Of a stretch of 64,000 nucleotides of DNA, positions 1 through 64,000 are shown one piece after another. Both the position numbers and the translations under genes were made by a program. The stretch lies in assembly GCF_900116065.1 (NCBI RefSeq), contig NZ_FOZV01000003.1:1-64000 (forward strand), in the 5' to 3' direction. The number at the start of each line of letters is the position of its first letter. Position 1 is the stretch's first letter. The stretch comes from Brevundimonas viscosa (GTDB taxonomy: Bacteria > Pseudomonadota > Alphaproteobacteria > Caulobacterales > Caulobacteraceae). The notes beneath the pieces are model-generated. The model searched no databases. It had not been told where the DNA came from and was given only the letters and a program-made list of their open reading frames with translations.

Positions 1-333
1 TCGCGCCGGGCAAGCCCCAGCAGAACGGCTTCAACGAGAGCTTCAACGGCCGTCTACGGGACGAGCTGCTGAACGAAACTCTGTTCCGGTCGCTGCCACA
101 CGCCCGCATCGTGCTGGAATCCTGGCGGCGCGACTACAACGAAGCCCGGCCGCACTCCAAGCTCGGCTGGCTGACGCCAAAGGCCTATGCCGAGGCGCTT
201 GACCGGAAAGATCGGCCGGCCTGCTGCGCTGGTTGATGGCTGCGCAGACCGGCCTCTTGCCAACCCCAACAACCCCAGCTCAGATCAACTACGGACTCTT
301 GTTATGGCTGGATGAGAAACGGGGGTCACGTCA
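1..333 (+). mobile_element. 3' end of an IS3-family insertion sequence
   Basis: The window opens inside an insertion sequence whose transposase reads toward the right. After the transposase stop there are about 97 non-coding bases ending in GGGGGTCACGTCA; the final CA fits the TG...CA ends usual for IS3-type elements, so I place the right edge at about 333. Immediately beyond it the minus strand reads into cytochrome oxidase subunit I, so the element sits inside that gene. The left end and the target duplication are outside the window, so the exact edge may be a few bases off. Confidence 0.75.
3..236 (+). CDS. IS3-family transposase OrfB, C-terminal fragment
   Basis: This is the last 77 codons of a DDE (rve-type integrase core) transposase, cut by the window start. 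The segment [20 protein letters not shown] contains the final glutamate of the DDE triad, and the following [16 protein letters not shown] is the typical C-terminal signature of IS3-family OrfB proteins, where a tyrosine-asparagine pair and an RPH motif precede the last helix. It stops at TGA 234-236. Whether the upstream part, including OrfA, is intact cannot be seen from this window. Confidence 0.85.
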
Positions 334-1375
334 GCAGCGACACCGCCATCGACGCGGCCGAGAAGAAGCTGGTCGAGATGGTCGGCATGCCTGTGGTGAA
401 CATGTGGTGGGCCCACACGCCGAAGCTGATGAAGCCCGTGGCCAGCATGGCCAGCACCACCAGCCGGTAACCGACCAGCCGGGTCCTCGCCATGGCCGGG
501 ATGATGGTCGACATCGCCCCCGCCGCCGGCAGGAAGATGATGTAGACCTCCGGGTGGCCGAAGAACCAGAACAGGTGCTGCCACAGCAGCGGATCGCCGC
601 CCTTCAGGGCGTCGAAGAAGGGCCAGCCCAGCGCCCGCTCGACCTCAAGCAGCAGGGTCGACAGGATGATCGACGGGAAGGCGATGATGATCATGCAGGC
701 GAAGATCAGCATCGCCCAGGCGAAGATCGGCAGCTTGTCCAGCGTCATGCCCGGCGCGCGGTTGCGCAGCACCCCGACGATGATCTCGATGGCCCCGGCG
801 ATGGCCGAGATCTCGATGAAGCCGATGCCGAGCAGCCAGAAGTCGGCGTTGATGCCCGGCGAGTAGGTGGTCGAGGTCAGCGGCGGGTACATGAACCAGC
901 CGCCGTTCGGGGCCAGGCCGAAGAAGATCGAGCAGAAGAAGGCCAGACCGCCGATCAGATAGGCCCAGAAGGCGTAGGCCGACAGCCGCGGGAACGGCAG
1001 GTCGCGCGCGCCCACCATCTGCGGCAGCAGCAGCACCCCCAGCGCCTCCACCGCGGGCACGGCGAACAGGAACATCATCACCGTGCCGTGCACGGTGAAC
1101 ATCTGGTTGTAGGTCTCCTGAGGCAGGAAGCCGTTCATCGGCAGCGCCAGCTGCGTGCGCATCAGCAGCGCCAGCACCCCCGCCAGCACGAAGAACAGCA
1201 TGGCCGCGCCGACGTAGTAGACGCCGATGAAGTTGTTGTTGATCGCCGTGATCCACTGCCAGCCCTTGGGGCCGCACCAGACCTGCTCCAGCGCCTCCAG
1301 CTCTCCCTTCGGCCGCGGCCCCTTGGTCGGGAAGCGCTCGTAGAGTCCCGGGTCGAACCCCGTCTCGCCCTTCAT
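334..1375 (-). pseudogene. ctaD: cytochrome c oxidase subunit I, truncated by the IS element
   Basis: The frame starts at ATG 1375 and encodes the N-terminal 347 or so residues of a heme-copper oxidase subunit I. It keeps the helix VI copper-B motif (GHPEVYIIFLPA) and the paired histidines of helix VII (WAHHMFTTGM), then runs SAASMAV and enters the insertion sequence, where it ends at a TGA within about three codons. The missing part would carry helix X with the ligands of both hemes, so the remnant cannot be a working oxidase. The start overlaps the stop of coxB (ATGA). Family members are about 530-600 residues, or about 830 when fused to subunit III. A downstream remainder may lie left of the IS, outside the window. 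Confidence 0.9.
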
Positions 1376-2325
1376 TCGAGGCTCTCGAGCCAGGCCGAGA
1401 CGTCACGCAGCTCCTGTCCGGTCAGCACCGGATAGGCGGGCATGCGATTGCCGGGTTTGATCGACTGGCTGTCGGCGATCCAGCCGGCCAGCGTTCCCTG
1501 GTTGTTGGGCAGGATGCCGGCTCCCAGCGTGCGGCGCGAACCGACGTGGCTGAGGTCCGGCCCCGCCAGACCATTGAACGCGGTCCCGGCCACCGTGTGG
1601 CACGCCCCGCAGCCGGCGCGATCGAACACCGCCGCTCCCGGATGCGACGTCGCGGCGGCGGGGGCCGGCGCCGCTTGTCGCGCCCGCCAGACCTCGAAGG
1701 CCGCCGGCTCGTGCGCCACCACGACGAAGCCCATCAGGGCGTGGGGGCCGCCGCAGTATTCGGCGCACTGTCCGCCATAGACGCCGGGCGCGTCGGCCTG
1801 GATGCGCATCAGGTTGCGACGCCCGGGGATCATGTCGACCTTGCCGGACAGACGGGGGACCCAGAAGCTGTGGATCACGTCGGCGGAGTCGAGCTCCAGG
1901 ACCACCGGCCGTCCCACCGGAATGTGCAGCTCGTTGGCGTCCTGCAGCGCCTCGCGCCCATGCGCGTCCAGATAGGCGACGCGCCACCACCACATTTCCC
2001 CGGTGACGCGCACCCGCATCTCGCCCGCCGCCGGCTCCTCGGTGAGGCGGCTCGTCAGACCGAGGCCGTAGATCAGCAGGGCGCTGAGCACGACCACCGG
2101 AAAGGCCAGCCCGCCGATCCAGATCAGCCGCTCGCCGCCCAGCCGCGCGCGCCAGCGCCGCGGTCCGAACAGGGCGACGCCCAGCGCGACCAGCACGATG
2201 ACCAGCACCGCTGCGGCCATGGCGAACAGCACCCAGGCCAGCACGTTCAGCGGTCCGGCGAACGGTCCCGCCGGGTCCAGCGCCGGCGGCGGCCAGCCGG
2301 ACGTTCCGGGCGTCGGGGCGGTCAT
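1372..2325 (-). CDS. ctaC: cytochrome c oxidase subunit II with fused cytochrome c domain (caa3 type)
   Basis: The product has 317 residues. Two membrane helices lie near residues 25-54 and 68-90, followed by a cupredoxin domain with the full CuA set: H152, then C187, E189, C191, H195 and M198 in GGQCAEYCGGPHALMG. After an Ala/Pro linker there is a cytochrome c domain with heme site CGACH (C239, C242, H243) and a likely axial Met at 295. The electron entry subunit of a caa3-type terminal oxidase therefore carries its own cytochrome c. It overlaps the upstream cytochrome gene and downstream ctaD by four bases each, so the three are translationally coupled. No signal peptide is evident. With ctaD broken, this subunit has no local partner. 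Confidence 0.93.
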   Translation of the reverse strand: MTAPTPGTSGWPPPALDPAGPFAGPLNVLAWVLFAMAAAVLVIVLVALGVALFGPRRWRARLGGERLIWIGGLAFPVVVLSALLIYGLGLTSRLTEEPAAGEMRVRVTGEMWWWRVAYLDAHGREALQDANELHIPVGRPVVLELDSADVIHSFWVPRLSGKVDMIPGRRNLMRIQADAPGVYGGQCAEYCGGPHALMGFVVVAHEPAAFEVWRARQAAPAPAAATSHPGAAVFDRAGCGACHTVAGTAFNGLAGPDLSHVGSRRTLGAGILPNNQGTLAGWIADSQSIKPGNRMPAYPVLTGQELRDVSAWLESLE

Positions 2326-2681
2326 TGCAGCGTATAGAGCCAGGCGGCGACGTCGCGCGCCTCGGCTTCCGTGATCCGGGTCGCCGGCATGCCGGTCTCC
2401 GGAGCCATCGACGGCGCGTCCCGCACCCATCGCACCAGGTTGTCGGGCTGGTTCGGGAACCTGCCGGCGATCAGCGAACGGCCGCCGAAGCCTTCCAGCG
2501 AAGGGCCTGCCGCGCCCCGCGGCCACGCGATCCCGGGCGTCTCGTGGCAGGCGGCGCAGCCCACCTTCCGGGCGACCTCCAGCCCACGCGCCGGATCGGC
2601 GCCCGCGATCTCGCGCGGTCCGCCGCTCTTGTCGGAGCAGGCTGCGGTCAGCAGCGCCAGCAGCACCGCCCGCCCCTTCAC
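2322..2681 (-). CDS. small c-type cytochrome, first gene of the oxidase operon
   Basis: The 119-residue product begins at a GTG, chosen because the next residues form a hydrophobic export signal (about 2-15) ending at a cysteine at 15, possibly a lipoprotein anchor although the lipobox is weak. A single heme site CAACH (C42, C45, H46) and a C-terminal GMPATRITEAEARDVAAWL helix with the axial Met are typical of class I cytochromes. The stop overlaps the coxB start in ATGA. It probably delivers electrons to, or forms part of, the caa3 oxidase encoded downstream. The longer open frame upstream of this GTG is judged non-coding. Confidence 0.8.
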   Translation of the reverse strand: MKGRAVLLALLTAACSDKSGGPREIAGADPARGLEVARKVGCAACHETPGIAWPRGAAGPSLEGFGGRSLIAGRFPNQPDNLVRWVRDAPSMAPETGMPATRITEAEARDVAAWLYTLQ

Positions 2682-2795
2682 GTCCGCTTCCGTCTGTTCG
2701 CCGGCAATCGTTCCGCCCCTCCTGCTCGAGAGCCTAACCCCCGCCCCACGGCGACGGTTCCGGGAACCGCCAAGGTAAGCGGGTGTTCGGTCCAG

Positions 2796-3524
2796 ATGCG
2801 CGCCCTCCTGTCCTCCGGTCTGATCCTGTTCGCCGCGGCCTGCTCGGGAACCGACAGCCGGTCGACCGCGGGCTTCACGGCCGACGGCCAGGTCATCGCC
2901 ATGAGCGGCGGCGAGGGCGGCGCGTCCAACGCCTGCTTCAGCTGCCACGGCCTCGACGGCATGGGCGACGGCGTCAGCGTACCCCGTCTCGCCGGCCTCG
3001 ACGCCGGCTATCTGCAGAAGCAGCTCGAGGACTACGCCGGCCGGCTTCGCGACGACCCCGCCATGTACGAGGCCGCCCGCTGGCTCGACGACGACGATCG
3101 TCGCGCCGTCGCCGCCTGGTACGCCGCCCTCCCCGTGCCGCCGGGCGCCGCCGCAACCGCCCCGCCGCCGCCCGTCTGGCTGAGCGGCCGTCCCGGGGCC
3201 GTCGTCCCCGCCTGCGCCGTCTGTCACGACGCGCAGGGACAGGGCGTCGGCCCCGGCAATCCGGCCGTCGCCGGCCAGCCTGCCGCCTACACCCTCGACC
3301 AGCTGCGCCGCTGGAAGACCGGCGGACGCCGCAACGATCCCCGCAGCGTCATGTCGGACGCCGTCGCCGGCCTGACGGAAACGGAGATGCGCGCCATAGC
3401 CGCCTGGCTCGAGACCGCACCCATTGCTCCGCCGCCAGCCAGCGACGCTGCCACCGCGTCCGCTTCCGCGGCAGCTGCGGCACGACCGGAAGCATCCCGT
3501 GGAGTACGTCGTCCCGGTCGATGA
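2796..3524 (+). CDS. diheme cytochrome c4-like protein
   Basis: The 242-residue product starts with a hydrophobic signal (residues 1-16, with a cysteine at 16) and has two cytochrome c modules with heme sites CFSCH (47-51) and CAVCH (140-144), a layout like cytochrome c4 or the diheme cytochromes of alcohol dehydrogenases. A Pro/Ala linker (about 112-127) separates the modules. It is divergent from the oxidase operon, with 114 bases between the starts that must hold both promoters. The last 40 or so residues are Ala-rich and overlap the minus-strand b561 gene by 176 bases, so the true C-terminus could be altered by an old rearrangement. Confidence 0.85.
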   Translation: MRALLSSGLILFAAACSGTDSRSTAGFTADGQVIAMSGGEGGASNACFSCHGLDGMGDGVSVPRLAGLDAGYLQKQLEDYAGRLRDDPAMYEAARWLDDDDRRAVAAWYAALPVPPGAAATAPPPPVWLSGRPGAVVPACAVCHDAQGQGVGPGNPAVAGQPAAYTLDQLRRWKTGGRRNDPRSVMSDAVAGLTETEMRAIAAWLETAPIAPPPASDAATASASAAAAARPEASRGVRRPGR

Positions 3525-4083
3525 GGTGGTGCTTCAGCGCCGCCCCGACATGGATGGGGATCATCAGCAGCAAGGTCAGGATCAGGCCCCAGTGGGTCCA
3601 CTCGGCGACCGCCTCCACCTGCCAGCGCGTCGTCAGGTCTAGGTTCTGCATCGGCATCAGCGGCCAGGGCACGAAGCCCAGCAGGGTCAGGTCCTCCTCC
3701 CGCGCCGTCGCCGAGATCATCGCCCAGCCGCTCAGCGGCAGGCCGAACAGGCAGGCGTAGAAGACGTAGTGGGTCACGTGCGCCGCCATGCTCTCCCAGC
3801 CGGGCTTGTCGGCGTCGTTGATCGGCCCCGGGGCCAGCGTCCGCCAGGCGCCGCGCCCCAAGGCCAGCACCAGCATCAGCACGCCGATCGCGTAATGCAG
3901 GTCGTGGGCCGCGACCTTGTCGCCGCCCACCGGCAGTCGCCCCATCCACCAGCCCCAGAACAGCTGGAGGATCACCAGCCCCGCCATGGTCCAGTGGAAG
4001 ATGATGGCCACCGGCGAATAGCGGCCCTCGTCGTGATGACCGGCCGCCCATTCGAGGACGTAGCCCGTAATCTTGACGATCAT
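3349..4083 (-). CDS. cytochrome b561-family membrane protein
   Basis: The 244-residue product starts at ATG 4083, which overlaps the stop of ctaG (ATGA). It shows four hydrophobic helices in the first 190 residues with histidines suitable for two b-type hemes: HWTMAG in helix I, HDLHYAIG in helix II, HVTHYVFY and HVGAALKHH near helix IV. This matches the prokaryotic cytochrome b561 (CybB/Ni-hydrogenase cytochrome b) family of quinone-linked electron carriers. The last 50 residues are Arg/Trp-rich and overlap the convergent diheme cytochrome gene. Its place after a PQQ dehydrogenase and ctaG suggests a respiratory role, but its partner is unknown. Confidence 0.85.
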   Translation of the reverse strand: MIVKITGYVLEWAAGHHDEGRYSPVAIIFHWTMAGLVILQLFWGWWMGRLPVGGDKVAAHDLHYAIGVLMLVLALGRGAWRTLAPGPINDADKPGWESMAAHVTHYVFYACLFGLPLSGWAMISATAREEDLTLLGFVPWPLMPMQNLDLTTRWQVEAVAEWTHWGLILTLLLMIPIHVGAALKHHLIDRDDVLHGMLPVVPQLPRKRTRWQRRWLAAEQWVRSRARRLWRASPFPSGRRRRPT

Positions 4084-4805
4084 GCCGCGCCGGCCCCGGC
4101 CCTGGCGTCCGGCCCGATCCAGCGGCCGAGGGTCAGCAGCGCCGCCGCCAGATAGACCGCCGCCGCCGGCGCCCACATGATCAGCCCGGCCGCCTGCTGG
4201 TCCTCCAGCGCCGTCAGCCCCCACGCCGCGGTGGTGAGCAGATGCGGTGCATAGACCGGCTGGCCGGCGAAGGTCAGCAGGGCCCCGAGCAGGCCCATGG
4301 CCACCATCGCGATCAGCAGCTGGGCCACCGCCGCCGGTGCGGAGGCGCATCGCACCCCGGCCCAGAACCATAGCGCTGTGCCCAACAGGCTGGTCTGCAT
4401 CAGCCAGTAGGCGGCGTCGTGCGACAGCGCCCAGGCGTAGGCGCCGGGGGCGTGCCAGATCCAGAACGCGACCGCCTGCGCCGCCGTCGCCAGCACGAGC
4501 GGGCCGGTCCTCCGGGCCGGCAGGGCCCAGGCCAGCAGCGGCGCGGCGACGGCGACCAGCAGCACGTGATGGACGGTGCGGGCGGCGAACAGGGCCGAGC
4601 TCAGCGCGCACAGGGGCGAAACGAAGCTGATCGCCAGCACACCGGTGGCCGCCAGCCCCAGCGCCCGCTCGCGCCCGCGCGCGCGCCAGGCGAACACGAC
4701 CGCCGCCGCCAGCAACCCGGCGATCAGCACCGGGTCGAGGTTCCAGCGCCACTCGCCCCCGGCCGGCGCGGGCCCGCAATACGGCAGCCAGACCGCGCTG
4801 TTCAT
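4080..4805 (-). CDS. ctaG: cytochrome c oxidase assembly factor CtaG, caa3 type
   Basis: The 241-residue integral membrane protein has about seven hydrophobic helices. It carries the histidines conserved in the caa3-type CtaG family (ARTVHHVLL, FWIWHAPGAY, YAPHLLTTAAWGLTALEDQQAAG). The family is linked to copper insertion into heme-copper oxidases, which fits the neighbouring caa3 oxidase genes. The start overlaps the stop of the PQQ dehydrogenase and its own stop overlaps the b561 start, each by four bases, so the three genes form one translationally coupled unit. The family is distinct from the periplasmic Cox11-type CtaG. Confidence 0.85.
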   Translation of the reverse strand: MNSAVWLPYCGPAPAGGEWRWNLDPVLIAGLLAAAVVFAWRARGRERALGLAATGVLAISFVSPLCALSSALFAARTVHHVLLVAVAAPLLAWALPARRTGPLVLATAAQAVAFWIWHAPGAYAWALSHDAAYWLMQTSLLGTALWFWAGVRCASAPAAVAQLLIAMVAMGLLGALLTFAGQPVYAPHLLTTAAWGLTALEDQQAAGLIMWAPAAAVYLAAALLTLGRWIGPDARAGAGAA

Positions 4806-7333
4806 CGCTCGGGCAGCGCCCAGGCGATCACCTGGTCGCCCTTCGGCGTCTCCATGAAGTGGTGCCCTCCGGTCATCAGGACCAGATACTGCCGCCCATC
4901 CTGCTCATAGACCATCGGCCCGGCCTGGCCGCCGGCCGGCAGCGCCTCGGACCACACCGTTTCGCCGGTCTCGATGTCGATAGCGCGGATCAGGTCGTCG
5001 GTGGCGGCGGCAATGAAGACCAGCCCGCCCGCCGTCACCACCGAGCCGCCGTTGTTGGGCGTGCCGATGTCGATCGGCAGCATCGACGGAATGCCGAACG
5101 GGCCGTTCTTCCGCGCCGTGCCCAGCGGCCGGTCCCACACCGTGCGGCCGGTGCGGATGTCGATGGCCCGGATGCCCCCGTACGGGGGCTGCTTGCACAG
5201 CATGCCGGTCGACTTCATCCGCCAGCCGGCGTTGACGTCGATGGCGTAGGGCACGCCCCACTGCGGGTCGCCCGCCCCCTCCGCGCCCTCGGGCACGCCC
5301 CCGCGCGACTCCGGGGTCTGCTTCTTCAGCCGCGGGTCGCCGCGCGGGAACCAGCCCTTCTCGTTGGCCTCCTCGCGGGGCACCAGCCGGTTGTAGTTCG
5401 GCATGTCGTTGTAGTTGGCGATGATCCAGCCGCGTCGCGGATCGACCGCCACCCCGCCCCAGTCCGAGCCGCCGTTGTAGCCCGGATACTGGATCCAGCG
5501 GCGGTCCGCGGTCGGCGGGGTGTACATCCCCTCGTACGCCGCCTGCCGGAAGCCGATGCGGCAGATCATCTGGTCGATCGGCGACATGCCCCACATGTCG
5601 CGCTCGGTCAGGGCCCGCTTGGCCAGGGTGTGGAAGCCCGAGAACGGCTGGGTCGGGGTGCGCTGGTCCGGCTCGACGCCGCCGCCCGGCACGCGCCGCT
5701 CCTCCACCGGCGTCAGCGGCCGCCCGGTGCGCCGGTCCAGGATGTACAGGTCGCCCTGCTTGCTGGGCAGCACCAGCGCCGGGACCATGGCCCCGCCGAC
5801 GGGATAGTCGATCAGCGTCGCCTGCGACCCAAGGTCGTAGTCCCAGACGTCCCGGTGCACGGTCTGGAACGACCACGCCGGGCGCCCCGTCGTGACGTCC
5901 AGCGCCACCAGAGATGTGGCGTACCGGTTCTCCGCCTCCGACCGGTCGGAGCTGTAGTAGTCCGCCGCCGAGTTGCCCATCGGCAGGTAGACCAGCCCCA
6001 GCTGTTCGTCGCCCGAGGCCGTGGTCCACATGTTCGGCGTGCCGCGGGTGAAGCTGTCGCCCGCCTCCGGTCGCCCGGTCAGGTCCGGCCGCGCCATGTC
6101 CCAGGCCCAGCGCAGCTCGCCGGTGACCGCGTCGAAGCCCTGGATCACCCCCGACGGGGCCTCGTTGTACTGGCCGTCCAGCACCTGGTGGCCGGTGACC
6201 ACCACCCCGCGGACGATGGTCGGAGCCGAGGTGATCGACACCATGCCGGGGATGACCTCGCCCATGCCGACCTTGATATCGACCGACCCGTTGTCGCCGA
6301 AGTCGGCGCAGGGCCGGCCCGTGCGGGCGTCGACCGCAATCAGGCGGCCGTCCAGCGTCCCCTCGATGATCCGCCGGGCGCAGGCCGCGGCGGCCGGGGC
6401 GGGCGACGCAGCGGCCGGGGCCGCGGGGGCGGGCCTCGTCCGCGCGCCCGTCGCCGGGGCGCCCTGCGGCATGGCGACCGTCGGAGCGGTCGCCGTCGGC
6501 GCGGTCCCGTTCGCTGCCGCGGCGACGTCGTAGTAGGCCACGCCCCGGCAGGCGGCGGTGTAGGGGATCCACTCGTCCGACACCTGCGGATCGTAGCGCC
6601 AGCGCTGCTCGCCGGTGCGCGCATCCAGCGCGATCAGCACATTGCGCGCCGAGCACAGGTAGACCGTGTCCCCGACCTTCAGGGGCGTCGTCTCCGCCCC
6701 CCACTTGTCCTCGGGCAGGTCGCCGGTGCGGTAGGTCCACACCCGCTCCAGCCCGCCGACGTTGTCGCGGGTGATCTGCGCCAGCGGCGAGTAGCGCCGG
6801 GCGCTGTAGGTCCCGCCATAGGCGGGCCAGTCGGCGCCGACGTCCCGCAGCGACGGCTCCGTCATTCCGGGCAGCAATCCGCCCGCGCCCGGTTGGGGCG
6901 TCATCGGCCGGTTGGCCTGGGCGACGGCCACGCCGAAGCCGACAGCGCCCAGCGCGAACACGCCGCCGGCGATCAGCGCCAGCCGTCCGCCACGGCGGCG
7001 ATCAAGCACCGGAAGAGCGGCGATCACGGCGATCAGCAGGACGGCGGGGGCGACGAGGCGCGGAACCAGCGCCCAGCCGTCCAGCCCCACCTCCCACAGC
7101 GCCCACAGCACGGTCAGGACGAAGACGGAGACGTAGATCCACGCCCCCGCCGGCCGGAGCCGGAACAGCATCACGCCTGCCGCGACGATGCCGAGTCCGG
7201 CCAGCAGGTAGTAGAACGAGCCGCCCAACGACAACAGCCACGCGCCGCCGCCGACCAGGATCGCACCGATCAGGAGGAACACGGCCGCCAGCAATCTCAC
7301 CGCCCAGCCGCCTGCTCCGGTTCGCCTCGCCAT
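4802..7333 (-). CDS. gcd: membrane-bound PQQ-dependent dehydrogenase (glucose/quinate/shikimate family)
   Basis: The 843-residue product has five predicted membrane helices in residues 12-138, then a large periplasmic quinoprotein beta-propeller. Recognisable propeller segments include DWPAYGGTYSARRYSPLAQI, the W-motif repeats such as GEQRWRYDP and GRPAWSFQTVHRDVWDYDLG, and the C-terminal IGTPNNGGSVVTAGGLVFI. Such enzymes oxidise sugars or cyclic polyols in the periplasm and pass electrons to ubiquinone. An Ala/Pro-rich stretch at about 271-318 interrupts the propeller and is unusual. The gene heads an operon with ctaG and a b561 cytochrome. No pqq synthesis genes are seen here, so the cofactor must come from elsewhere. 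The substrate cannot be told from sequence. Confidence 0.9.
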   Translation of the reverse strand: MARRTGAGGWAVRLLAAVFLLIGAILVGGGAWLLSLGGSFYYLLAGLGIVAAGVMLFRLRPAGAWIYVSVFVLTVLWALWEVGLDGWALVPRLVAPAVLLIAVIAALPVLDRRRGGRLALIAGGVFALGAVGFGVAVAQANRPMTPQPGAGGLLPGMTEPSLRDVGADWPAYGGTYSARRYSPLAQITRDNVGGLERVWTYRTGDLPEDKWGAETTPLKVGDTVYLCSARNVLIALDARTGEQRWRYDPQVSDEWIPYTAACRGVAYYDVAAAANGTAPTATAPTVAMPQGAPATGARTRPAPAAPAAASPAPAAAACARRIIEGTLDGRLIAVDARTGRPCADFGDNGSVDIKVGMGEVIPGMVSITSAPTIVRGVVVTGHQVLDGQYNEAPSGVIQGFDAVTGELRWAWDMARPDLTGRPEAGDSFTRGTPNMWTTASGDEQLGLVYLPMGNSAADYYSSDRSEAENRYATSLVALDVTTGRPAWSFQTVHRDVWDYDLGSQATLIDYPVGGAMVPALVLPSKQGDLYILDRRTGRPLTPVEERRVPGGGVEPDQRTPTQPFSGFHTLAKRALTERDMWGMSPIDQMICRIGFRQAAYEGMYTPPTADRRWIQYPGYNGGSDWGGVAVDPRRGWIIANYNDMPNYNRLVPREEANEKGWFPRGDPRLKKQTPESRGGVPEGAEGAGDPQWGVPYAIDVNAGWRMKSTGMLCKQPPYGGIRAIDIRTGRTVWDRPLGTARKNGPFGIPSMLPIDIGTPNNGGSVVTAGGLVFIAAATDDLIRAIDIETGETVWSEALPAGGQAGPMVYEQDGRQYLVLMTGGHHFMETPKGDQVIAWALPER

Positions 7334-7512
7334 TCCCGCCTCCTTTCCGCCTTGACCGTAAAGCCTGCGGCTTGCGCGGGAGTTCCACAGAAAGGCTGGG
7401 CGGGAGCGACCGCGGCTCGTGGACGACCGGACCGAAGAGGGGCAGCCCGGGGTTTGCTCCCGGCCTTCATCCCGCTAGAGGCATCCTCCTTGGGGCATTC
7501 AGGGACTTGCGC

Positions 7513-7638
7513 ATGTTTGCAGCGATCCGGCGGCTGGTCCGTCAGCTCAGGTGTCGGCGACACCGATGGCGTCCCGACCGGCGGCGGGAAGGCCGCGAGT
7601 TCTGCGATCTCTGCGGGGCGAGGCGGCGGGCCCCCTGA
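7513..7638 (+). CDS. putative 41-residue zinc-ribbon-like small protein
   Basis: A 41-codon frame starts at ATG 7513 with a purine-rich site AGGGA seven bases upstream. The product is very basic and has a possible metal site: CRRH near residues 19-22 and FCDLCG near 33-38, with HRW between them. No known family is claimed. It lies in the 400-base gap between the PQQ dehydrogenase and the copper-storage gene; the rest of that gap shows nothing clear. It could be a chance frame, but the ribosome site and paired Cys/His motif argue for a gene. Confidence 0.4.
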   Translation: MFAAIRRLVRQLRCRRHRWRPDRRREGREFCDLCGARRRAP

Positions 7639-7730
7639 TCTTTTTCGACACGGCTCCGAACTTCCGGCCGCGCCGCGGGTTGCCCTGACGCCCCTCCAGA
7701 TCGGGGCCAACACATTCAGGGAGCCCGGAC

Positions 7731-8153
7731 ATGCGCGCCGAACAGATGATCGCCACCCACCCGCACGTTCGCGGCGAGGTCAACACCGCCCTCGCCCGTT
7801 GCGTCGAGGCCTGCTTCGACTGCGCCCAGGTTTGCGCCTCCTGCGCCGACGCCTGCCTCGGCGAGGAGATGGTCGCCGAGCTGGTGCAGTGCATCCGCCT
7901 GAACATGGACTGCGCCGACGTCTGCCTGACCAGCGGCCTGATCGCCACCCGTCGTTCCGGCGGCGACGTGCCGGTGATCGAGGCCCAGCTGCGCGCCTGC
8001 GAACTGGCCTGCGCCCGCTGCGCCGCCGAGTGCGAACAGCACGCCGAAAAGCACGAGCACTGCCGCATCTGCGCCGAGGCCTGCCGCGAATGCGAGCGCG
8101 CCTGCCGCGACGCCCTCGCCAGCCTGCCGCGCAGCAGCACCGCGGCGCACTAG
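7731..8153 (+). CDS. cysteine-rich four-helix-bundle copper-storage protein (Csp/DUF326)
   Basis: The 140-residue protein contains 18 cysteines, mostly as CxxxC or CxxC pairs along predicted helices (ARCVEACFDCAQVCASC, MDCADVC, ACELACARCAAEC, CRICAEACRECERAC). This is the pattern of Csp proteins, four-helix bundles whose inner cysteines hold many Cu(I) ions. There is no export signal, so it resembles the cytosolic Csp3 type. The start has GGGAGC upstream. Its closeness to cytochrome oxidase and ctaG genes suggests a role in copper buffering or supply, which is an inference from context. Confidence 0.85.
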   Translation: MRAEQMIATHPHVRGEVNTALARCVEACFDCAQVCASCADACLGEEMVAELVQCIRLNMDCADVCLTSGLIATRRSGGDVPVIEAQLRACELACARCAAECEQHAEKHEHCRICAEACRECERACRDALASLPRSSTAAH

Positions 8154-8158
8154 AGCAA

Positions 8159-8179
8159 GATCGGCCGGGTCAGCCGATC
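8159..8179. terminator. hairpin between convergent csp and ridA genes
   Basis: A perfect inverted repeat GATCGGC-N7-GCCGATC spans the 16-base gap between the two convergent stop codons and includes the ridA stop in its loop. It has no T-run on either side, so it may be a weak bidirectional terminator or a chance structure. Confidence 0.35.
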
Positions 8180-8559
8180 ACGGCCGTGGTCTCGATCTCC
8201 AGCCGGGCCTCGGCCTCGATCAGGCCCTTCACCTCGACCACCGCCATGGCCGGGTAGTGCGGGCCGATCAGCTCGCGCCAGGCGGCGCCGACCTCGCGCA
8301 GACTGGCCAGGTACTCCTCGCGGTCGACCACGAACCAGGTCATCCGGACGATATCCTCCGGGCCCGCGCCGCCCTCGGCCAGCACCGCCAGGGTGTTCTC
8401 CAGCGTCTGGCGGAACTGCGCTGCGAAACCCTGCGGGAACACGCCCTGGGGGGTCCAGCCGATCTGGCCGGCGACGAACACCATCCGGCCCCCGGCGGCG
8501 ATCCCGTTGGAATAGCCCCTCGGCCGGGGCCAGCCGTCGGGCAACAGGACGCGGTTCAT
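8170..8559 (-). CDS. RidA-family protein (enamine/imine deaminase)
   Basis: The 129-residue product belongs to the YjgF/YER057c/UK114 (RidA) family: an N-terminal PRGYSNGI segment, the GQIGW turn, QTLENTLAVLAEGG helix and the terminal RLEIETTAVIG strand. Family members hydrolyse reactive enamines and imines to ketones plus ammonia. It is the last gene of the aromatic-acid unit and its start overlaps the thioesterase stop. Because 2-aminobenzoyl-CoA monooxygenase/reductase yields a 2-amino-enoyl ring product, a RidA enzyme removing that amino group would make sense; this is an inference. The arginine usual near position 105 of archetypal RidA is not apparent, so activity may differ. Confidence 0.85.
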   Translation of the reverse strand: MNRVLLPDGWPRPRGYSNGIAAGGRMVFVAGQIGWTPQGVFPQGFAAQFRQTLENTLAVLAEGGAGPEDIVRMTWFVVDREEYLASLREVGAAWRELIGPHYPAMAVVEVKGLIEAEARLEIETTAVIG

Positions 8560-8978
8560 GCGGCGCTCTCCTCGAAGGGCGCCATCCGCGCCCGCAGGTC
8601 CTCGGGCCAGGCCTCCGGCTTCAGCGCGCGGCCGACGTGGACGATGGTCTGCGTCGCCTCGAAACGCCTCTCGCCGCCGCAGTCGATCCGGTGGCGCAGT
8701 CCGCACGAGGCGCCGCCCAGCCGGACGACGGCGAGCGAGAAGTCCAGGTCGTCCTCCAGCCGTGAGGGCGCCCTGAACGTCGCCTCCACCGCCGCCGTCG
8801 GCACGCTCGCGCCGCGCTCGAGGTGCAGCTCGCGGAACGACACGCCGAGCGGGCCGGCGAACCAGTCCTCCACCACCCCGTTCAGCATCTCGAAATAGCG
8901 CGGGAAGAAGACGATCCCCGCCGCGTCGCAGTCGGCGAAACGCACCCGCCGCCGCACGGTGAACACCTGGCCGGTCAT
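8556..8978 (-). CDS. 4-hydroxybenzoyl-CoA thioesterase-like hotdog protein
   Basis: The 140-residue product shows the hotdog-fold thioesterase start VRFADCDAAGIVFFPRYFEML, where the Asp in FADCDAAG and the YFE segment match the 4-hydroxybenzoyl-CoA thioesterase/YbgC group. It overlaps its neighbours on both sides by four bases (ATGA), within the eight-gene aromatic-acid unit. A housekeeping role is likely: hydrolysing unproductive aryl-CoA or pathway CoA esters to free coenzyme A. The exact substrate is not evident. Confidence 0.85.
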   Translation of the reverse strand: MTGQVFTVRRRVRFADCDAAGIVFFPRYFEMLNGVVEDWFAGPLGVSFRELHLERGASVPTAAVEATFRAPSRLEDDLDFSLAVVRLGGASCGLRHRIDCGGERRFEATQTIVHVGRALKPEAWPEDLRARMAPFEESAA

Positions 8979-10579
8979 GCGCCGCCCTTCAGCCGGAAGC
9001 GCTGCAGCTTGCCGGTCTGGGTCTTCGGCAGACTGTCCACGAACTCCAGCGCCCGCGGATACTTGTACGGCGCGATGACGGCCTTCACGTGCGCCTGCAG
9101 CTCGCAGCGCAGCGCATCCGACGGCTCCCGGCCGGGATGCAGCACCACGAAGGCCTTGACGATCTGGCCGCGCTCCTCGTCCGGAGCCCCGATCACCGCC
9201 GCCTCCGCGACCGCCGGATGGCCGAGCAGGGCGTTCTCCACCTCGGGCGCGCCGATGTTGTAGCCGGACGAGATGATCATGTCGTCCGACCGGGCCACGA
9301 ACCAGAACCGCCCCTCCTCGTCGAGACGGTAGACGTCGCCCGTCAGGTTCCAGCCGTTCTGCACATAGGCCGCCTGCCGCTCGTCCTCGAGGTAGCGGCA
9401 CCCCGTCGGCCCCCGCACCGCCAGCCGGCCGGTCGACCCCGCCGGCAGCGGCTCGCCCGCTTCGTCCACGATCCGCGCCTCGTAGCCGGGCACCGCCCGC
9501 CCCGTGCAACCGGGCCGTATGTCGTCTCCCTTGGCGGAGATGAAGATGTGGATCATCTCGGTCGAACCGATGCCGTCGACGATCCGCACGCCGGTGGCGC
9601 CGTGCCAGGCCTCGGACGTCGCCGCCGGCAGGGTCTCCCCCGCCGAGACGCAGGTGCGCAGCGACGACAGGTCGTGCTGGTCCGCCAGCTTCAGCAGCGC
9701 CCGGTAGCCGGTGGGCGCGGTGAAGATCGCCGTCGCCCGCTGCCGCTCGATGGTCTCCGCCAGCGCCTCGAAGCCGGGCCGGTCCGGGAAGGCCGTCGCC
9801 GCCCCCGCCGCGGCCGGGAACACCACCAGTCCGCCGAGCCCGAAGGTGAAGGCGATCGGCGGCGTCCCGACCACCACGTCTCCGGGACGCAGGTCGAGCA
9901 TATGCCGGCCGAAGGTGTCCGCCATGGCCAGTACGTCGCGATGGAAGTGGACGCAGCCCTTCGGCTTGCCGGTCGTGCCCGAGGTGAAGGCGATCAGCGC
10001 CGGATCGTCGGCGGCGGTGTCCACCGGCGTGAAGCTGACCCCCGGGGGCTGATCCTGGGCCGCTCGCTGCAATTCGGAGGACGTCATGACCCTGGCGAGC
10101 GACGGGGCCGCCGCCCGCGCCTCCTCGACCGTTCCGGCCAGCGTCTCATAGACGAGCGCGTGGCTGATCTGCGCCTTGCCGATGACGGTCGCCAGTTCGG
10201 TCGCGCGCAGCATCGGCATGGTCGCCACCACCACCCCGCCGGCCTTCAGGATCGCGAACCAGGCCAGCACGGTCCACGAGCTGTTCGGCCCATGCAGCAG
10301 CAACCGATTGCCCGGGACCAGGCCCAGGTCCTCGACCAGCACCCGCGCCATCCGCCCGGAGATGGCGTCCACCCGGGCCCACGAGAATTCGTGGTCGAAG
10401 TCGAGCAGGGCCCGCCCCTCCGCCCCCGCCGCTTCCGTAGCGCGGCGGAGAAGCTCGGCGGCCGCGTTCAGCCGCGCCGGATACTCCAGCTCCGGCAGGT
10501 CGAAGAGGAAGTCCGGTTGCTGTCCCGGCGGCGGCAGCCGCTCCAGCACGAACCGGTCGACATGCGCGCTCTCCCCCAT
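8975..10579 (-). CDS. benzoate-CoA ligase family protein, probably 2-aminobenzoate-CoA ligase
   Basis: The 534-residue product is an ANL-superfamily acyl-CoA synthetase. It has the P-loop-like FTSGTTGKPKG, the adenylate motif GIGSTEMIHIF, the hinge region (FWFVARSDDMIISSGYNI) and the C-terminal catalytic lysine in PKTQTGKLQRF. The HFHRDVLAMADTFGRHMLDLRPGD and TPPIAFTFGLGG segments are typical of the benzoate/2-aminobenzoate-CoA ligase branch rather than of fatty-acid ligases. It would activate the aromatic acid with ATP and CoA as the first step of the local pathway. The start ATG shares one base with the acyl-CoA dehydrogenase stop (TGATG). Anthranilate as substrate is inferred mainly from the monooxygenase/reductase in the same unit. 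Confidence 0.85.
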   Translation of the reverse strand: MGESAHVDRFVLERLPPPGQQPDFLFDLPELEYPARLNAAAELLRRATEAAGAEGRALLDFDHEFSWARVDAISGRMARVLVEDLGLVPGNRLLLHGPNSSWTVLAWFAILKAGGVVVATMPMLRATELATVIGKAQISHALVYETLAGTVEEARAAAPSLARVMTSSELQRAAQDQPPGVSFTPVDTAADDPALIAFTSGTTGKPKGCVHFHRDVLAMADTFGRHMLDLRPGDVVVGTPPIAFTFGLGGLVVFPAAAGAATAFPDRPGFEALAETIERQRATAIFTAPTGYRALLKLADQHDLSSLRTCVSAGETLPAATSEAWHGATGVRIVDGIGSTEMIHIFISAKGDDIRPGCTGRAVPGYEARIVDEAGEPLPAGSTGRLAVRGPTGCRYLEDERQAAYVQNGWNLTGDVYRLDEEGRFWFVARSDDMIISSGYNIGAPEVENALLGHPAVAEAAVIGAPDEERGQIVKAFVVLHPGREPSDALRCELQAHVKAVIAPYKYPRALEFVDSLPKTQTGKLQRFRLKGGA

Positions 10580-11742
10580 CAGCCGTCTCCCCGCAGCGCG
10601 CCCAGCGCCTGCCGGGCGATGACGATCTTCTGCACCTCCGAGGCCCCCTCGTAGATGCGCAGGGCCCGGATCTCCCGGTAGAGCCGTTCGACCGGGCTGC
10701 CCGAGACGACCCCCAGCCCCCCGAACAGCTGCACCGCCTGGTCGATCACGGCCTGCGCCTCGTCGGTGGCGTACAGCTTGGCCATCGCCGCCTCGCGGGT
10801 CACCCGCGGCGCCCCTTGGTCCTTCAGCCAGGCGGCGCGGTAGATCAGCAGGGCCGAGGCGTCGATCTTCAGCGCCATCTCGGCCAGCGCCGCCTGCACC
10901 AGCTGCAGGTCGGCCATCGGCGCCCCGAACAGCCGGCGGCTCACCGCCCGGTTGGCCGCCTCGTCGAAAGCGCGGCGGGCGAAGCCCAGCGCCGCGGCCG
11001 CCACCGTCGAGCGGAACACGTCCAGCGTCGCCATGGCGATGCGGAACCCCTGCCCCGGCTCGCCGAGCAGCCGGTCGCCGTCGACGCGGCAATTGGCGAA
11101 CCTCAGCGTCGCCAGCGGATGCGGCGCCATCAGCGGAATGCGCTCCACCACCTCGAACCCGGGCGTGTCCGCATCCACCACGAAGGCGCTGATCCCCTTC
11201 GCCCCCGCCTCGCCGGTGCGCGCGAACACCGTGTAGCGGTCCGCCAGTCCGCCATTGGAGATGAAGGTCTTGGTCCCGTCCAGCACCCAGCCGTCGCCCT
11301 CGCGCCGCGCCGTGGTCGCCAGCGCCGCCACATCCGACCCCGCCTCCGGCTCCGACAGGGCGAAGGCGGCGATCGCCTCTCCCGCCGCCGCCGGCGGCAG
11401 CCAGCGGGCCTTCTGCGCCTCGGTCCCGAACAGGCTGATCGGCCCCGACCCCAGTCCCTGCATGGCGAAGACGAAGTCGGCCAGGCCCGAACGCCGCGCC
11501 AGCGTCTCGCGCGTCAGGCACAGGGTGCGCACGTCCAGCCGCCCCCCGGCGTCCGGCACGGCGTTCCCCAGCCAGCCGCCCGCCGCCAGCGCCTTCAGGA
11601 TCGCCCGACAGTCGCCGTCGAGGTCATGGTCGCCATGCCGCCCGACCGCCTCGGCCCCGTCCGCCCACGCCTCCAGATCCGCCGCGAACGCCCGGTGCCG
11701 GTCGGCGAAGAAGGGCCAGTCCAGGAAGCTGCGGTCGGCCAT
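10579..11742 (-). CDS. acyl-CoA dehydrogenase
   Basis: The 387-residue flavoprotein has the family signatures [11 protein letters not shown] (FAD and substrate binding) and the C-terminal helix with the catalytic glutamate in [20 protein letters not shown]. It would introduce a double bond into the CoA-bound ring or ring-opened acid during the beta-oxidation-like phase of the local pathway. It follows the enoyl-CoA hydratase by three bases and is coupled to the ligase. Length is normal for the family. Which intermediate it acts on cannot be read from sequence. Confidence 0.88.
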
Positions 11743-11745
11743 GGC

Positions 11746-12558
11746 TCAGTTCCCCTCGAACACTGGCTCGCGTTTGGCGGCGAACGCCTCGTAGGCCCGC
11801 CGGAAGTCCTGCGTCTGCATGCAGATCGCCTGCGCCTGCGCCTCGCTCTCGATGGCGGCGTCCAGGCTCATGTCCCATTCGACGTTCAGCTGGTTCTTGG
11901 TCATGCCGTGGGCGAAGGTCGGGCCCTTCGCCAGCGACCGGGCCAGCTCGCGCGCCGTCTCCAGCAGCGCCTCCGGCTCGACCAGCCGGTTGTGGAAGCC
12001 CCAGCGCTCCCCCTCCTCCGCCGTCATGTTCCGCCCGGTGAACAGCAACTCCGAGGCCCGGCCCTGGCCGATGATCCGGGGCAGGATGGCGCACGCGCCC
12101 ATGTCGCACCCGGCCAGCCCGACCCGGGTGAACAGGAACGCCGTCTTCGTCCGCGGCGTGGCGATGCGCAGGTCCGAAGCCATGGCCATGATCGCGCCGG
12201 CCCCGACGCAGATCCCGTCCAGCGCCGCGATGACCGGCTGCGGACAACCCCGCATCGCCTTGACCAGATCGCCCGTCATGCGGGTGAACTTCAGCAGCTC
12301 CGGCGCCCGCATCTCCGTCAGCGGGCCGATGATCTCGTGCACGTCCCCGCCCGAGGAGAAGTTGCCCCCGGCCCCGGTCACCACCACCGCCTTGCAGTCG
12401 TCAGCGTGGACCAGCCCGCGGAACAGGTCGCGCATCTCGGCGTAGGACTGGAAGGTCAGCGGATTCTTCCGCTCCGGCCGGTTCAGCGTCAGCGTCGCCA
12501 CCCCGTCGTCGTCCAGCGACCACAGGAAATGCGCCGCCCGATACTCACGCGCCTTCAT
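11746..12558 (-). CDS. enoyl-CoA hydratase/isomerase family protein
   Basis: The 270-residue crotonase-fold protein shows [11 protein letters not shown] near the N-terminus, the oxyanion-hole segment [15 protein letters not shown], and [22 protein letters not shown] with the second oxyanion-hole loop. I use ATG 12558; an in-frame ATG five codons earlier exists but lies deeper inside the MarR gene. The gene overlaps the end of the marR frame by 14 bases. It probably hydrates or opens the CoA-bound ring in the pathway. The long helix before the active site ([17 protein letters not shown] region) resembles the variant found in 2-aminobenzoyl-CoA gene clusters. Confidence 0.85.
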
Positions 12559-13021
12559 GGACCGTCTCCTCATGCAGGGCCGAGCGGATCGAGCGCCGCG
12601 CCCGCTCCAGCCGGCCGCCCAGTTCCTCGACGTCGCCGTCGCCCAGCCCGGCGAACAGCTCGCCGATCCAGCCCTCGTGCGCCGCCGCCATGACCGCGAA
12701 GCGGCTCCGCCCAGGCGCTGTCAGCCGCAGTCGCTGCACCCGCCGGTCCGATCCGGCCAGCCGCTCGATCAGGCCCTCGCCCTCCAACCGCCGGGCCAGC
12801 CCCGTGACGTTGCCGTTGGTGACCCGCAGCCGTTCCGCCGCCTCGCCCATGCTCAGCCCCGCCTCGCCCGCCCGGTCCAGCGCCGACAGCAGGTCGAAGC
12901 GCGGCAGGGTCGAGCCGAATTCCTCCCGCAGCCGCCGCCCGACCTCGCGCTCGACCGCCGTCGAACAGGCCAGCATCCGCAGCCACAGGCGCAGCGCCGC
13001 CTTGCCCCCGGCGCCGCTCAC
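12545..13021 (-). CDS. MarR-family transcriptional regulator inside the aromatic-acid unit
   Basis: The 158-residue protein begins at a GTG that overlaps the SDR stop (GTGA), which fixes the start. A winged helix lies at about residues 40-105: [36 protein letters not shown] (recognition helix) and the basic wing [17 protein letters not shown]. MarR proteins usually repress their own operon and release DNA when they bind an aromatic ligand or its CoA ester. Being encoded within the unit implies autoregulation. Candidate operators are the inverted repeats at 16075-16087 and 16762-16778. Confidence 0.88.
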
Positions 13022-13779
13022 GTCTCGCCCCCCGCCACCGGGATCGCCGCCCCGTTCACACCCGAGGCGGCGTCGCTGCACAGCCAGACGATGGTCTCCG
13101 CCACCTCGTCCGGCGTGATCAGCCGCCCCTGCGGATTGCCCGCCGCCAGCGCCGCGCGCGCCTCGTCCCCGGTGCGGCCGGTCTTCGCCACGATCGCCTC
13201 CACAGAGCGCGCGACCAGACCGGTGTCGGTGAACCCGGGGCAGACGGCGTTGACCGTCACCCCCTTCGCCGCGACTTCCAGCGCCGCGGCCCGGGTCAGC
13301 CCCACCAGCCCGTGCTTGGCCGCCACATAGGCCGAGACGTAGGCATAGCCCTTCAGCCCCGCCGTCGAGGCGACGTTGACGATCCGGCCGTGCCGCCGCG
13401 CCAGCATGCCGTCCAGCACCAGCCGCATCGCCTGCGCCGGCGCCTCGAGGTTCAGCACCAGCATCTCGCGCAGCGCCGCCGCGTCGGTCTTCAGGAACGG
13501 CGCCGAGCTCGCCCCGCCGGCGTTGTTCACCATGATGTCGATCGGCCCGAAGCGGTCGCGCCCGGCGTCCAGCGCCGCCTCCAGCGCGTCGAAGTCGGTG
13601 ACGTCCCCCGGCGCCGCGAAGGCCGCCTCGCCGATGCGGTCCGCCGTCTCCGTCAGCCGCCCCACGTGCCGCCCGACCAGCGTCACCTGCGCCCCGCTCA
13701 GGGCCAGCAGCTCGGCCGTCGCCCGGCCGATGCCCGACCCCGCCCCGGTCACCACCGCGTGCCGTCCCTGCAGGCTCAT
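13018..13779 (-). CDS. short-chain dehydrogenase/reductase
   Basis: The 253-residue SDR has the NAD(P)-binding motif VTGAGSGIG at residues 10-18, NNAGG, the catalytic serine in NVASTAG and the YxxxK pair in SAYVAAKHG, ending with a normal C-terminal GAAIPVAGG. It would oxidise a hydroxyacyl-CoA intermediate to the keto form in the local degradation pathway, similar to 3-hydroxyacyl-CoA dehydrogenase steps. Start and stop both overlap neighbouring genes by four bases. Confidence 0.88.
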
Positions 13780-16073
13780 ATCGCCCCCGCCTGCTGCTGC
13801 CGTTCGAGATTGCGCGCCAGCTGGGCGAAGCCCTGCCGGTACTGCACGGGCGGAGCCTGGCCGCGCCAGCCCAGCTCCGCCGCCGCGCGCAGCGTCCAGT
13901 TCGGATCGGCCAGGTGCGGCCGCGCCAGGGCGCACAGGTCGGCCCGGCCGGCGGCGAGGATGCCGTTCACATGGTCCGGCTCGTAGATGTTGCCCACCGC
14001 CATGGTCGCGACCCCCGCCTCGTTGCGGATGCGGTCGCTGAAGGGGGTCTGGAACATCCGGCCATAGACCGGCCGGGCCTCGGGCGTGGTCTGCCCGGCC
14101 GACACGTCGATCAGGTCGCAGCCGGCCCCGGCGAACGCGCGCGCGATGGCCACAGCCTCCTCCGGCGTCAGCCCCTCCTCGACCCAGTCGGTCGCCGACA
14201 GGCGCACCGACATCGGCCGGTCGTCGGGCCAGGCCGCCCGCATCGCCCGGAACACTTCCAGCGGGAAGCGCAGCCGGTTCTCCAGCGACCCCCCGTAGTC
14301 GTCCGTCCGCCGGTTCGAGACCGGGGTCAGGAACGACGACAGCAGATAGCCGTGCGCGCAGTGCAGCTCGACCATGTCGAACCCCGCCTCCGCCGCCTGG
14401 CCCACGGCGCGCACGAAGTCGTCGCGCACCCGGTCCATGTCCGCCCGCGTCATCGCGCGCGGAACCTGGTCGCCCTCGTCCCAGGCGATCGGCGACGGCG
14501 CGATCAGCTCCCAGCCGCCCTCGATCAAGGGTTGATCGGCGCGCGGGCCCCACGGCCGCTCCACCGATCCCTTGCGCCCCGCGTGCGCAAGCTGCAGGCA
14601 GATCCGCGCGCCCTGCCCGTGCACAAAGTCGACGATCCGCGCCCACGCGTCGCGGTGCTCCGGCCGGTACATGCCGGCGCAGCCGGGGGTGATGCGCCCG
14701 TCGGCCGTGACGTCGGTCATCTCGGTGAACACCAGCCCCGCCCCGCCCAGCGCCCGCGCCCCGAGGTGGACGAGGTGGAAGTCGTTCACCGTCCCGTCCT
14801 CGGCCGAGTACATGCACATCGGCGACACCACGACGCGGTTGGGCAGGGTCAGCCCGCGCAGCCGCAGCGGCGCGAACATCGGCGGCGGCGGCCTGTCCCC
14901 CCGCTCCGCCCCCGCCCGCCCGGCGAACCACCGCTCCACCCGCGCCACGAAGGCCGGATCGCGCAGGCGCAGGTTCTCGTGGCTGACCCTCTGGCTGCGC
15001 GTCAGCAGGCTGTAGGCGAACTGCAGCGGCTCCAGTCCGACGTAGCGCTCGACCGTCTCGAACCACTCCGTCGAATTGCGCGCCGCGCTCTGCAGCTTCA
15101 GCACCTCGACCCGCCGCTCGGCCTCATAGGCGGACAGGGCCGCATCCAGATCGCCGCCCGCGGTCACCGCCTCCGCCAGCCGGATGGCGTCCTCGAAGGC
15201 CAGCTTGGTGCCCGAGCCGATCGAGAAGTGCGCCGTGTGCGCCGCGTCGCCCAGCAGCACCACCTTGCCGTCGCGCCAGTCGGCGCACGCCACCCGCGGG
15301 AAGTTCAGCCAGGCCGACCCCCGCAGGTGCCGCGCGTTGCTCATCAACGCATGGCCGTCCAGCCATTCGGCGAACAGCGCCTCGGCCGCGCGGCAGGCCT
15401 CGTCCTGGTCCATGCGGTCGAAGCCCAGCCCGCGCCAGGTCGCCTCGGTGCATTCGACGATGAAGGTCGAGAGGCCCGGCTCGAAGCGATAGGCGTGCGC
15501 CCACACCCAGCCGTGCGGCGTCTCCACGAAGGCGAATGTGAAGGCCTCGAACGCCTTCCTCGTCCCCAGCCAGACGTACTTGTTGGTCCGCACGTCGACG
15601 TCGACGCCGAACGCCTCCGGCGCGGCGTTGCGCGTCCGGCTGTTCAGCCCGTCCGCCGCCACGACGAGATCGGCTTGCAGCGCCCGGGCGTCCTCCACCT
15701 CGGTCTCGAAGCGCAGCGCCACGCCCAGTTCCGCCGCCCGCGCCTGCAGGATCTCCAGCAGCCGGACCCGCCCGACGCCCGCGAAGCCGTGCCCGCCCGA
15801 GCGGATCGTCTCGCCGCGGATGTGCACGTCGATGTCGTCCCAGTGGACGAAGGCCGCCTCGATGCGCGCCGCCGTCTCCGGGTCGTTGGCCTTGAGGTTG
15901 GCCAGGGTCTGGTCCGAGAAAACCACGCCCCAGCCGAAGGTGTCGTCCGGCCGGTTGCGCTCGTACACCGTCACCTTCAGCGTCGGGTCGCGCAGCTTCA
16001 GGGAAATGGCCAGGTACAGGCCGCCGGGTCCGGCGCCCACGACGGCGACGGTGCGGACCGCGTCGGCTGGCAT
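13776..16073 (-). CDS. 2-aminobenzoyl-CoA monooxygenase/reductase-like fusion flavoprotein
   Basis: The 765-residue protein joins two flavoenzymes. Residues 1 to about 380 are a class A flavin hydroxylase with the Rossmann motif [14 protein letters not shown] and the second FAD motif [18 protein letters not shown]. From about 395 an Old Yellow Enzyme domain follows ([61 protein letters not shown]). This is the architecture of 2-aminobenzoyl-CoA monooxygenase/reductase, known from Azoarcus evansii, which hydroxylates and partly reduces the ring in one enzyme; related proteins are annotated as salicylyl-CoA 5-hydroxylase. It is the first gene of the eight-gene unit, which also supplies the CoA ligase, consistent with anthranilate as substrate. 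Confidence 0.9.
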
Positions 16074-16074
16074 A

Positions 16075-16087
16075 TTTGAAGCTTAAA
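16075..16087. promoter_or_regulatory. candidate MarR operator at the aromatic-acid unit start
   Basis: A near-palindrome TTTGAAGCTTAAA lies one base upstream of the ATG of the monooxygenase/reductase. It is AT-rich in a G/C-rich setting and about the size of a MarR half-site pair. Occupying it would block transcription or translation start. The assignment is by position only. Confidence 0.4.
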
Positions 16088-16131
16088 ATGATCGCAGCCG
16101 CTTCGTCCAGCCGCCGTGTCGCCTCCGGGCG

Positions 16132-16752
16132 TCAGACCCCGGCCGACGCCGCCGGCCGCGCCTTGCAGGTCTGCAGCCAGCGCGCGAGGTGGGTCAGCTC
16201 TTCCGGCGGCCGGTAGCGGATCAATCGCGCGAACTCGAGCCCGACCACCCCGACGATGTCGGCGATGGTGAACCGATCCCCGGCTACGAATTCGTGCTCG
16301 CCCAGCCGCCGGTCCAGCGACTTCATGAACTTCTCGGCCGAGACCCGGTTGTACTCGGCCACCTGCGGCAGCTGGGTCGCCTCCAGCGCCGCCAGCGCCG
16401 GGTGTGTGTGCCGCACGTTCAGCATGATCGGATTGGCCAGGTAGAATTCGCAGCGCCGGGTCCACATCTCGATCACCGCCTGCTCACGCACGTCGCGGCC
16501 GAACAGGTTGGGCTCGGGATACAGCGCCTCCAGATAGCGGCAGATGGCCACCGACTCCGAAATCACCGTGCCGTCGTCCAGCTCCAGCGCCGGCACGTGC
16601 GGCACGCCCACTTTCGCCCGGTATTCCGGCGTCCGGTTCTCGCCCGCCAGCAGGTCGATCTCGACGATCTCGACGTCCTCGATCCCCTTCTCGGCCATGA
16701 CCCAGCGGACCCGCCGCGGATTGGGCGCGCGGTGCGAGGTGAAGAGCTTCAT
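16132..16752 (-). CDS. glutathione S-transferase family protein
   Basis: The 206-residue protein has a thioredoxin-like N-terminal domain (MKLFTSHRAPNPRRVRWVMAEKG, the GVPHVPALELDDGTVISESVAICRYLE segment with the cis-proline and Glu-Ser glutathione site) and an all-helical C-terminal domain with FTIADIVGVVGLEFA. It conjugates or reduces electrophiles with glutathione. It is on the same strand 58 bases before the aromatic-acid unit and may be co-transcribed with it. A palindrome lies in its leader. Confidence 0.88.
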   Translation of the reverse strand: MKLFTSHRAPNPRRVRWVMAEKGIEDVEIVEIDLLAGENRTPEYRAKVGVPHVPALELDDGTVISESVAICRYLEALYPEPNLFGRDVREQAVIEMWTRRCEFYLANPIMLNVRHTHPALAALEATQLPQVAEYNRVSAEKFMKSLDRRLGEHEFVAGDRFTIADIVGVVGLEFARLIRYRPPEELTHLARWLQTCKARPAASAGV

Positions 16753-16761
16753 CGGGACCTC

Positions 16762-16778
16762 CGTTGCTTATCGCAACG
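16762..16778. promoter_or_regulatory. perfect inverted repeat upstream of the GST gene
   Basis: CGTTGC-N5-GCAACG with perfect 6-bp arms sits nine bases before the GST start codon, in the 29-base gap after the nupC stop. TTGC...GCAA half-sites are common in MarR-family operators, and a MarR gene is nearby, so this could be the operator through which the GST and the downstream unit are repressed. It could also be a small hairpin for nupC termination. Confidence 0.45.
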
Positions 16779-16781
16779 CTA

Positions 16782-18053
16782 TCAGCCGTAGATCGTCGAC
16801 GGCAAGAGCCCGACCACGCAGGCGGTCATGATCGTCGCCAGGAAGCCGGCGAACAGCGCCTTCCACACCAGGCCCAGCACCTCCTCGCGCCGCTCCGGCA
16901 TCAGCACGCTCAGCCCGGTCACGGTGATCCCCACCGAGCCGATGTTGGCGAAGCCGCACAGGGCATAGGTCATCAGCATCCGCGTCCGCTCGCTCATCTC
17001 GGCGACCGGCACCCGGCCCAGCTCGATGAAGGCGACGAACTCGGTCAGGGTCAGCTTGACCCCCAGCAGCCAGCCGGCGCGGCCCGCCTCGGACCACTCC
17101 ACCCCGGTCAGCCAGGCCACCGGCGTGAACAGCCAGCCCAGCACCCGCTCCACCGTCACCTCGCCGCCGAACAGCCACAGGCCGCCCAGCATGACATTGG
17201 CCAGCGCCACCAGCGCCACGAACACGATCAGCACCGCCGAGATGTTCAGCACCACCATCAGGCCGTCGGCGGTGCCCTTCACAATGGCGTCCACGGCGCT
17301 GTCGTACTTCAGGGCCGAGTCGTAGTCGGCGTGAGCCCCGCCCTCGCCCGGCTTCTCCGGCACCATCACCCGCGCCAGCAGGATGCCGGCCGGCGCCGAG
17401 ACGATCGAGGCGACCAGCACATGCCCCGCGGCGTTGGTCAGCACGGGCGACAGGATCGCCGCATAGGCCACCATGGTCGACCCGGCCACCGTCGCCAGCC
17501 CGACCACCATCAGCAGGAACAGCTCCGACCGCGTCAGCTTGTCCAGATAGGCGCGGATGACGATCGGGCTCTCGATCATGCCGAGGAAGATGTTGGCCGC
17601 CACCGCCAGCGCCGAGGCCCCGCCCAGCCCCATGGTGCGCTGGAACAGGATGCCGAAGCCGTGGGTGATCCACTTCAGCACCTTCCAGTGCCACAGCAGC
17701 GCCGACAGGGCCGAGATCACCAGGATCAGCGGCAGCACCTGGAAGGCGAAGGTGAACAGCGCCCCGTCGTTGGTCACGGCGTAGGGCTGGTCCCCGCCGG
17801 CCAGATAGCCGAACACGAACTGGGTCCCGCGCTGGGTCGCCGCGTTCAGCCCGTCAACCGCGCCGGTGATCGCGGCCAGCACGGCCTGCGAGCCGGGGAT
17901 GGCGAACAGGGCCAGCACCAGCCCCGCCTGCACGGCGACGGCGCCCAGCGCCAGCTTCCACGGAAACGCCCGCCGGTTCTCCGACAGCGCCCAGCAGGCG
18001 GCGACGACCACGACCAGCCCGAACAGGCTCTGGAGATTCAGCAGGCTGAACAT
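16782..18053 (-). CDS. nupC: concentrative nucleoside transporter (NupC/CNT family)
   Basis: The 423-residue membrane protein has the CNT layout: an N-terminal three-helix region, the NupC N-domain (FQVLPLILVISALSALLWHW), the gate domain (GMIESPIVIRAYLDKLTRSE, VGLATVAGSTMVAYAAIL) and the C-terminal NupC domain with LTEFVAFIEL and ALCGFANIGSVGI. These proteins import nucleosides with Na+ or H+. Start ATG 18053 is chosen because the long upstream frame has no homologous content. The 194-base stretch up to the next, divergent gene holds both promoters. Confidence 0.92.
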   Translation of the reverse strand: MFSLLNLQSLFGLVVVVAACWALSENRRAFPWKLALGAVAVQAGLVLALFAIPGSQAVLAAITGAVDGLNAATQRGTQFVFGYLAGGDQPYAVTNDGALFTFAFQVLPLILVISALSALLWHWKVLKWITHGFGILFQRTMGLGGASALAVAANIFLGMIESPIVIRAYLDKLTRSELFLLMVVGLATVAGSTMVAYAAILSPVLTNAAGHVLVASIVSAPAGILLARVMVPEKPGEGGAHADYDSALKYDSAVDAIVKGTADGLMVVLNISAVLIVFVALVALANVMLGGLWLFGGEVTVERVLGWLFTPVAWLTGVEWSEAGRAGWLLGVKLTLTEFVAFIELGRVPVAEMSERTRMLMTYALCGFANIGSVGITVTGLSVLMPERREEVLGLVWKALFAGFLATIMTACVVGLLPSTIYG

Positions 18054-18247
18054 GAGGACTCCCCGACCGGCTCCCCGCCGGCCCTCGGCCCCGTTGAACG
18101 CCACGGCGCGTTCCGAGGCAAGCGCTTCCCGCGCCGCGAAGCGGGCCGGATATGGCCGCGCTTCTGCTCCGGCGCCGCCCAACCTCCGCCGCGATCCGGG
18201 CGCGCCATCACGAAACCGTGATCACGCGGAGACAGGGAGAAGTCGCG

Positions 18248-19093
18248 ATGCGCAAGGGTCTCATGCTGGCCGCCGCCGGCGCCATCACATTGTCCGCCTG
18301 TAGCGAGGCGGACTACGCGGGGGAGACGCCGGCGAACGACGTCGCCGCCGAGGCCGCCGCCGCTCCGGACGCCTCGCCCCCGTCGCCCGCCGCCCTCGCC
18401 CCGGTGGCGGGGATCGCCTACGCCTTCAACTATGTGCTTTCGGTCCCGCAGGCGCGCGGCGCGGAGCTCATGAGCCGGCACGAGTTCACCTGCGTCTCGG
18501 CTGGTCCCGGCCTCTGCCAGGTCATCTCGGCGCGCGCCGACTGGGCCGGACGCGACCCCGGAGGCCGCCTCGAGCTGCGCGGCCAGCCCGACTGGATCAA
18601 CCGCTTCCGGGCCGGGCTGGCCCTCGACGCGCAGAACGCCGGCGGGCGGCTGGAGGAGGCGCTGACCACGGGCGAGGACGTGACCCGCGATCTCGACGCG
18701 GCCGGTACGGACGCGAAGACATCGGCCTCGCTCACCGATCGTCTTCGCGACCTGCAGGGGCGTCAGGGCGGAACCCTGGCCCAACGTCTGGAGATCGAAC
18801 GCCAGATCGCCGAACTGCAGCGCCAGCATGACGCCCGGCAGATCGAGCTGCGCGCTCTGAACGATCGCGTCCGGTCGGCCCGGCTGACCCTCGACTATCG
18901 CCAGGGCGGCGTCATGGCCGCCGACAGCCCGGCGCGGCCGGTCGCCCGCGCGCTGGCCGACGCCTTCGGCCTGTCGATGGGCATGCTGGCGGTCCTCATC
19001 ACCGCCGGCTCGGTCTTCCTGCCGATCGCCGTGATCGCCGGCGCCGTCTGGTGGGCCGCGGCCCACCGCCGCCGACGACCGGCGACCTCATGA
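18248..19093 (+). CDS. DUF4349-type lipoprotein
   Basis: The 281-residue product starts at ATG 18248 behind GGGAGA. Residues 1-19 are a lipoprotein signal ending TLSAC (lipid-modified Cys19). An Ala/Pro-rich spacer leads to a conserved region (YAFNYVLSVPQARGAELMSRHEFTC, VISARAD), then a coiled-coil stretch (LTDRLRDLQGRQGG to RLTLDYRQGG) and a membrane helix near residues 240-270. This matches DUF4349, a family of envelope proteins of unknown function. A strong hairpin follows the stop. Confidence 0.75.
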   Translation: MRKGLMLAAAGAITLSACSEADYAGETPANDVAAEAAAAPDASPPSPAALAPVAGIAYAFNYVLSVPQARGAELMSRHEFTCVSAGPGLCQVISARADWAGRDPGGRLELRGQPDWINRFRAGLALDAQNAGGRLEEALTTGEDVTRDLDAAGTDAKTSASLTDRLRDLQGRQGGTLAQRLEIERQIAELQRQHDARQIELRALNDRVRSARLTLDYRQGGVMAADSPARPVARALADAFGLSMGMLAVLITAGSVFLPIAVIAGAVWWAAAHRRRRPATS

Positions 19094-19105
19094 GGGCGGG
19101 AGGGC

Positions 19106-19133
19106 GGCCGGCAGGAATTTAATCCTGCCGGCC
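19106..19133 (+). terminator. hairpin terminator after the DUF4349 gene
   Basis: Perfect 11-bp arms GGCCGGCAGGA and TCCTGCCGGCC flank a six-base loop, 12 bases after the stop codon. A long T-run is lacking, but stem strength and position support a terminator, possibly acting in both directions. Confidence 0.7.
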
Positions 19134-19380
19134 CCTTGATCCCGGCTGTGTCCGGACCATCTCGCCAGACAGTTGCGGTCTTTGACAATCAGACACGGAC
19201 GCCGCGCGCAGCGGCCTCTGCGGAAATCGATTTCCGATAATCTGGCAGGGCGCCACGGCCCGCCGAGTGAGGTCTTGCGGCCAGCCCATTGACCCGACGC
19301 GGGATTTATCCGTCCGGGAGCGTGGCGCCTTTGGCAGGTTTGGCGCCCTGAATTCGTGCCAGGGCCTCGCCCGGCGACCT
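19134..19380. other. gene-free gap with a 16-bp perfect palindrome
   Basis: No convincing frame lies between the DUF4349 terminator and the ilvE stop. The gap contains TTGACA at 19182-19187, a perfect palindrome CGGAAATCGATTTCCG at 19221-19236 and GATAAT at 19236-19241. The TTGACA and GATAAT are too far apart (48 bases) to form one promoter. A small transcript or operator is possible. Confidence 0.4.
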
Positions 19381-20259
19381 TCAGTCCTGCCGCCGCACCC
19401 GCCGCCCGTAGGCCTCCATCAGGTCGAGGCTCAGGGGTCCCGGCGTGAACCGGTATTCCCCGATCTCGCTCACCGGCGTCACCTCAGCGGCGGTTCCGGT
19501 CAGGAAGCACTCGGAGAAGGTCGCCAGCTCCTCGGGCCGGATGTGGCGCACGATCACCTCGATCCCCTTCTCGCGGGCGATCTCGATCACCGTCTGGCGG
19601 GTGATGCCGTCGAGGATGGCGTCGACCGGCGGCGTGTGCAGCACCCCGTCCTGCACGAAGAAGACGTTGGCCCCGGTCGCCTCGGCGACGTAGCCGCGCC
19701 AGTCCAGCATCATGGCGTCGGCGAAGCCCCGGTTCTCGGCCGCCGTCTTGGACATGGTGCAGATCATGTAGAGGCCCGCCGCCTTGGCCGCCGACGGGGC
19801 CGTGGCCGGGTCGGGCCGACGCCACTTCGCCCACTCCAGCCGGATGCCTTTCGCCTTGACCTCGGGATCGAAGTAGCTTGGCCACTCCCAGGCGGCGATG
19901 GCCAGGTGGGGCTTGCTGTTCCTCGCGGTGACGCTGACCTGCTCCGCCCCGAGGAAGGCCACCGGCCGCACATAGCAGTCGGAAAGGCCCATCTTCGCGC
20001 AGGTTTCCTTGCAGGCGGCGTCGATCTCGGCCACGCTGTAGGGAAGGTCGAAATCCAGCAGGTTCGCCGACCGCTTCAGGCGTTCCGAATGGGGCGTCAG
20101 CTTGAAGATTTCGCCGCCATACATACGCTCACCCTCGAAGACCGACGAGCCGTAGTGAAGGGCATGGGTCAGAACGTGCGTTTTCGCGTCCCGCCAGGGC
20201 ACGAAATCACCGTCGAACCAGATCCAGCCGTCACGATCGTCGAAAGGAACGAAGGCCAT
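19381..20259 (-). CDS. ilvE: branched-chain amino acid aminotransferase
   Basis: The 292-residue class IV PLP enzyme includes THALHYGSSVFEGERMY near residues 30-50, the catalytic-lysine region SAAKAAGLYMICTMSKTAAENRGFADAMMLD and the cofactor loop (VAEATGANVFFVQDG, TPPVDAILDGITRQTVIEIA, ECFLTGTAAEVTPV). It interconverts branched-chain amino acids and their 2-keto acids. ATG 20259 starts MAFVPFDDRDG; an upstream in-frame ATG adds nine residues without family support. It is divergent from the response regulator, with 64 bases between the starts. Confidence 0.92.
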   Translation of the reverse strand: MAFVPFDDRDGWIWFDGDFVPWRDAKTHVLTHALHYGSSVFEGERMYGGEIFKLTPHSERLKRSANLLDFDLPYSVAEIDAACKETCAKMGLSDCYVRPVAFLGAEQVSVTARNSKPHLAIAAWEWPSYFDPEVKAKGIRLEWAKWRRPDPATAPSAAKAAGLYMICTMSKTAAENRGFADAMMLDWRGYVAEATGANVFFVQDGVLHTPPVDAILDGITRQTVIEIAREKGIEVIVRHIRPEELATFSECFLTGTAAEVTPVSEIGEYRFTPGPLSLDLMEAYGRRVRRQD

Positions 20260-20323
20260 TGAAGAACGTCTCCCGCGCAGTCCCATGGGTTAGAGCCGCC
20301 GCAACCGCCCAGGTCAACGCCGC

Positions 20324-21055
20324 ATGACCGACGTTCGCCCGCATGGCCGCTCCGGCCCCATCGCCGGCCCGGGCGTGGGCCGCCACCTGCTTGTCGTCGA
20401 CGACGACGACCGCATTCGCGAGCTGCTCAAGGAATTCCTCGCCCGGGAGGGCTACCGCGTCACCGGCGCCGCCCACGCCGCCGCGGCCAGGCGGTTGATG
20501 GAGATCATCGAATTCGACCTCGTCATCCTCGACGTCATGATGCCCGGCGAGAGCGGCTTCGACCTGACCAGCTGGGTCCGGGCCAAGGCCGAGACCTCGA
20601 AGACCCCGGTGCTGCTGCTCACCGCCCGGGGCGATCCGGACGACCGCATCGAGGGGCTGTCGCGCGGCGCCGACGACTACATGTCCAAGCCCTTCGATCC
20701 GCGCGAGCTGGCCCTGCGCATCGACGCCATCCTGCGCCGCACCGGCGGCAAGCCCCTGACCCCGCGCGAGATCAAGCTGGGAACCGCCGTGTTCGACATG
20801 GAGCGGCTGGAGCTGTCGCGCGACGGCAAGCCCCAGCGCCTCACCGAGGCCGAGGCCCAGCTGCTCAAGACCCTGGCCATCCACGCCCACGCCCCGGTCG
20901 AGCGTATGAGCCTGTCGCCCGACACCGCCGACATCACCGGCCGCGCCGTCGACGTCCAGGTCACCCGCCTGCGCCGCAAGCTCGAGGCCGATCCCAAGAA
21001 CCCGCGCTACCTCCAGACCGTGCGCGGCGTCGGCTACATGCTGGCCCCGGACTGA
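20324..21055 (+). CDS. OmpR-family response regulator
   Basis: The 243-residue protein has a receiver domain at about 20-135 (acidic DDDD after LLVV, phospho-Asp in VILDVMMPG, Thr in LLLTARG, Lys in YMSKPFDP) and a C-terminal winged helix (VDVQVTRLRRKLEADPKNPRYLQTVRGVGYML). It pairs with the downstream histidine kinase, separated by 136 bases filled almost entirely with a repeat element. The N-terminal 20 residues are Gly/Pro-rich. The regulon is unknown. Confidence 0.92.
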   Translation: MTDVRPHGRSGPIAGPGVGRHLLVVDDDDRIRELLKEFLAREGYRVTGAAHAAAARRLMEIIEFDLVILDVMMPGESGFDLTSWVRAKAETSKTPVLLLTARGDPDDRIEGLSRGADDYMSKPFDPRELALRIDAILRRTGGKPLTPREIKLGTAVFDMERLELSRDGKPQRLTEAEAQLLKTLAIHAHAPVERMSLSPDTADITGRAVDVQVTRLRRKLEADPKNPRYLQTVRGVGYMLAPD

Positions 21056-21065
21056 CCATGCGCAT

Positions 21066-21186
21066 TCCTCCCCCACAGGGGGAGGGGGACCGCGAAGCGG
21101 TGGAGGGGGGCCGTCCCGCTCGCCGCCTTGGGGTCTCACCCCCTCCACCATCCTCCGGATGGTCCCCCTCCCCCCGCGGGGGCGGA
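21066..21186. repeat. G/C-rich mosaic interspersed repeat, copy 1
   Basis: Two hairpin-rich halves face each other. The left one has TCCTCCCCC...GGGGGAGG followed by GGGACCGCGAAGCGGTGGAGG; the right one is its near inverse, CCCCCTCCACCATCC...GGATGGTCCCCCTCC with a closing CCCCGCGGGGGCGGA. A second copy with the same order is at 40198-40320. Such elements are scattered between genes in Caulobacterales genomes. It fills the space between the response regulator and kinase genes and will fold in RNA. Confidence 0.8.
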
Positions 21187-21191
21187 ATATC

Positions 21192-22535
21192 GTGAGGCTG
21201 CTCCCCGCCAGCCTCTGGCCGCGGTTCCTGAAGCGGCGCCTGCCGACCTCGCTCTGGGGCCGCTCGCTGCTGATCATCGTCCTGCCGGTGCTGGTCATGC
21301 AGGTGGCGGTGACCTGGGCCTTCTTCGACGCCCACTGGCAGACGGTGACGGCCCGCCTCTCCGACGGCCTCGCCGGGGACATCGCCTGGGCGGTCGAGAG
21401 CTACGCCGACGATCCGACGCCCCAGAACCTCGAGGTCATCGCCGAGCGCGCCGAGCGGTCCATGTCCCTCTCCGTCGACCTGCGCGAGGGCGACGTCCTG
21501 CCCGCCGAGGCCCGGCGCGGGGCGATCGGCGTCGTCGACCGCACCCTCGAGAGGGCCCTCGCCAACCGGCTGGACCAGCCCTTCTGGTTCGACACCACCC
21601 GCTACCCGGCCTACGTCGACATCCGGGTGCAGCAGCCCCAGGGGGTGTTGCGCATCATCGCGCCGCGCGAGCGCGCCGTCGCGACCCAGGCCCACATCTT
21701 CGTGCTCTGGCTGTTCGTCGCCACCATCCTCCTGATGGGCGTCGCCATCCTGTTCATCCGCAACCAGGTCCGCGCCATCGAGCGCCTCGCCGAGGCGGCG
21801 GAGGCCTTCGGCCGGGGCGAGGCCCGCGAGCGGTTCAAGCCCTCGGGCGCCCGCGAGGTCCGCGCCGCCGCCCAGGCCTTTATGGACATGCGCGACCGGA
21901 TCCAGCGCCACATCGATCAGCGCACCGCCCTGCTTGCCTCGGTCAGCCACGACCTGCGCACGCCCCTGACCCGGCTCCGCCTCGAACTCGCCCTCGCGCC
22001 CCCCTTCAAGCGCGCCGCCGCCATGCGTGGCGACCTCGACGAGATGGAGCACATGATCGACGAATACCTCGCCTTCGCCCGCGGCGAGGCGGGCGAGCCG
22101 GCGCAGCAGGTGTCGCTCGCCGACCTGCTGGCCGCCGCCGGCAAGGACGCCCGCCGCGCCGGGGCCGAGGTCGAGATCGCCGCGCCCGAGGGCCTGACCG
22201 CCACCGTCCGCCCGCTGGCCTTCAAGCGCGCCCTGACCAATCTCGTGGGCAACGCCGCCGCCCACGGCGACCACGTCCGCCTCAGCGCCCGGCCCCTGCC
22301 CTCCGGCGGGATCGAGGTGGCGGTCGAGGACGACGGCCCGGGCATTCCCGACGAGATGCACGAGGAGGCCTTCCGGCCCTTCTCCCGCCTCGACGACTCG
22401 CGCAACCAGAACCGCAAGGGCGTCGGGCTCGGCCTCGCCATCGCCCGCGACGTCGCCCGGGGCCACGGCGGCGACATCACGCTCGGCCGCAGCGATCTCG
22501 GCGGGCTACGCGCCCTGATCCGCCTCCCCGGCTGA
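21192..22535 (+). CDS. EnvZ-type sensor histidine kinase
   Basis: From GTG 21192 the product has 447 residues. An ATG 33 bases earlier is inside the repeat element and is unlikely to be used. Membrane helices lie near residues 18-40 and 172-196, enclosing a periplasmic sensor of about 130 residues; a HAMP domain follows, then HisKA with the phospho-His in SVSHDLRTPLTRLRLELAL and HATPase boxes (LVGNAAAHG, EDDGPGIP, GVGLGLAIARDVARGHGG). It is the cognate partner of the adjacent OmpR-type regulator. The signal is unknown. Confidence 0.9.
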   Translation: MRLLPASLWPRFLKRRLPTSLWGRSLLIIVLPVLVMQVAVTWAFFDAHWQTVTARLSDGLAGDIAWAVESYADDPTPQNLEVIAERAERSMSLSVDLREGDVLPAEARRGAIGVVDRTLERALANRLDQPFWFDTTRYPAYVDIRVQQPQGVLRIIAPRERAVATQAHIFVLWLFVATILLMGVAILFIRNQVRAIERLAEAAEAFGRGEARERFKPSGAREVRAAAQAFMDMRDRIQRHIDQRTALLASVSHDLRTPLTRLRLELALAPPFKRAAAMRGDLDEMEHMIDEYLAFARGEAGEPAQQVSLADLLAAAGKDARRAGAEVEIAAPEGLTATVRPLAFKRALTNLVGNAAAHGDHVRLSARPLPSGGIEVAVEDDGPGIPDEMHEEAFRPFSRLDDSRNQNRKGVGLGLAIARDVARGHGGDITLGRSDLGGLRALIRLPG

Positions 22536-22617
22536 TCACATTTCCCCACACCCTCTGGCGAAGCGTGGCGCTGGGCATATCTTCACTTCCGACCGGGGGG
22601 TCAGGAGGAACTGTTTC

Positions 22618-23109
22618 ATGCGCAAATTCGCCTTCCTCGCCTCGCTGACGGCCGCCGCCGCCCTCGCCGCCGCCGCCCACGCCCAGCCCGCCGCCGTCAC
22701 CGTCACGCTCGCCCCCGCGTTCGAGCGCTCCGCCGAGGACCTCGGCCGCGCCGACGTGCAGGCGCAGATGGACCGACTGGTCGAAATCGTCACCCGCGAG
22801 CTCGCCGACGACCCCGACCTCGCCGGCGTCCGGATCGAGCTGGTGCTGACCGACCTTCGCCCCAACCGCCCGACCGCCGGGCAGCTCCGCGACCGGCCCG
22901 GTCTCGACCCGGTCCGCAGCATCTCGATCGGCGGGGCCGTGGTCGACGGCCGCATTGTCACCGCCGACGGCCGCGAGCTGCCGGTCCATTACGAGCGGTT
23001 CTCCCACACCCTCGCGGAGGTCCATGGAGTCGGCGTCTGGTACGACGCCGATCGCGCCTGGCGCGGTCTCGCCGCCAATCTGGAGGCCGGACGCTACGTC
23101 CAGCGCTAG
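22618..23109 (+). CDS. exported protein of unknown function
   Basis: The 163-residue product has a clear Sec signal (residues 1-22, cleavage after AHA). The mature part is acidic, with an LVEIVTRELADD helix, the strand VRIELVLTDLRPNRPT, and ISIGGAVVDGRIVTADGRELPVHYERFSHTLAE, ending in an Arg/Trp-rich tail. I recognise no family. It follows the two-component pair by 82 bases and a GAGGAA motif precedes its ATG. Its stop overlaps the convergent proC stop by three bases. A periplasmic role is all that can be said. Confidence 0.75.
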   Translation: MRKFAFLASLTAAAALAAAAHAQPAAVTVTLAPAFERSAEDLGRADVQAQMDRLVEIVTRELADDPDLAGVRIELVLTDLRPNRPTAGQLRDRPGLDPVRSISIGGAVVDGRIVTADGRELPVHYERFSHTLAEVHGVGVWYDADRAWRGLAANLEAGRYVQR

Positions 23110-23906
23110 AAGCTGCGCGCCCGGCGGACGGCCGCCTGCACCGCGGCGGCCGCGGCGCGCTCCAGATCGCCGGACTCGCGCATGGCGTCGAGGCCGGCCC
23201 GCGTCGTCCCCCCCGGCGAAGCGATGCGCGCGATGAGGTCGTCGAGCGGCGCCCCCGTCTCCAGTCCTGCGCCGGCCGATCTCAGCGCGCCGCGGGCCAG
23301 GGCGGCCGCCGCGTCGGGAGACAGGCCGGAAGCGGCGCCGGCGCGGGCGAGGGCCTCCACGAAGGCGTAGACGAACGCGGGACCCGAACCGGCCACCGCA
23401 GTCGCCGCGTCCATCTGGTCCTCGGCCTCAAGGACGACCGTCGCGGCCACCGGCCCGAACAGCTCCCGCGCCGCCTCCAGGGCTCCCGCGTCTTCCGACC
23501 AGAGGGCGGCGACGCCGCGCGCCTGCGCCACGGCGGTGGTCGGCATCACGCGAGCGGTGGGACGACCGGCGAGCGCTGCGATCCGGGCGGCCGGAACGCC
23601 GGCCATCACCGACACGACCCGGGCGTCCGGGCCGAGGTGAGGCGCAAGGGGTTCCAGCGCGGCTTCCCAGGCGGCGGGCTTGACCGCCAGCACCACGACC
23701 TCCGCTCCGGCGAGCTCCGCCGCATCCGGATTGATCCGGGCGCCGACGGCCCGGGCCGCCTCGGCCGCGGGCTTGGAGGACGGCGTCAGGATGATGAGGT
23801 CTGTCGGTCGAACGGCGCCGGAAGCCAGCCAGCCCTCGACCATGGCCGAGCCGAGGCGGCCGCACCCCACGAGGGCGACGACCGGCGGCTTGCGGGCGGC
23901 GGTCAT
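23106..23906 (-). CDS. proC: pyrroline-5-carboxylate reductase
   Basis: The 266-residue protein has the N-terminal NADPH-binding motif VALVGCGRLGSAMVEGWLASG and the family signature near the C-terminus (SGPAFVYAFVEALARAG, then IASPGGTTRAGLDAM). It catalyses the last step of proline synthesis. It follows ybjN on the same strand with only four bases between stop and start, so the two are probably co-transcribed. Confidence 0.93.
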   Translation of the reverse strand: MTAARKPPVVALVGCGRLGSAMVEGWLASGAVRPTDLIILTPSSKPAAEAARAVGARINPDAAELAGAEVVVLAVKPAAWEAALEPLAPHLGPDARVVSVMAGVPAARIAALAGRPTARVMPTTAVAQARGVAALWSEDAGALEAARELFGPVAATVVLEAEDQMDAATAVAGSGPAFVYAFVEALARAGAASGLSPDAAAALARGALRSAGAGLETGAPLDDLIARIASPGGTTRAGLDAMRESGDLERAAAAAVQAAVRRARSF

Positions 23907-23910
23907 GGCC

Positions 23911-24414
23911 TCAGGCGGTGCCGACGGTCTCGAAAAGGCAGGCGTCGATCGCGTCCTGCGGCTTCTTCGAACCCCGGATCATGAAATCGAAGGCGGGGTA
24001 GTAGCGATCGGCCGCCTCGACCGCGGCGTCGATCATCGAGGCCGCCTGGGCCAGCGTCGGGCGCTCGCCCAACGGCAGCGCCAGCGAGTGGCGGAAGACG
24101 ATCTCGCCGTCCTCGGCCCAGACCTCGAAATGGCCCATCCAGGTGCGCTGGTTGATCATCCCGACCAGCTCGTAGGCGGCCGCCCGCTTGGCCTTCGAGG
24201 CCTGCAGGTCAAGGGCGCAGCACAGCTGCAGGCAGTCGCCCTCCGGCCGCCAGGCGAACCACAGCTCGTAATCCTTCCAGTCGCCGGCGAGCGAGAAGGC
24301 GAGGTCGCCTTCGTCGGTCCGGTCGAAAGGCAGATTCTCGGCGACCAGCACGTGCTCGACCACGTCGAGCGGGTCGTGCGGCGTGTCGATTTCCTCGGGC
24401 CGGGCGGCGTCCAT
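23911..24414 (-). CDS. YbjN-domain protein
   Basis: The 167-residue acidic protein contains the YbjN/DUF1790 pattern: DVVEHVLVAENLPFDRTDEGDLAFSL, YELWFAWRPEGDCLQLCCAL, AAYELVGMINQRTWMGHFEVW and the closing DAAVEAADRYYPAF. I use ATG 24414 instead of the TTG one codon upstream. The fold resembles type III secretion chaperones and is thought to bind proteins, but its role is unsettled. It is linked to proC and lies behind ubiK on the same strand. Confidence 0.85.
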   Translation of the reverse strand: MDAARPEEIDTPHDPLDVVEHVLVAENLPFDRTDEGDLAFSLAGDWKDYELWFAWRPEGDCLQLCCALDLQASKAKRAAAYELVGMINQRTWMGHFEVWAEDGEIVFRHSLALPLGERPTLAQAASMIDAAVEAADRYYPAFDFMIRGSKKPQDAIDACLFETVGTA

Positions 24415-24478
24415 CAAGTCGTCTCCGGGCGCGACTCACGCCCTCTTCTGAAACGGTAGGCGGGTTCGCAGATTCGGC

Positions 24479-24754
24479 TCAACCGGCTGCGTCCTGGGGG
24501 GGAACGGCCCCTGTGGACGTTCCCTTGCGGGGCGTTTTGGCCGCCTTGAGCGCGGCGACCTCGGCGCGCAGGGCCGCGACCTCCGCCTTCAGCGCATCCA
24601 GTTCATCGCGGCGCACCAGGTCCATTTCGGCGGCGAACCGGTCGGCCTGGGCGCGGAAGGCCGTCTTCGCCTCCTCGCCCGCCGCCTGGGCCAGGCCCAT
24701 GGCGCCGGTGGTCAGCTTTGCGAACTCGTCGAGGATGGGATTTCGCGTCTGCAT
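24479..24754 (-). CDS. ubiK: UbiK-family ubiquinone biosynthesis accessory factor
   Basis: The 91-residue protein has an N-terminal amphipathic region (NPILDEFAKLTTGAMGLAQ) and a long C-terminal coiled coil (LVRRDELDALKAEVAALRAEVAALKA), the BMFP/DUF526 pattern of UbiK, which helps the ubiquinone-synthesis complex at the membrane. A Thr/Pro tail follows. It is divergent from lgt with 166 bases between the starts; that gap has a single GTTAAC, a possible CtrA half-site, and little else. Confidence 0.85.
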   Translation of the reverse strand: MQTRNPILDEFAKLTTGAMGLAQAAGEEAKTAFRAQADRFAAEMDLVRRDELDALKAEVAALRAEVAALKAAKTPRKGTSTGAVPPQDAAG

Positions 24755-24920
24755 GGGAACTCCGACTCAGGCTTGCGGCCGTGTTAACGATGGTTGCCGG
24801 ATATGGTGAACGAAACCTTGCCGTCCATGCCCCGATCGCGCCCGAAAGGCCATGGATTTTTCGGGGACTGATCCGGCGACGCTTGCTAAACCACATCTCC
24901 AAACCGCCGCAGGAGCGCCC

Positions 24921-25829
24921 GTGCAGTTTCCCGAGTTCGATCCGGTCCTGTTCAGCATCGGACCGCTGGACATCCGCTGGTACGCCCTCGCCTATGTCGC
25001 GGGCATCGTGCTGGGCTGGTGGTACGCGGCGCGACTGGCCAAGGCGGAGGCGCTGTGGGCGCCGGCCGCTCCGCCGGCGACCACGCGGCAGCTGGACGAC
25101 CTTGTCCTGTGGATCACGCTCGGCATCATTCTCGGCGGCCGGTTGGGCTACGGCCTGTTCTACCAGCCGTCGCTCTACGGGCAGCTGTTCACCGGCGACT
25201 CCCTGGGCGAGCGCTTCGCGCTGCTGCGCCTGTGGGACGGGGGCATGTCGTTCCATGGCGGCCTGATCGGGGTGTCGCTGGCGATCATCTGGTTCGCGCA
25301 CCGCAACCGCGTGAACCTGCTCAGCCTCGGCGACCTGGTGGCTCCGGTGGTGCCGATCGGCCTCGGATTCGGCCGTCTGGCCAACTTCATCAACGGGGAA
25401 CTGTGGGGCCGCGAAACCTCCCTGCCCTGGGGTGTCAACTTCTGCAGCCAGCGCGCCCGGGAAATCTACGGCCAGACCTGCCAGTTCGTGGCAGACAACG
25501 GTTCGATCGTCGGCCCCGGCGACGTCGCCCGGCACCCGAGCCAGCTCTATGAGGCGGGGCTGGAGGGGATCGTCCTGTTCGGCATTCTCTGGCTGGCCGT
25601 TCACAAGGCGAAGCTGCTCGCCAAGCCCGGGTACGTCGCCGGCATCTTCCTGTTCGGCTACGGCCTTGTCCGCGCGTCGCTCGAGAACGTGCGGCAGCCA
25701 GACGCGGGGCTGGAGAACCTGCCGCTGGGCCTGACCATGGGGATGATCCTGTCGATCCCGATGATGCTGATCGGCGCCTGGCTGATCTGGCGGGCGTGGA
25801 GCCGTCCGCCGGCGCGCGCCGTCGGCTGA
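24921..25829 (+). CDS. lgt: prolipoprotein diacylglyceryl transferase
   Basis: The 302-residue seven-helix membrane protein carries the Lgt signature HGGLIG (in WDGGMSFHGGLIGVSLAI) and the GFGRLANFINGELWGRET segment with the catalytic arginine and Asn/Glu. It attaches diacylglycerol to the cysteine of preprolipoproteins. Start GTG 24921 is chosen because AGGAG lies at 24911-24915; an ATG at 24852 would add 23 residues unlike the family. The MidA-like gene follows after three bases. Confidence 0.93.
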   Translation: MQFPEFDPVLFSIGPLDIRWYALAYVAGIVLGWWYAARLAKAEALWAPAAPPATTRQLDDLVLWITLGIILGGRLGYGLFYQPSLYGQLFTGDSLGERFALLRLWDGGMSFHGGLIGVSLAIIWFAHRNRVNLLSLGDLVAPVVPIGLGFGRLANFINGELWGRETSLPWGVNFCSQRAREIYGQTCQFVADNGSIVGPGDVARHPSQLYEAGLEGIVLFGILWLAVHKAKLLAKPGYVAGIFLFGYGLVRASLENVRQPDAGLENLPLGLTMGMILSIPMMLIGAWLIWRAWSRPPARAVG

Positions 25830-25832
25830 GCC

Positions 25833-26906
25833 GTGAGCCTGAAGGACCGCCTCGCCCGCGAGATCGCCCTGACTGGACCGATGACGGTCGCCGACTACGT
25901 CGTCCGCTGCCTGCACGATCCGCAGGACGGCTACTATGCGACCCGACCCGCGATCGGAGCCGGCGGCGATTTCATCACCGCGCCGATGGTCAGCCAGATG
26001 TTCGGCGAACTGATCGGCCTGTGGGCGATCGAACTGTGGCGGCGTCTCGGCGCGCCTGAACGGCTCCGACTGGTCGAGGTCGGGCCCGGCGACGGCACGC
26101 TGATGGCCGACGCCCTGCGCGCGGCCCGGCTGGATCCCGACTTCCTTCACGCGGTGGATCTGGTTCTGATCGAACCTTCCCCGCCCCTGCGCGCCGCCCA
26201 GGCCCGCATGCTGGCCGACAGCGACGTCCATCCGCGCTGGGTCTCCGCGCTGGCCCGTATCGAGACCGACGCGCCGGTGATCCTTATCGCCAACGAGGTG
26301 CTGGACTGTCTTCCGGCGCGGCAGTTCGTGCGCACCGAGGACGGCTGGGCCGAGCGGCGGATCGGGGTCGACGACCACGGCGGCCTGACCTTCGGACTGG
26401 TGAAGATCACCGGAGGCTTCCGCCGGCCGGACTTCTCCGTCGAGCCGGGCCAGACGATCGAAATCTCCGATCAGCAGGCGGCCTTCGGGCGCGACCTGGG
26501 AACCCTCATCAAGGCGGCCGGCGGGGCGGCCCTGCTGATCGACTACGGGCGGGCGAAGCCCGAGGCCGGCGACACCCTGCAGGCGCTGAAGCGGCACCGG
26601 AAGGTGGATCCGCTTGAGACGCCGGGCGAGGCCGACCTGACCCAGTGGGCGGACTTCCCGACCGTGCTGGAGGCCGCCGTTCATGCGGGCGCCGACGTGA
26701 CCGGCTGCCGGAGCCAGGGCGAGTTCCTGCGCCGGCTGGGCATCGAGCACCGGGCCGCGGCGCTGAAGGCCGGGCGGCCGGAGGCAGCGGCGACGATCGA
26801 CCGGCAGCTGGGGCGGCTGATCGACGACGCGCAGATGGGGAGCCTGTTCAAGGCCTGCTCCCTGTTCTCGCCCCGGAGCCTGGCGGTCCCCGGCTTCGAG
26901 GACTGA
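25833..26906 (+). CDS. MidA/NDUFAF7-family SAM-dependent methyltransferase
   Basis: The 357-residue protein, with a GTG start, has the MidA/DUF185 pattern: GPMTVADYVVRCLHDPQDGYY, DFITAPMVSQMFGELIGLW, the SAM motif LVEVGPGDGTLMAD, and ILIANEVLDCLPARQFV. The mitochondrial homologue methylates an arginine of complex I subunit NDUFS2; the bacterial target is not established. It is coupled to lgt. Downstream is a 9-bp tandem repeat. Confidence 0.9.
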   Translation: MSLKDRLAREIALTGPMTVADYVVRCLHDPQDGYYATRPAIGAGGDFITAPMVSQMFGELIGLWAIELWRRLGAPERLRLVEVGPGDGTLMADALRAARLDPDFLHAVDLVLIEPSPPLRAAQARMLADSDVHPRWVSALARIETDAPVILIANEVLDCLPARQFVRTEDGWAERRIGVDDHGGLTFGLVKITGGFRRPDFSVEPGQTIEISDQQAAFGRDLGTLIKAAGGAALLIDYGRAKPEAGDTLQALKRHRKVDPLETPGEADLTQWADFPTVLEAAVHAGADVTGCRSQGEFLRRLGIEHRAAALKAGRPEAAATIDRQLGRLIDDAQMGSLFKACSLFSPRSLAVPGFED

Positions 26907-26921
26907 GCGGACTCGAAAAAC

Positions 26922-26975
26922 TGCGTCCGACGCGTCCGATGCGTCCACTGCGTCCACTGCGTCCGACGCATCCGC
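26922..26975. repeat. six tandem copies of a 9-bp unit
   Basis: Units in order are TGCGTCCGA, CGCGTCCGA, TGCGTCCAC, TGCGTCCAC, TGCGTCCGA and CGCATCCGC. They start 16 bases after the methyltransferase stop, in a 178-base gap before pgeF. The third and fourth copies are identical. The remainder of the gap shows a partial GCATCAGCCTCC...GGAGGATGC inverted repeat and no gene. Confidence 0.75.
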
Positions 26976-27084
26976 ATCAGCCTCCCTCCCGCGGCCACCG
27001 GAAGGAGGATGCACGAACGATGCGTCAGATGCGGTCGCAGGCCCGCGGTCGCCGTTCGGAGCGTCATGGCGTAGAAGGCGGTGC

Positions 27085-27870
27085 ATGAGCCCGTCGGTCC
27101 CCGCCCTCGCCCCCGTCACCCATACGCTGCTCGAGCGTCCCGGCGTGCGCCACGGGTTCTTCACGCGGCAGGGCGGCGTCTCGACCGGACTGTACGAGAG
27201 CCTGAACACCGGCGTGGGCTCCAGCGACGACCCGGCTGCGGTGGCCGAGAACCGGCGGCGGGTCGCTGCGCACTTCGGCGGCACGGCCGACGACCTGGCC
27301 GCCTGCTACCAGATCCATTCCGCCGTCGCGCGGGTCGCCGAGACCGGCTGGAAGGGTGAACGGCCCGAGGGCGACGCCAGCGTGACCGCGGCCCCCGGCG
27401 TGATCTGCGCCGTGCTGACCGCCGACTGCGCGCCGGTGCTGCTGGCCGACCCGGAGGCCGGCGTGGTCGGAGCGGCGCACGCCGGCTGGAAGGGCGCGCT
27501 GGGCGGGATCATCCACTCGACCGTGGCGGCGATGGAAGCGCTCGGTGCCCGTCCCGACCGCATGGTCGCTGTGATCGGCCCCTGCATCTCACAGACCAGC
27601 TACGAGGTCGGGGCGGACTTCCAGGAGCGGTTCGAACACCACGATGAAGGCAGCGGCCGCTTCTTCCGCCCGGGCGGATCGGACGACAAGCGCCTGTTCG
27701 ACCTGCCGGGCTTCGTCCTGTGGCGGCTGGAGCAGGCCGGAGTCGGCGAGGCGGCATGGACCGGTGAGGACACCCGTACGGACGAGGCGCGGTTCTTCTC
27801 GAACCGGCGAGCCTTCCTGAACCGGGAGCCGGACTTCGGCCGGCAGATGAGCGCGATCAGTCTCGGCTGA
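27085..27870 (+). CDS. pgeF: peptidoglycan editing factor PgeF / multicopper oxidase-fold purine nucleoside enzyme
   Basis: The 261-residue protein belongs to the YfiH/DUF152 (laccase-domain) family: GVRHGFFTRQGGVSTGLYESLNTG, the QIHSA motif, TADCAPVLLAD with its cysteine, and AAHAGWKGALGGI with the metal-binding histidine. The family removes wrong amino acids from peptidoglycan precursors and has purine nucleoside activity. It converges on lpxC, the two stop codons being directly adjacent. Confidence 0.9.
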   Translation: MSPSVPALAPVTHTLLERPGVRHGFFTRQGGVSTGLYESLNTGVGSSDDPAAVAENRRRVAAHFGGTADDLAACYQIHSAVARVAETGWKGERPEGDASVTAAPGVICAVLTADCAPVLLADPEAGVVGAAHAGWKGALGGIIHSTVAAMEALGARPDRMVAVIGPCISQTSYEVGADFQERFEHHDEGSGRFFRPGGSDDKRLFDLPGFVLWRLEQAGVGEAAWTGEDTRTDEARFFSNRRAFLNREPDFGRQMSAISLG

Positions 27871-28770
27871 TCAGCCCGCCATGGCCATTTCAGGCACGCG
27901 GGTCACCTTGCGCCACGCGTGGGGCGCGGCCAGCAGGGCGCGAACCAGCTTGTTGTTCAGGGCGTGGCCGGCCTTGACGCCCTCGTAGCGGCCCAGCAGG
28001 GGCGCGCCGAGCACGTAGAGGTCGCCGATGGCGTCGAGCGCCTTGTGGCGCACGAACTCGCGCTCCATGCGCAGACCGCCCGGGTTGAGGATCTGGTCGC
28101 CATCGATGACCACGGCGTTCTCCAGCGAACCGCCGCGGGCCAGGCCGGCCTGGCGCAGGGCCTCGACCTCATGGGCGAAGCCGAAGGTGCGGGCGGCCAT
28201 GATCTCGCTGCGGAAGGTCTCCTCGTCGACGACGAAGTCGACCACCTGGTTGCCGATGACCGGGGTCGGGAAATCGATCTCGAAACGCATCTCGTAGCGG
28301 TCGCAGGGCAGCAGGACGGCCGACTTGTCGCCCTCCTCCACCCGGATCGGCTCAAGGATTTCGATATAGCGGACCGGCGCTTCCTGCGGGCGGAAGCCGG
28401 CGCGGTCCAGCAGCTGGACGAACTGCAGCGCCGAGCCGTCGAGGATCGGCAGCTCCGGCCCGTCCACCTCGACGACGGCGTTCGACACGCCCAGCGCCGC
28501 GAAGGCGGCCATCAGGTGCTCGATGGTCGACAGGCGAACGCCCGCGGCGTTCTCGATCATGGTGTTCAGGCGGGCGTCGACCACGGCCTCGCCCGAGACC
28601 GGGATACGGTTGTCGCGGTCCCTGACGTCGGTGCGCACGAAGACGATGCCCGTGCCGACCGGGGCCGGGCGCACGGCCAGACGCACGCGGTCGCCCGTGT
28701 GAACGCCGACGCCGGCGATGATCGCGGGCGCGACGGTCGTCTTCTGGTGATGGTCGTTGCGGACCGGCAA
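27871..28770 (-). CDS. lpxC: UDP-3-O-acyl-N-acetylglucosamine deacetylase
   Basis: This zinc enzyme commits UDP-GlcNAc to lipid A synthesis. The two-domain sequence includes AGVGVHTGDRVRLAVRPA, LSTIEHLMAAFAALGV with the first zinc histidine, the FDFP-like MRFEIDFPTPVIGNQ, ARTFGFAHEVEALR and LRMEREFVRHKALDAIGDLYVLG with the HKxxDxxGD zinc site. The start is uncertain: TTG 28770 gives 299 residues, which fits the family; the frame remains open to GTG 28851 (326 residues) without a ribosome site. It closes the division cluster after ftsZ. Confidence 0.9.
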   Translation of the reverse strand: MPVRNDHHQKTTVAPAIIAGVGVHTGDRVRLAVRPAPVGTGIVFVRTDVRDRDNRIPVSGEAVVDARLNTMIENAAGVRLSTIEHLMAAFAALGVSNAVVEVDGPELPILDGSALQFVQLLDRAGFRPQEAPVRYIEILEPIRVEEGDKSAVLLPCDRYEMRFEIDFPTPVIGNQVVDFVVDEETFRSEIMAARTFGFAHEVEALRQAGLARGGSLENAVVIDGDQILNPGGLRMEREFVRHKALDAIGDLYVLGAPLLGRYEGVKAGHALNNKLVRALLAAPHAWRKVTRVPEMAMAG

Positions 28771-28901
28771 ACTCGATACTCGCTTCTGTCTTGCGCTCCG
28801 CCTCTGCGTGCGGAGTTCGCCCCGAGGTTTCCTTAACGGCCGGTCCGCCACCGGAAAATGAAAGTCGGGTTTCGGATTGTTTCGGGAAGGGAGGGAGCAG
28901 G

Positions 28902-29010
28902 AGTTAGGGCTTAGGAATCAGGGGCGCGCGAACCGGTGCAATGCGAAAGAGCGGCCCGCCGGGCCGCTCTCCCTAATTCCCAATTCCCACGCCCTGATCC
29001 CTGAACCCTA
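28902..29010. repeat. inverted array of degenerate telomere-like heptamers, copy 1
   Basis: The left arm (28902-28923, GTTAGGGCTTAGGAATCAGGG) and right arm (28971-29010, units like CCCTAATTCCCAATTCCC and CCCTGATCCCTGAACCCTA) can pair over imperfect heptamer repeats. The ftsZ terminator lies between them and the right arm includes the ftsZ stop codon. A cleaner copy is at 37731-37830. Confidence 0.65.
28948..28970 (-). terminator. ftsZ terminator
   Basis: An 11-bp perfect stem AGAGCGGCCCG / CGGGCCGCTCT with a one-base centre lies 37 bases beyond the ftsZ stop. Read on the minus strand the stem is followed by TTTCGC, a short T-run. It separates ftsZ from lpxC transcription. Confidence 0.75.
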
Positions 29011-30612
29011 GTTGGCCAGCCGCCGCAGGAAGGACGGGATCTCGAGGTCGTCCTCGGCCTCGCCCGGCTCCGGCTGGCGGGGCGCGGGCTGGACCTGACT
29101 GGTGGCGCGCATCTCGGTCTGGCGGGGCGAGGGCGACGGGTACGTCGGCTGGGGTTGCTGGCGCTTCTTGCCGAACAGGCTCCAGCCGCTGCGGCGGTGG
29201 TCGCGGTCGTCGTAGTCGTCGTAGGCCGGCTCCTCGCGGGTCGGGGCCGGCGCGGGCGCGGCGGCGGCCGGGCGATCCAGATACAGCTCCCCCTGGGCCT
29301 CGACCGAGGGAGCCTGGGCCGCCGGACGCGGAGCCGCCTCGAACTCCTCGACCCAGGGATCGACGATCGGCTCGAGCTTGCGTTCCTCGGCGACGTGGAT
29401 CACCGGCTCGGGCCGGGGTTCGGGCGCAACCGTCCGGGCGCCGAAGGTCGGCTGCGCGGAGGTGAAGGTCGGGACGATCGGGGCCTCTTCCACCCGGGCG
29501 GCCGGACGCGGCGCCTCGGCGCGGACGGGTTCCGGACGGGCAGGCTCGCTGCGGACCGGGTCGGCGGCGCGCGGCGCGGCGGCCGGAGCCGGACGGCGGT
29601 TCTCGAACGCCGAGGTCGTGCTGGCCGGCGGCGCCTTCGCAGCGGCGAGGTCCTCCATGCCGGTGGCGACCACGGAGACCCGGATCTTGCCTTCCAGCTG
29701 CGGGTCGAAGGCGGCGCCGAAGATGATGTTGGCGTCGGCGTCGACCTCGCCGGCGATGGCGTTGGCGGCCTCGTCGACCTCCAGCAGCGTCATGTCCATG
29801 CCGCCGGTGATGTTGACCAGCACAGCCTTGGCGCCCTTGAGCGAGGTCTCGTCGAGCAGCGGGTTGGCGATGGCGTTCTGGGCCGCCTGCAGGGCGCGGT
29901 CCTCGCCCTCGGCCTCGCCCGTGCCCATCATGGCCTTGCCCATTTCGGACATCACCGCGCGGACGTCGGCGAAGTCGAGGTTGATCAGGCCCGGCAGGAT
30001 CATCAGATCGGTGATCGAGCGCACGCCCGAGTGCAGGACCTGGTCGGCCATGCCGAAGGCGTCGGCGAAGGTGGTCCGCTCGTTGGCGACGCGGAACAGG
30101 TTCTGGTTCGGAATGACGATCAGGGTGTCGACGTAGCGCTGCAGCTCGGCGATGCCCGCCTCGGCGAGGCGCATGCGGTGGCGGCCCTCGAAGGTGAAGG
30201 GCTTGGTCACCACGCCGACGGTCAGGATACCGCGATCACGGGCGCACTTGGCGATGACCGGGGCCGCGCCCGTGCCGGTGCCGCCGCCCATGCCGCAGGT
30301 GATGAACACCATGTGGGCGCCGTCGAGATGGCTGAAGATCTCCTCGGCCGACTCCTCGGCGGCGTTCATGCCGACCTCGGGATGAGCGCCGGCGCCGAGG
30401 CCCTGGGTGATGGTCTCGCCCAGCTGGATGCGGCGGTCGGTCTTGGCGAAGGAAAGGTGCTGGGCGTCGGTGTTGGCGACGACGAACTCGACCCCTTCGA
30501 GGCCCGCGTCGATCATGTTGTTGACCGCGTTGCCGCCGGCCCCGCCGACGCCGAACACGACGATGCGGGGCTTCAGTTCCGAGTTTTGCGGACGCACCAG
30601 CGAGAGAGACAT
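29008..30612 (-). CDS. ftsZ: cell division protein FtsZ
   Basis: The 534-residue tubulin homologue polymerises into the division ring. The GTPase core (to about 325) has [15 protein letters not shown], the tubulin signature [11 protein letters not shown], and the T7-loop region with DFADVRAVM. Then comes a long Pro/Ala/Arg/Glu-rich linker of about 190 residues, as in Caulobacter, and the conserved tail [13 protein letters not shown] that binds FtsA and other partners. Start ATG 30612 begins [19 protein letters not shown]. The gene is separated from ftsA by a TonB-receptor gene with its own terminator, so ftsZ must rely on its own promoter at 30613-30810. Confidence 0.97.
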
Positions 30613-30810
30613 TTCGTTCCGACCTTGAATTCCGACCCTGCCCTGCAGCCCCGATGCGAAAGCCCCGCCGAATCGCATTGGTTATGAGCGCGTTAAGGAA
30701 ACACCCACCCTGCTTAAGGGAGTGTTACCGGATAGGCCGAGTCGGGCCGTCAGACACCGGTTTGGTTAACCTTCACAACAGATTTTCGACGTTCCGGCTC
30801 GTCCGGCGCG
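30613..30810 (-). promoter_or_regulatory. ftsZ control region with GANTC sites and TTAA half-sites
   Basis: This is the only space from which ftsZ can be transcribed, since a strong terminator lies just upstream. It contains two GANTC sites (GAATC 30670-30674, GAGTC 30739-30743), the target of the CcrM methylase, and TTAAC-type half-sites at 30692-30696 and 30765-30770, plus TTAAG at 30714-30718. No full TTAA-N7-TTAA CtrA site is present. In Caulobacter, CcrM/GcrA and CtrA control ftsZ; similar control here is an inference. Confidence 0.55.
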
Positions 30811-30840
30811 AAAAAGGGCGGCTCTTGCGAGCCGCCCTTT
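30811..30840 (-). terminator. strong terminator of the TonB-receptor gene
   Basis: A perfect 12-bp stem AAAGGGCGGCTC / GAGCCGCCCTTT with a four-base loop sits 26 bases beyond the receptor stop. On the minus strand it ends in a run of five T. This is the clearest factor-independent terminator in the window and isolates ftsZ from upstream transcription. Confidence 0.88.
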
Positions 30841-30865
30841 CCGGTTTCAGCGGAGCCTGGGGCCC

Positions 30866-33800
30866 TTAGTAGGGACGCCAGTTCAGACCGATGTTGAAAC
30901 GCCGACCGTAGGGATCGAACGTCGAGGCGAAGCCCAGATAGGGCGGCGGCTCGGCGTCGAAGGCGTTGGTCACGCCCGCCCGCAGGGTCAGGTCGTCACG
31001 CACGTTGTAACGGACCGAGAAGTCGTTCCGGTAGAAGTTCCCGGTTTCCCACCACTCTTCCGGCTGGAAGTCGAGGTTGCCGGTGGCCACCACGTCGCGC
31101 TTCTTGCTGAGGTCCTGCGAGACCTGCCAGTCGAGGCTCCAGGTGAACGACCAGGTGTCGTTCGGCGACCACGTCAGACGCGAGACGCCCTCGACGCGCG
31201 GGAAGAACACGTCCGACGTGACGTCGGTGAACGCGGTCGGATCGGCCGGGTCCGTGAAGTTCTTCTGGTCGATCAGCCACAGGCCGCCGAGGCTGTAGTC
31301 CAGCCGGCCCCAGTTCAGGCCGAACATCTCCTCGAGGTCCATGCGGTAGTTGACGGTGAAGTCCAGACCGCGGGTCTCGAGCTTGGCGCGGTTGATGGCG
31401 CCGAGGGTGAAGCCGCCGAGCGCATCGCCGGGAGGGGCCCCGACCATGAAGTCGTTGAACGGGTTGTTCGGATCCGGATTGTTGCGGAACACCAGGCTGC
31501 AGGTTTGCGGGTTCAGCTGCGCTTCGCTGACGCAGTCGTCCGCCAGGAACTGGCCGCCGGGCGTGATGATCACGTTCGAGAGTTCGATCTCATAGTAGTC
31601 GAGAACGATCGAGAGGTTCGGGAACATCCGCGGCGCGAGCACCGTGGAGAAGGTGAACGACTCGGACTCTTCCGGCTCCAGCAACGGGTTCGGCCCGATG
31701 GTGCTGGCGATGCCGCCGCCGTAGACCGGACGGTAGTCGTCGCTCTGGTCGGGGGTCGCCTGCGAGAAGTCGTAGCTGAGGCCCTTCGCCGCGGCCAGGG
31801 CCGTACAGTTGGCGATGCGGTTCTGACGGACTTCCGCCGCGTTCTCGCCCTGGAAGGCCGCGATCACGCCGGTGTGGCAGGGATCCACGAAGCCGTTGAC
31901 GAAGGTCTGGACGAGGCCGCGGCCGGTTTCGAACAGGTTCGGAGCCCGGAACGAGGTGTTGAAGCTGGTCTTGAAGGTGATGTCCTGGATCGGACGGTAG
32001 ATCAGGTTGACCCCGTAGACGTCGCCGCTGCCGGCCGCGCTGCTGTAGTCGAAGGCGCGGTAGGAGGCGCTCAGCTCGGCGAACTCGCCCAGCCAGGTGT
32101 CGCGCATCAGCGGGATAGCCAGCTCGGCGAAGACTTCCTCGCTGGTGTACTCGGTGCCGAGCATGTCCAGGCCGGTGTTCAGCTGCAGGTTCCGGCCGGC
32201 GGTGTCGCGGCTGCGGCCGATGCCTTCAGCGTACTCGCGCCGGTACTCGACGCCGAACGCCGCGCCGATCGGGCCGGCGCCCCAGAAGTCCCACAGCTCG
32301 CCGGAGACCGAGGCGATGGCCTGCTCCTGCTCGTTGCGCTCGAACACCCGCACGAAGGCGCTGACGTAGTCGAGGCCTTCCTGGGACTGGTTGCCGGCGC
32401 CGAACACGTTCAGCGGCACGCAGCCGGCGACTTCCGGGTTGGAGCCCGGGTTGGAGTAGAACTCGACGTCGTTGCCGACGCCGTCGCCGTCCAGGTCGGT
32501 GTTCGGGTTCTGCTCGCGGATCGGGAAGCCGCGCGCGTGGAGCAGCTGGACGCGGCAGACGATCTCGCCCGGCGTGCCGTTCACCTCACCCGCGACGTCG
32601 ACGACCGAGTCCAGGGCGTGGCCGAAGCGGGTCGCGTCGGGGCCGGTCTCGATGTTGATGTTGTTCATCTCGCCGTAGACGTACGACAGCGACCAGTTGA
32701 CGTTGTCGACGAAGGCCAAGCGGTCGAGGTTGCCGTCGAGGCCCACCACGTAGCGGGTGACTTCGCGGTTGTTGGTGTAGTCGCGCGCAATGCCGAAGCC
32801 GCGGTGGTCGGCGATCGGGCCGGCCCGCAGGCCGGTCGGGGCGCCCGGCTGGTCCGGGGTGGCGGCGCTGGGGCTGGCGTAGCCCATGAAGGTGTTGGCC
32901 GCGATGGCGGCCGCCACGTTCGCGGGCAGGAAGGCGTTGTCGAGGCGGGTCGAGAAGCCGGAGGTACCCGAGATCAGGCCCGGGCCGCCGGTGACGCCGC
33001 TACCGCCGTTGATGCCGCCGCCGAAGCCGGCGTTGGTGATGTAGATGTCCCAGAAGGAGAACTGGCCGAAGTCGAAGGCGTCTTCGGTGGTGTACTTCAC
33101 CTCGGCCATGGCCGAGACGTTGTCCGTGAGACGGAAGTTCAGACCCGCCTGGAAACGCTTGGACTCCTGATTGGGGAACTCCGTGCGGTTGTCGAAGGCC
33201 GTCCGGTTGGCCGGCTCGCCGTCGCCGCCGATGTTCCATGGCCGGTTGGCGCCGGTGTTGCCGATACGCTGGCCGAAGTTGGCGAGGCGGGCGGTCGGCC
33301 CGTCGTACCAGTAGGTCTTGGTCGGATCGACGGAGAAGCAGGCCGCGGCAGTCGAAAGGCCGGGGCAGTTGGCGAACGGCACGTCCGGGTCACTCAGCGG
33401 GCTGGGCTGCTGCATGTTGGCCAGGGTGGTCGAACCCCACAGCGGGCGATCCAGACGGCGGGCGTTGTAGAACTGCTCCTGGTCGAAGATGCCGTCGCTG
33501 GCCGGGCCGAACAGCGGGTTGGTCGGATCCGCGTCGACGCCGGTGATCAGGCGACCGTTGCGCTGCCAGTTCAGGTACTCGACGAAGACCTCTTCGGCCT
33601 TCTCGTATTCGCCGTGGGCGTAGATGTTCAGGCGATCATCGAGCAGGTTGGCGCCGGCGAGGACCGAAACCCGCTGGGTGTGGGCGTCGCCGCCCTGAAC
33701 CAGCTCGCCGTAGTTGGCGTCGATCTCAAGGCCCTCGAAGTCCTTGCGCAGCACATAGTTGACCACGCCCGAGACGGCGTCGGCGCCGTACACCGACGAG

Positions 33801-34294
33801 GCGCCGCCGGTCACGATCTCGACGTTCTCGATCAGCAGGCGCGGGATGGTCGAGACGTCGACCGACAGGGTGCCCGACTGCGAGCCGACGTGGCGGCGAC
33901 CGTCGACGAGGCTCAGCGTGCGCACCGCGCCCAGCGAGCGCAGGTTGGCGAACTCGAGACCGCCGTCGTTCAGGCCGGCGCCCGCGGTGGTGTCGGAGGG
34001 GACCAGCGAGTTGGCGAGGGCCGGGATGGTGGCGAGGTAGTCGATCACCGTCGCCTGGCCGGTGCTCAGCAGGTCTTCGCGCTGAACCTGGATCAGCGGG
34101 GTCGGCGAGTTGGTCGGGTCGCGACGGATACGCGAACCGGTGACGACGATCTCGCCGATCTCGGTCGCTTCCTCGTCCTGCTGTCCGGTCGAGGTGACGC
34201 CGGGCAGGCGGTCCTGGGCGTAGGCCGGAGCCGTCAGGGCGACGACCCCTGCGAGGATCGTCGTGCCGAAGAGGTACTTTCGCTTGGCTAGCAT
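30866..34294 (-). CDS. TonB-dependent outer membrane receptor
   Basis: The 1142-residue product starts MLAKRKYLF with a signal peptide cut after AYA (residue 25 or so). A TonB-box-like EIVVTGSRIRRD precedes the plug domain (SLVDGRRHVGSQSG, IENVEIVTGGASSVYGADAVSGVVNYVLR), followed by a large beta-barrel and the terminal RFNIGLNWRPY ending in an aromatic residue, as outer membrane proteins do. It is of the long, Caulobacterales/Sphingomonad type that often imports sugars or peptides; the substrate is unknown. It sits between ftsA and ftsZ, which normally adjoin. An in-frame ATG further upstream would bury the signal peptide. Confidence 0.93.
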   Translation of the reverse strand: MLAKRKYLFGTTILAGVVALTAPAYAQDRLPGVTSTGQQDEEATEIGEIVVTGSRIRRDPTNSPTPLIQVQREDLLSTGQATVIDYLATIPALANSLVPSDTTAGAGLNDGGLEFANLRSLGAVRTLSLVDGRRHVGSQSGTLSVDVSTIPRLLIENVEIVTGGASSVYGADAVSGVVNYVLRKDFEGLEIDANYGELVQGGDAHTQRVSVLAGANLLDDRLNIYAHGEYEKAEEVFVEYLNWQRNGRLITGVDADPTNPLFGPASDGIFDQEQFYNARRLDRPLWGSTTLANMQQPSPLSDPDVPFANCPGLSTAAACFSVDPTKTYWYDGPTARLANFGQRIGNTGANRPWNIGGDGEPANRTAFDNRTEFPNQESKRFQAGLNFRLTDNVSAMAEVKYTTEDAFDFGQFSFWDIYITNAGFGGGINGGSGVTGGPGLISGTSGFSTRLDNAFLPANVAAAIAANTFMGYASPSAATPDQPGAPTGLRAGPIADHRGFGIARDYTNNREVTRYVVGLDGNLDRLAFVDNVNWSLSYVYGEMNNINIETGPDATRFGHALDSVVDVAGEVNGTPGEIVCRVQLLHARGFPIREQNPNTDLDGDGVGNDVEFYSNPGSNPEVAGCVPLNVFGAGNQSQEGLDYVSAFVRVFERNEQEQAIASVSGELWDFWGAGPIGAAFGVEYRREYAEGIGRSRDTAGRNLQLNTGLDMLGTEYTSEEVFAELAIPLMRDTWLGEFAELSASYRAFDYSSAAGSGDVYGVNLIYRPIQDITFKTSFNTSFRAPNLFETGRGLVQTFVNGFVDPCHTGVIAAFQGENAAEVRQNRIANCTALAAAKGLSYDFSQATPDQSDDYRPVYGGGIASTIGPNPLLEPEESESFTFSTVLAPRMFPNLSIVLDYYEIELSNVIITPGGQFLADDCVSEAQLNPQTCSLVFRNNPDPNNPFNDFMVGAPPGDALGGFTLGAINRAKLETRGLDFTVNYRMDLEEMFGLNWGRLDYSLGGLWLIDQKNFTDPADPTAFTDVTSDVFFPRVEGVSRLTWSPNDTWSFTWSLDWQVSQDLSKKRDVVATGNLDFQPEEWWETGNFYRNDFSVRYNVRDDLTLRAGVTNAFDAEPPPYLGFASTFDPYGRRFNIGLNWRPY

Positions 34295-34422
34295 GTGATG
34301 GCCCCAACCTGTGATGATGCGGACGCAGAGCCGCCGGAACAGACTCTGCTTCATCGGGCACGCTAGCATCTGCCGTCCGGCGAACAAGGGATTGTGGCGT
34401 GATCGCGACCAATCCGGACGAC

Positions 34423-34435
34423 GATTGTTACAATC
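34423..34435. promoter_or_regulatory. palindrome upstream of the TonB-receptor gene
   Basis: GATTGT-T-ACAATC is a perfect 13-bp palindrome in the 229-base gap between the ftsA stop and the receptor start, about 130 bases before the receptor ATG. A second, longer pair GGATTG (34389-34394) and CAATCC (34410-34415) is close by. Either could be an operator for the receptor gene; no regulator gene is adjacent. The rest of the gap has no gene I can support. Confidence 0.4.
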
Positions 34436-34523
34436 CGGACACAGTTTGGCCGCTCTCAGGCCGCCCCGGCCCCTTGCGGCGGAAACAGGGGCACAATCAT
34501 GCCGTCTTTCGGACGCCGTTCGC

Positions 34524-35846
34524 TCAGAGGTTCTCCCTCAGCCAGCCCGCCGCGCGCGCGACGAGACTGCCCGAGTGGGGGCGCGGCGCGTCGGCGGCGG
34601 TGATCTGGCGGGACATCAGCTTGCGGGCCGAGACGGCTTCACGCGGCCCGTAGGCAGCCCGCAGCAACACGCCGGCGGCGGAGCAGAAGGCAGGTCCCGA
34701 GGCGGCGTCGGCGAGGTGAGGCGCCCGCTGCGGTCGGCCGAGACGCACCGGGCGGTCGAACACGCGCACCGCGAGTTCGCGCACGCCGTTCAGCTGACTG
34801 GCCCCGCCGGTCAGCACCAGACCCGCGCCGGGCTCGAGGCCGACGCCGGCGTTGCGGAGCCGGTCGCGCAGCAGCTCCAGCGTCTCCTCGACGCGCGGCG
34901 CGATGACGGTCTTGAGCATGGCACGGGGGACGACCACCGGGCCCGCCGACGGATCTTCGCCGCGCGGCGGGGCCTCGAGCATCTCCCGGTCCTCGTTGGC
35001 CGAGGCCATGGCCGAGCCATGCAGCGTCTTGAGGCGCTCGGCCCCGGCGCGCGAGGTCGACAGGCCGCGGGCGATGTCGGCGGTGACGTGGTCGCCGCCG
35101 ACATTGAGGCTTTCGATGTGCAGCAGGCTGCGGCCGCCCCAGACGGCGGCGGAGGTGGCGCCGCCGCCCATGTCGATGCAGACGCAGCCGAGGTCCATCT
35201 CGTCGTCCTCGAGCGCGGCGAGCGAGGAGGCGACCGGCGCGGCGACGACGCCCTGCAGGTCGAGGTGGGCCAGCTCGAGGCAGTGGCCCAAGGCGGTGAA
35301 GGCGCTCTCGGCCATGGAGACGACGAGCAGGTCGAGCCCGAGGGAATGACCGCGCATGGCGCGCGGATCGTGCAGGCCGCGCGCGCCGTCGACGGACCAG
35401 GCGATGGGCAGGACGTGAATCGGCCGACGGTTGGGCAGGCGGATCTGCGCCAGGGCCATGCCGATGGCGCGCGCCAGATCGGCGTCGCCGACGGGATTCT
35501 GGCCCAGCGAGACCCGCGCCTGCACGCGGTGACTGGCCATCTGGCCGATGGCGGTGGTGACGACCACGCCCGACACCGGAGCGCCCGCGGCCCGTTCAGC
35601 CCGCTCGACGGCGTGGCCGATGGCCTGGGCGGCCTCGTCCATGTTGACGATGCCGCCGCCGCGCACCCCGCGCGACTGGACATGGCCGGCGCCCGCCACC
35701 CGGATGGTGCGATCGGCGTGACGCACGCCCTCGGGCTTCATGATGAAGCAGCCGACCTTGGACTGGCCGAGATCGAGCGCGGCGACGATGGGCGCGCGTC
35801 CGGCGGCGCCCCGGGTTTCCGCGGTTCTGTCGACAGACCGAGCCAT
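34524..35846 (-). CDS. ftsA: cell division protein FtsA
   Basis: The 440-residue actin-fold ATPase anchors FtsZ to the membrane. Visible motifs are the phosphate-1 loop ALDLGQSKVGCFIM, the 1C domain region (GGGIVNMDEAAQAIGHAV), phosphate-2 CVCIDMGGGATSAAVW, the adenosine loop GLVLTGGASQLNGV, and the C-terminal amphipathic helix SLVARAAGWLRENL that binds the membrane. ATG 35846 (MARSVDRTAE) is used; a longer frame runs into ftsQ. It follows ftsQ with four bases between stop and start. Confidence 0.95.
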   Translation of the reverse strand: MARSVDRTAETRGAAGRAPIVAALDLGQSKVGCFIMKPEGVRHADRTIRVAGAGHVQSRGVRGGGIVNMDEAAQAIGHAVERAERAAGAPVSGVVVTTAIGQMASHRVQARVSLGQNPVGDADLARAIGMALAQIRLPNRRPIHVLPIAWSVDGARGLHDPRAMRGHSLGLDLLVVSMAESAFTALGHCLELAHLDLQGVVAAPVASSLAALEDDEMDLGCVCIDMGGGATSAAVWGGRSLLHIESLNVGGDHVTADIARGLSTSRAGAERLKTLHGSAMASANEDREMLEAPPRGEDPSAGPVVVPRAMLKTVIAPRVEETLELLRDRLRNAGVGLEPGAGLVLTGGASQLNGVRELAVRVFDRPVRLGRPQRAPHLADAASGPAFCSAAGVLLRAAYGPREAVSARKLMSRQITAADAPRPHSGSLVARAAGWLRENL

Positions 35847-35850
35847 ACTC

Positions 35851-36735
35851 TTACGCGTCTCCGGCGGAAGGTCGCACCGCGACCTGTTCGGGGGTTCTAA
35901 GGTCGATGCGGGCGAAGCCCAGTTCCAGCAGTCGCTCACGCTGATCGAGCGCGTCGAGCTGGATCAGCGCGGCTTCCTGATCGGCCGCAGGCAGCTGGAT
36001 CAGGCTGCCGTCCTTAAGGCGCAGGTCCCAGCGGCGCTCGTCGACGCGGACCAGCGCCTCGGTGCGGCTCATCAGACGCGGCCGCTGGGCCAGCAGGGGC
36101 AATATCTCGGCGGCGGCCTGCTCGGCGCCCTTCCCCACCACCAGCGGCAGGCCGGGATAGCGTCCGGCGTCGGCGCCGGGGATCACCTGGCCCTGGCCGT
36201 CGATGACGAAGGCCCTGCCGCCGGTCTGCCACACGGCGAGGCGATCGTGTTCGGTGACGGCGACGATCAGGGTGTTCGGCAGCAGGCGCACCACGCGCGC
36301 CGACTTGACCCAGCCGACCTGCTCGACACGCTCGCGCACGGCGTCGAGGTCGATCGCGGTCATGGCCTGGCCGGCCGGCAGCTGTACGGCGCGCTGTATC
36401 GCGGCCGTGGCTTCGGGGCTCTCGCCCTCGATGAACACCTTCTCAAGCTTCAGGCCCATCCCCGCTACCAAGCCGTCGACGCCCTGACCGATCGAGGCGC
36501 CGATGCGCTCGGCCCGCGCGCCGGTGGCCAGAAGGCCGGCGAGCACCAGCACGCCGGCGGCGATCGACACCACCACGGCGCGGGGGGACAGGTCCAGACG
36601 GCCGATGGCCGCCATCTTGCCCGGAATGGCCGGCGCGTTGCGGGGCGCGCGCCCGCGCCCCTGGGATCTGGGAGCGCCGCGTTTTGCGGGCTGGTTCGAA
36701 CTCTGTCGCCGACCGCCGCGAACTACCGCGGGCAT
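35851..36735 (-). CDS. ftsQ: cell division protein FtsQ
   Basis: The 294-residue bitopic protein has a basic, disordered cytoplasmic N-terminus (about 1-52), one membrane helix ([20 protein letters not shown]), a POTRA domain ([22 protein letters not shown] to [22 protein letters not shown]) and the beta domain ([14 protein letters not shown] to [13 protein letters not shown]). It is part of the divisome. The start overlaps the ddl stop by 13 bases. A near-match to a CtrA site lies about 130 bases upstream, inside ddl. Confidence 0.92.
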
Positions 36736-37661
36736 GAGGCGTCCTCCACCATCCACCGGACCAGGTCTCGATACCCAATCCCGACATGGGCGGCCTGCTC
36801 GGGGGCGAGCGAGGTCGAGGTCATGCCCGGCTGGGTGTTGACCTCCAGAAGAACGAGAACGTCGTTAAGATCGTCATAACGAAAGTCGGATCGGGAAACG
36901 CCCCGGCAACCAAGAGCGGCGTGGGCGCGCTCGGCCTGACGCAGGGCCGCCTCGAAGGCCTGCGGGGGCAGATCGGCCGGCAGCTTGTGAACGGAACCGC
37001 CGGGGGCGTACTTGGCCTCGTAGTCGTAGAAGCCCTTGACCGGCGTGATGTCGGTGACGGTCAGGGCGCGAGGCCCGGTCGCCTCGCCGATGACCGCGAC
37101 GGCCAGCTCCTTGCCGGGGATGTAGGGCTCGACCATCACCTGGTCGCCATAGGCCCAGTCCGGGGCGCCGACCTCCGTCTGCGGGCCGTTGGCGCCGGCG
37201 GGCACGAGAAAGACCCCGACCGAGGAGCCCTCGGCGTTGGGCTTGATGACATAGGGCGGCTCGATGACGTGGCGGCGGGCGACCTCGAAGCGGTCGTAGA
37301 GCCCCCCGCCCGGCACGGTGACGCCGGCGGCGCGCAGCACCGCCTTGGACTTGTCCTTGTCCATGGCCAGCGCCGAGGCGAGCACACCGGAGTGGGTATA
37401 GGGGATCTGCAGGGTCTCGAGAATGCCCTGGACGCAGCCGTCCTCGCCCCAGACACCGTGCAGGGCGTTGAAGGCGACATCCGGCTGCAACTCGGCCAGC
37501 ACCTGGGCGAGATCGCGTCCGGCGTCGACGCGGCTGACCTTGCGAACCTGCCCTTCGAGGGCGTCGGCGCAGCCCGCGCCGGAATTCAGCGACACCTCCC
37601 GCTCCGGCGACAGCCCGCCCATCAGGACGGCGACGTGCAGCTCGGACAGGGGGCGGTTCAT
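36723..37661 (-). CDS. ddl: D-alanine--D-alanine ligase
   Basis: The 312-residue ATP-grasp enzyme makes D-Ala-D-Ala for peptidoglycan. Motifs: [19 protein letters not shown] at the N-terminus, [33 protein letters not shown] (ATP-binding lysine), and the metal/substrate region [16 protein letters not shown]. It overlaps ftsQ downstream. A repeat array separates it from murB, so expression from its own promoter is likely; a near CtrA site lies at 37702-37717. Confidence 0.95.
36865..36880. promoter_or_regulatory. near-consensus CtrA box inside ddl, upstream of ftsQ
   Basis: TTAA-N7-ATAAC differs by one base from the CtrA consensus TTAA-N7-TTAAC. It lies 130 bases before the ftsQ start, where a separate ftsQA promoter could sit. 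The ftsQA promoter is CtrA-controlled in Caulobacter; the assignment here is by motif and position only. Confidence 0.35.
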
Positions 37662-37701
37662 GGGGCACTCCGGAACAGTCGTGGCAATGCGCCGAACGTC
37701 C

Positions 37702-37717
37702 TTAACAGCGCGTCAAC
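37702..37717. promoter_or_regulatory. near-consensus CtrA box upstream of ddl
   Basis: TTAA-N7-TCAAC, one mismatch from the CtrA consensus, lies 41 bases before the ddl start codon and just outside the heptamer repeat array. Confidence 0.35.
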
Positions 37718-37730
37718 CAAGGGAGTCTGC

Positions 37731-37830
37731 GGGGGATTAGGGATTAGGGATTGGGGATTGGGGACGGGGCGCTACCTCGGCCTCCCTGGTCGCCAAAACC
37801 CTAATCCCTAATCCCCAATCCCCGATCCCT
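37731..37830. repeat. inverted array of telomere-like heptamers, copy 2
   Basis: The left arm (37731-37769) is built from GGATTAG and GGATTGG units; the right arm (37797-37830) is its inverse, units CCTAATC and CCCAATC. A 27-base centre separates them, giving a long hairpin. The right arm touches the murB stop codon. Copy 1 is placed the same way at the ftsZ stop. Confidence 0.8.
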
Positions 37831-38729
37831 CACTTCCGGCCGATCCGCCGGATCTCCCAGTCGAGCTGCACGCCGGCCTTCGCCAGCACGTCGGCGCGGA
37901 CGGCCTCGCCCAGGCCCTCGATGTCGGCCGCGGTGGCCTCGCCGGGGTTGATCATGAAGTTCGAGTGCAGCTCGGAGAACTTCGCGCCGCCGCCGGTGGC
38001 CGCGAACAGCTTGCCGCGCCAGCCGGCCTCGTCGACCAGCTTCCATGAGGAATGGCCCTCTGGGTTCTTGAAGGTCGAGCCGCCGGTCTTCTCGCGGATC
38101 GGCTGCGTCTGCTCGCGGCGGGCGGTGATCTCGTCGATGCGGGCCTGCACCGCCGTCGGATCGTCGGGCGTGCCGCGGTACGTGGCTTCCACCCAGATGA
38201 TGTCGGCCGGCGCTTCCGAGTGGCGATAGGTGTAGCCGAAGTCGGCGAGCTTGTAGTCGACCCGCTCGCCAGCCCGGTTCAGCCCCCACGCGGAGACGAG
38301 GACGTCCTTCGTCTCGGCGCCGTAGCAGCCGGCGTTCATGGTCAGGGCGCCGCCGATGGTGCCGGGAATCCCGGCGTAGAACTCCAGCCCGGCGAGGCCC
38401 GCCTTCGCGGAGGCCTTCGCCACCATGGAGTCCAGCGCGCCGGCGCCGGCGGTGATCGTATCGCCCTCGGCGGTGATCTGGGCCCACGGGCGGCCGGCGA
38501 GGCGGATCACCACCCCCTCGACCCCGCCGTCGCGGACGATGACGTTGGAGCCGACGCCCAGCACCGTGACCGGCACAGCCGGGTCCAGCGCCTTGAGGAA
38601 GGCGGCGAGGTCGTCGGCGTCGGCCGGGATGAACAGCGCGTCGGCCGCACCTCCGACGCGGAACCAGGTGTAGGGACCGAGGGGCTCGTCGCGGAGCAGC
38701 TTGCCGCGCACGTCGGGCAGGTCGATCAC
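37830..38729 (-). CDS. murB: UDP-N-acetylenolpyruvoylglucosamine reductase
   Basis: The 299-residue FAD enzyme reduces UDP-GlcNAc-enolpyruvate to UDP-MurNAc. It has the FAD segment [48 protein letters not shown], the YTYRHSE region with the catalytic Tyr/Arg-like site and [19 protein letters not shown] typical of the type without the long third-domain loop. GTG 38729 overlaps the murC stop (GTGA), which sets the start; a longer frame would overlap murC by 43 bases. Confidence 0.94.
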
Positions 38730-40156
38730 GCCAGCGCCTCCAGCTGCGCCGGAAGGGCGTAGGCCCACTGGGTGATGTCGCCGGCGCCGAGGCAGACGAC
38801 GAGGTCCCCCGGCTTCGCCTCGGCGCGGATCACGGCCGGCAGGGCGTCGACGCCCTCCAGCGGCTGAACCGAGCGGTGGCCGAAGCGGCGGATGCCTTCC
38901 ACGAGGGCTTCCTTGTCGACGCCCTCGATCGGCGTCTCGCCGGCGGCGTAGACGTCAGCCACCCAGACGGCGTCGGCGTCGGAGAAGCAGGTCGAGAACT
39001 CTTCCATCAGGTCGCGCAGGCGGGTGTAGCGGTGCGGCTGGACCACCGCGATGACGCGGCCCTCGGCCACCTGACGCGCAGCCTTGAGCACGGCGGCGAT
39101 CTCGACCGGGTGGTGGCCGTAGTCGTCGATGACGCGCACGCCGTGGGCGACGCCGGTGGTGGTGAAGCGGCGCTTGACCCCGCCGAAGCTGGCGAGCCCC
39201 CGCCGGATGGCGTCGTCAGACACGTCCAGTTCGCGGGCCACGGCGATGGCGGCGAGCGCGTTGGAGACGTTGTGCCAGCCGGCCATGGGCAGGTGCAGGC
39301 CGGAGATGCGGATCGGCTCCTCGAGGGCGGCGAGGCCCTGCTGCTGGATCACCACGTCGAAGCGGGCCCCGTCGGGCGACATCTGGCAGTTGTCGGCGCG
39401 GACCATGGCCTGGGGATTCAGGCCGTAGGTGACCAGCCGGCGGTTGTCGATCTGGGCCACCAGCCGCTGCACCTCCGGGTGGTCGAGGCAGACCACGCCG
39501 AAACCGTAGAAGGGGATGTCCTCGATGAAGTCGACAAAGGCCTTCCTGAGGGCGTCGAAGTCGCCGTAGTGGTCGAGGTGCTCGGGGTCGATATTGGTGA
39601 TCACGGCCACGGTGCACTTGAGGCGCAGGAAGCTGCCGTCGCTCTCGTCGGCCTCGACCACGATCCAGTCGCCGTCGCCGACCTTGGCGTTGGTGCCGTA
39701 GGCGTTGATGATGCCGCCGTTGACGACGGTGGGATCCAGTCCCGCCTCGTCCAGCAGGGCGGCGACCATCGAGGTGGTGGTGGTCTTGCCGTGGGTGCCG
39801 CCGACGCCGATCGAGAACTGCAGCCGCATCAGCTCGGCCAGCATCTCGGCCCGACGCACCAGCGGGATGCGGCGCTCGCGGGCGACGACCATCTCGGGGT
39901 TGGTCGGCTTGACCGCCGTCGAATAGACCACGGCCGAAACGCCGTCGCTGACGTGGGCGGCGTCGTGACCGATGAAGATCTTCGCGCCCAGCTTCTCCAG
40001 CCGCTCGGTGTTGGCGCTGGCCCTGGCGTCCGAGCCCTGCACCGAGTAGCCGATCTTTAGCATGATCTCGGCGATGCCGCTCATGCCGATGCCGCCGATG
40101 CCGACGAAATGGACGGGACCGAGCTTGAAGGGGACGGGGCGAAGGCGTGCGATCAT
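38726..40156 (-). CDS. murC: UDP-N-acetylmuramate--L-alanine ligase
   Basis: The 476-residue Mur ligase adds L-Ala to UDP-MurNAc. The N-terminal Rossmann-like segment [21 protein letters not shown] loop [44 protein letters not shown] and the C-terminal [17 protein letters not shown] are all present. It is the first gene of the division cluster in this window: murG and ftsW, commonly upstream, are absent and a repeat element and scpB lie there instead. Confidence 0.95.
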
Positions 40157-40197
40157 CGCAGCCGCTTAGCAAGGGTTGGGGGGGATTGCATCATAGT

Positions 40198-40320
40198 TCC
40201 TCCCCCGCTGGGGGAGGGGGACCGCGAAGCGGTGGTGGGGGCAAACCCAAGCGGCGACGGCGGCGGAAAGGCCCCCTCCACCGCCCTGCGGGCGGTCCCC
40301 CTCCCCCTGCGGGGGAGGAA
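40198..40320. repeat. G/C-rich mosaic interspersed repeat, copy 2
   Basis: Same architecture as 21066-21186: TCCTCCCCC...GGGGGAGG and GGGACCGCGAAGCGGTGG on the left, CCCCCTCCACCGCCC...GGGCGGTCCCCCTCC and a closing GGGGGAGGA on the right. The four hairpin stems are conserved while loops differ, for example GCGGGC in place of TCCGGA. It occupies the gap between the scpB stop and murC start. Confidence 0.82.
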
Positions 40321-40323
40321 TAC

Positions 40324-40986
40324 TCACTCCTCGCCGACGAAGTCCTGGGCGAACTCGGGCGCGTCCTCCTCGCCGGGGAGCAGCGGGGTCTCGTCCTCGT
40401 CGGAGACGCGGGTGGGGTCGGGGACCTCGAAGCCGGCGGGGATGGACAGGTCGAGCAGGCCGGCGGCCTTCATCTCCTGCACGCCGGGCAGGTCGTACAG
40501 GCTGGCGAGGCTGAAGTGCTCAAGGAAGCGGTCGGTGGTGCCGTAGGTCACCGGCCGGCCGGGGGTGCGGCGGCGGCCCTTGAGCCGGACGAAGCCCATC
40601 TCCAGCAGCAGGTCGAGGGTGCCCTTCGACAGGGAGACGCCGCGCACGCTCTCGATCTCGGCGCGGGTGCAGGGCTGGTGGTAGGCGATGATGGCGAGGG
40701 TCTCGAGCGCGGCCTTCGACAGGCGTCGTGGCTCCTCGCGCTCCTCGGTCATCATGAAGCTGAGGTCGGGCGCGGTGCGGAAGCGCCAGCGGTCGGCGAC
40801 GCACTCCAGCTCGACGCCGCGGCCCTGGTAGCGGTCGCGCAGGGCCGAGATGGCCCCGCCGACGTCGGCCCCCTCGGGCAGGCGGCGGGCGATCTCGGCG
40901 GCTGACAGCGGTCCGGCGGCGGCGAACAGCAGGGCCTCGACGCGGCGCTCGATCTCGGTTTCGTCGGGGGCGAACTGCAGGCTCAC
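40324..40986 (-). CDS. scpB: segregation and condensation protein B
   Basis: The 220-residue protein contains two winged-helix domains (IERRVEALLFAAAGPLSAAEIARRLP and RLSKAALETLAIIAYHQPCTRAEIESVRGVS, then RTPGRPVTYGTTDRFLEHFSLASLYDLPG) and an acidic tail. It binds ScpA and SMC in the condensin complex. The GTG start overlaps the scpA stop. The tatA gene that often follows in related bacteria is absent. Confidence 0.93.
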   Translation of the reverse strand: MSLQFAPDETEIERRVEALLFAAAGPLSAAEIARRLPEGADVGGAISALRDRYQGRGVELECVADRWRFRTAPDLSFMMTEEREEPRRLSKAALETLAIIAYHQPCTRAEIESVRGVSLSKGTLDLLLEMGFVRLKGRRRTPGRPVTYGTTDRFLEHFSLASLYDLPGVQEMKAAGLLDLSIPAGFEVPDPTRVSDEDETPLLPGEEDAPEFAQDFVGEE

Positions 40987-41804
40987 GGCGTCAACTCCAG
41001 CGGCTGGCCCCGGCCGCGGCGCTTGAGGAAGACGTCGGCGAAGGGCTCGGCCTGTTTCACGTCCATGGCTCCCTCCTTCACCAGTTCGAGGCTCGCGGAC
41101 AGGGTGGAGGCGGTGTAGCTGGCCTGGGACGGCCCCTCGCCGCCATGCTTCTCGGGGGCGATCTTCTCAAGCGGCGTCCACTGCTCCAGCCGGGGCAGGA
41201 CCTCGCGCAGCCAGTCGCGCGCGGCCTCGAGCGGGAAAGCCTCGACCCGCTGGCCGGGGCTGTAGCGGCGCTGCTCCTCGCGGCGGCGCTGCTGCACATA
41301 GGCGGCCATGAGTTCGTAGAGGCTGGCGTCGATGCGATCGGAGGGCACGATCACCGTCGCCTCGGGATCGCCGCGGACGAAGACGTCGCGCTTGAGCTGC
41401 GGCCGCGACTGGATGGCCTCCACCGCCTTGCGCATGGCCTCCAGCTTCTGCAGGCGGAAGGCCAGGGCGGCGGCCATTTCCTCGGCCGGGATCTCGTCGC
41501 CCTTGCCCTTGTCGGTGCGGGGCAGCAGCAGGCGCGACTTCAGGTAGGCCAGCCACGAGGCCATGACGAGATAATCGGCGGCGAGCGAGAAGTTGCGCCG
41601 CCGGGCCTCGTGCACGAAGGCGAGGTACTGCTCCGCCAAGCGGGTGATCGACAGCTTGAGCAGGTCGACCTTCTGGGTGCGGGCCAGGGCCAGCAGGACG
41701 TGCAGCGGACCCTCGTAGCCCTCGAGATCGACCACGAAGGCGTCGCGCGCGTCGGCCTGCTCGACGGCGGAAAAGTCGAGGTTGGGCTGGAAGGCCTCGG
41801 TCAT
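40983..41804 (-). CDS. scpA: segregation and condensation protein A (kleisin)
   Basis: The 273-residue kleisin has the N-terminal SMC-binding helices (FVVDLEGYEGPLHVLLALARTQKVDLLKLSITRLAEQYL), DYLVMASWLAYLKSRLLLP and a C-terminal winged-helix (TASTLSASLELVKEG, QAEPFADVFLKRR). ATG 41804 (MTEAFQPNLDF) is used; the frame is open for another 25 codons into nagZ. It acts with ScpB and SMC in chromosome segregation. Confidence 0.93.
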   Translation of the reverse strand: MTEAFQPNLDFSAVEQADARDAFVVDLEGYEGPLHVLLALARTQKVDLLKLSITRLAEQYLAFVHEARRRNFSLAADYLVMASWLAYLKSRLLLPRTDKGKGDEIPAEEMAAALAFRLQKLEAMRKAVEAIQSRPQLKRDVFVRGDPEATVIVPSDRIDASLYELMAAYVQQRRREEQRRYSPGQRVEAFPLEAARDWLREVLPRLEQWTPLEKIAPEKHGGEGPSQASYTASTLSASLELVKEGAMDVKQAEPFADVFLKRRGRGQPLELTP

Positions 41805-41838
41805 TTCAGCGACCTGGCGCGCTTCGCGCCGCTGGAGG

Positions 41839-42891
41839 TCATGCCTGCGCCTCCCCGACATCGGGGCCTCGGGCGACATCGAGGCGGCCGCTCATGAGAG
41901 CGTCGAAGCGGGCCCGGCCCTCCAGCGGGTCGAACGGCTCGGGTTCCCGGACAATCCGGGCCAGGGCGGCCTCGGCCCGGCGGGCGGCCTTGCCCTTCAG
42001 CCTGTCGACGCCTTCGGCCACCGACCGCATCTCGCCGAGGTCGCCGTTGCAGTGCAGGACCACGTCGCAGCCGGCCTTCAGGGCGGCTTCGGCACGCTCG
42101 GCGAGGGCGCCGGACAGGGCCTTCATCGACAGGTCGTCGGTCAGGATCAGTCCCCCGAAGCCGAGGTCCCGGCGCATCAGCCTGACCGCCTTTTTCGAGG
42201 TGGTGGCGGGGCGTTTCGGATCGACGGCGTCGAAGACGACATGGGCGGTCATGGCCAGCGGCATGTCGGACAGGGCGCGGAAGGGGGCGAAGTCCCAGGC
42301 GTCGAGGTGGGCGAGGTCGGCGTGCACCACCGGCAGGTCGTGATGGCTGTCGGCGAAGGCGCGACCGTGGCCGGGCATATGCTTGATCACCGGCAGCACG
42401 CCGCCGGCCAGCAGGCCCTCGGCGGCGGCGCGGCCGAGTTGCGCCACCGTAGCCGGATCGCGGGCGTAGGCCCGGTCGCCGATGATGTCGTGGGCTCCGG
42501 GCACCGGCACGTCCAGCACCGGCAGGCAGTCCACCGTGATCCCGACCCCGCGCAGGTCGTGCGCCATCAGCCGCGCTCCGAGCCGGACCAGTTCGCGCGC
42601 CGCCAAGGGATCGTTGGTCGCCTTCAGGAAGGCGTCGCCGGGCGGGTATTTGGGCCAGTGCGGCGGGCCCATGCGCTGGACCCGGCCACCCTCCTGGTCG
42701 ATCAGGATCGGCGCTTCGGGGTCGTCCACCGTCTCGCGCAGCTCGGCCGTCAGGGCGCGCAGCTGGTCGGGATCGTCCACATTGCGGCGAAAGACGATGA
42801 AGCCCCACGGCCGGGCGTCGGCGAAGAAGGCCCTCTCCTCCGCCGTCAGCCGAAGCCCGGAGCAGCCGTAGATCGCCGCCGAACGCGTCAC
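41839..42891 (-). CDS. nagZ: beta-N-acetylhexosaminidase
   Basis: The 350-residue family 3 glycoside hydrolase removes GlcNAc from muropeptides during wall recycling. The signature KHMPGHGRAFADSHHDLP and the nucleophile region LILTDDLSMKAL are clear, as is ILIDQEGGRVQRM. GTG 42891 overlaps the stop of the SPOR gene (GTGA). It is followed by scpA after 34 bases. Confidence 0.93.
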   Translation of the reverse strand: MTRSAAIYGCSGLRLTAEERAFFADARPWGFIVFRRNVDDPDQLRALTAELRETVDDPEAPILIDQEGGRVQRMGPPHWPKYPPGDAFLKATNDPLAARELVRLGARLMAHDLRGVGITVDCLPVLDVPVPGAHDIIGDRAYARDPATVAQLGRAAAEGLLAGGVLPVIKHMPGHGRAFADSHHDLPVVHADLAHLDAWDFAPFRALSDMPLAMTAHVVFDAVDPKRPATTSKKAVRLMRRDLGFGGLILTDDLSMKALSGALAERAEAALKAGCDVVLHCNGDLGEMRSVAEGVDRLKGKAARRAEAALARIVREPEPFDPLEGRARFDALMSGRLDVARGPDVGEAQA

Positions 42892-43634
42892 CGGACGATG
42901 CAGTCCCCGCCGGAGGCCTTGATGGCGTTGCACAGGCCGGTCGCCTGTTCGCGGCTGAGGCTGGACACGGTGGTGCGGTAGACGGTCGAACCGTTCGAGG
43001 CGGTGACCTCCTGGACCCGGCGGCTGGCGCCCTCGGTGAACTGCGAATAGCGGCCGACGACGCGGTTGTATTCGCTCTCGGCCAGGGTCGGGGTCGAGAA
43101 GGCGCCGATCTGGACGCCGGAGGTTCCGCCGGCGGCAGGCGCGGCGGGTTCGGCCTTCTTCGCCGGCGGCGCGGGCGTGGTCGGGGCGGGGCGGGCAGGA
43201 GCGGGCGACGGCGCGGAGTCGGCCGGCGCCGGAGCCGGGCGCGGCTGCACCGTCTCCGGGGGCGGGGTGAAAGTCGGGGCGTCCGTCGGCAGCTCCGGCT
43301 CCGAATAGACGTCGATGCCCTCGGCCGGGTCGACCGGCTGGGCGTCGAGCGGGGCGGGGCCGGTGATCTCTCCGACCGGCGTGCCGACGGCGGGCGGGGC
43401 GTCGTCGGAGGAGCGCGGGCCGGCGCGGTAGTAGACCACCACCGCAATGATCAGCAGCAGGAGCACGGCGGCCGAAATGATCAGGGTCAGCGGCGGCGCC
43501 TTGCCGCCCCCGCCGCCGGCCGGCCGGCGCGGGTCGTAGCCCTGCCGGTTGAAGGGCAGGTCGTCGTCCGTCGGCGGCGTGTAGGCGCCGCGGTCGCGGC
43601 CGGGGTTCGGACGATAGGGGTCTTCGTGGGACAT
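42888..43634 (-). CDS. SPOR-domain membrane protein
   Basis: The 248-residue protein has a short cytoplasmic part with a Gly run, one membrane helix at about 48-68 (PPLTLIISAAVLLLLIIAVV), a Pro/Ala-rich periplasmic spacer and a C-terminal SPOR domain (SGVQIGAFSTPTLAESEYNRV to TTVSSLSREQATGLCNAIKA). SPOR domains bind denuded peptidoglycan at division sites. It is translationally coupled to nagZ. The Cys residues near 238 and 245 may form a disulfide. Confidence 0.88.
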   Translation of the reverse strand: MSHEDPYRPNPGRDRGAYTPPTDDDLPFNRQGYDPRRPAGGGGGKAPPLTLIISAAVLLLLIIAVVVYYRAGPRSSDDAPPAVGTPVGEITGPAPLDAQPVDPAEGIDVYSEPELPTDAPTFTPPPETVQPRPAPAPADSAPSPAPARPAPTTPAPPAKKAEPAAPAAGGTSGVQIGAFSTPTLAESEYNRVVGRYSQFTEGASRRVQEVTASNGSTVYRTTVSSLSREQATGLCNAIKASGGDCIVR

Positions 43635-43714
43635 GGCCGCGCCTTCGAGAGTCGGTCCCGGCGCGAATCGACGCGCCGCGTGACCATCCTAACCGCCCCG
43701 CCCCGGCTTTCGAA

Positions 43715-44890
43715 TCACAGATCGAGGGCGAGGTCGAGGCTGAACAGCTTGCGATGCTCCTCGATGGCGTAACGGTCGGTCATGCCGGCGATGTAATCGC
43801 ACACCGCCCGGGCCTTGCGCGCCTCGTCCCCGGCCAGCGCCTTGCCGGACCATTCGGGCGGCAGGGTCTCGGGCTCGGCCATGAACAGCCGGAACATCTC
43901 CGCCAGGATGCGCCGCGCCTGGCTGCGCGTGCGATTGACCCGATAGTGTCGGTACATCCGTTCGAAGAGGAATTTCCGCAGCACGCCGAGGTCGGCGAGC
44001 ATGGCCGGCGAGAAGGCCACCATCGGCCGGCGGGCGGTGCGGACGTCCTCGGTGGAGCGAACCGCGTCGGCCTCGATCCGGCGTTCGGTCTCGGCCAGCA
44101 CGTCCTCGACCATGACGCCGATCATCCGCCGCACCGCCTCGATGCGCACCATGCGCTCGTCGATGCCCGGCCAGTCCTGGCGCACGCCGTGCAGGACGGG
44201 GCCGATCAGCGGGACACCGGCGAGGTCGTCGAGGGTGAACAGGCCCGCCTGCACCCCGTCATCGACGTCGTGGTTGTTGTAGGCGATGTCGTCGGCGATG
44301 GCCGCCGCCTGGGCCTCCAGCGAGGCGAAGGTGTCCAGCCGCAGGTCCCAGCCCTGGGTATAATCGACGATGGCCTTCCACGCCGGCTCGTCGAGGCGGT
44401 GCGCCACCGGGCCGTTGTGCTTGACCACGCCCTCGACCGTCTCCCAGCTGAGGTTCAGGCCGTCGAAACCGGGGTAGCGCTCCTCCAGCCTGGTCACCAC
44501 GCGGAAGGTCTGGACGTTGTGGTCGAAGCCGCCCCAGGCCGACATCTGCGCCTGCAGCTCGTCCTCGCCGGAATGGCCGAACGGGGGATGGCCGAGGTCG
44601 TGGGCCAGGGCGACGGTTTCGGCGAGGTCGGTGTCGAGCCGGAGCGCGTGGGCGATCGAGCGGGCGATCTGCGCCACTTCCAGCGAGTGGGTCAGACGGG
44701 TGCGGTAGTGGTCGCCTTCGTGGGCCACGAAGACCTGGGTCTTCTCCTTGAGCCGACGGAAGGCGGTGGCGTGGATGATGCGGTCGCGGTCGCGCGCGAA
44801 GGCGTTGCGGGTGCGGCTGATCGGTTCGGGGACGAGCCGGCCCCGGCTGTGCTCGGGGTATTCGGCGAAAGGCGCGCGGTCGGGGATCAA
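43715..44890 (-). CDS. dgt: deoxyguanosinetriphosphate triphosphohydrolase-like HD protein
   Basis: The 391-residue HD-domain protein carries the metal site [16 protein letters not shown] and [16 protein letters not shown], with the further [12 protein letters not shown] helix. It belongs to the dGTPase-like group that hydrolyses dNTPs to nucleosides and triphosphate. The start is a TTG at 44890; a nearby ATG is out of frame. In related bacteria argS usually lies between dgt and the SPOR gene; here only 80 bases remain. Confidence 0.88.
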
Positions 44891-44955
44891 CGTCGGCGGC
44901 TCATGGCTGGAGGCGGGCCTTTGCGAACGGCCGCGCCCGCCTCATATAGAGCCGC

Positions 44956-45333
44956 GTGAGCACCGTCCAATCCGCCCCGTCCTTCGAGATCTCGCCGGCC
45001 TCCGCCGGCCATGGCCTTACCCTGGCCGAAAGCGCCGCCCGCCGACTGGCGAAGCTCGGCGAGGCCGAGGGCCGGCCGGTGATGCTCCGCGTCGCCGTCG
45101 ACGGCGGCGGCTGTTCCGGCTTCCAGTACCGGCTTGAGCTGGTCGAGGCGTCGGAGCCCGATGATGTCCGCATCGAGGCGCACGGCCAGGCCGCGCTGGT
45201 GGACCCGGTGTCCCTGCCCTTTCTCAAGGGCTCGGAGATCGCCTTCGTCGACGACCTGTCGGGGGCGCAGTTCGTGGTGCGCAACCCGAACGCCGCCTCC
45301 AGCTGCGGCTGCGGGGTCAGCTTCTCGATCTAG
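44956..45333 (+). CDS. erpA: iron-sulfur cluster insertion protein ErpA
   Basis: The 125-residue A-type carrier starts at GTG 44956. It shows LTLAESAARRLAKL, the first cysteine in VDGGGCSGFQYRLEL and the C-terminal pair NAASSCGCGVSFSI, which together bind an Fe-S cluster for delivery to target proteins. It is divergent from dgt across 65 bases. The last codon overlaps the stop of a convergent small gene. Confidence 0.92.
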   Translation: MSTVQSAPSFEISPASAGHGLTLAESAARRLAKLGEAEGRPVMLRVAVDGGGCSGFQYRLELVEASEPDDVRIEAHGQAALVDPVSLPFLKGSEIAFVDDLSGAQFVVRNPNAASSCGCGVSFSI

Positions 45334-45509
45334 TGCCGGCGGTCGCCGCGGTCGCCCTGGCCCTTCGGGGCCTCGTGCTTCGCCTGCCGCCGCTGGTCCT
45401 GCGCCAGCGACTTGCCGACGTCGACCATCTCGGTGAAGCGGCCCTCCTCGTCGCGGCGGGCGTAGCGCTTGTCGCCGGGGGTGGGCTCGATCAGTTCGCG
45501 CTTGCTCAT
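45330..45509 (-). CDS. conserved 59-residue hydrophilic small protein
   Basis: The frame begins MSKRELIEPTPGDKRYARR with a good ribosome site (AGGAGA) five bases upstream, and continues DEEGRFTEMVDVGKSLAQDQ and a Lys/Arg/Gly-rich tail. The KRYxRRDExGRFTExxDVGxSLxxD pattern recurs in small, unnamed alphaproteobacterial proteins. The protein is charged and probably disordered. It converges on erpA with a four-base overlap. Function unknown. Confidence 0.75.
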   Translation of the reverse strand: MSKRELIEPTPGDKRYARRDEEGRFTEMVDVGKSLAQDQRRQAKHEAPKGQGDRGDRRH

Positions 45510-45560
45510 GGCAATCTCCTTTCGCCCTGACGGAATCGCCGGGGAGTCAGGAGGTTCCCG

Positions 45561-46892
45561 TCAGGCCAGGGTCTCCTGGAAACGCACCGGCCGGCCATGG
45601 GCCGTTCCCTGAAGTTCGCCATCGCGCATGACCACCCGGCCGCGGACGATGGTCGCCTTCGCCTGACCGGTGCATTCCATGCCGTCGAACGGCGTCCAGC
45701 CCGAGCGGGTGGCCATGTCCGCATGCCGGAGGACGTGCTTCGCCTTCAGGTCGACGATGGTCAGGTCGGCGTCATAGCCCTCGGCCATGCGGCCCTTGCC
45801 GGCGATGCCGAACACCCGATTGGCCCCGTGCGAGGTCAGGTCGATGAACCGGTCGAGACTCAACCGCCCGTTGGCGACGTGGGTCAGCATGACCGGCACC
45901 AGGGTCTGCACCCCCGGCATGCCCGAGGGCGAGGCGGGATAGGGTCGCGCCTTCTCCTCGAGGGTGTGCGGGGCGTGGTCGGAGCCCAGCACGTCGGCGA
46001 CGCCCTGCTCGATGCCGCGCCACAGGCCGGCGATGTGCGGCCCATTGCGGATCGGCGGGTTCATCTGGGCCAGGCCCTTGAGCCGCTCGTAGGCCTCGTC
46101 GCCGTCGAGGGTCAGGTGCTGGGGCGTCACCTCGACGGTGGCCACGTCCTTGTGGTGGCTGAGGAAGTCGATCTCCTCCGCCGTGGTGACGTGCAGCACG
46201 TGGATGCGGGCGCCGGTCTCCTGCGCCAGCCGCACGAGGCGGCGGGTCGACAGGATGGCGCTCTCGGGGTCGCGCACCTCCGGATGGCTGGTCCAGTCGC
46301 CGGCGCGGGCCAGCGGGCGGCGCTCGGCGAGGCGGTACTCGTCCTCGGAATGGAAGGTGGCGCGGCGCTTCACATGGCGCAGCACCTCGCGCACCCCGTC
46401 GTCGTCGGCGACCAGCAGGGTGCCGGTCGAGGCCCCCATGAACACCTTGACCCCGCAGCAGCCCGGCAGCCGCTCCAGCTCGCCGAGGAAGCGGGCGTTG
46501 TCGTGGGTGCCGCCGATGTAGAAGGCGTGGTCGGTCCACATCCGGTCGCGGGCGCGGTCCAGCTTGTCCTGCAGGGTGTCCGGGTCGGTGGTGTTGGGCT
46601 CGGTGTTCGGCATTTCGAACACGGCGGTGACGCCGCCCAGCGCCGCGGCGCGGGAGCCGGTCTCAAGATCTTCCTTCCATTCGAGGCCGGGCTCGCGGAA
46701 GTGGACCTGGGTGTCGATGACGCCGGGCAGGACGGTCAGGCCGGCGGCGTCGAAGGTCTCGCCGGCGGAGGCCTGCGACAGGTCGCCGATGAAGGCGATG
46801 CGGCCGTCGATCACGCCGACGTCGGCCTTCCCGTGTCCGGCGTGGTTGGCGACGTCGCCGCCGCGGACGATCAGGTCGAAGGTGCGGGTCAT
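45561..46892 (-). CDS. pyrC: dihydroorotase (class I)
   Basis: The 443-residue amidohydrolase has the metal motif VIDTQVHFREPGLEWKEDL, the lysine expected to be carboxylated in GVKVFMGAST, zinc histidines in FHSEDEY and HVLHVTTAEE, and the catalytic Asp in LGSDHAPHTLEEK. It cyclises carbamoyl aspartate in pyrimidine synthesis. Start ATG 46892 overlaps the stop of the upstream glycosyltransferase. A hydantoinase or allantoinase role is less likely but not excluded. Confidence 0.88.
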   Translation of the reverse strand: MTRTFDLIVRGGDVANHAGHGKADVGVIDGRIAFIGDLSQASAGETFDAAGLTVLPGVIDTQVHFREPGLEWKEDLETGSRAAALGGVTAVFEMPNTEPNTTDPDTLQDKLDRARDRMWTDHAFYIGGTHDNARFLGELERLPGCCGVKVFMGASTGTLLVADDDGVREVLRHVKRRATFHSEDEYRLAERRPLARAGDWTSHPEVRDPESAILSTRRLVRLAQETGARIHVLHVTTAEEIDFLSHHKDVATVEVTPQHLTLDGDEAYERLKGLAQMNPPIRNGPHIAGLWRGIEQGVADVLGSDHAPHTLEEKARPYPASPSGMPGVQTLVPVMLTHVANGRLSLDRFIDLTSHGANRVFGIAGKGRMAEGYDADLTIVDLKAKHVLRHADMATRSGWTPFDGMECTGQAKATIVRGRVVMRDGELQGTAHGRPVRFQETLA

Positions 46893-47854
46893 GACCCGGC
46901 GTTTACGCGCTCGGCCAGGACTTTGCGAGCCGCCTTGAGAACGCGCTCGGCGGAGACCTCGTTCATGTGCTGGATGGCCTGGTTGAGGCCGGGGTCGATC
47001 TTGCGGAACTCGGCGACGGAGCGTGGCCCACGCACCACCGTGCCGCCCCAAGGCCCGCGAACGGCGTCGTCGGACGGGCCGAAGGCGGCGACGACGGGCG
47101 CCCCGGCGGCGGCCGCCAGGTGGGTCCAGATCGAGTCGCCGCCGAGATAGAGGTCTGCCCGGCGGAGGGCGGCGACCGCCTGGAGACGCGACAGCCGGCC
47201 CTGCAGCTCAAGGGTGCGGCCGCGGGGCATGGCAAGGCGGATGGTGTGGGCGGCCCCGCGGTCGCCCTCGTCGCCGATCACCAGCACGCGGGCGCCGGCC
47301 AGCGGGCCGTCGGGGCCGGCCAGACTGGAGGCGAGGATGGCGTAGCGCTCGGCCGGCCACTGCCTGCCCATCCACTCCGCGCCGGGCGCGATGGCCAGGA
47401 GCGGCGCCCCGTCATCTGGGATCAGCCGGTCGACCGAGGCCTGGGTCGCCTCGGAAACGTACAGTCGGGGCGGCGGCGCCTCGTCGAGCTGCAGCACGCG
47501 CGCCGCCAGTTCGACCTTGTGCACGCCCGGCTCGTCCTCGCGCCGGACGGCGCGCTTCTGGCGCTTCAGCTTGTCGGAGAAGCGGGTGCCCCGCATGTCG
47601 ACGACGAGGCCCCAGCGGGTGGCGCGGACCTGGTTCCACAGCCCCAGCCAGTCCAGCCGCCCCTCCTTCTCGAGCACGATCAGGCGGTCGAGGCGTGGGG
47701 TGTCGGCGAACAGCGGCGCGCTGGCGGGGGAGCCGACGACCGTGAAGCTGGCCTGCGGCATGGCCTCGACCAGATACGCCAGGGCGCCCGAGGAGAGGAT
47801 GGCCTCCTCGGGGTCGGCCTCGGCGAGGTAGAGGATGGGAAAGCGGGCCGTCAT
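46889..47854 (-). CDS. glycosyltransferase family 9 (heptosyltransferase-like) protein
   Basis: The 321-residue GT-B protein has the family 9 pattern: N-terminal SSGALAYLVEAMPQASFTVV, LAIAPGAEWMGRQWPAERYAIL, LVIGDEGDRGAAHTI and the nucleotide-sugar site ADLYLGGDSIWTHLAAAAGAPVVAAFGPS. Family 9 enzymes usually add heptoses to lipopolysaccharide core. Here the acceptor is unknown. ATG 47854 is used, eleven codons inside a longer frame. It is coupled to pyrC. Confidence 0.83.
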   Translation of the reverse strand: MTARFPILYLAEADPEEAILSSGALAYLVEAMPQASFTVVGSPASAPLFADTPRLDRLIVLEKEGRLDWLGLWNQVRATRWGLVVDMRGTRFSDKLKRQKRAVRREDEPGVHKVELAARVLQLDEAPPPRLYVSEATQASVDRLIPDDGAPLLAIAPGAEWMGRQWPAERYAILASSLAGPDGPLAGARVLVIGDEGDRGAAHTIRLAMPRGRTLELQGRLSRLQAVAALRRADLYLGGDSIWTHLAAAAGAPVVAAFGPSDDAVRGPWGGTVVRGPRSVAEFRKIDPGLNQAIQHMNEVSAERVLKAARKVLAERVNAGS

Positions 47855-47991
47855 GGCGGGATCGTAGACGGATTCTCCGGGGTTCAAGGGCCGGGGAGCG
47901 CCGCCACGGCGCGCCCGGAGCCACTTGGCTGTGGATGGTCCCGGCGGCGCGACATGTTGACCCCGGCGACGGTTCGGCCGAGGGAGCGGCG

Positions 47992-48540
47992 ATGTCCCTT
48001 CCCCTCCTGCCCGGGCGCGAATGCGGCGGCTGCGTCGAGTGCTGCCGGGTGATCCCGCTGGATCTTCCCGAGCTGGCCAAGCCGACGGGCGAGCTGTGCG
48101 CCTACTGCGTCGACGGCGCCGGCTGCCGGGTCCACGCCATCCGGCCGCAGACGTGCCGGACCTGGTTCTGTCTCTGGCGGGTGATCGAGTTGTCGGACGA
48201 GTGGCGGCCGGACCGCAGCGGCATCGTGGTGCGGCCGGACGGGATCGAGGACGGGGTGATCACCCTGTTCGTGGTGCGGCGGACGGAGATGCTGGCCTCG
48301 CCGGAGCTGTTCGGCGTGGTCGCCGGGTGGCTGGCCGAAGGGATCGAGGTGGCGCTGAGCGTCCCGGGGCCGGTGGGGAGCTATCCGGCGCGGGCGGTGG
48401 TCACGGACTGGCTGCGGCCGGCGATCGAGGCGGGCGACCCCGCCGCCTTCGCGGAGCGGGTGATCCGGTCGCTGGACCGGCTGGCGCAGCATGACTGGCA
48501 GGCGGACGGGATCACGGCGCGCTACGCCGTCGAAGGCTGA
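47992..48540 (+). CDS. YkgJ-type CxxCxxCC cysteine-cluster protein
   Basis: The 182-residue protein starts MSLPLLPGREC and has CGGCVECCRVIP, CAYC, then CRVHAIRPQTCRTWFC, the pattern of the YkgJ/UPF0153 family thought to bind zinc or an Fe-S cluster. Its biochemical role is not known. AGGGAGCGGCG precedes the ATG. A second, shorter relative is at 53642-54124. Confidence 0.8.
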   Translation: MSLPLLPGRECGGCVECCRVIPLDLPELAKPTGELCAYCVDGAGCRVHAIRPQTCRTWFCLWRVIELSDEWRPDRSGIVVRPDGIEDGVITLFVVRRTEMLASPELFGVVAGWLAEGIEVALSVPGPVGSYPARAVVTDWLRPAIEAGDPAAFAERVIRSLDRLAQHDWQADGITARYAVEG

Positions 48541-48579
48541 ACGCTTGGCCGCCGTCGCCCGCAGCCCTATCTCCGCGGC

Positions 48580-49371
48580 ATGACCCGCATCGCCCGCCTC
48601 GACAGCCGCGCCCTCGTCCGGGTTCGCGGGCCGGACGCCCGGCCGTTCCTGCACAATCTGCTGACCCAGGACGCGGAGACGCTGGCGGCCGGGGAGCTGA
48701 GGTTCGGGGCCCTGCTGTCGCCGCCGGGGCGGTTGCTGTTCGACCTGTTCCTGTTCGGCGAGGCGGACGGCGTGCTGCTGGACGTCGCCGCCGACCGGCG
48801 CGAGGCGCTGCTGCAGCGGCTGGCCATATACCGGCTGCGGGCGCAGGCGACGGTGGAGCCGGTGGACGCCCCGGTGTTCGCCGCCTGGGACGGGACGGCG
48901 GACGGGTTCGCCCCCGACCCGCGGCTGCCGGCGCTGGGCGGACGGCGCTACGGCGGGGAGGCGGCGACCACCGCCGACGAGGACGACTTCCAGGCGCACC
49001 GGCTGGCGCGGGGGGTTCCGGACCCGGCGGCGGACGCGGTCCCGGACAAGACCTATCCGATCGAGGCGAATTTCGACCTGCTGAACGGGATCGACTTCGC
49101 CAAGGGCTGTTTCGTCGGGCAGGAGACGACCTCGCGAATGAAGCGGCGGGGGACGATCCGCAACCGCATGCTGCCGCTGGCGTTCGACGGGCCGCCGCCG
49201 CCGTTCGGGGCCGAGGTGCTGAACGGCGACCTGCGGGCCGGCGAGGTGCTGACCGGCCGCGCCGGGGCGGCGATGGCCCTGTTGCGACTCGACCGGCTGG
49301 AGGGGGCGCTGACGGTGGAGGGTCGGGGCGTGCAGGTCCGGCTGCCAGCGTGGTTTCCCGCGGCCGGCTGA
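48580..49371 (+). CDS. ygfZ: folate-binding Fe-S cluster repair protein YgfZ
   Basis: The 263-residue GcvT-fold protein has the hallmark motif KGCFVGQE with the conserved cysteine (in GIDFAKGCFVGQETTSRMK), the N-terminal ALVRVRGPDARPFLHNLLTQD and FGALLSPPGRLLFDLFLF. YgfZ/IBA57 uses tetrahydrofolate to help assemble or repair some 4Fe-4S enzymes. It follows the YkgJ-type gene by 39 bases on the same strand. Confidence 0.9.
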   Translation: MTRIARLDSRALVRVRGPDARPFLHNLLTQDAETLAAGELRFGALLSPPGRLLFDLFLFGEADGVLLDVAADRREALLQRLAIYRLRAQATVEPVDAPVFAAWDGTADGFAPDPRLPALGGRRYGGEAATTADEDDFQAHRLARGVPDPAADAVPDKTYPIEANFDLLNGIDFAKGCFVGQETTSRMKRRGTIRNRMLPLAFDGPPPPFGAEVLNGDLRAGEVLTGRAGAAMALLRLDRLEGALTVEGRGVQVRLPAWFPAAG

Positions 49372-49455
49372 TGCTGCGCTGCGGCAAGAGTCATCTTGCA
49401 CCTGCGGCGGAAAGGGACGATCTAACCGCCGAACGTTTTGAATGAGGATGCTCCC

Positions 49456-50637
49456 ATGTCCGATCCCGTCGTCATCTGTTCCTTCGCCCGCACGCCGATG
49501 GGCGGCTTCCAGGGCGCGCTGTCGGGGGCCAGGGCCACCGATCTGGGCGCGACGGCGGTGAAGGCGGCGGTCGAGCGGGCCGGCGTCGATCCGGCGAAGG
49601 TCGAGCAGATCTTCATGGGCTGCGTCCTCCCCGCCGGCCTCGGTCAGGCTCCGGCGCGGCAGGCGGCCATCGGCGCCGGGCTGGGCCAGCACGTCGAGGC
49701 CACCACCGTGAACAAGATGTGCGGCTCGGGCCTGCAGGCCGCGATGATGGCGCATGACGCCCTGAAGGCCGGCACCGCCGACGTGATCGTGGCCGGCGGC
49801 ATGGAGTCGATGACCGGCGCGCCCTACGTCATGGCCAAGCACCGCGGCGGGGCCCGCATCGGCCACGACGTCATCTCGGACAGCATGTACCTGGACGGGC
49901 TGGAGGACGCCTACACCCCGGGCAAGCTGATGGGGGCCTTCGCCGAGGAGACTGCGAGCCAGTACCAGTTCACCCGCGAGCAGATGGACGACTACGCCAT
50001 CGAAAGCCTGAACCGGGCGCGCAAGGCGATCGAGAGCGGGGCCTTCGACAAGGAGATCGTTCCGATCGAGGTGAAGACCCGCAAGGGCGTCGAGGTGGTC
50101 TCGAAGGACGAGCAACCGCTGAAGGCCGATCCGGCCAAGATCCCGACCCTGCGCCCCGCCTTCTCGAAGGACGGCGCGATCACCGCCGCCAACGCCTCGT
50201 CGATCTCGGACGGCGCGGCCGCCCTGGTGATGACGCGCGAGAGCGTGGCCAGGGCCATGGGCCTGCCGATCGTCGCCCGCGTGGTCAGCCACGCCGCCCA
50301 CGCCCACGAGCCGGGCCTGTTCACCACCGCCCCGGTGCCGGCCATGAAGAAGGCTCTGGAGAAGGCCGGCTGGTCGGTCGACGACGTCGACCTGTGGGAG
50401 GTCAACGAGGCCTTCGCCGTGGTCGCCATGATCGCCATGCAGGAGCTGGGCATCGACCGCGCGAAGTTGAACGTGAACGGCGGCGCCACGGCGCTGGGCC
50501 ACCCGATCGGCGCCTCGGGCGCGCGGGTGCTGGCCACCCTGCTGTCGGCACTGGAGGCGCGCGGCGGCAAGAAGGGCGTGGCGTCGCTGTGCATCGGCGG
50601 CGGCGAGGCCGTGGCCATGGCGGTGGAGCTGGCCTGA
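49456..50637 (+). CDS. acetyl-CoA acetyltransferase (thiolase)
   Basis: The 393-residue thiolase has the acyl-accepting Cys89 in TTVNKMCGSGLQAAMMAHD, GGMESMTGAPY, NGGATALGHPIGASGAR with the catalytic His, and SLCIGGGEAVAM with the second Cys. It condenses or cleaves acetoacetyl-CoA, in polyhydroxybutyrate synthesis or ketone/acid breakdown. ATG 49456 has GAGG upstream; six extra codons precede it in frame. No phaB or phaC is nearby. Confidence 0.92.
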   Translation: MSDPVVICSFARTPMGGFQGALSGARATDLGATAVKAAVERAGVDPAKVEQIFMGCVLPAGLGQAPARQAAIGAGLGQHVEATTVNKMCGSGLQAAMMAHDALKAGTADVIVAGGMESMTGAPYVMAKHRGGARIGHDVISDSMYLDGLEDAYTPGKLMGAFAEETASQYQFTREQMDDYAIESLNRARKAIESGAFDKEIVPIEVKTRKGVEVVSKDEQPLKADPAKIPTLRPAFSKDGAITAANASSISDGAAALVMTRESVARAMGLPIVARVVSHAAHAHEPGLFTTAPVPAMKKALEKAGWSVDDVDLWEVNEAFAVVAMIAMQELGIDRAKLNVNGGATALGHPIGASGARVLATLLSALEARGGKKGVASLCIGGGEAVAMAVELA

Positions 50638-50649
50638 CGCCAGCGCCCC

Positions 50650-50886
50650 CTACTCCTCCTCGGCCGGTTCCAGATCCGCGGGATCGAAGGCGTAGTCGAG
50701 GAGGTCGCCGGGGCGGCAGTCGAGGGCGGCGCACAGCCGGGCAAGGGTCCGGAAGCGGATGCCCTTGACCTTGCCCGAACGGAACAGCGACAGCTGGGTC
50801 TCGCTGAGGCCCACCTCGCGGGCCAGGTCGCGGGCCTTGAGGCCCTTGCGGACGATCAGTTCGTCCAGCGTCACGCGCACCGGCAT
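50650..50886 (-). CDS. XRE-family helix-turn-helix regulator
   Basis: The 78-residue protein is nearly all one Cro/CI-type domain: LDELIVRKGLKARDLAREVGLSETQLSLFRSGKVKGI (recognition helix SETQLSLFRSG) and TLARLCAALDCRPGDLLDY. This short class is typically paired with a DUF2975 membrane protein, as here; the start shares one base with that gene's stop (TGATG). It probably regulates its own operon, perhaps via the inverted repeats at 51401-51463. Confidence 0.88.
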   Translation of the reverse strand: MPVRVTLDELIVRKGLKARDLAREVGLSETQLSLFRSGKVKGIRFRTLARLCAALDCRPGDLLDYAFDPADLEPAEEE

Positions 50887-51383
50887 CAGACCATCTCGTC
50901 CAGCTCGGCCTGGACCCGGCCCGCCTGCTCGGCCACGCCGCCGAGCAGGAACAGGGCCCCGCCGATCATGCCGAGCGTCATGCCCGGCACATCGAAATAC
51001 GCCCAGCCGCCGGTCCCGCCCTGAACCAGGCGGGACAGGTTGGTGATCCCGAACACGCTGAGCAGGCCGCCGACGCCAAGGGCGAGGCCGACGCGGCGGA
51101 GCGCGCTGGCCAGCGTCGGCTGGATCAGCCGGCCCTTCGCCAGCTGGCCCATGGCCGAGCCGATCGACCAGACCGCGAACAGGTAGAAGACCGTCGGCAG
51201 GGCCCAGATGGCGCCGGCGAGCCAGCGGCCGTCCGGGCCGGGGTCGCCGCGCGCCGCCATCACCGCCGGGGCGATGACGTGCATCAGGGCCAGCAGCGCC
51301 CCGACGCTGACCACCATGAAGATGGCCAGCCAGCGGAACTGGCGGCAGCGCAGGCGGAAGCGGTCGATGTCGGCGCGGCTCAC
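50886..51383 (-). CDS. DUF2975 membrane protein
   Basis: The 165-residue protein with a GTG start has four predicted helices (near 18-40, 53-72, 93-112 and 128-147), the DUF2975 layout. Such proteins occur beside XRE regulators and may sense membrane state for them, but no function is proven. It is divergent from the ABC exporter across 92 bases with a perfect TTAA-N7-TTAA motif. Confidence 0.8.
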   Translation of the reverse strand: MSRADIDRFRLRCRQFRWLAIFMVVSVGALLALMHVIAPAVMAARGDPGPDGRWLAGAIWALPTVFYLFAVWSIGSAMGQLAKGRLIQPTLASALRRVGLALGVGGLLSVFGITNLSRLVQGGTGGWAYFDVPGMTLGMIGGALFLLGGVAEQAGRVQAELDEMV

Positions 51384-51407
51384 GAGGGGTCTCCGAATCT
51401 GTCGTTT

Positions 51408-51426
51408 CTTTAATCTTGACTTAAAG
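51408..51426. promoter_or_regulatory. CtrA-type box within an inverted repeat
   Basis: CTTTAA-N7-TTAAAG is a perfect 6-bp inverted repeat and contains TTAA-N7-TTAA (51410-51424), the spacing of the CtrA consensus. It lies between the divergent XRE/DUF2975 pair and the ABC exporter. Flanking it, GTCGTTT (51401-51407) and AAACGAC (51457-51463) form a second inverted pair that could be XRE operators. Confidence 0.5.
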
Positions 51427-51475
51427 GCACGCGCTCCGCAACTTTATGTAAGAGTTAAACGACAGGGAGGCGGCG

Positions 51476-52435
51476 ATGACTGCGCCGGCGATAGAGACCC
51501 AGGGCCTGACCCGCCGCTTCGGCCGCCGCATGGCGGTGGATGCCGTGTCGATGGTCGTGCCCGAGCGGGCCGTTTACGGCTTTCTCGGCCGCAACGGCGC
51601 GGGCAAGACGACGACGCTGAAGATGCTGCTGGGGCTGATCCGGCCGGACGCCGGGACGGCGCGGGTCGGCGGCGTCGACGTCGGCGCCGACCGGATGGGC
51701 GCGGCCCGGAAGGTGGGCGCACTGCTGGAGGCGCACGGCTTCTACGGCAACCTCTCCGGGCGCGAGAATCTCGACCTGACGCGGACGCTGCTCGGCCTGC
51801 CGAAGAGCGAGATCGACCGGGTGTTGGAGGTGGTCGAGATGACCGCCGACGCGGGCCGGCGGGTGGCGGGCTACTCGCTGGGCATGCGCCAGCGGCTGGG
51901 ACTGGCCCGGGCCATGCTGGGCGCGCCGCCGGTGCTGATCCTCGACGAGCCGACCAACGGACTGGACCCGGACGGGATCGCCGACATGCGCCGCTTCCTG
52001 CGCAGCCTGCCCGAACGGACCGGAGCCACGGTGCTGCTGTCCAGCCACCTGCTGGGGGAGATCGAGCAGACGGCGACGCACGTCGGCATCCTCAGCCAGG
52101 GACGGCTGGTGCTGGAGGGCGCGCTGGCCCGGCTGAAGGCCGAGCTGGCGCCGGAGATCGCCTTCGCCGTCGACGACGCCGCGCGCGGCGCGGCCCTGGC
52201 GACGGCGCGGGGGTTCGAGGTGGCGACCGCGGACGCCGGGCTCGTCGCCCGGCTGAAGCCCGGCGAGGACGCGCAAACCGCGGCGGCGGCGCTGAACCGG
52301 GCGCTGGTCGAGGCGGACGTCGCGGTCTTCTCCATCGGCGCGCGGCCGCGTTCGCTGGAGGGCATCTACCGCGACGTCTCCAGCCCCTCCTCCGCCGCCC
52401 AACAGCCTGTTCAACCGCAGCCGGAGTTCGCCTGA
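51476..52435 (+). CDS. ABC transporter ATP-binding protein
   Basis: The 319-residue ATPase has Walker A GRNGAGKTTT, signature YSLGMRQRLGLARAML, Walker B VLILDEPTNGLDP and the switch SSHLLGEIEQT. The sequence resembles BcrA/NisF-type exporters for peptides or antibiotics. The C-terminal 100 residues are a family-typical extension. The stop overlaps the permease start by one base (TGATG). Confidence 0.9.
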   Translation: MTAPAIETQGLTRRFGRRMAVDAVSMVVPERAVYGFLGRNGAGKTTTLKMLLGLIRPDAGTARVGGVDVGADRMGAARKVGALLEAHGFYGNLSGRENLDLTRTLLGLPKSEIDRVLEVVEMTADAGRRVAGYSLGMRQRLGLARAMLGAPPVLILDEPTNGLDPDGIADMRRFLRSLPERTGATVLLSSHLLGEIEQTATHVGILSQGRLVLEGALARLKAELAPEIAFAVDDAARGAALATARGFEVATADAGLVARLKPGEDAQTAAAALNRALVEADVAVFSIGARPRSLEGIYRDVSSPSSAAQQPVQPQPEFA

Positions 52436-53160
52436 TGCTGGCCGTCCTGTCCGTCGAGATCCGCAAGCTGAACCGCTCGCTGGCCGCCCTGCTGGCGGTC
52501 GCGGCGCCGACGCTGATCGCGGTCTTCGTCTTCTTCAACATGCTGCGCGGCAAGCAGCCGGCGCCGTGGGACATGTGGATGACCAGCGCCATGGGCATCT
52601 GGGCCTTCTTCATGCTGCCGATGAGCGTCACGGCGCTGACGGCGCTGGTGGCGCACATGGAGCACGGGCCGCGGTCGTGGGATCACCTGCGCGCCCTGCC
52701 GGTCGCCCGCTGGAAGATCTACGCCGGCAAGGCGGCCTGCGTGCTGGCGCTGGTGGCGGCGATGAGCGCGGCGGTGCTGGGCTTGACCTGGGCCGCGGTC
52801 GAGCTGGCCGCGGCGATCAAGCCGCAGCTGCGGCCGACCGGTCCGTTCGAGCTGGCCGGCTACGCCCGGACGCTGGCGATGATGTTCGCCGCCGCCCTGC
52901 TGCTGATCGCGGTGCAGCTGTGGACGGCGCTACGATTCGCCAGCTTCGTGCCGGGGCTGGCGGTCGGCATCGGCGGCACCTTCTTCGCGGTGGTGGCGAC
53001 CTCAGCGAAACAGGGAGTGGTCCTGCCGTGGCAGATGCCGGTCAACATGCTGGCCACCGAAGCGTGGCGGGTGAACACGGCGCTGGGGCTGGGCGCCGGA
53101 CTGGGCGCCGTGGCGCTGGTCCTGCTGGTCCTGCACCTGTCGCGGCGCGAGGTGCTGTAG
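52435..53160 (+). CDS. ABC transporter permease
   Basis: The 241-residue integral membrane protein has six predicted helices (from LAALLAVAAPTLIAVFVFF to LGAVALVLLVLHL) and the start MLAVLSVEIRKLNRS typical of ABC-2 permeases of the bacitracin/lantibiotic-immunity group. With the preceding ATPase it forms a two-gene exporter. The substrate is unknown. Confidence 0.87.
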   Translation: MLAVLSVEIRKLNRSLAALLAVAAPTLIAVFVFFNMLRGKQPAPWDMWMTSAMGIWAFFMLPMSVTALTALVAHMEHGPRSWDHLRALPVARWKIYAGKAACVLALVAAMSAAVLGLTWAAVELAAAIKPQLRPTGPFELAGYARTLAMMFAAALLLIAVQLWTALRFASFVPGLAVGIGGTFFAVVATSAKQGVVLPWQMPVNMLATEAWRVNTALGLGAGLGAVALVLLVLHLSRREVL

Positions 53161-53237
53161 GTCGCCGTCGAGGCTCATCAGGCGCGCCAGGGCGGTCCGG
53201 CCGATGGTCAGCACGATCATCGGCCGACTCCTGTTTG

Positions 53238-53252
53238 TGAGAACGATTCTCA
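53238..53252. promoter_or_regulatory. Fur-like iron box
   Basis: TGAGAAC-G-ATTCTCA is a 15-bp 7-1-7 near-palindrome close to the classical Fur consensus. It lies between the ABC permease stop and the VOC gene, 67 bases before the latter. On the other strand it is followed by AGGAG and an ATG at 53225 that opens into the permease antisense; no family is recognised there. Confidence 0.5.
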
Positions 53253-53318
53253 GGTTTCCGCAGACGGGCGGCCGTGGCAAGTCGGAAACCGGATGGCGAT
53301 CCGACAGGAGCGACACGG

Positions 53319-53657
53319 ATGCGTGAAGACGGAAAGCTGGACTACATCGAACTGCCGGGCGGCGACCTGCCGGCGAGCAAGGCCTTCTACGGCGCGGCCT
53401 TCGGCTGGACCTTCCAGGACTACGGGCCCGAATACGCCGCCTTCGACGAAGGCATCGACGGCGGGCTGGACGCCCAGTCTGACGCGGTTCGCCAGCCGTT
53501 GCCGATCCTCTACGCCGCCGATCTCGAGGCGATGGCGGCGAAGGTCGAGGCGGCTGGCGGGATCGTCGTGAAGCCGATCTTCGCCTTCCCGGGCGGGCGG
53601 CGCTTCCACTTCCGCGACCCGGCGGGGAACGAGCTGGCGGTGTGGTCGGAGACCTGA
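53319..53657 (+). CDS. VOC (glyoxalase/dioxygenase fold) family protein
   Basis: The 112-residue protein has the VOC layout: LDYIELPGGDLPASKAFYGAAFGWTFQDYG at the start and GGRRFHFRDPAGNELAVWSE at the end, where metal-binding Glu and His are common. AGGAG precedes the ATG. Many such proteins are of unknown substrate. It overlaps the next gene by 16 bases, so the two are likely one unit, possibly under the Fur-like box. Confidence 0.85.
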   Translation: MREDGKLDYIELPGGDLPASKAFYGAAFGWTFQDYGPEYAAFDEGIDGGLDAQSDAVRQPLPILYAADLEAMAAKVEAAGGIVVKPIFAFPGGRRFHFRDPAGNELAVWSET

Positions 53658-54124
53658 GCCCCGCCGCCAAGGCCTGCGGCGACTGCGGCCTGTGCTGCAA
53701 GATCATGGGCGTGACCGCGCTGGCCAAACCGGCGGGCAAGTGGTGCCGGCACTTCTCGAAGGCCGGAGGCTGCGCGATCTATGGCGAACGACCCGACGAC
53801 TGCCGCGTGTTCAACTGCCTGTGGCTGCTGACCGACGCCCTGGGGCCGGAGTGGAAGCCGACGGTCGCCGGCTTCGTGCTGCATAGCGAAGCCGGCGGGA
53901 CGCGGCTGATCGTCGAGTGCGACCCGACCCGCCCGCACGACTGGCGGCGGCCGCCGTACGAGGCGACGCTCAGGCGGTGGGCGACGGCCCCGGCGATGGA
54001 GGTGCTGGTGTTTGCGGGGCTCCGGGGGTTGCGGCTCGGCCCGGAAGACCGGGTCGTGCGCCGTGCTCCCGGCCGCCCAGCAGAGAATGGTGCAGGTCGT
54101 AGCATTCGCAGGCGGCCCGCTTGA
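53642..54124 (+). CDS. second CxxCxxCC cysteine-cluster protein
   Basis: The 160-residue product, from GTG 53642, has CGDCGLCCKIMG, then WCRHF, CAIY and DDCRVFNCLWLL, a YkgJ-like cysteine arrangement, and ECDPTRPHDWRRPPYEATLRRWA. Function is unknown. The last 50 residues are Arg/Gly-rich and overlap the convergent Crp-family gene by 155 bases, so the native end may be altered. Confidence 0.75.
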   Translation: MVGDLSPAAKACGDCGLCCKIMGVTALAKPAGKWCRHFSKAGGCAIYGERPDDCRVFNCLWLLTDALGPEWKPTVAGFVLHSEAGGTRLIVECDPTRPHDWRRPPYEATLRRWATAPAMEVLVFAGLRGLRLGPEDRVVRRAPGRPAENGAGRSIRRRPA

Positions 54125-54746
54125 GGGCCGGAAGGTCGATGATGCGGATGACTCCGCGGCTGTAGCGGATCGACCCCGCCGCCTTGAGCGACATCGCGGC
54201 CGCGTTGACGGTGGTCCGCTGCACGCCGAGCAAGGTGGCCAGGTCTTCCTGGGTCAGGCGCAGCTCGTTGGATGCGGCCCGGTCGGCATGGACGAGAAGG
54301 AAGCGGGCCAGGCGCGACGGGGCGTCGTGCAGGGCGGCGCAGGCGACGCCGAGCGCGGCTTGGGCGTGATAGTCGTTGCACAGGCGAAGCAGGTCGCGCC
54401 GCGGATCGGCGCTCACCTCCACCTGGGCCCTCAGCACGCGGGCGGGAACCGAGAACACCGACCCGGACGCCTTCACCTCCACCGCCCAGCCGCAGGGCGC
54501 CTCGGCGAGGAAGGGCGGCAGGGCGGAAACGCCTTCGACGCCCATGATGAAGGTCTCGGCCGAGCGGCCGTCGCTGAAGGTGACGGTGTTGGCGAGGTAG
54601 GCCGTGGTTGGAAAATGCACGGTGTCGACCATGGCGCCCTGCTCGACGAGGATCTCGCCGCGGTCCACGCGACGCTCTGTCAGCCAGGGGACCAGGGCGG
54701 CGAAATCCGCATCCCGCATACCGGCGATGGTGTGGTTTCTGAGCAT
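53970..54746 (-). CDS. Crp/Fnr-family transcriptional regulator
   Basis: The 258-residue protein has a cyclic-nucleotide-binding-like beta-roll (ERRVDRGEILVEQGAMVDTVHFPTTAYLANTV) and a C-terminal winged helix (LTQEDLATLLGVQRTTVNAAAMSLKAAGSI). It lacks the N-terminal Cys cluster of Fnr, so oxygen sensing by a 4Fe-4S centre is unlikely. The final 30 residues are Pro/Gly-rich. A hairpin with arms CCTCCAGC (54804-54811) and GCTGGAGG (54823-54830) lies upstream of the start. Confidence 0.87.
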   Translation of the reverse strand: MLRNHTIAGMRDADFAALVPWLTERRVDRGEILVEQGAMVDTVHFPTTAYLANTVTFSDGRSAETFIMGVEGVSALPPFLAEAPCGWAVEVKASGSVFSVPARVLRAQVEVSADPRRDLLRLCNDYHAQAALGVACAALHDAPSRLARFLLVHADRAASNELRLTQEDLATLLGVQRTTVNAAAMSLKAAGSIRYSRGVIRIIDLPALKRAACECYDLHHSLLGGREHGARPGLPGRAATPGAPQTPAPPSPGPSPTA

Positions 54747-54920
54747 GGAAGCACTCCGGCGGCGGGGCGGGAGTGCGCAGCTGCTTGTGCCGAATTCTCT
54801 CAGCCTCCAGCGGCCAAAAGAGGCTGGAGGTCCAGATAGAGTGGTCGCGAAGGCGAGGAAGTTCCGCCGGCTTCACGACATTGCACGCGGAATTCGGCGT
54901 CGAGCGCCGATTTCCGACGC

Positions 54921-55754
54921 CTAGCGGACGTCCACCGACTGGGCGATCTGTTCCGCCAGGGCGCGGTCGGCGCCATCGAGGGTCATGGTCCAGACGTGGA
55001 TCTCACGCGGGGCTTCCGCACGCTGGAACAGGTGCTCGACGGCGTGGCGGGCGCCCTGCTCCGTCAGGACCACGCTGGCGCGGCCGCCGGCCTCGACCAT
55101 CTCGCCCGTGTAGATCGGAAACTGCGAAGCCGGGCCGACGTAGACCATGACGAACGACCGCTCCCCGCGGCGGATCGTATAGATGCGGAAGTCCGGGCCG
55201 GGGCGGCCGGTGACGATCTGGAAGCCGGCCGGAAGCTCGACCGAGAACGGCAGGGCGGCGCGCGCGGCGGCGTCAAGGACGGCGACCGCCGGGGTCGGCG
55301 GCGGGGCAGGCTCGGCGGCGGGCGCCGCGGCCGGCGGGGCGAGCGGCTCGACCCGCGCCGCCGGCGGGGGAGCGGGCGTGATGGGCGCGGTGCGCGCGGC
55401 GGGCGAGGGCTCCACGGGGATGGGGGCGGGGCGAGGCGGCTGGGTCTCGCCCGGGGCCTCGAACGGTTCGGGAATTGAGGAGCGCCGGGTGTCCGGGGCC
55501 GGCGAAGTCGGGGTTGGCCGAGCGGGAGCCGGTTCCGGCTGGACCGCGGCGCCCGGCGGAGTCGCCGGGGCAGCGGGCGGTGGCGTCGTCGCCGCCGGCG
55601 GCCGGGCGAGGTACTCCTCGATGGTCGGCGGGCCGCTGTTGAGGTCGCGCGTCAGGTCGCTGGCGGAACGCGGGGGCGGCGTCTGCGGAGCGGTCTGGGC
55701 GTCGGCGGCGCCGGCGAGAAGCAGGAAGGCGGCGGCGGGTACGAGGACTTTCAT
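54921..55754 (-). CDS. exported Pro/Ala-rich protein of unknown function
   Basis: The 277-residue product has a Sec signal (cut after ADA, about residue 19), a low-complexity Pro/Ala region to about 165 and a compact C-terminal domain (LPFSVELPAGFQIVTGRPGPDFRIYTIRRGERSFVMVYVGP to HVWTMTLDGADRALAEQIAQ). I recognise no family. It is the last gene on the minus strand after the bd oxidase genes, 19 bases behind the small subunit, so it may be co-transcribed. The 174 bases on its other side hold only hairpin sequences. Confidence 0.7.
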   Translation of the reverse strand: MKVLVPAAAFLLLAGAADAQTAPQTPPPRSASDLTRDLNSGPPTIEEYLARPPAATTPPPAAPATPPGAAVQPEPAPARPTPTSPAPDTRRSSIPEPFEAPGETQPPRPAPIPVEPSPAARTAPITPAPPPAARVEPLAPPAAAPAAEPAPPPTPAVAVLDAAARAALPFSVELPAGFQIVTGRPGPDFRIYTIRRGERSFVMVYVGPASQFPIYTGEMVEAGGRASVVLTEQGARHAVEHLFQRAEAPREIHVWTMTLDGADRALAEQIAQSVDVR

Positions 55755-55772
55755 GGCCGCGACCTTCCTCCC

Positions 55773-55919
55773 TCAGCCCATGAACGGCAAGGCCCTGAGC
55801 GCATAGGCGACCGCCGCCGTGACCGCCGAGGCGGCGACGGCGAGACCGAGGAACCAGGCCAGGCGCTTCCACAGGGGGCCGGGAGATTCACCGGGCCCGG
55901 GCGGGGGCTCGATCCTAAT
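55773..55919 (-). CDS. DUF2474-like small subunit of the bd oxidase
   Basis: A short frame after cydB encodes GPLWKRLAWFLGLAVAASAV and then TAAVAYALRALPFMG, a single membrane helix preceded by LWKR, the pattern of DUF2474 proteins found after cydAB of cyanide-insensitive type. It lies in the same unit and strand. No ATG, GTG or TTG starts it; the frame reads through an ATT at 55919 that overlaps the cydB stop, or a CTG nearer the helix. The start is therefore unsettled, but the sequence match and position are convincing. Confidence 0.7.
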   Translation of the reverse strand: MRIEPPPGPGESPGPLWKRLAWFLGLAVAASAVTAAVAYALRALPFMG

Positions 55920-56940
55920 GATAGCCGGCCTCCGGCGTGACCTTGCCGCGGAACACCCAGTAGACCCAGCCGGTGTAGGCGAGGATCAGCGGCAGGATGA
56001 CCACCGTGCCGACCAGCATCAGGGCGAGCGCGTTGTCGGGCGCGGCGGCGGCGCGGAAGTCGACGCTGTACGGCGCGACATAGGGGAAGAAGCCGGCGGC
56101 AAGGCCCGCGTAGCCCGACAGGAAGACCAGCACCGCACCGACGAAGGGCCAGCCGTGGGAGGCCCGTCGTACGCCCCAGCCGACCAGGCCCAGGCCGATG
56201 AGGCCGAGCAGCGGAATCCAGGCCAGCGGCAGGAAGCGGCCGAAATCGAGCCCCCCTCCGGTCCAGCCCCAGCGCTCCGCCACCACCGGGTGAACCACCA
56301 GTGTCGAAAGGCTGACGCCGACGAGGAACAGGGCGGTCAGCACGCCGGAGATCACCGCCCAGCGGCGGGCGTCGCCGTGCAGCTCGTCGGCGGTCTTCCA
56401 CATCAGCCAGGCGGCGCCGAGCAGGGCGTAGCCGCAGACCAGACCGGCGGCGACCAGCAGGGTGTAGGGGGTGAACCAGTCGAAGGTCCCGCCCGCGAAG
56501 CGGTCGTCGACCACCTCGATGCCCTGGATGAAGCCGCCGAGGATCAGACCCTGGGCGAAGGCGGCGAGGATGGAGCCGAAGGCGAACATGGCCGTCCAGA
56601 ACGGGCGGCCGCGGCGCTGGCCGCGGAAGCGGAACTCGAAGGCCACGCCGCGCAGGATCAGGCCCGCGAGCATCAGGATCACCGGCAGGTAGAAGGCCGG
56701 CATGACGATCGAATAGGCCAGCGGAAACGCCGCCAGCAGGCCGCCGCCGCCCAGCACCAGCCAGGTCTCGTTGCCGTCCCAGACCGGGGCGACAGTGTTC
56801 ATCATCACGTCCCGGTCCTCCTTGTTCCGCGAGAAGGGGAACAGGATGCCGACGCCGAGATCGAAGCCGTCGAGCAGGACGTAGAGCAGCACGCCCGTGG
56901 CGATCAGTCCGGCCCAGATCAGGGGGAGGTCGAGGCTCAT
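55915..56940 (-). CDS. cydB: cytochrome bd-type ubiquinol oxidase subunit II
   Basis: The 341-residue membrane protein shows the CydB start PLIWAGLIATGVLLYVLLDGFDLGVGIL and VAPVWDGNETWLVLGGGGLLAAFP, with about eight helices. It pairs with CydA to form the quinol oxidase. The start overlaps the cydA stop and the stop overlaps the DUF2474 frame. The form is that of the cyanide-insensitive oxidase (CioB). Confidence 0.93.
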   Translation of the reverse strand: MSLDLPLIWAGLIATGVLLYVLLDGFDLGVGILFPFSRNKEDRDVMMNTVAPVWDGNETWLVLGGGGLLAAFPLAYSIVMPAFYLPVILMLAGLILRGVAFEFRFRGQRRGRPFWTAMFAFGSILAAFAQGLILGGFIQGIEVVDDRFAGGTFDWFTPYTLLVAAGLVCGYALLGAAWLMWKTADELHGDARRWAVISGVLTALFLVGVSLSTLVVHPVVAERWGWTGGGLDFGRFLPLAWIPLLGLIGLGLVGWGVRRASHGWPFVGAVLVFLSGYAGLAAGFFPYVAPYSVDFRAAAAPDNALALMLVGTVVILPLILAYTGWVYWVFRGKVTPEAGYH

Positions 56941-58337
56941 GACGGATCTCCCGGAGCGTCCTCGGGGGCGGCGGCGAGCGGGGTGCCGGGGGCGCGCTGG
57001 CCCTCGGGCTTCGGCTCGGCGGCGCCGGCGACCGGGCCCTCTCGCAGCAGACGGAGGACGTAGATCGCGCCCGCGACGAAGACGATGGCGTAGACGGTGA
57101 CGTAGATCAGCAGCGAGGTGGCGACCGAGCCGGCGGTCACCGGCGAGACGGCGTCGGCGGTGCGGACGAGGCCCTGCACCACCCACGGCTGGCGGCCGAC
57201 CTCGGTGACGACCCAGCCGGCGACCACCGCCACGAAGCCGGACGGCCCCATGAGGACGGCGAAGCGGAGGAACAGCCGGTCGTCGGCGAAGCGCTTGCGC
57301 CACACCAGCCAGGCGCCCCAGAGGCCGAGCCCGAGCATCAGCACACCCAGTCCCACCATGACCCGGAAGCTCCAGAACACGATGAAGACCGGCGGCTGGT
57401 CCTCCGGCGCGAAGGCGTCGAGGCCGGTAACCACCTCGTCGGCAGGGGCGACCAGCACGCCGCCGCCGGGAATGGCCAGTTCGAAATGGTTCGACTGCGT
57501 GGCCCGGTCGGGGATGGCGAAAAGGATCAGCGGGTGGTTGGCGTCGGTCTCCCAGTAGGCCTCGATAGCGGCCAGCTTCTGCGGCTGGTGGTCCTTGGCG
57601 ACGAGGCCGGACTCGTGGCCGACCAGCACCTGGACCGGGGCGAGCACGGCGATCAGACCGATGGCCATCTTCAGGGCCAGGCGGCTCTCCTCCTGGCCGC
57701 GGTTTCGCAACAGCTGGAAGGCCGAGGCGGCGCCGACCACGAGCGCCGTGGTCAGGAAGGCGGCGATCAGCATGTGCGCCAGCCGGGTCGGGAAGCTGGG
57801 ATTGAAGATCGCCTCCATGAAGCTGGTGGCCACGATGCGGCCGTCGGCCAGCACCTCGTAACCCGCCGGGGTCTGCATCCAGCTGTTGGCCGAGAGGATC
57901 CAGAAGGCCGAGATGGAGGTGCCGATCGCCACCAGGCAGGTGGCGAGGAAGTGCAGCCTCGGCCCGACCTTCTTCCAGCCGAACAGCATGACGCCGAGGA
58001 AGGAGGCCTCGAGGAAGAAGGCGGTCAGCACCTCGTAGGCCAGCAGGGGGCCGATGACCCCGCCCGTCAGGCGGATGAACTCCGACCAGTTGGTGCCGAA
58101 CTGGTAGCTGAGCACGATGCCGGAGACGACGCCCATGCCGAAGCTGATGGCGAAGACCTTCACCCAGAACAGGTAGAGGGTCTTGTATGCCTCGCGCTTC
58201 GTGCGCAGCCACAGGCCTTCCAGCACCGCGAGGTAGGCCGCCAGACCGATGGTGAAAGCCGGGAAGAGGATGTGGAAGGCGACGGTGAAAGCGAACTGAA
58301 GCCGCGACAGGATCAGGGCGTCGTATTCCAAGGCCAT
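56937..58337 (-). CDS. cydA: cytochrome bd-type ubiquinol oxidase subunit I
   Basis: The 466-residue protein has the heme-ligand helix RLQFAFTVAFHILFPAFTIG, SYQFGTNWSEFIR, the GRQPW motif region (EVGRQPWVVQGLVRT) and heme b558 ligands. The quinol-binding loop is short, as in cyanide-insensitive oxidases (CioA), which lack the long E. coli insertion. Such enzymes have high oxygen affinity and resist cyanide, NO and sulfide. It heads the operon. With the caa3 subunit I broken, it is the only complete terminal oxidase in the window. Confidence 0.94.
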   Translation of the reverse strand: MALEYDALILSRLQFAFTVAFHILFPAFTIGLAAYLAVLEGLWLRTKREAYKTLYLFWVKVFAISFGMGVVSGIVLSYQFGTNWSEFIRLTGGVIGPLLAYEVLTAFFLEASFLGVMLFGWKKVGPRLHFLATCLVAIGTSISAFWILSANSWMQTPAGYEVLADGRIVATSFMEAIFNPSFPTRLAHMLIAAFLTTALVVGAASAFQLLRNRGQEESRLALKMAIGLIAVLAPVQVLVGHESGLVAKDHQPQKLAAIEAYWETDANHPLILFAIPDRATQSNHFELAIPGGGVLVAPADEVVTGLDAFAPEDQPPVFIVFWSFRVMVGLGVLMLGLGLWGAWLVWRKRFADDRLFLRFAVLMGPSGFVAVVAGWVVTEVGRQPWVVQGLVRTADAVSPVTAGSVATSLLIYVTVYAIVFVAGAIYVLRLLREGPVAGAAEPKPEGQRAPGTPLAAAPEDAPGDPS

Positions 58338-58438
58338 ACCCTTTCGAGCAGCGAGGCCCGGGAAGGCTACGCCCGCAGGCGGCGCCTGTCACCCGGCGCC
58401 CTGTCGCGCGACGGAACGCCTCAGCTTGCGGAAAGGGG

Positions 58439-60100
58439 TCAGGCCGCGGGCAGTTCGACCCAGAAGGTGGCTCCCTCGCCCGGCGTCGAGTCGACGCCGA
58501 TCGATCCGCCCTGCAGCTCGACCAGGCGCTTGGCCAGGGCCAGGCCGATGCCGTGGCCCTCGACGGCGGATCGCTCCAGACCCAGCCGGTTGAAGGGCTC
58601 GAAGAGCTGGGCCTGCTTTTCCGGCGTCAGCCCGGGGCCCCTGTCGGTGACCTCAAGCCGCACCCCGTCGTGAATCCGGCAGGCCCTCATGACGACGACG
58701 CCGCCGGCCGGGCCGTACTTCACCGCGTTGGAGGTCAGGTTGCTGACCACCTGGGCGAGGCGCTGGGAGTCGGCCAGGGCGATGAGGCCGTCGCCCTCGT
58801 TGATCATCTCGAAGCGGATCGCCTGGGCTTCCGGACGCAAGGCGGTGGCGCGGCGGACGTCTTCGAGCACGCCGGGCACGTCGGTCGGACGCAGCTCGAC
58901 CTTCACCGCCCCCGATTCCGCGCGGGCGACGTCGAGCAGGTCGTGGGCCAGCGACTCGACCTGACGCGCCGTTTTGACGAGCATGTCGGCCATTTCGGCC
59001 TGGGTCGCATTCACGGGACCGAGCTGACCGGTCTTCCACAGTTCACCGATGCCGATCACGCCGCCGACCGGGCTCTTGATCTCGTGCGCCACGTTGGCCA
59101 GGAGCCGGGACTTCGCCTCGGACGCCCGTTCGGCGCGAGCCTGGCCGGCGCGAGCCCGGTCGCCGAGGCGGTCCCGCTCCTCGAGCAGGGCGGCGACGAG
59201 CAGGATGGGCAGGTAGCCGAGCAGGACCAGCAGCTGCGCCATCATGGCCCGCTCCGGTCCCGGGAAGGCGGCGTAGGGACCGTAGCCCAGCATGCTGCCG
59301 CCGACTGCCAGAACGGTGATGATGACAAGGCCGGCGGTGGTCCCGATCACCCTTAGCCGGACGGCGACAAGCAACAGAAGCGGCAGCACCAGAAAGGCGA
59401 CGGGCGCGGCGCTGCGGAGAAAGATCGTGGCGGCGACGACGGTCAGCGCCAGGAGCAGGACCGCCGCTTCCGCGGCCCGGGGAAACGCCCGATAGCGCAC
59501 CAGCTCCCGTCGGGTGACGGCCAGGCCGAAGCTGCCGACGACAGCGATGCTCAGGGCGTGGCCGAACCACCAGGTCTGGGTCGTCTCGAAGAAGTCGGCG
59601 CCGTTCATCCACCACAGCATGCCGCCGACGAAGACCGCGGCGGGCAGCGGCGCGACGGCGGCGGCGCTTATCAAAAAGCGGCTCGCCCCCTCGACGCTGG
59701 CGAGGTTGAGCGTCGGCGCGAACCGCCGCGCCAGCAGCACGGCGACGTAGATGTCGAGCATGTTGGCGACGGTGAACATCGCCGTCGTCCCTGTGGAGTT
59801 GCCGGCCAGCAGATTGCCCGCCGCAAGACCCAGCGCGGCGAGCCCGCCGAAGGACAGGTCGTACATCGGCCCGCGCGAGGTGCGGAGCCAGACCGCGACC
59901 GCCAGGCCTGCCGAGCCCCAGAGGGCGGCGACCATGTCCGCCGAGCGCGCGAACGTCAGGGAGAGCACGGTGAGGACCATCACGGCCATGGCCGTGAACA
60001 CGGGCGCGAGCGGCTGCCGGGCGCCCAGCGGGGCCGCGACGGGCGACGCCTTGAGGACGGGCCTCGCCGGCAGGGGCTCGAGCGCGGGGCTCATGGTCAT
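58439..60100 (-). CDS. MASE1-type hybrid-free sensor histidine kinase
   Basis: The 553-residue kinase has eight or so membrane helices in residues 30-300 matching the MASE1 sensor (FARSADMVAALWGSAGLAVAVWL, AGNLLAGNSTGT), a HisKA domain with the phospho-His in LLANVAHEIKSPVGGVIG and HATPase boxes (LTSNAVKYGPAGG, DRGPGLTPEKQ, GHGIGLALAKRLVELQGGSI). No response regulator gene adjoins, so it is an orphan. An alternative start two codons in exists (ATG 60094). Confidence 0.9.
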   Translation of the reverse strand: MTMSPALEPLPARPVLKASPVAAPLGARQPLAPVFTAMAVMVLTVLSLTFARSADMVAALWGSAGLAVAVWLRTSRGPMYDLSFGGLAALGLAAGNLLAGNSTGTTAMFTVANMLDIYVAVLLARRFAPTLNLASVEGASRFLISAAAVAPLPAAVFVGGMLWWMNGADFFETTQTWWFGHALSIAVVGSFGLAVTRRELVRYRAFPRAAEAAVLLLALTVVAATIFLRSAAPVAFLVLPLLLLVAVRLRVIGTTAGLVIITVLAVGGSMLGYGPYAAFPGPERAMMAQLLVLLGYLPILLVAALLEERDRLGDRARAGQARAERASEAKSRLLANVAHEIKSPVGGVIGIGELWKTGQLGPVNATQAEMADMLVKTARQVESLAHDLLDVARAESGAVKVELRPTDVPGVLEDVRRATALRPEAQAIRFEMINEGDGLIALADSQRLAQVVSNLTSNAVKYGPAGGVVVMRACRIHDGVRLEVTDRGPGLTPEKQAQLFEPFNRLGLERSAVEGHGIGLALAKRLVELQGGSIGVDSTPGEGATFWVELPAA

Positions 60101-60164
60101 GGTCGGGTCCGGACGTCTGGAAACCGGACCGGCTTACCCTGCGCTTCCTAATATCCCCTGAAAA

Positions 60165-60824
60165 TCAGAAGGCGCCGGCCAGCGCCGCATCGAAGGCGCG
60201 CACCGCCGCGGCCGGACCTTCGGGGGCGTTCCACACTGCCGAGCTCACCGCCACGAAGTCGGCGCCGGCCCGCGCCAGCTCCGGGGCGTTGGCGGGGGTG
60301 ATCCCGCCGATGGCGACGCAGGGCGTCTCCACCGTCTCCTGCCAGATCGACAGAATCTCGGGATCGGGTCGGTGCGTGGTCGCCTTGGTGTCGGTCGGGA
60401 AGAAGGCGCCGAAGGCGACGTAGTCGGCCCCCGCCTCCGCCGCGTCCATGGCCAGCTCGCGGCTGTCGTGGCAGGTCACGCCGATCATCGCCTGCGGCCC
60501 CATGATCCGCCGCGCCTCGGCGTAGGAGGCGTCGGACTGGCCGACGTGCACCCCGTCGCAGCCGGCGCGGGCGGCGAGATCGGGGCGGTCGTTGAGGATC
60601 ACCGCCACGCCCCGGGCGCGGGCCACGGGCGCCAGGGCGGCGACCGCCGCGAGGATGGCGGCGTCGTCGACGTCCTTGAGCCGGATCTGCAGCGCCGCCA
60701 CATCGCCGGCGTCGAGGGCCTCGGCCAGCGTCACGGCGAAGGCCGCCGGATCGGGAATGGCGGGCGGGGTGATCAGATAGAGCCGGCACGGCGGACGGGG
60801 CGGGGCGACGGGTTCTCTGGCCAT
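60165..60824 (-). CDS. thiE: thiamine phosphate synthase
   Basis: The 219-residue TIM-barrel protein has [61 protein letters not shown] and [14 protein letters not shown], the ThiE phosphate and pyrophosphate sites. It joins the thiazole and pyrimidine halves of thiamine. It is divergent from bfd across 128 bases. Other thi genes are not nearby. A TenI-type role is possible but less likely. Confidence 0.88.
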
Positions 60825-60877
60825 GGCGCGGGATTGGGACGCCGTCGGCCGTGCGTCAATCGGTTACGTACAATTCC

Positions 60878-60932
60878 CGAATGCGAACGACTTGCATTCG
60901 CCTCATTCCCGTGGCTATAGCGAACTGTTCGC
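60878..60932 (+). promoter_or_regulatory. candidate iron-responsive operators before bfd
   Basis: Two inverted repeats lie in the thiE-bfd gap: CGAATGC-N9-GCATTCG (60878-60900) and the perfect palindrome GCGAAC-T-GTTCGC (60920-60932), 20 bases before the bfd start. Iron-storage ferredoxin genes are usually iron-regulated, so a Fur or Irr site is plausible; the half-sites do not match the classical Fur box. Confidence 0.45.
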
Positions 60933-60952
60933 AATCGCATCGGATTTCCGCC

Positions 60953-61138
60953 GTGTACGTCTGCAACTGCAACGGTCTGCGCCAGCGCGACGTCGCCGCC
61001 GCCATCGACGCGGGCGCGACGCGGCCGAAGGACGTGTTTGACCGCCACCAGTGCCGGCCGCAGTGCGCGCGCTGCGTCTGCGAGATGCGCGAGATGATCG
61101 ACGAAAGCCGCGACGCCTTCGCCCTCGCCGCCGAATAG
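60953..61138 (+). CDS. bfd: bacterioferritin-associated ferredoxin
   Basis: The 61-residue protein from GTG 60953 is VYVCNCNGLRQRDVAAAIDAG followed by HQCRPQCARCVCEMREMI. The Cys-x-Cys near the start and Cys-x2-Cys (CARC) are the 2Fe-2S ligands of Bfd, which reduces bacterioferritin to release iron. The longer upstream frame would include the operator and is rejected. bfr follows after 146 bases. Confidence 0.88.
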   Translation: MYVCNCNGLRQRDVAAAIDAGATRPKDVFDRHQCRPQCARCVCEMREMIDESRDAFALAAE

Positions 61139-61284
61139 CTGCACACGCCTTTTACTCGCATTTTCAATGTGCTGAGAAGTGTTCGCAGGTGAACACACTC
61201 GCGCGGCGCGTGTTATGAATGCGGCGAGCGACGGGTGATTCAGGGCGTCAGGTCGACGACCGCCCCGCCGACGGGAAGACGATC

Positions 61285-61785
61285 ATGAAGGGCGACCCCG
61301 CGATCATCCGCACCCTCAACGCGGTGCTGACCAACGAGCTGACCGCGGTCAACCAGTACTTCCTGCACGCGCGGATGTTCGAGAGCTGGGGGCTGAAGCA
61401 CCTCGGCCAGATCGTCTACGACGAGTCGATCGGCGAGATGAAACACGCCGACAAGCTGATCAAGCGCATCCTGTTCCTCGACGGCCTGCCCAACCTTCAG
61501 GACCTGCACAAGCTAAAGATCGGCGAGAACGTGTTCGAATGCCTCGGCGCCGACCTGGCGCTGGAGCTCGGCGGACGCGACGCCCAGATCGCCGGCATCG
61601 CCCAGTGCGAGGCGGCGAAGGACTACGTCAGCCGCCAGATCCTGTCGGAGATCCTCGCCGACACCGAGGAGCACATCGACTTCCTCGAGGCCCAGCACAA
61701 GCTGATCGAGCAGCTGGGCGAGCAGAACTACCTGCAGTCCGCGATGACCGAGATCGCCCCGGACCGGAGCGCGACGGGGAACTAG
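61285..61785 (+). CDS. bfr: bacterioferritin
   Basis: The 166-residue four-helix protein has NELTAVNQYFLHARMFESWG, the ferroxidase residues in DESIGEMKHADKLIKRI and EILADTEEHIDFLE, and YLQSAMTE at the end; the methionine of GEMKHADK region is where the shared heme binds in bacterioferritins. It stores iron as a mineral. ATG 61285 has GGGAAGAC upstream. A GTGTTC-N6-GAACAC repeat lies in the leader (about 61180-61197). It overlaps the next convergent gene by four bases. Confidence 0.93.
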   Translation: MKGDPAIIRTLNAVLTNELTAVNQYFLHARMFESWGLKHLGQIVYDESIGEMKHADKLIKRILFLDGLPNLQDLHKLKIGENVFECLGADLALELGGRDAQIAGIAQCEAAKDYVSRQILSEILADTEEHIDFLEAQHKLIEQLGEQNYLQSAMTEIAPDRSATGN

Positions 61786-62660
61786 AGGCCGACGGCCAAA
61801 TGGCTGCCGAGGTTGAGGAGCGTGTGGACGGCGGCGATCAGGGCGATCGACCCTGACCTGAGCCAGAGCACGCCGAGGAAAAGCCCCAGCAGCACCTGCA
61901 TCAGAAACTGGGGGGCGTAGTCGAAAGCGACGATCTGGAGCAGCGGCCAGTTCGCCTCGAACAGCGGCTGCGCGAAGGCGCCCGGCACGTGCATCAGTCC
62001 GAACGCCACCGCTGACAGGAACACCGCTTCAAACCGGGAGCCGAGGCGCTCCAGCAGGGCGGTCATCAGCATAACCCGGAACACCACCTCTTCCATTGAG
62101 GCCGCGAGGAAGGTGACGGGAAGCACGAAGAGAACGCGTCCGATCGAGGGAGGATCGAGTCGATCCGGAGCCCACGACCAGGCCGCCCAACTCCATGCCG
62201 TCGCAATCCCGATCCCGACGACGCAGAGCACGAGCAGGGAGGGCCAACCCGGCCGCGCTACCCGGCTCGGCCAGCGAACCTCCCGTGCCAGCAGGAAGGC
62301 GGCGGGCACGAGCGTCGAGGCGATGAGGGAGACGACTATCGCACTAAGCGCATCAAGGCGACCCATCCACTCAAGCGCCCGTCCGCCTGCCAACATGACG
62401 CCCATTGTGGAGACGATCATCCAGCCGATCGGGCGAAGCTGATCCGGCGTTCGCATCGTCCAGTAGGTCGCGTTTCCCCCGGTCGCCCAGCGCAGCGCCA
62501 GGAACACCGCCCCGAAGAGGATGAGCGTCAGGACGCCGAACACGGCGATGATCTCGGCGACGAATTCGTCCCCGAGGACGCCCGGCCGGGAGACGCACAC
62601 CCACCATGCCAGTGCAGCCAGCGCCGCCGCCGAAAGTTGAGACAATCTGCGCGACGTCAT
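61782..62660 (-). CDS. CPBP-family intramembrane metalloprotease
   Basis: The 292-residue membrane protein has about eight helices and the CPBP (Abi/CAAX-like) motifs: EEVVFRVML (motif 1 glutamates and arginine), FGLMHVPGAF with the first His and AAVHTLLNLG with the second. Such proteins cleave within the membrane or act in peptide self-protection; the substrate here is unknown. ATG 62660 starts MTSRRLSQLS. Confidence 0.87.
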   Translation of the reverse strand: MTSRRLSQLSAAALAALAWWVCVSRPGVLGDEFVAEIIAVFGVLTLILFGAVFLALRWATGGNATYWTMRTPDQLRPIGWMIVSTMGVMLAGGRALEWMGRLDALSAIVVSLIASTLVPAAFLLAREVRWPSRVARPGWPSLLVLCVVGIGIATAWSWAAWSWAPDRLDPPSIGRVLFVLPVTFLAASMEEVVFRVMLMTALLERLGSRFEAVFLSAVAFGLMHVPGAFAQPLFEANWPLLQIVAFDYAPQFLMQVLLGLFLGVLWLRSGSIALIAAVHTLLNLGSHLAVGL

Positions 62661-62790
62661 CCATCCCCCCGATACGCCTGGGGCGACGGTAAGCGCGACC
62701 TTCGCGGCGGCGCAACCACAGCGCGTTCCTCCCGGGATGCGGAACCGGCCCTCTCGCGCATCATTGTTCCGGGCGGAAAAGGAGAGCCGG

Positions 62791-63336
62791 ATGGTTGCGA
62801 TCGACGAGGCCGTGGACAATGCGAAGGACGCGGCGACGGACTTCCTGAATGCCGAAGGCCGTCACCCCGGGCATGTGCTGCTGGGGGCGCTGCTGACTGT
62901 CGGCTTCGCCTTCGCCGCCACCACCCTCGCCCGCCGGGCCATCCGGCCGCAGCCGCTGCACGAGGCGGACGGCGGCAAGCCGGTGACCGAGCGGCCGCGC
63001 GGGGCGCTGAGCCTGATCCTGCCGGCGGTGTTCTCGGCCACCACATTGTCGGCGCTACGGGTGTGGAACGCTCCGCCGGCGCCCGCCCGCAGTCGCGCCA
63101 TCGGCCTGTGGACCGCGGCCCAGGCGCTGAACGCCGTGTGGATCGCCCTGCGCCCGGCCAGCCGCGGCCTGCAGATCGCTGCGGCCATGTCGACGGCGGG
63201 CATGGCGGCGGCCTTCGCCCACGAGGCCCGCAAGATCGACCTGAAGGCGGGCCAGTGGGCCGCGCCCATGGGCAGCGGGGTCCGCATCGCCAATACGGTG
63301 CAGGAGAAGGTCGACGAGCAGCCGACGCTGCACTGA
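62791..63336 (+). CDS. membrane protein, possibly TspO/MBR-like
   Basis: The 181-residue product from ATG 62791 (AGGAGA upstream) has a helix near 30-50 (HVLLGALLTVGFAFAATTLA) and three more toward the end. ALRVWNAPPAPARSRAIGLWTAAQALNAVWIALR resembles the helix III-IV region of TspO/MBR proteins, which bind tetrapyrroles, but the tryptophans and the N-terminal helix of the family are mostly missing. I treat the match as tentative; otherwise a membrane protein of unknown function. Confidence 0.65.
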   Translation: MVAIDEAVDNAKDAATDFLNAEGRHPGHVLLGALLTVGFAFAATTLARRAIRPQPLHEADGGKPVTERPRGALSLILPAVFSATTLSALRVWNAPPAPARSRAIGLWTAAQALNAVWIALRPASRGLQIAAAMSTAGMAAAFAHEARKIDLKAGQWAAPMGSGVRIANTVQEKVDEQPTLH

Positions 63337-63439
63337 GCCCGGCCGCCTTGCCGGGCGCCGTGGTTTCCTCTAGGGACTGCGCCCGATTTCGCGCGCGCCG
63401 GACGGTCGGACGCCCGCGCCTCCAGACCTCCGAGATTCC

Positions 63440-64000
63440 ATGAAGATCAACGGCAACACCATCAAGCCCGGCATGGTCCTGCAGCACAACGGCGGGCTGT
63501 GGGTGGTCACCAAGGCCAGCCACGTCAAGCCGGGCAAGGGCGGCGCCTTCGCCAACGTCGAGGCCAAGAACCTCGAGACCGGCAACAAGCTGAACGAGCG
63601 CTTCCGCTCGGAAGACAAGGTCGAGCGCGTCACGCTCGAGCAGAAGGACTTCTCGTACCTGTACGAGCAGGGCGACGCCCTGGTGTTCATGGACGACGCC
63701 ACCTACGAGCAGATCGAGCTGCAGAAGGACTGGGTCGGCGACGAGCGCATCCCCTACCTGCAGGACGGCATGAAGGTGGTCATCGAGATGCACGAGGGCC
63801 GGCCGATCGGCCTGGAGCTGCCCGAGCAGGTGACCCTGACCGTCGCCGAGACCGAGCCGACGGTGAAGGGCCAGACCGCCTCCTCGTCCTACAAGCCGGC
63901 CATCGCCGACAACGGCGTGCGCATCATGATCCCGCCGTACATGTCGGCCGGCGAGCGCATCGTGGTCGACACGACGACGGGCGAATACGTCCGCCGCGCC
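63440..64000 (+). CDS. efp: translation elongation factor P, cut by window end
   Basis: The 187 codons seen cover the KOW-like domain ([39 protein letters not shown] with the modified-lysine loop) and both OB domains, ending [16 protein letters not shown] at the very last base. Family members usually end there, so only the stop codon is likely to be missing. EF-P helps ribosomes through polyproline stretches, which are frequent in proteins of this window (FtsZ linker, SPOR, 54921-55754). Confidence 0.95.

Follow-up and report, generated by a model that had tools for sequence, protein, structure and literature searches.

The window analysed here is a stretch of 64,000 nucleotides, bases 1-64000 of contig C11 in the draft assembly of Brevundimonas viscosa (the source genome, G000; 3.0 Mb in 19 contigs). 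It opens inside an insertion sequence (IS) and continues into a broken gene for cytochrome c oxidase subunit I, beside which lie other genes of the same oxidase. The features of the window, and of other parts of the genome to which we refer below, are:

1-333, plus strand: right end of an IS3-family (IS407-like) element that runs off the contig, recognized by an rve_3 Pfam match and by a boundary common to eight right ends
within 1-333, plus strand: DDE transposase, C-terminal part only (3-236), and terminal inverted repeat, which finishes in GGGGGTCACGTCA at 333
334-337, strandless: right copy of the target duplication GCAG, the left copy being at C13:25621-25624
334-1375, minus strand: ctaD codons 1-347, the 5' portion of the gene for subunit I of a caa3-type oxidase
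1372-2325, minus strand: open coxB frame of 317 aa for a caa3-type subunit II, with a CuA domain and, C-terminally, a cytochrome c domain (PF00116, PF00034)
2322-2681, minus strand: small c-type cytochrome, open frame (PF13442, PF00034)
2796-3524, plus strand, opposite to its neighbors: c-type cytochrome with two PF00034 stretches (PF00034, PF13442)
3349-4083, minus strand: cytochrome b561 family protein (PF01292)
4080-4805, minus strand: caa3-type ctaG assembly factor, open (PF09678 Caa3_CtaG, 86.7 bits against a cut-off of 27.7)
55915-58337, minus strand: genes of a bd-type quinol oxidase (cydA, cydB), both frames open
C11:359-365 kb: canonical aa3 cluster (coxB, ctaD of 554 aa, ctaE)
C9: cbb3 oxidase genes ccoN, ccoO and ccoP, each over its cut-off
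C9: nitric oxide reductase of the NorB kind (PF22085 and COX1)
L004, L006, L008, L009 and L010, at G000 contig ends: IS right ends in the set with unmatched flanks

The ctaD open reading frame (1375-326, minus strand, 349 aa) reads through ...WAHHMFTTGM...FFSAASMAVSL, passes the IS boundary by two codons and ends at a stop (326-328) within the IS, in line with the original prediction of a frame intact through WAHHMFTTGM and ending a few codons inside the element. In profile searches this N-terminal half matched positions 2-283 of 436 of COX1 (PF00115) and positions 1-308 of 504 of TIGR02891 (CtaD), and a COX1 search of the same genome located the missing positions 283-436 at C13:25178-25627. 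The remainder of ctaD occupies C13:24140-25624 (at least 495 codons); the IS starts at C13:25625 with TGACGTGACCCCC, and the ctaD sequence stops exactly there. Neither half reaches the TIGR02891 cut-off of 670.75 bits (422.3 and 232.5 bits), each being a fragment. GCAG borders the IS directly at its left end as well as at its right end; for two 4-mers drawn at random from the window, the probability of agreement is 0.0085. When the flanks are joined with one copy of GCAG, they give a single open frame of 846 residues with the junction ...AASMAVSLPAGVQVFAWIAT..., and no further stops or frameshifts were seen in either half or in the joined frame; the IS insertion is therefore the only lesion found in ctaD. 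None of the 19 aligned relatives has a break in the junction stretch, which varies slightly in 18 and more strongly in the diverged G020. Thus the claim that an IS3 element breaks ctaD is borne out by the rve_3 match, the shared boundary at 333 and the matching left end on C13, and what had been proposed to be sought beyond the contig edge, namely the left IS end, a target duplication and the rest of ctaD, was all found on C13, with GCAG on both sides. The loss of helix X from the window fragment was also correctly called: the segment AHLHYVL, which presumably provides heme ligands, sits in the C13 half. We take helix II and the CuB histidines to lie on one side of the break and helix X on the other.

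The broken gene is assigned to a caa3-type oxidase because subunit II combines CuA and cytochrome c domains in one 317-aa protein and the CtaG encoded nearby is a Caa3_CtaG protein. CoxB scored 149.6 bits against TIGR02866 (cut-off 147.7) and is 95% identical to its sister-genome counterpart over the full length; for CtaG the identity is 91% over 237 residues. The GTG start of the small cytochrome was placed by eye at 2681, and the protein was searched from 2678. About 345 C-terminal residues of the joined 846-aa subunit I have no Pfam match. The name ctaD given at the outset holds in the sense of a cytochrome c oxidase subunit I; it does not hold in the sense of the canonical ctaD, as the gene encodes rather the 846-aa subunit I of a caa3-type accessory oxidase. 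The rest of the operon had been called intact, and indeed the neighboring frames are open, with coxB and ctaG full-length against the sister genome where compared. Directly upstream of ctaG lies a gene for a membrane-bound PQQ-dependent dehydrogenase (4802-7333, minus strand; TIGR03074, 956.6 bits), and the same neighborhood is seen in the related genome G010. The frame at 7731-8153 (plus strand), near the genes of the copper-dependent oxidase, encodes a small protein that is rich in cysteines and repeats CxxxC-like motifs; it has a counterpart in G010, and we assume that it resembles copper-storage (Csp-like) proteins.

A caa3-type oxidase with Caa3_CtaG, as it appears in excerpts of its description (PMC9145763), shares with the Brevundimonas enzyme a heme-copper family subunit I, a subunit II that ends in a cytochrome c domain and a nearby Caa3_CtaG gene, whereas the Brevundimonas subunit I has the C-terminal extension of about 345 residues and is broken. 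The coxMNOP oxidase, compared by its description in excerpts (PMC5492768), is likewise a further accessory heme-copper oxidase present beside others; its CoxM has two heme c sites, whereas the Brevundimonas subunit II has one cytochrome c domain and is accompanied by a separate small cytochrome c gene. Among the matches listed for literature on the IS group, Brevundimonas oxidases, ctaD with an insertion sequence and caa3 or coxMNOP oxidases, the excerpts do not describe the present case.

The IS was read in the source genome as two ends. Window positions 3-233 (plus strand) match rve_3 (E = 4.9e-29) and also rve_2, and encode the C-terminus of an IS3-type transposase; they belong to the DDE integrase core of OrfB, only the C-terminal part of which is on the window contig. 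OrfA, on the opposite end of the element, is represented by HTH_Tnp_1 (PF01527) at L017:2012-2236 (E = 1e-27). The boundary at 333 is set by the last 20 bases common to the eight right ends of the genome, right after which the sequences diverge. Besides the query, seven copies of the right end showed 99-100% identity over 324-341 bases, with an eighth, partial match at 87% over 76 bases; this near-identity fits an element that has recently been active. The HTH-type OrfA and DDE OrfB pieces, the TG...CA ends, the 4-bp target duplication (GCAG at the ctaD site) and the length of complete relatives in other Brevundimonas genomes (1269-1272 bp) are all shared with the IS407 group (e.g., ISPmar2), and no differences were seen in these two ends. 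Seven complete copies from elsewhere in the genus were parsed out of eight stretches fetched, and an exact 4-bp duplication was present in four and absent in three. In excerpts of a published study (PMC3281130), ISPmar2 of Paracoccus marcusii is given as 1269 bp with a 4-bp repeat; repeats of 4 bp are likewise listed for ISPam3 and ISPfe1, with 2 bp for ISPbe1; the IS407-group elements in its table are of similar length and mostly have 4-bp repeats. At E <= 0.001 the right IS end has some match, often a short one, in 56 of 131 genus genomes, and megablast returned only one match to a similar copy on a named plasmid (41 bases at 95.1%).

The source genome holds eight right and eight left IS ends. 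Three of the eight left ends pair exactly with a right end by their 4-bp flank, and three or more such pairs arose by random draw in less than 1% of trials. For the other five (L048, L050, L052, L053 and L054) there is no right end with matching 4 bp. Closing the assembly by pairing IS ends through their 4-bp flanks was rejected, since only three of eight left ends pair. The five unmatched left ends hint at IS-mediated rearrangements in the source genome. In front of the left IS end on C7 (L066, C7:4075-5066) stands TGACGTGAC, which repeats the tip of the IS, and an IS copy in G062 (L158) shares this flank, GACGTGAC. It looks as though insertion occasionally takes place next to the end of a related IS.

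Based on these observations, we consider that an IS407-group IS3 element recently broke the subunit I gene of a caa3-type oxidase in a cell that probably relies on its aa3, cbb3 and bd oxidases for respiration, a reading to which we assign a probability of roughly 95%. An assembly error at the contig edge had been anticipated as a danger to the prediction; the contig end would then have been falsely attached to a repeat, and the strain itself would carry an unbroken ctaD. The window is indeed a contig start, and no more than about 60 bases separate all eight right ends and seven of the eight left ends from the ends of their contigs; nevertheless, an artefact is very unlikely given two independent junctions, 290 and 333 bases inside their contigs and at exact IS termini, and a shared 4-bp duplication that restores the frame, which a false join is not expected to yield. 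The sister genome G010, uninterrupted and colinear, also speaks strongly against it. For this relative the nucleotide identity is 92.97% over 2460 sites, and in one of its contigs the sequences matching the C13 and window flanks meet at a single point, where they share the duplicated bases, with colinearity of about 8 kb on each side of the site at 89-94% identity. As read by eye, the next gene after ctaD on C13 has almost the same final residues as its G010 counterpart. The 19-kb G010 stretch contains two short N runs, one of them a gap of 13 N in ctaD, some 140 bases away from the site, and the IS pieces had no match in this stretch at the limit used. G010 carries IS-end pieces elsewhere, at contig ends, 100% identical over 82-95 bases; thus the IS is common to G010 and the source genome, and the ctaD insertion is not. 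The two ctaD halves are on different contigs, their adjacency in the strain is not directly seen, and an IS-mediated rearrangement after the insertion could have separated them. With the N-terminal part as query, no second copy of the broken ctaD was found in the source genome, the only other match being the canonical aa3 subunit at 38% identity, and the prediction is therefore not undone by a second intact ctaD in the same operon context.

Across the genus, the N-terminal half of the gene was present in 64 of 131 genomes at E <= 1e-90, the source genome included, with at least 78% identity in 58 and 55-58% in six. In all 57 other genomes with a copy at least 78% identical, ctaD is uninterrupted at the IS site; the halves abut in the same contig in 56 of the 57 (53 with a complete C-terminal half), G010 being the case shown separately above. 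A frame of at least 840 aa was found in 60 of the 64, and a shorter frame for the N-terminal half in G000, G006, G023 and G126. The pieces in G006, G023 and G126 stop at a contig end or no more than 5 bases from one, and G103 and G106, which were cut in the search with the C-terminal half, are likewise cut at or near contig ends; the IS pieces had no match in the G126, G103 and G106 stretches. These cuts show no second disruption in the genus, though a contig end can hide another insertion. A diverged long subunit I (55-58% identical) was the best match in G020, G078, G090, G111, G118 and G144, and these six copies were judged by frame length only.

The age of the insertion was approached through lineage-specific codon changes. 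The numbers of silent to replacing changes were 39:9 in G000, 67:15 in G006 and 52:12 in G010, leaving out 25 three-state codons and codons missing in any of the three genomes. The broken ctaD shows no rise of replacing changes, and counts of such size exclude old decay only. On sequence grounds the insertion is recent, and the earlier suggestion to that effect agrees with codon-change ratios like those of intact relatives and no visible decay. No point was found in support of the opposite view, in which the insertion is old and ctaD an old pseudogene; as neither half contains a stop, the joined flanks read as a single frame and the share of replacing changes resembles that of intact relatives, we regard it as scarcely credible. 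The same open, undecayed reading frame would also suit an insertion that is not fixed, the population being mixed or the element leaving at some rate, so that some cells still make the oxidase. IS3 elements move by a copying route, however, and their precise departure is rare; the draft, moreover, shows the interrupted form only, and an unfixed insertion seems quite improbable. A fixed, recent insertion thus remains our preferred reading.

The remaining oxidase genes were compared with their profile models. In the canonical aa3 cluster, coxB scored 189 bits against 147.7 and ctaD 704.2 against 670.75, while ctaE matched subunit III models below their cut-offs; two further genes between these are presumably a ctaB-like and a Cox11-type ctaG-like gene. 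CydB scored 162.4 against a cut-off of 117.3, and cydA remained below the cut-offs of two cydA-type models (best 288.2 against 968). The frames of the aa3, cbb3 and bd genes are open, and a PF00115 search of the genome gave five matches: two are the fragments of ctaD, and the other three are the intact heme-copper genes of the aa3, cbb3 and NorB enzymes. The original prediction that the strain would depend on other oxidases such as the bd type was right in kind; it was too narrow, missing the aa3 and cbb3 clusters.

Taken as a sequence of events, an IS407-group IS3 element would have transposed into codon 347-348 of ctaD, antisense to the gene, and the transposition would have duplicated the 4 bp GCAG. 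The part of subunit I with helix II and the CuB histidines would have been separated from the part with helix X, and because of this separation the caa3 oxidase would hardly be assembled. Judging from gene content, the cell would probably respire with its aa3, cbb3 and bd oxidases. We infer a loss of caa3 activity with no severe phenotype, the broken oxidase being probably redundant. Since the genome still carries genes for other oxidases, the event can be seen as an ordinary gene knock-out. It is also conceivable that the insertion was favored, the loss of an accessory caa3 oxidase being advantageous in the habitat and the strain a snapshot of repeated loss; the presence of the gene in about half of the genus genomes (64/131) would fit this, but we consider it unlikely.

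For the draft, the recent knock-out means that the subunit I fragments of two separate contigs belong to a single gene, interrupted by one IS, which has little import beyond annotation. If true for the organism, the strain would recently have lost one of at least four oxygen-reducing oxidases, and it would offer a natural knock-out to compare with sister strains.
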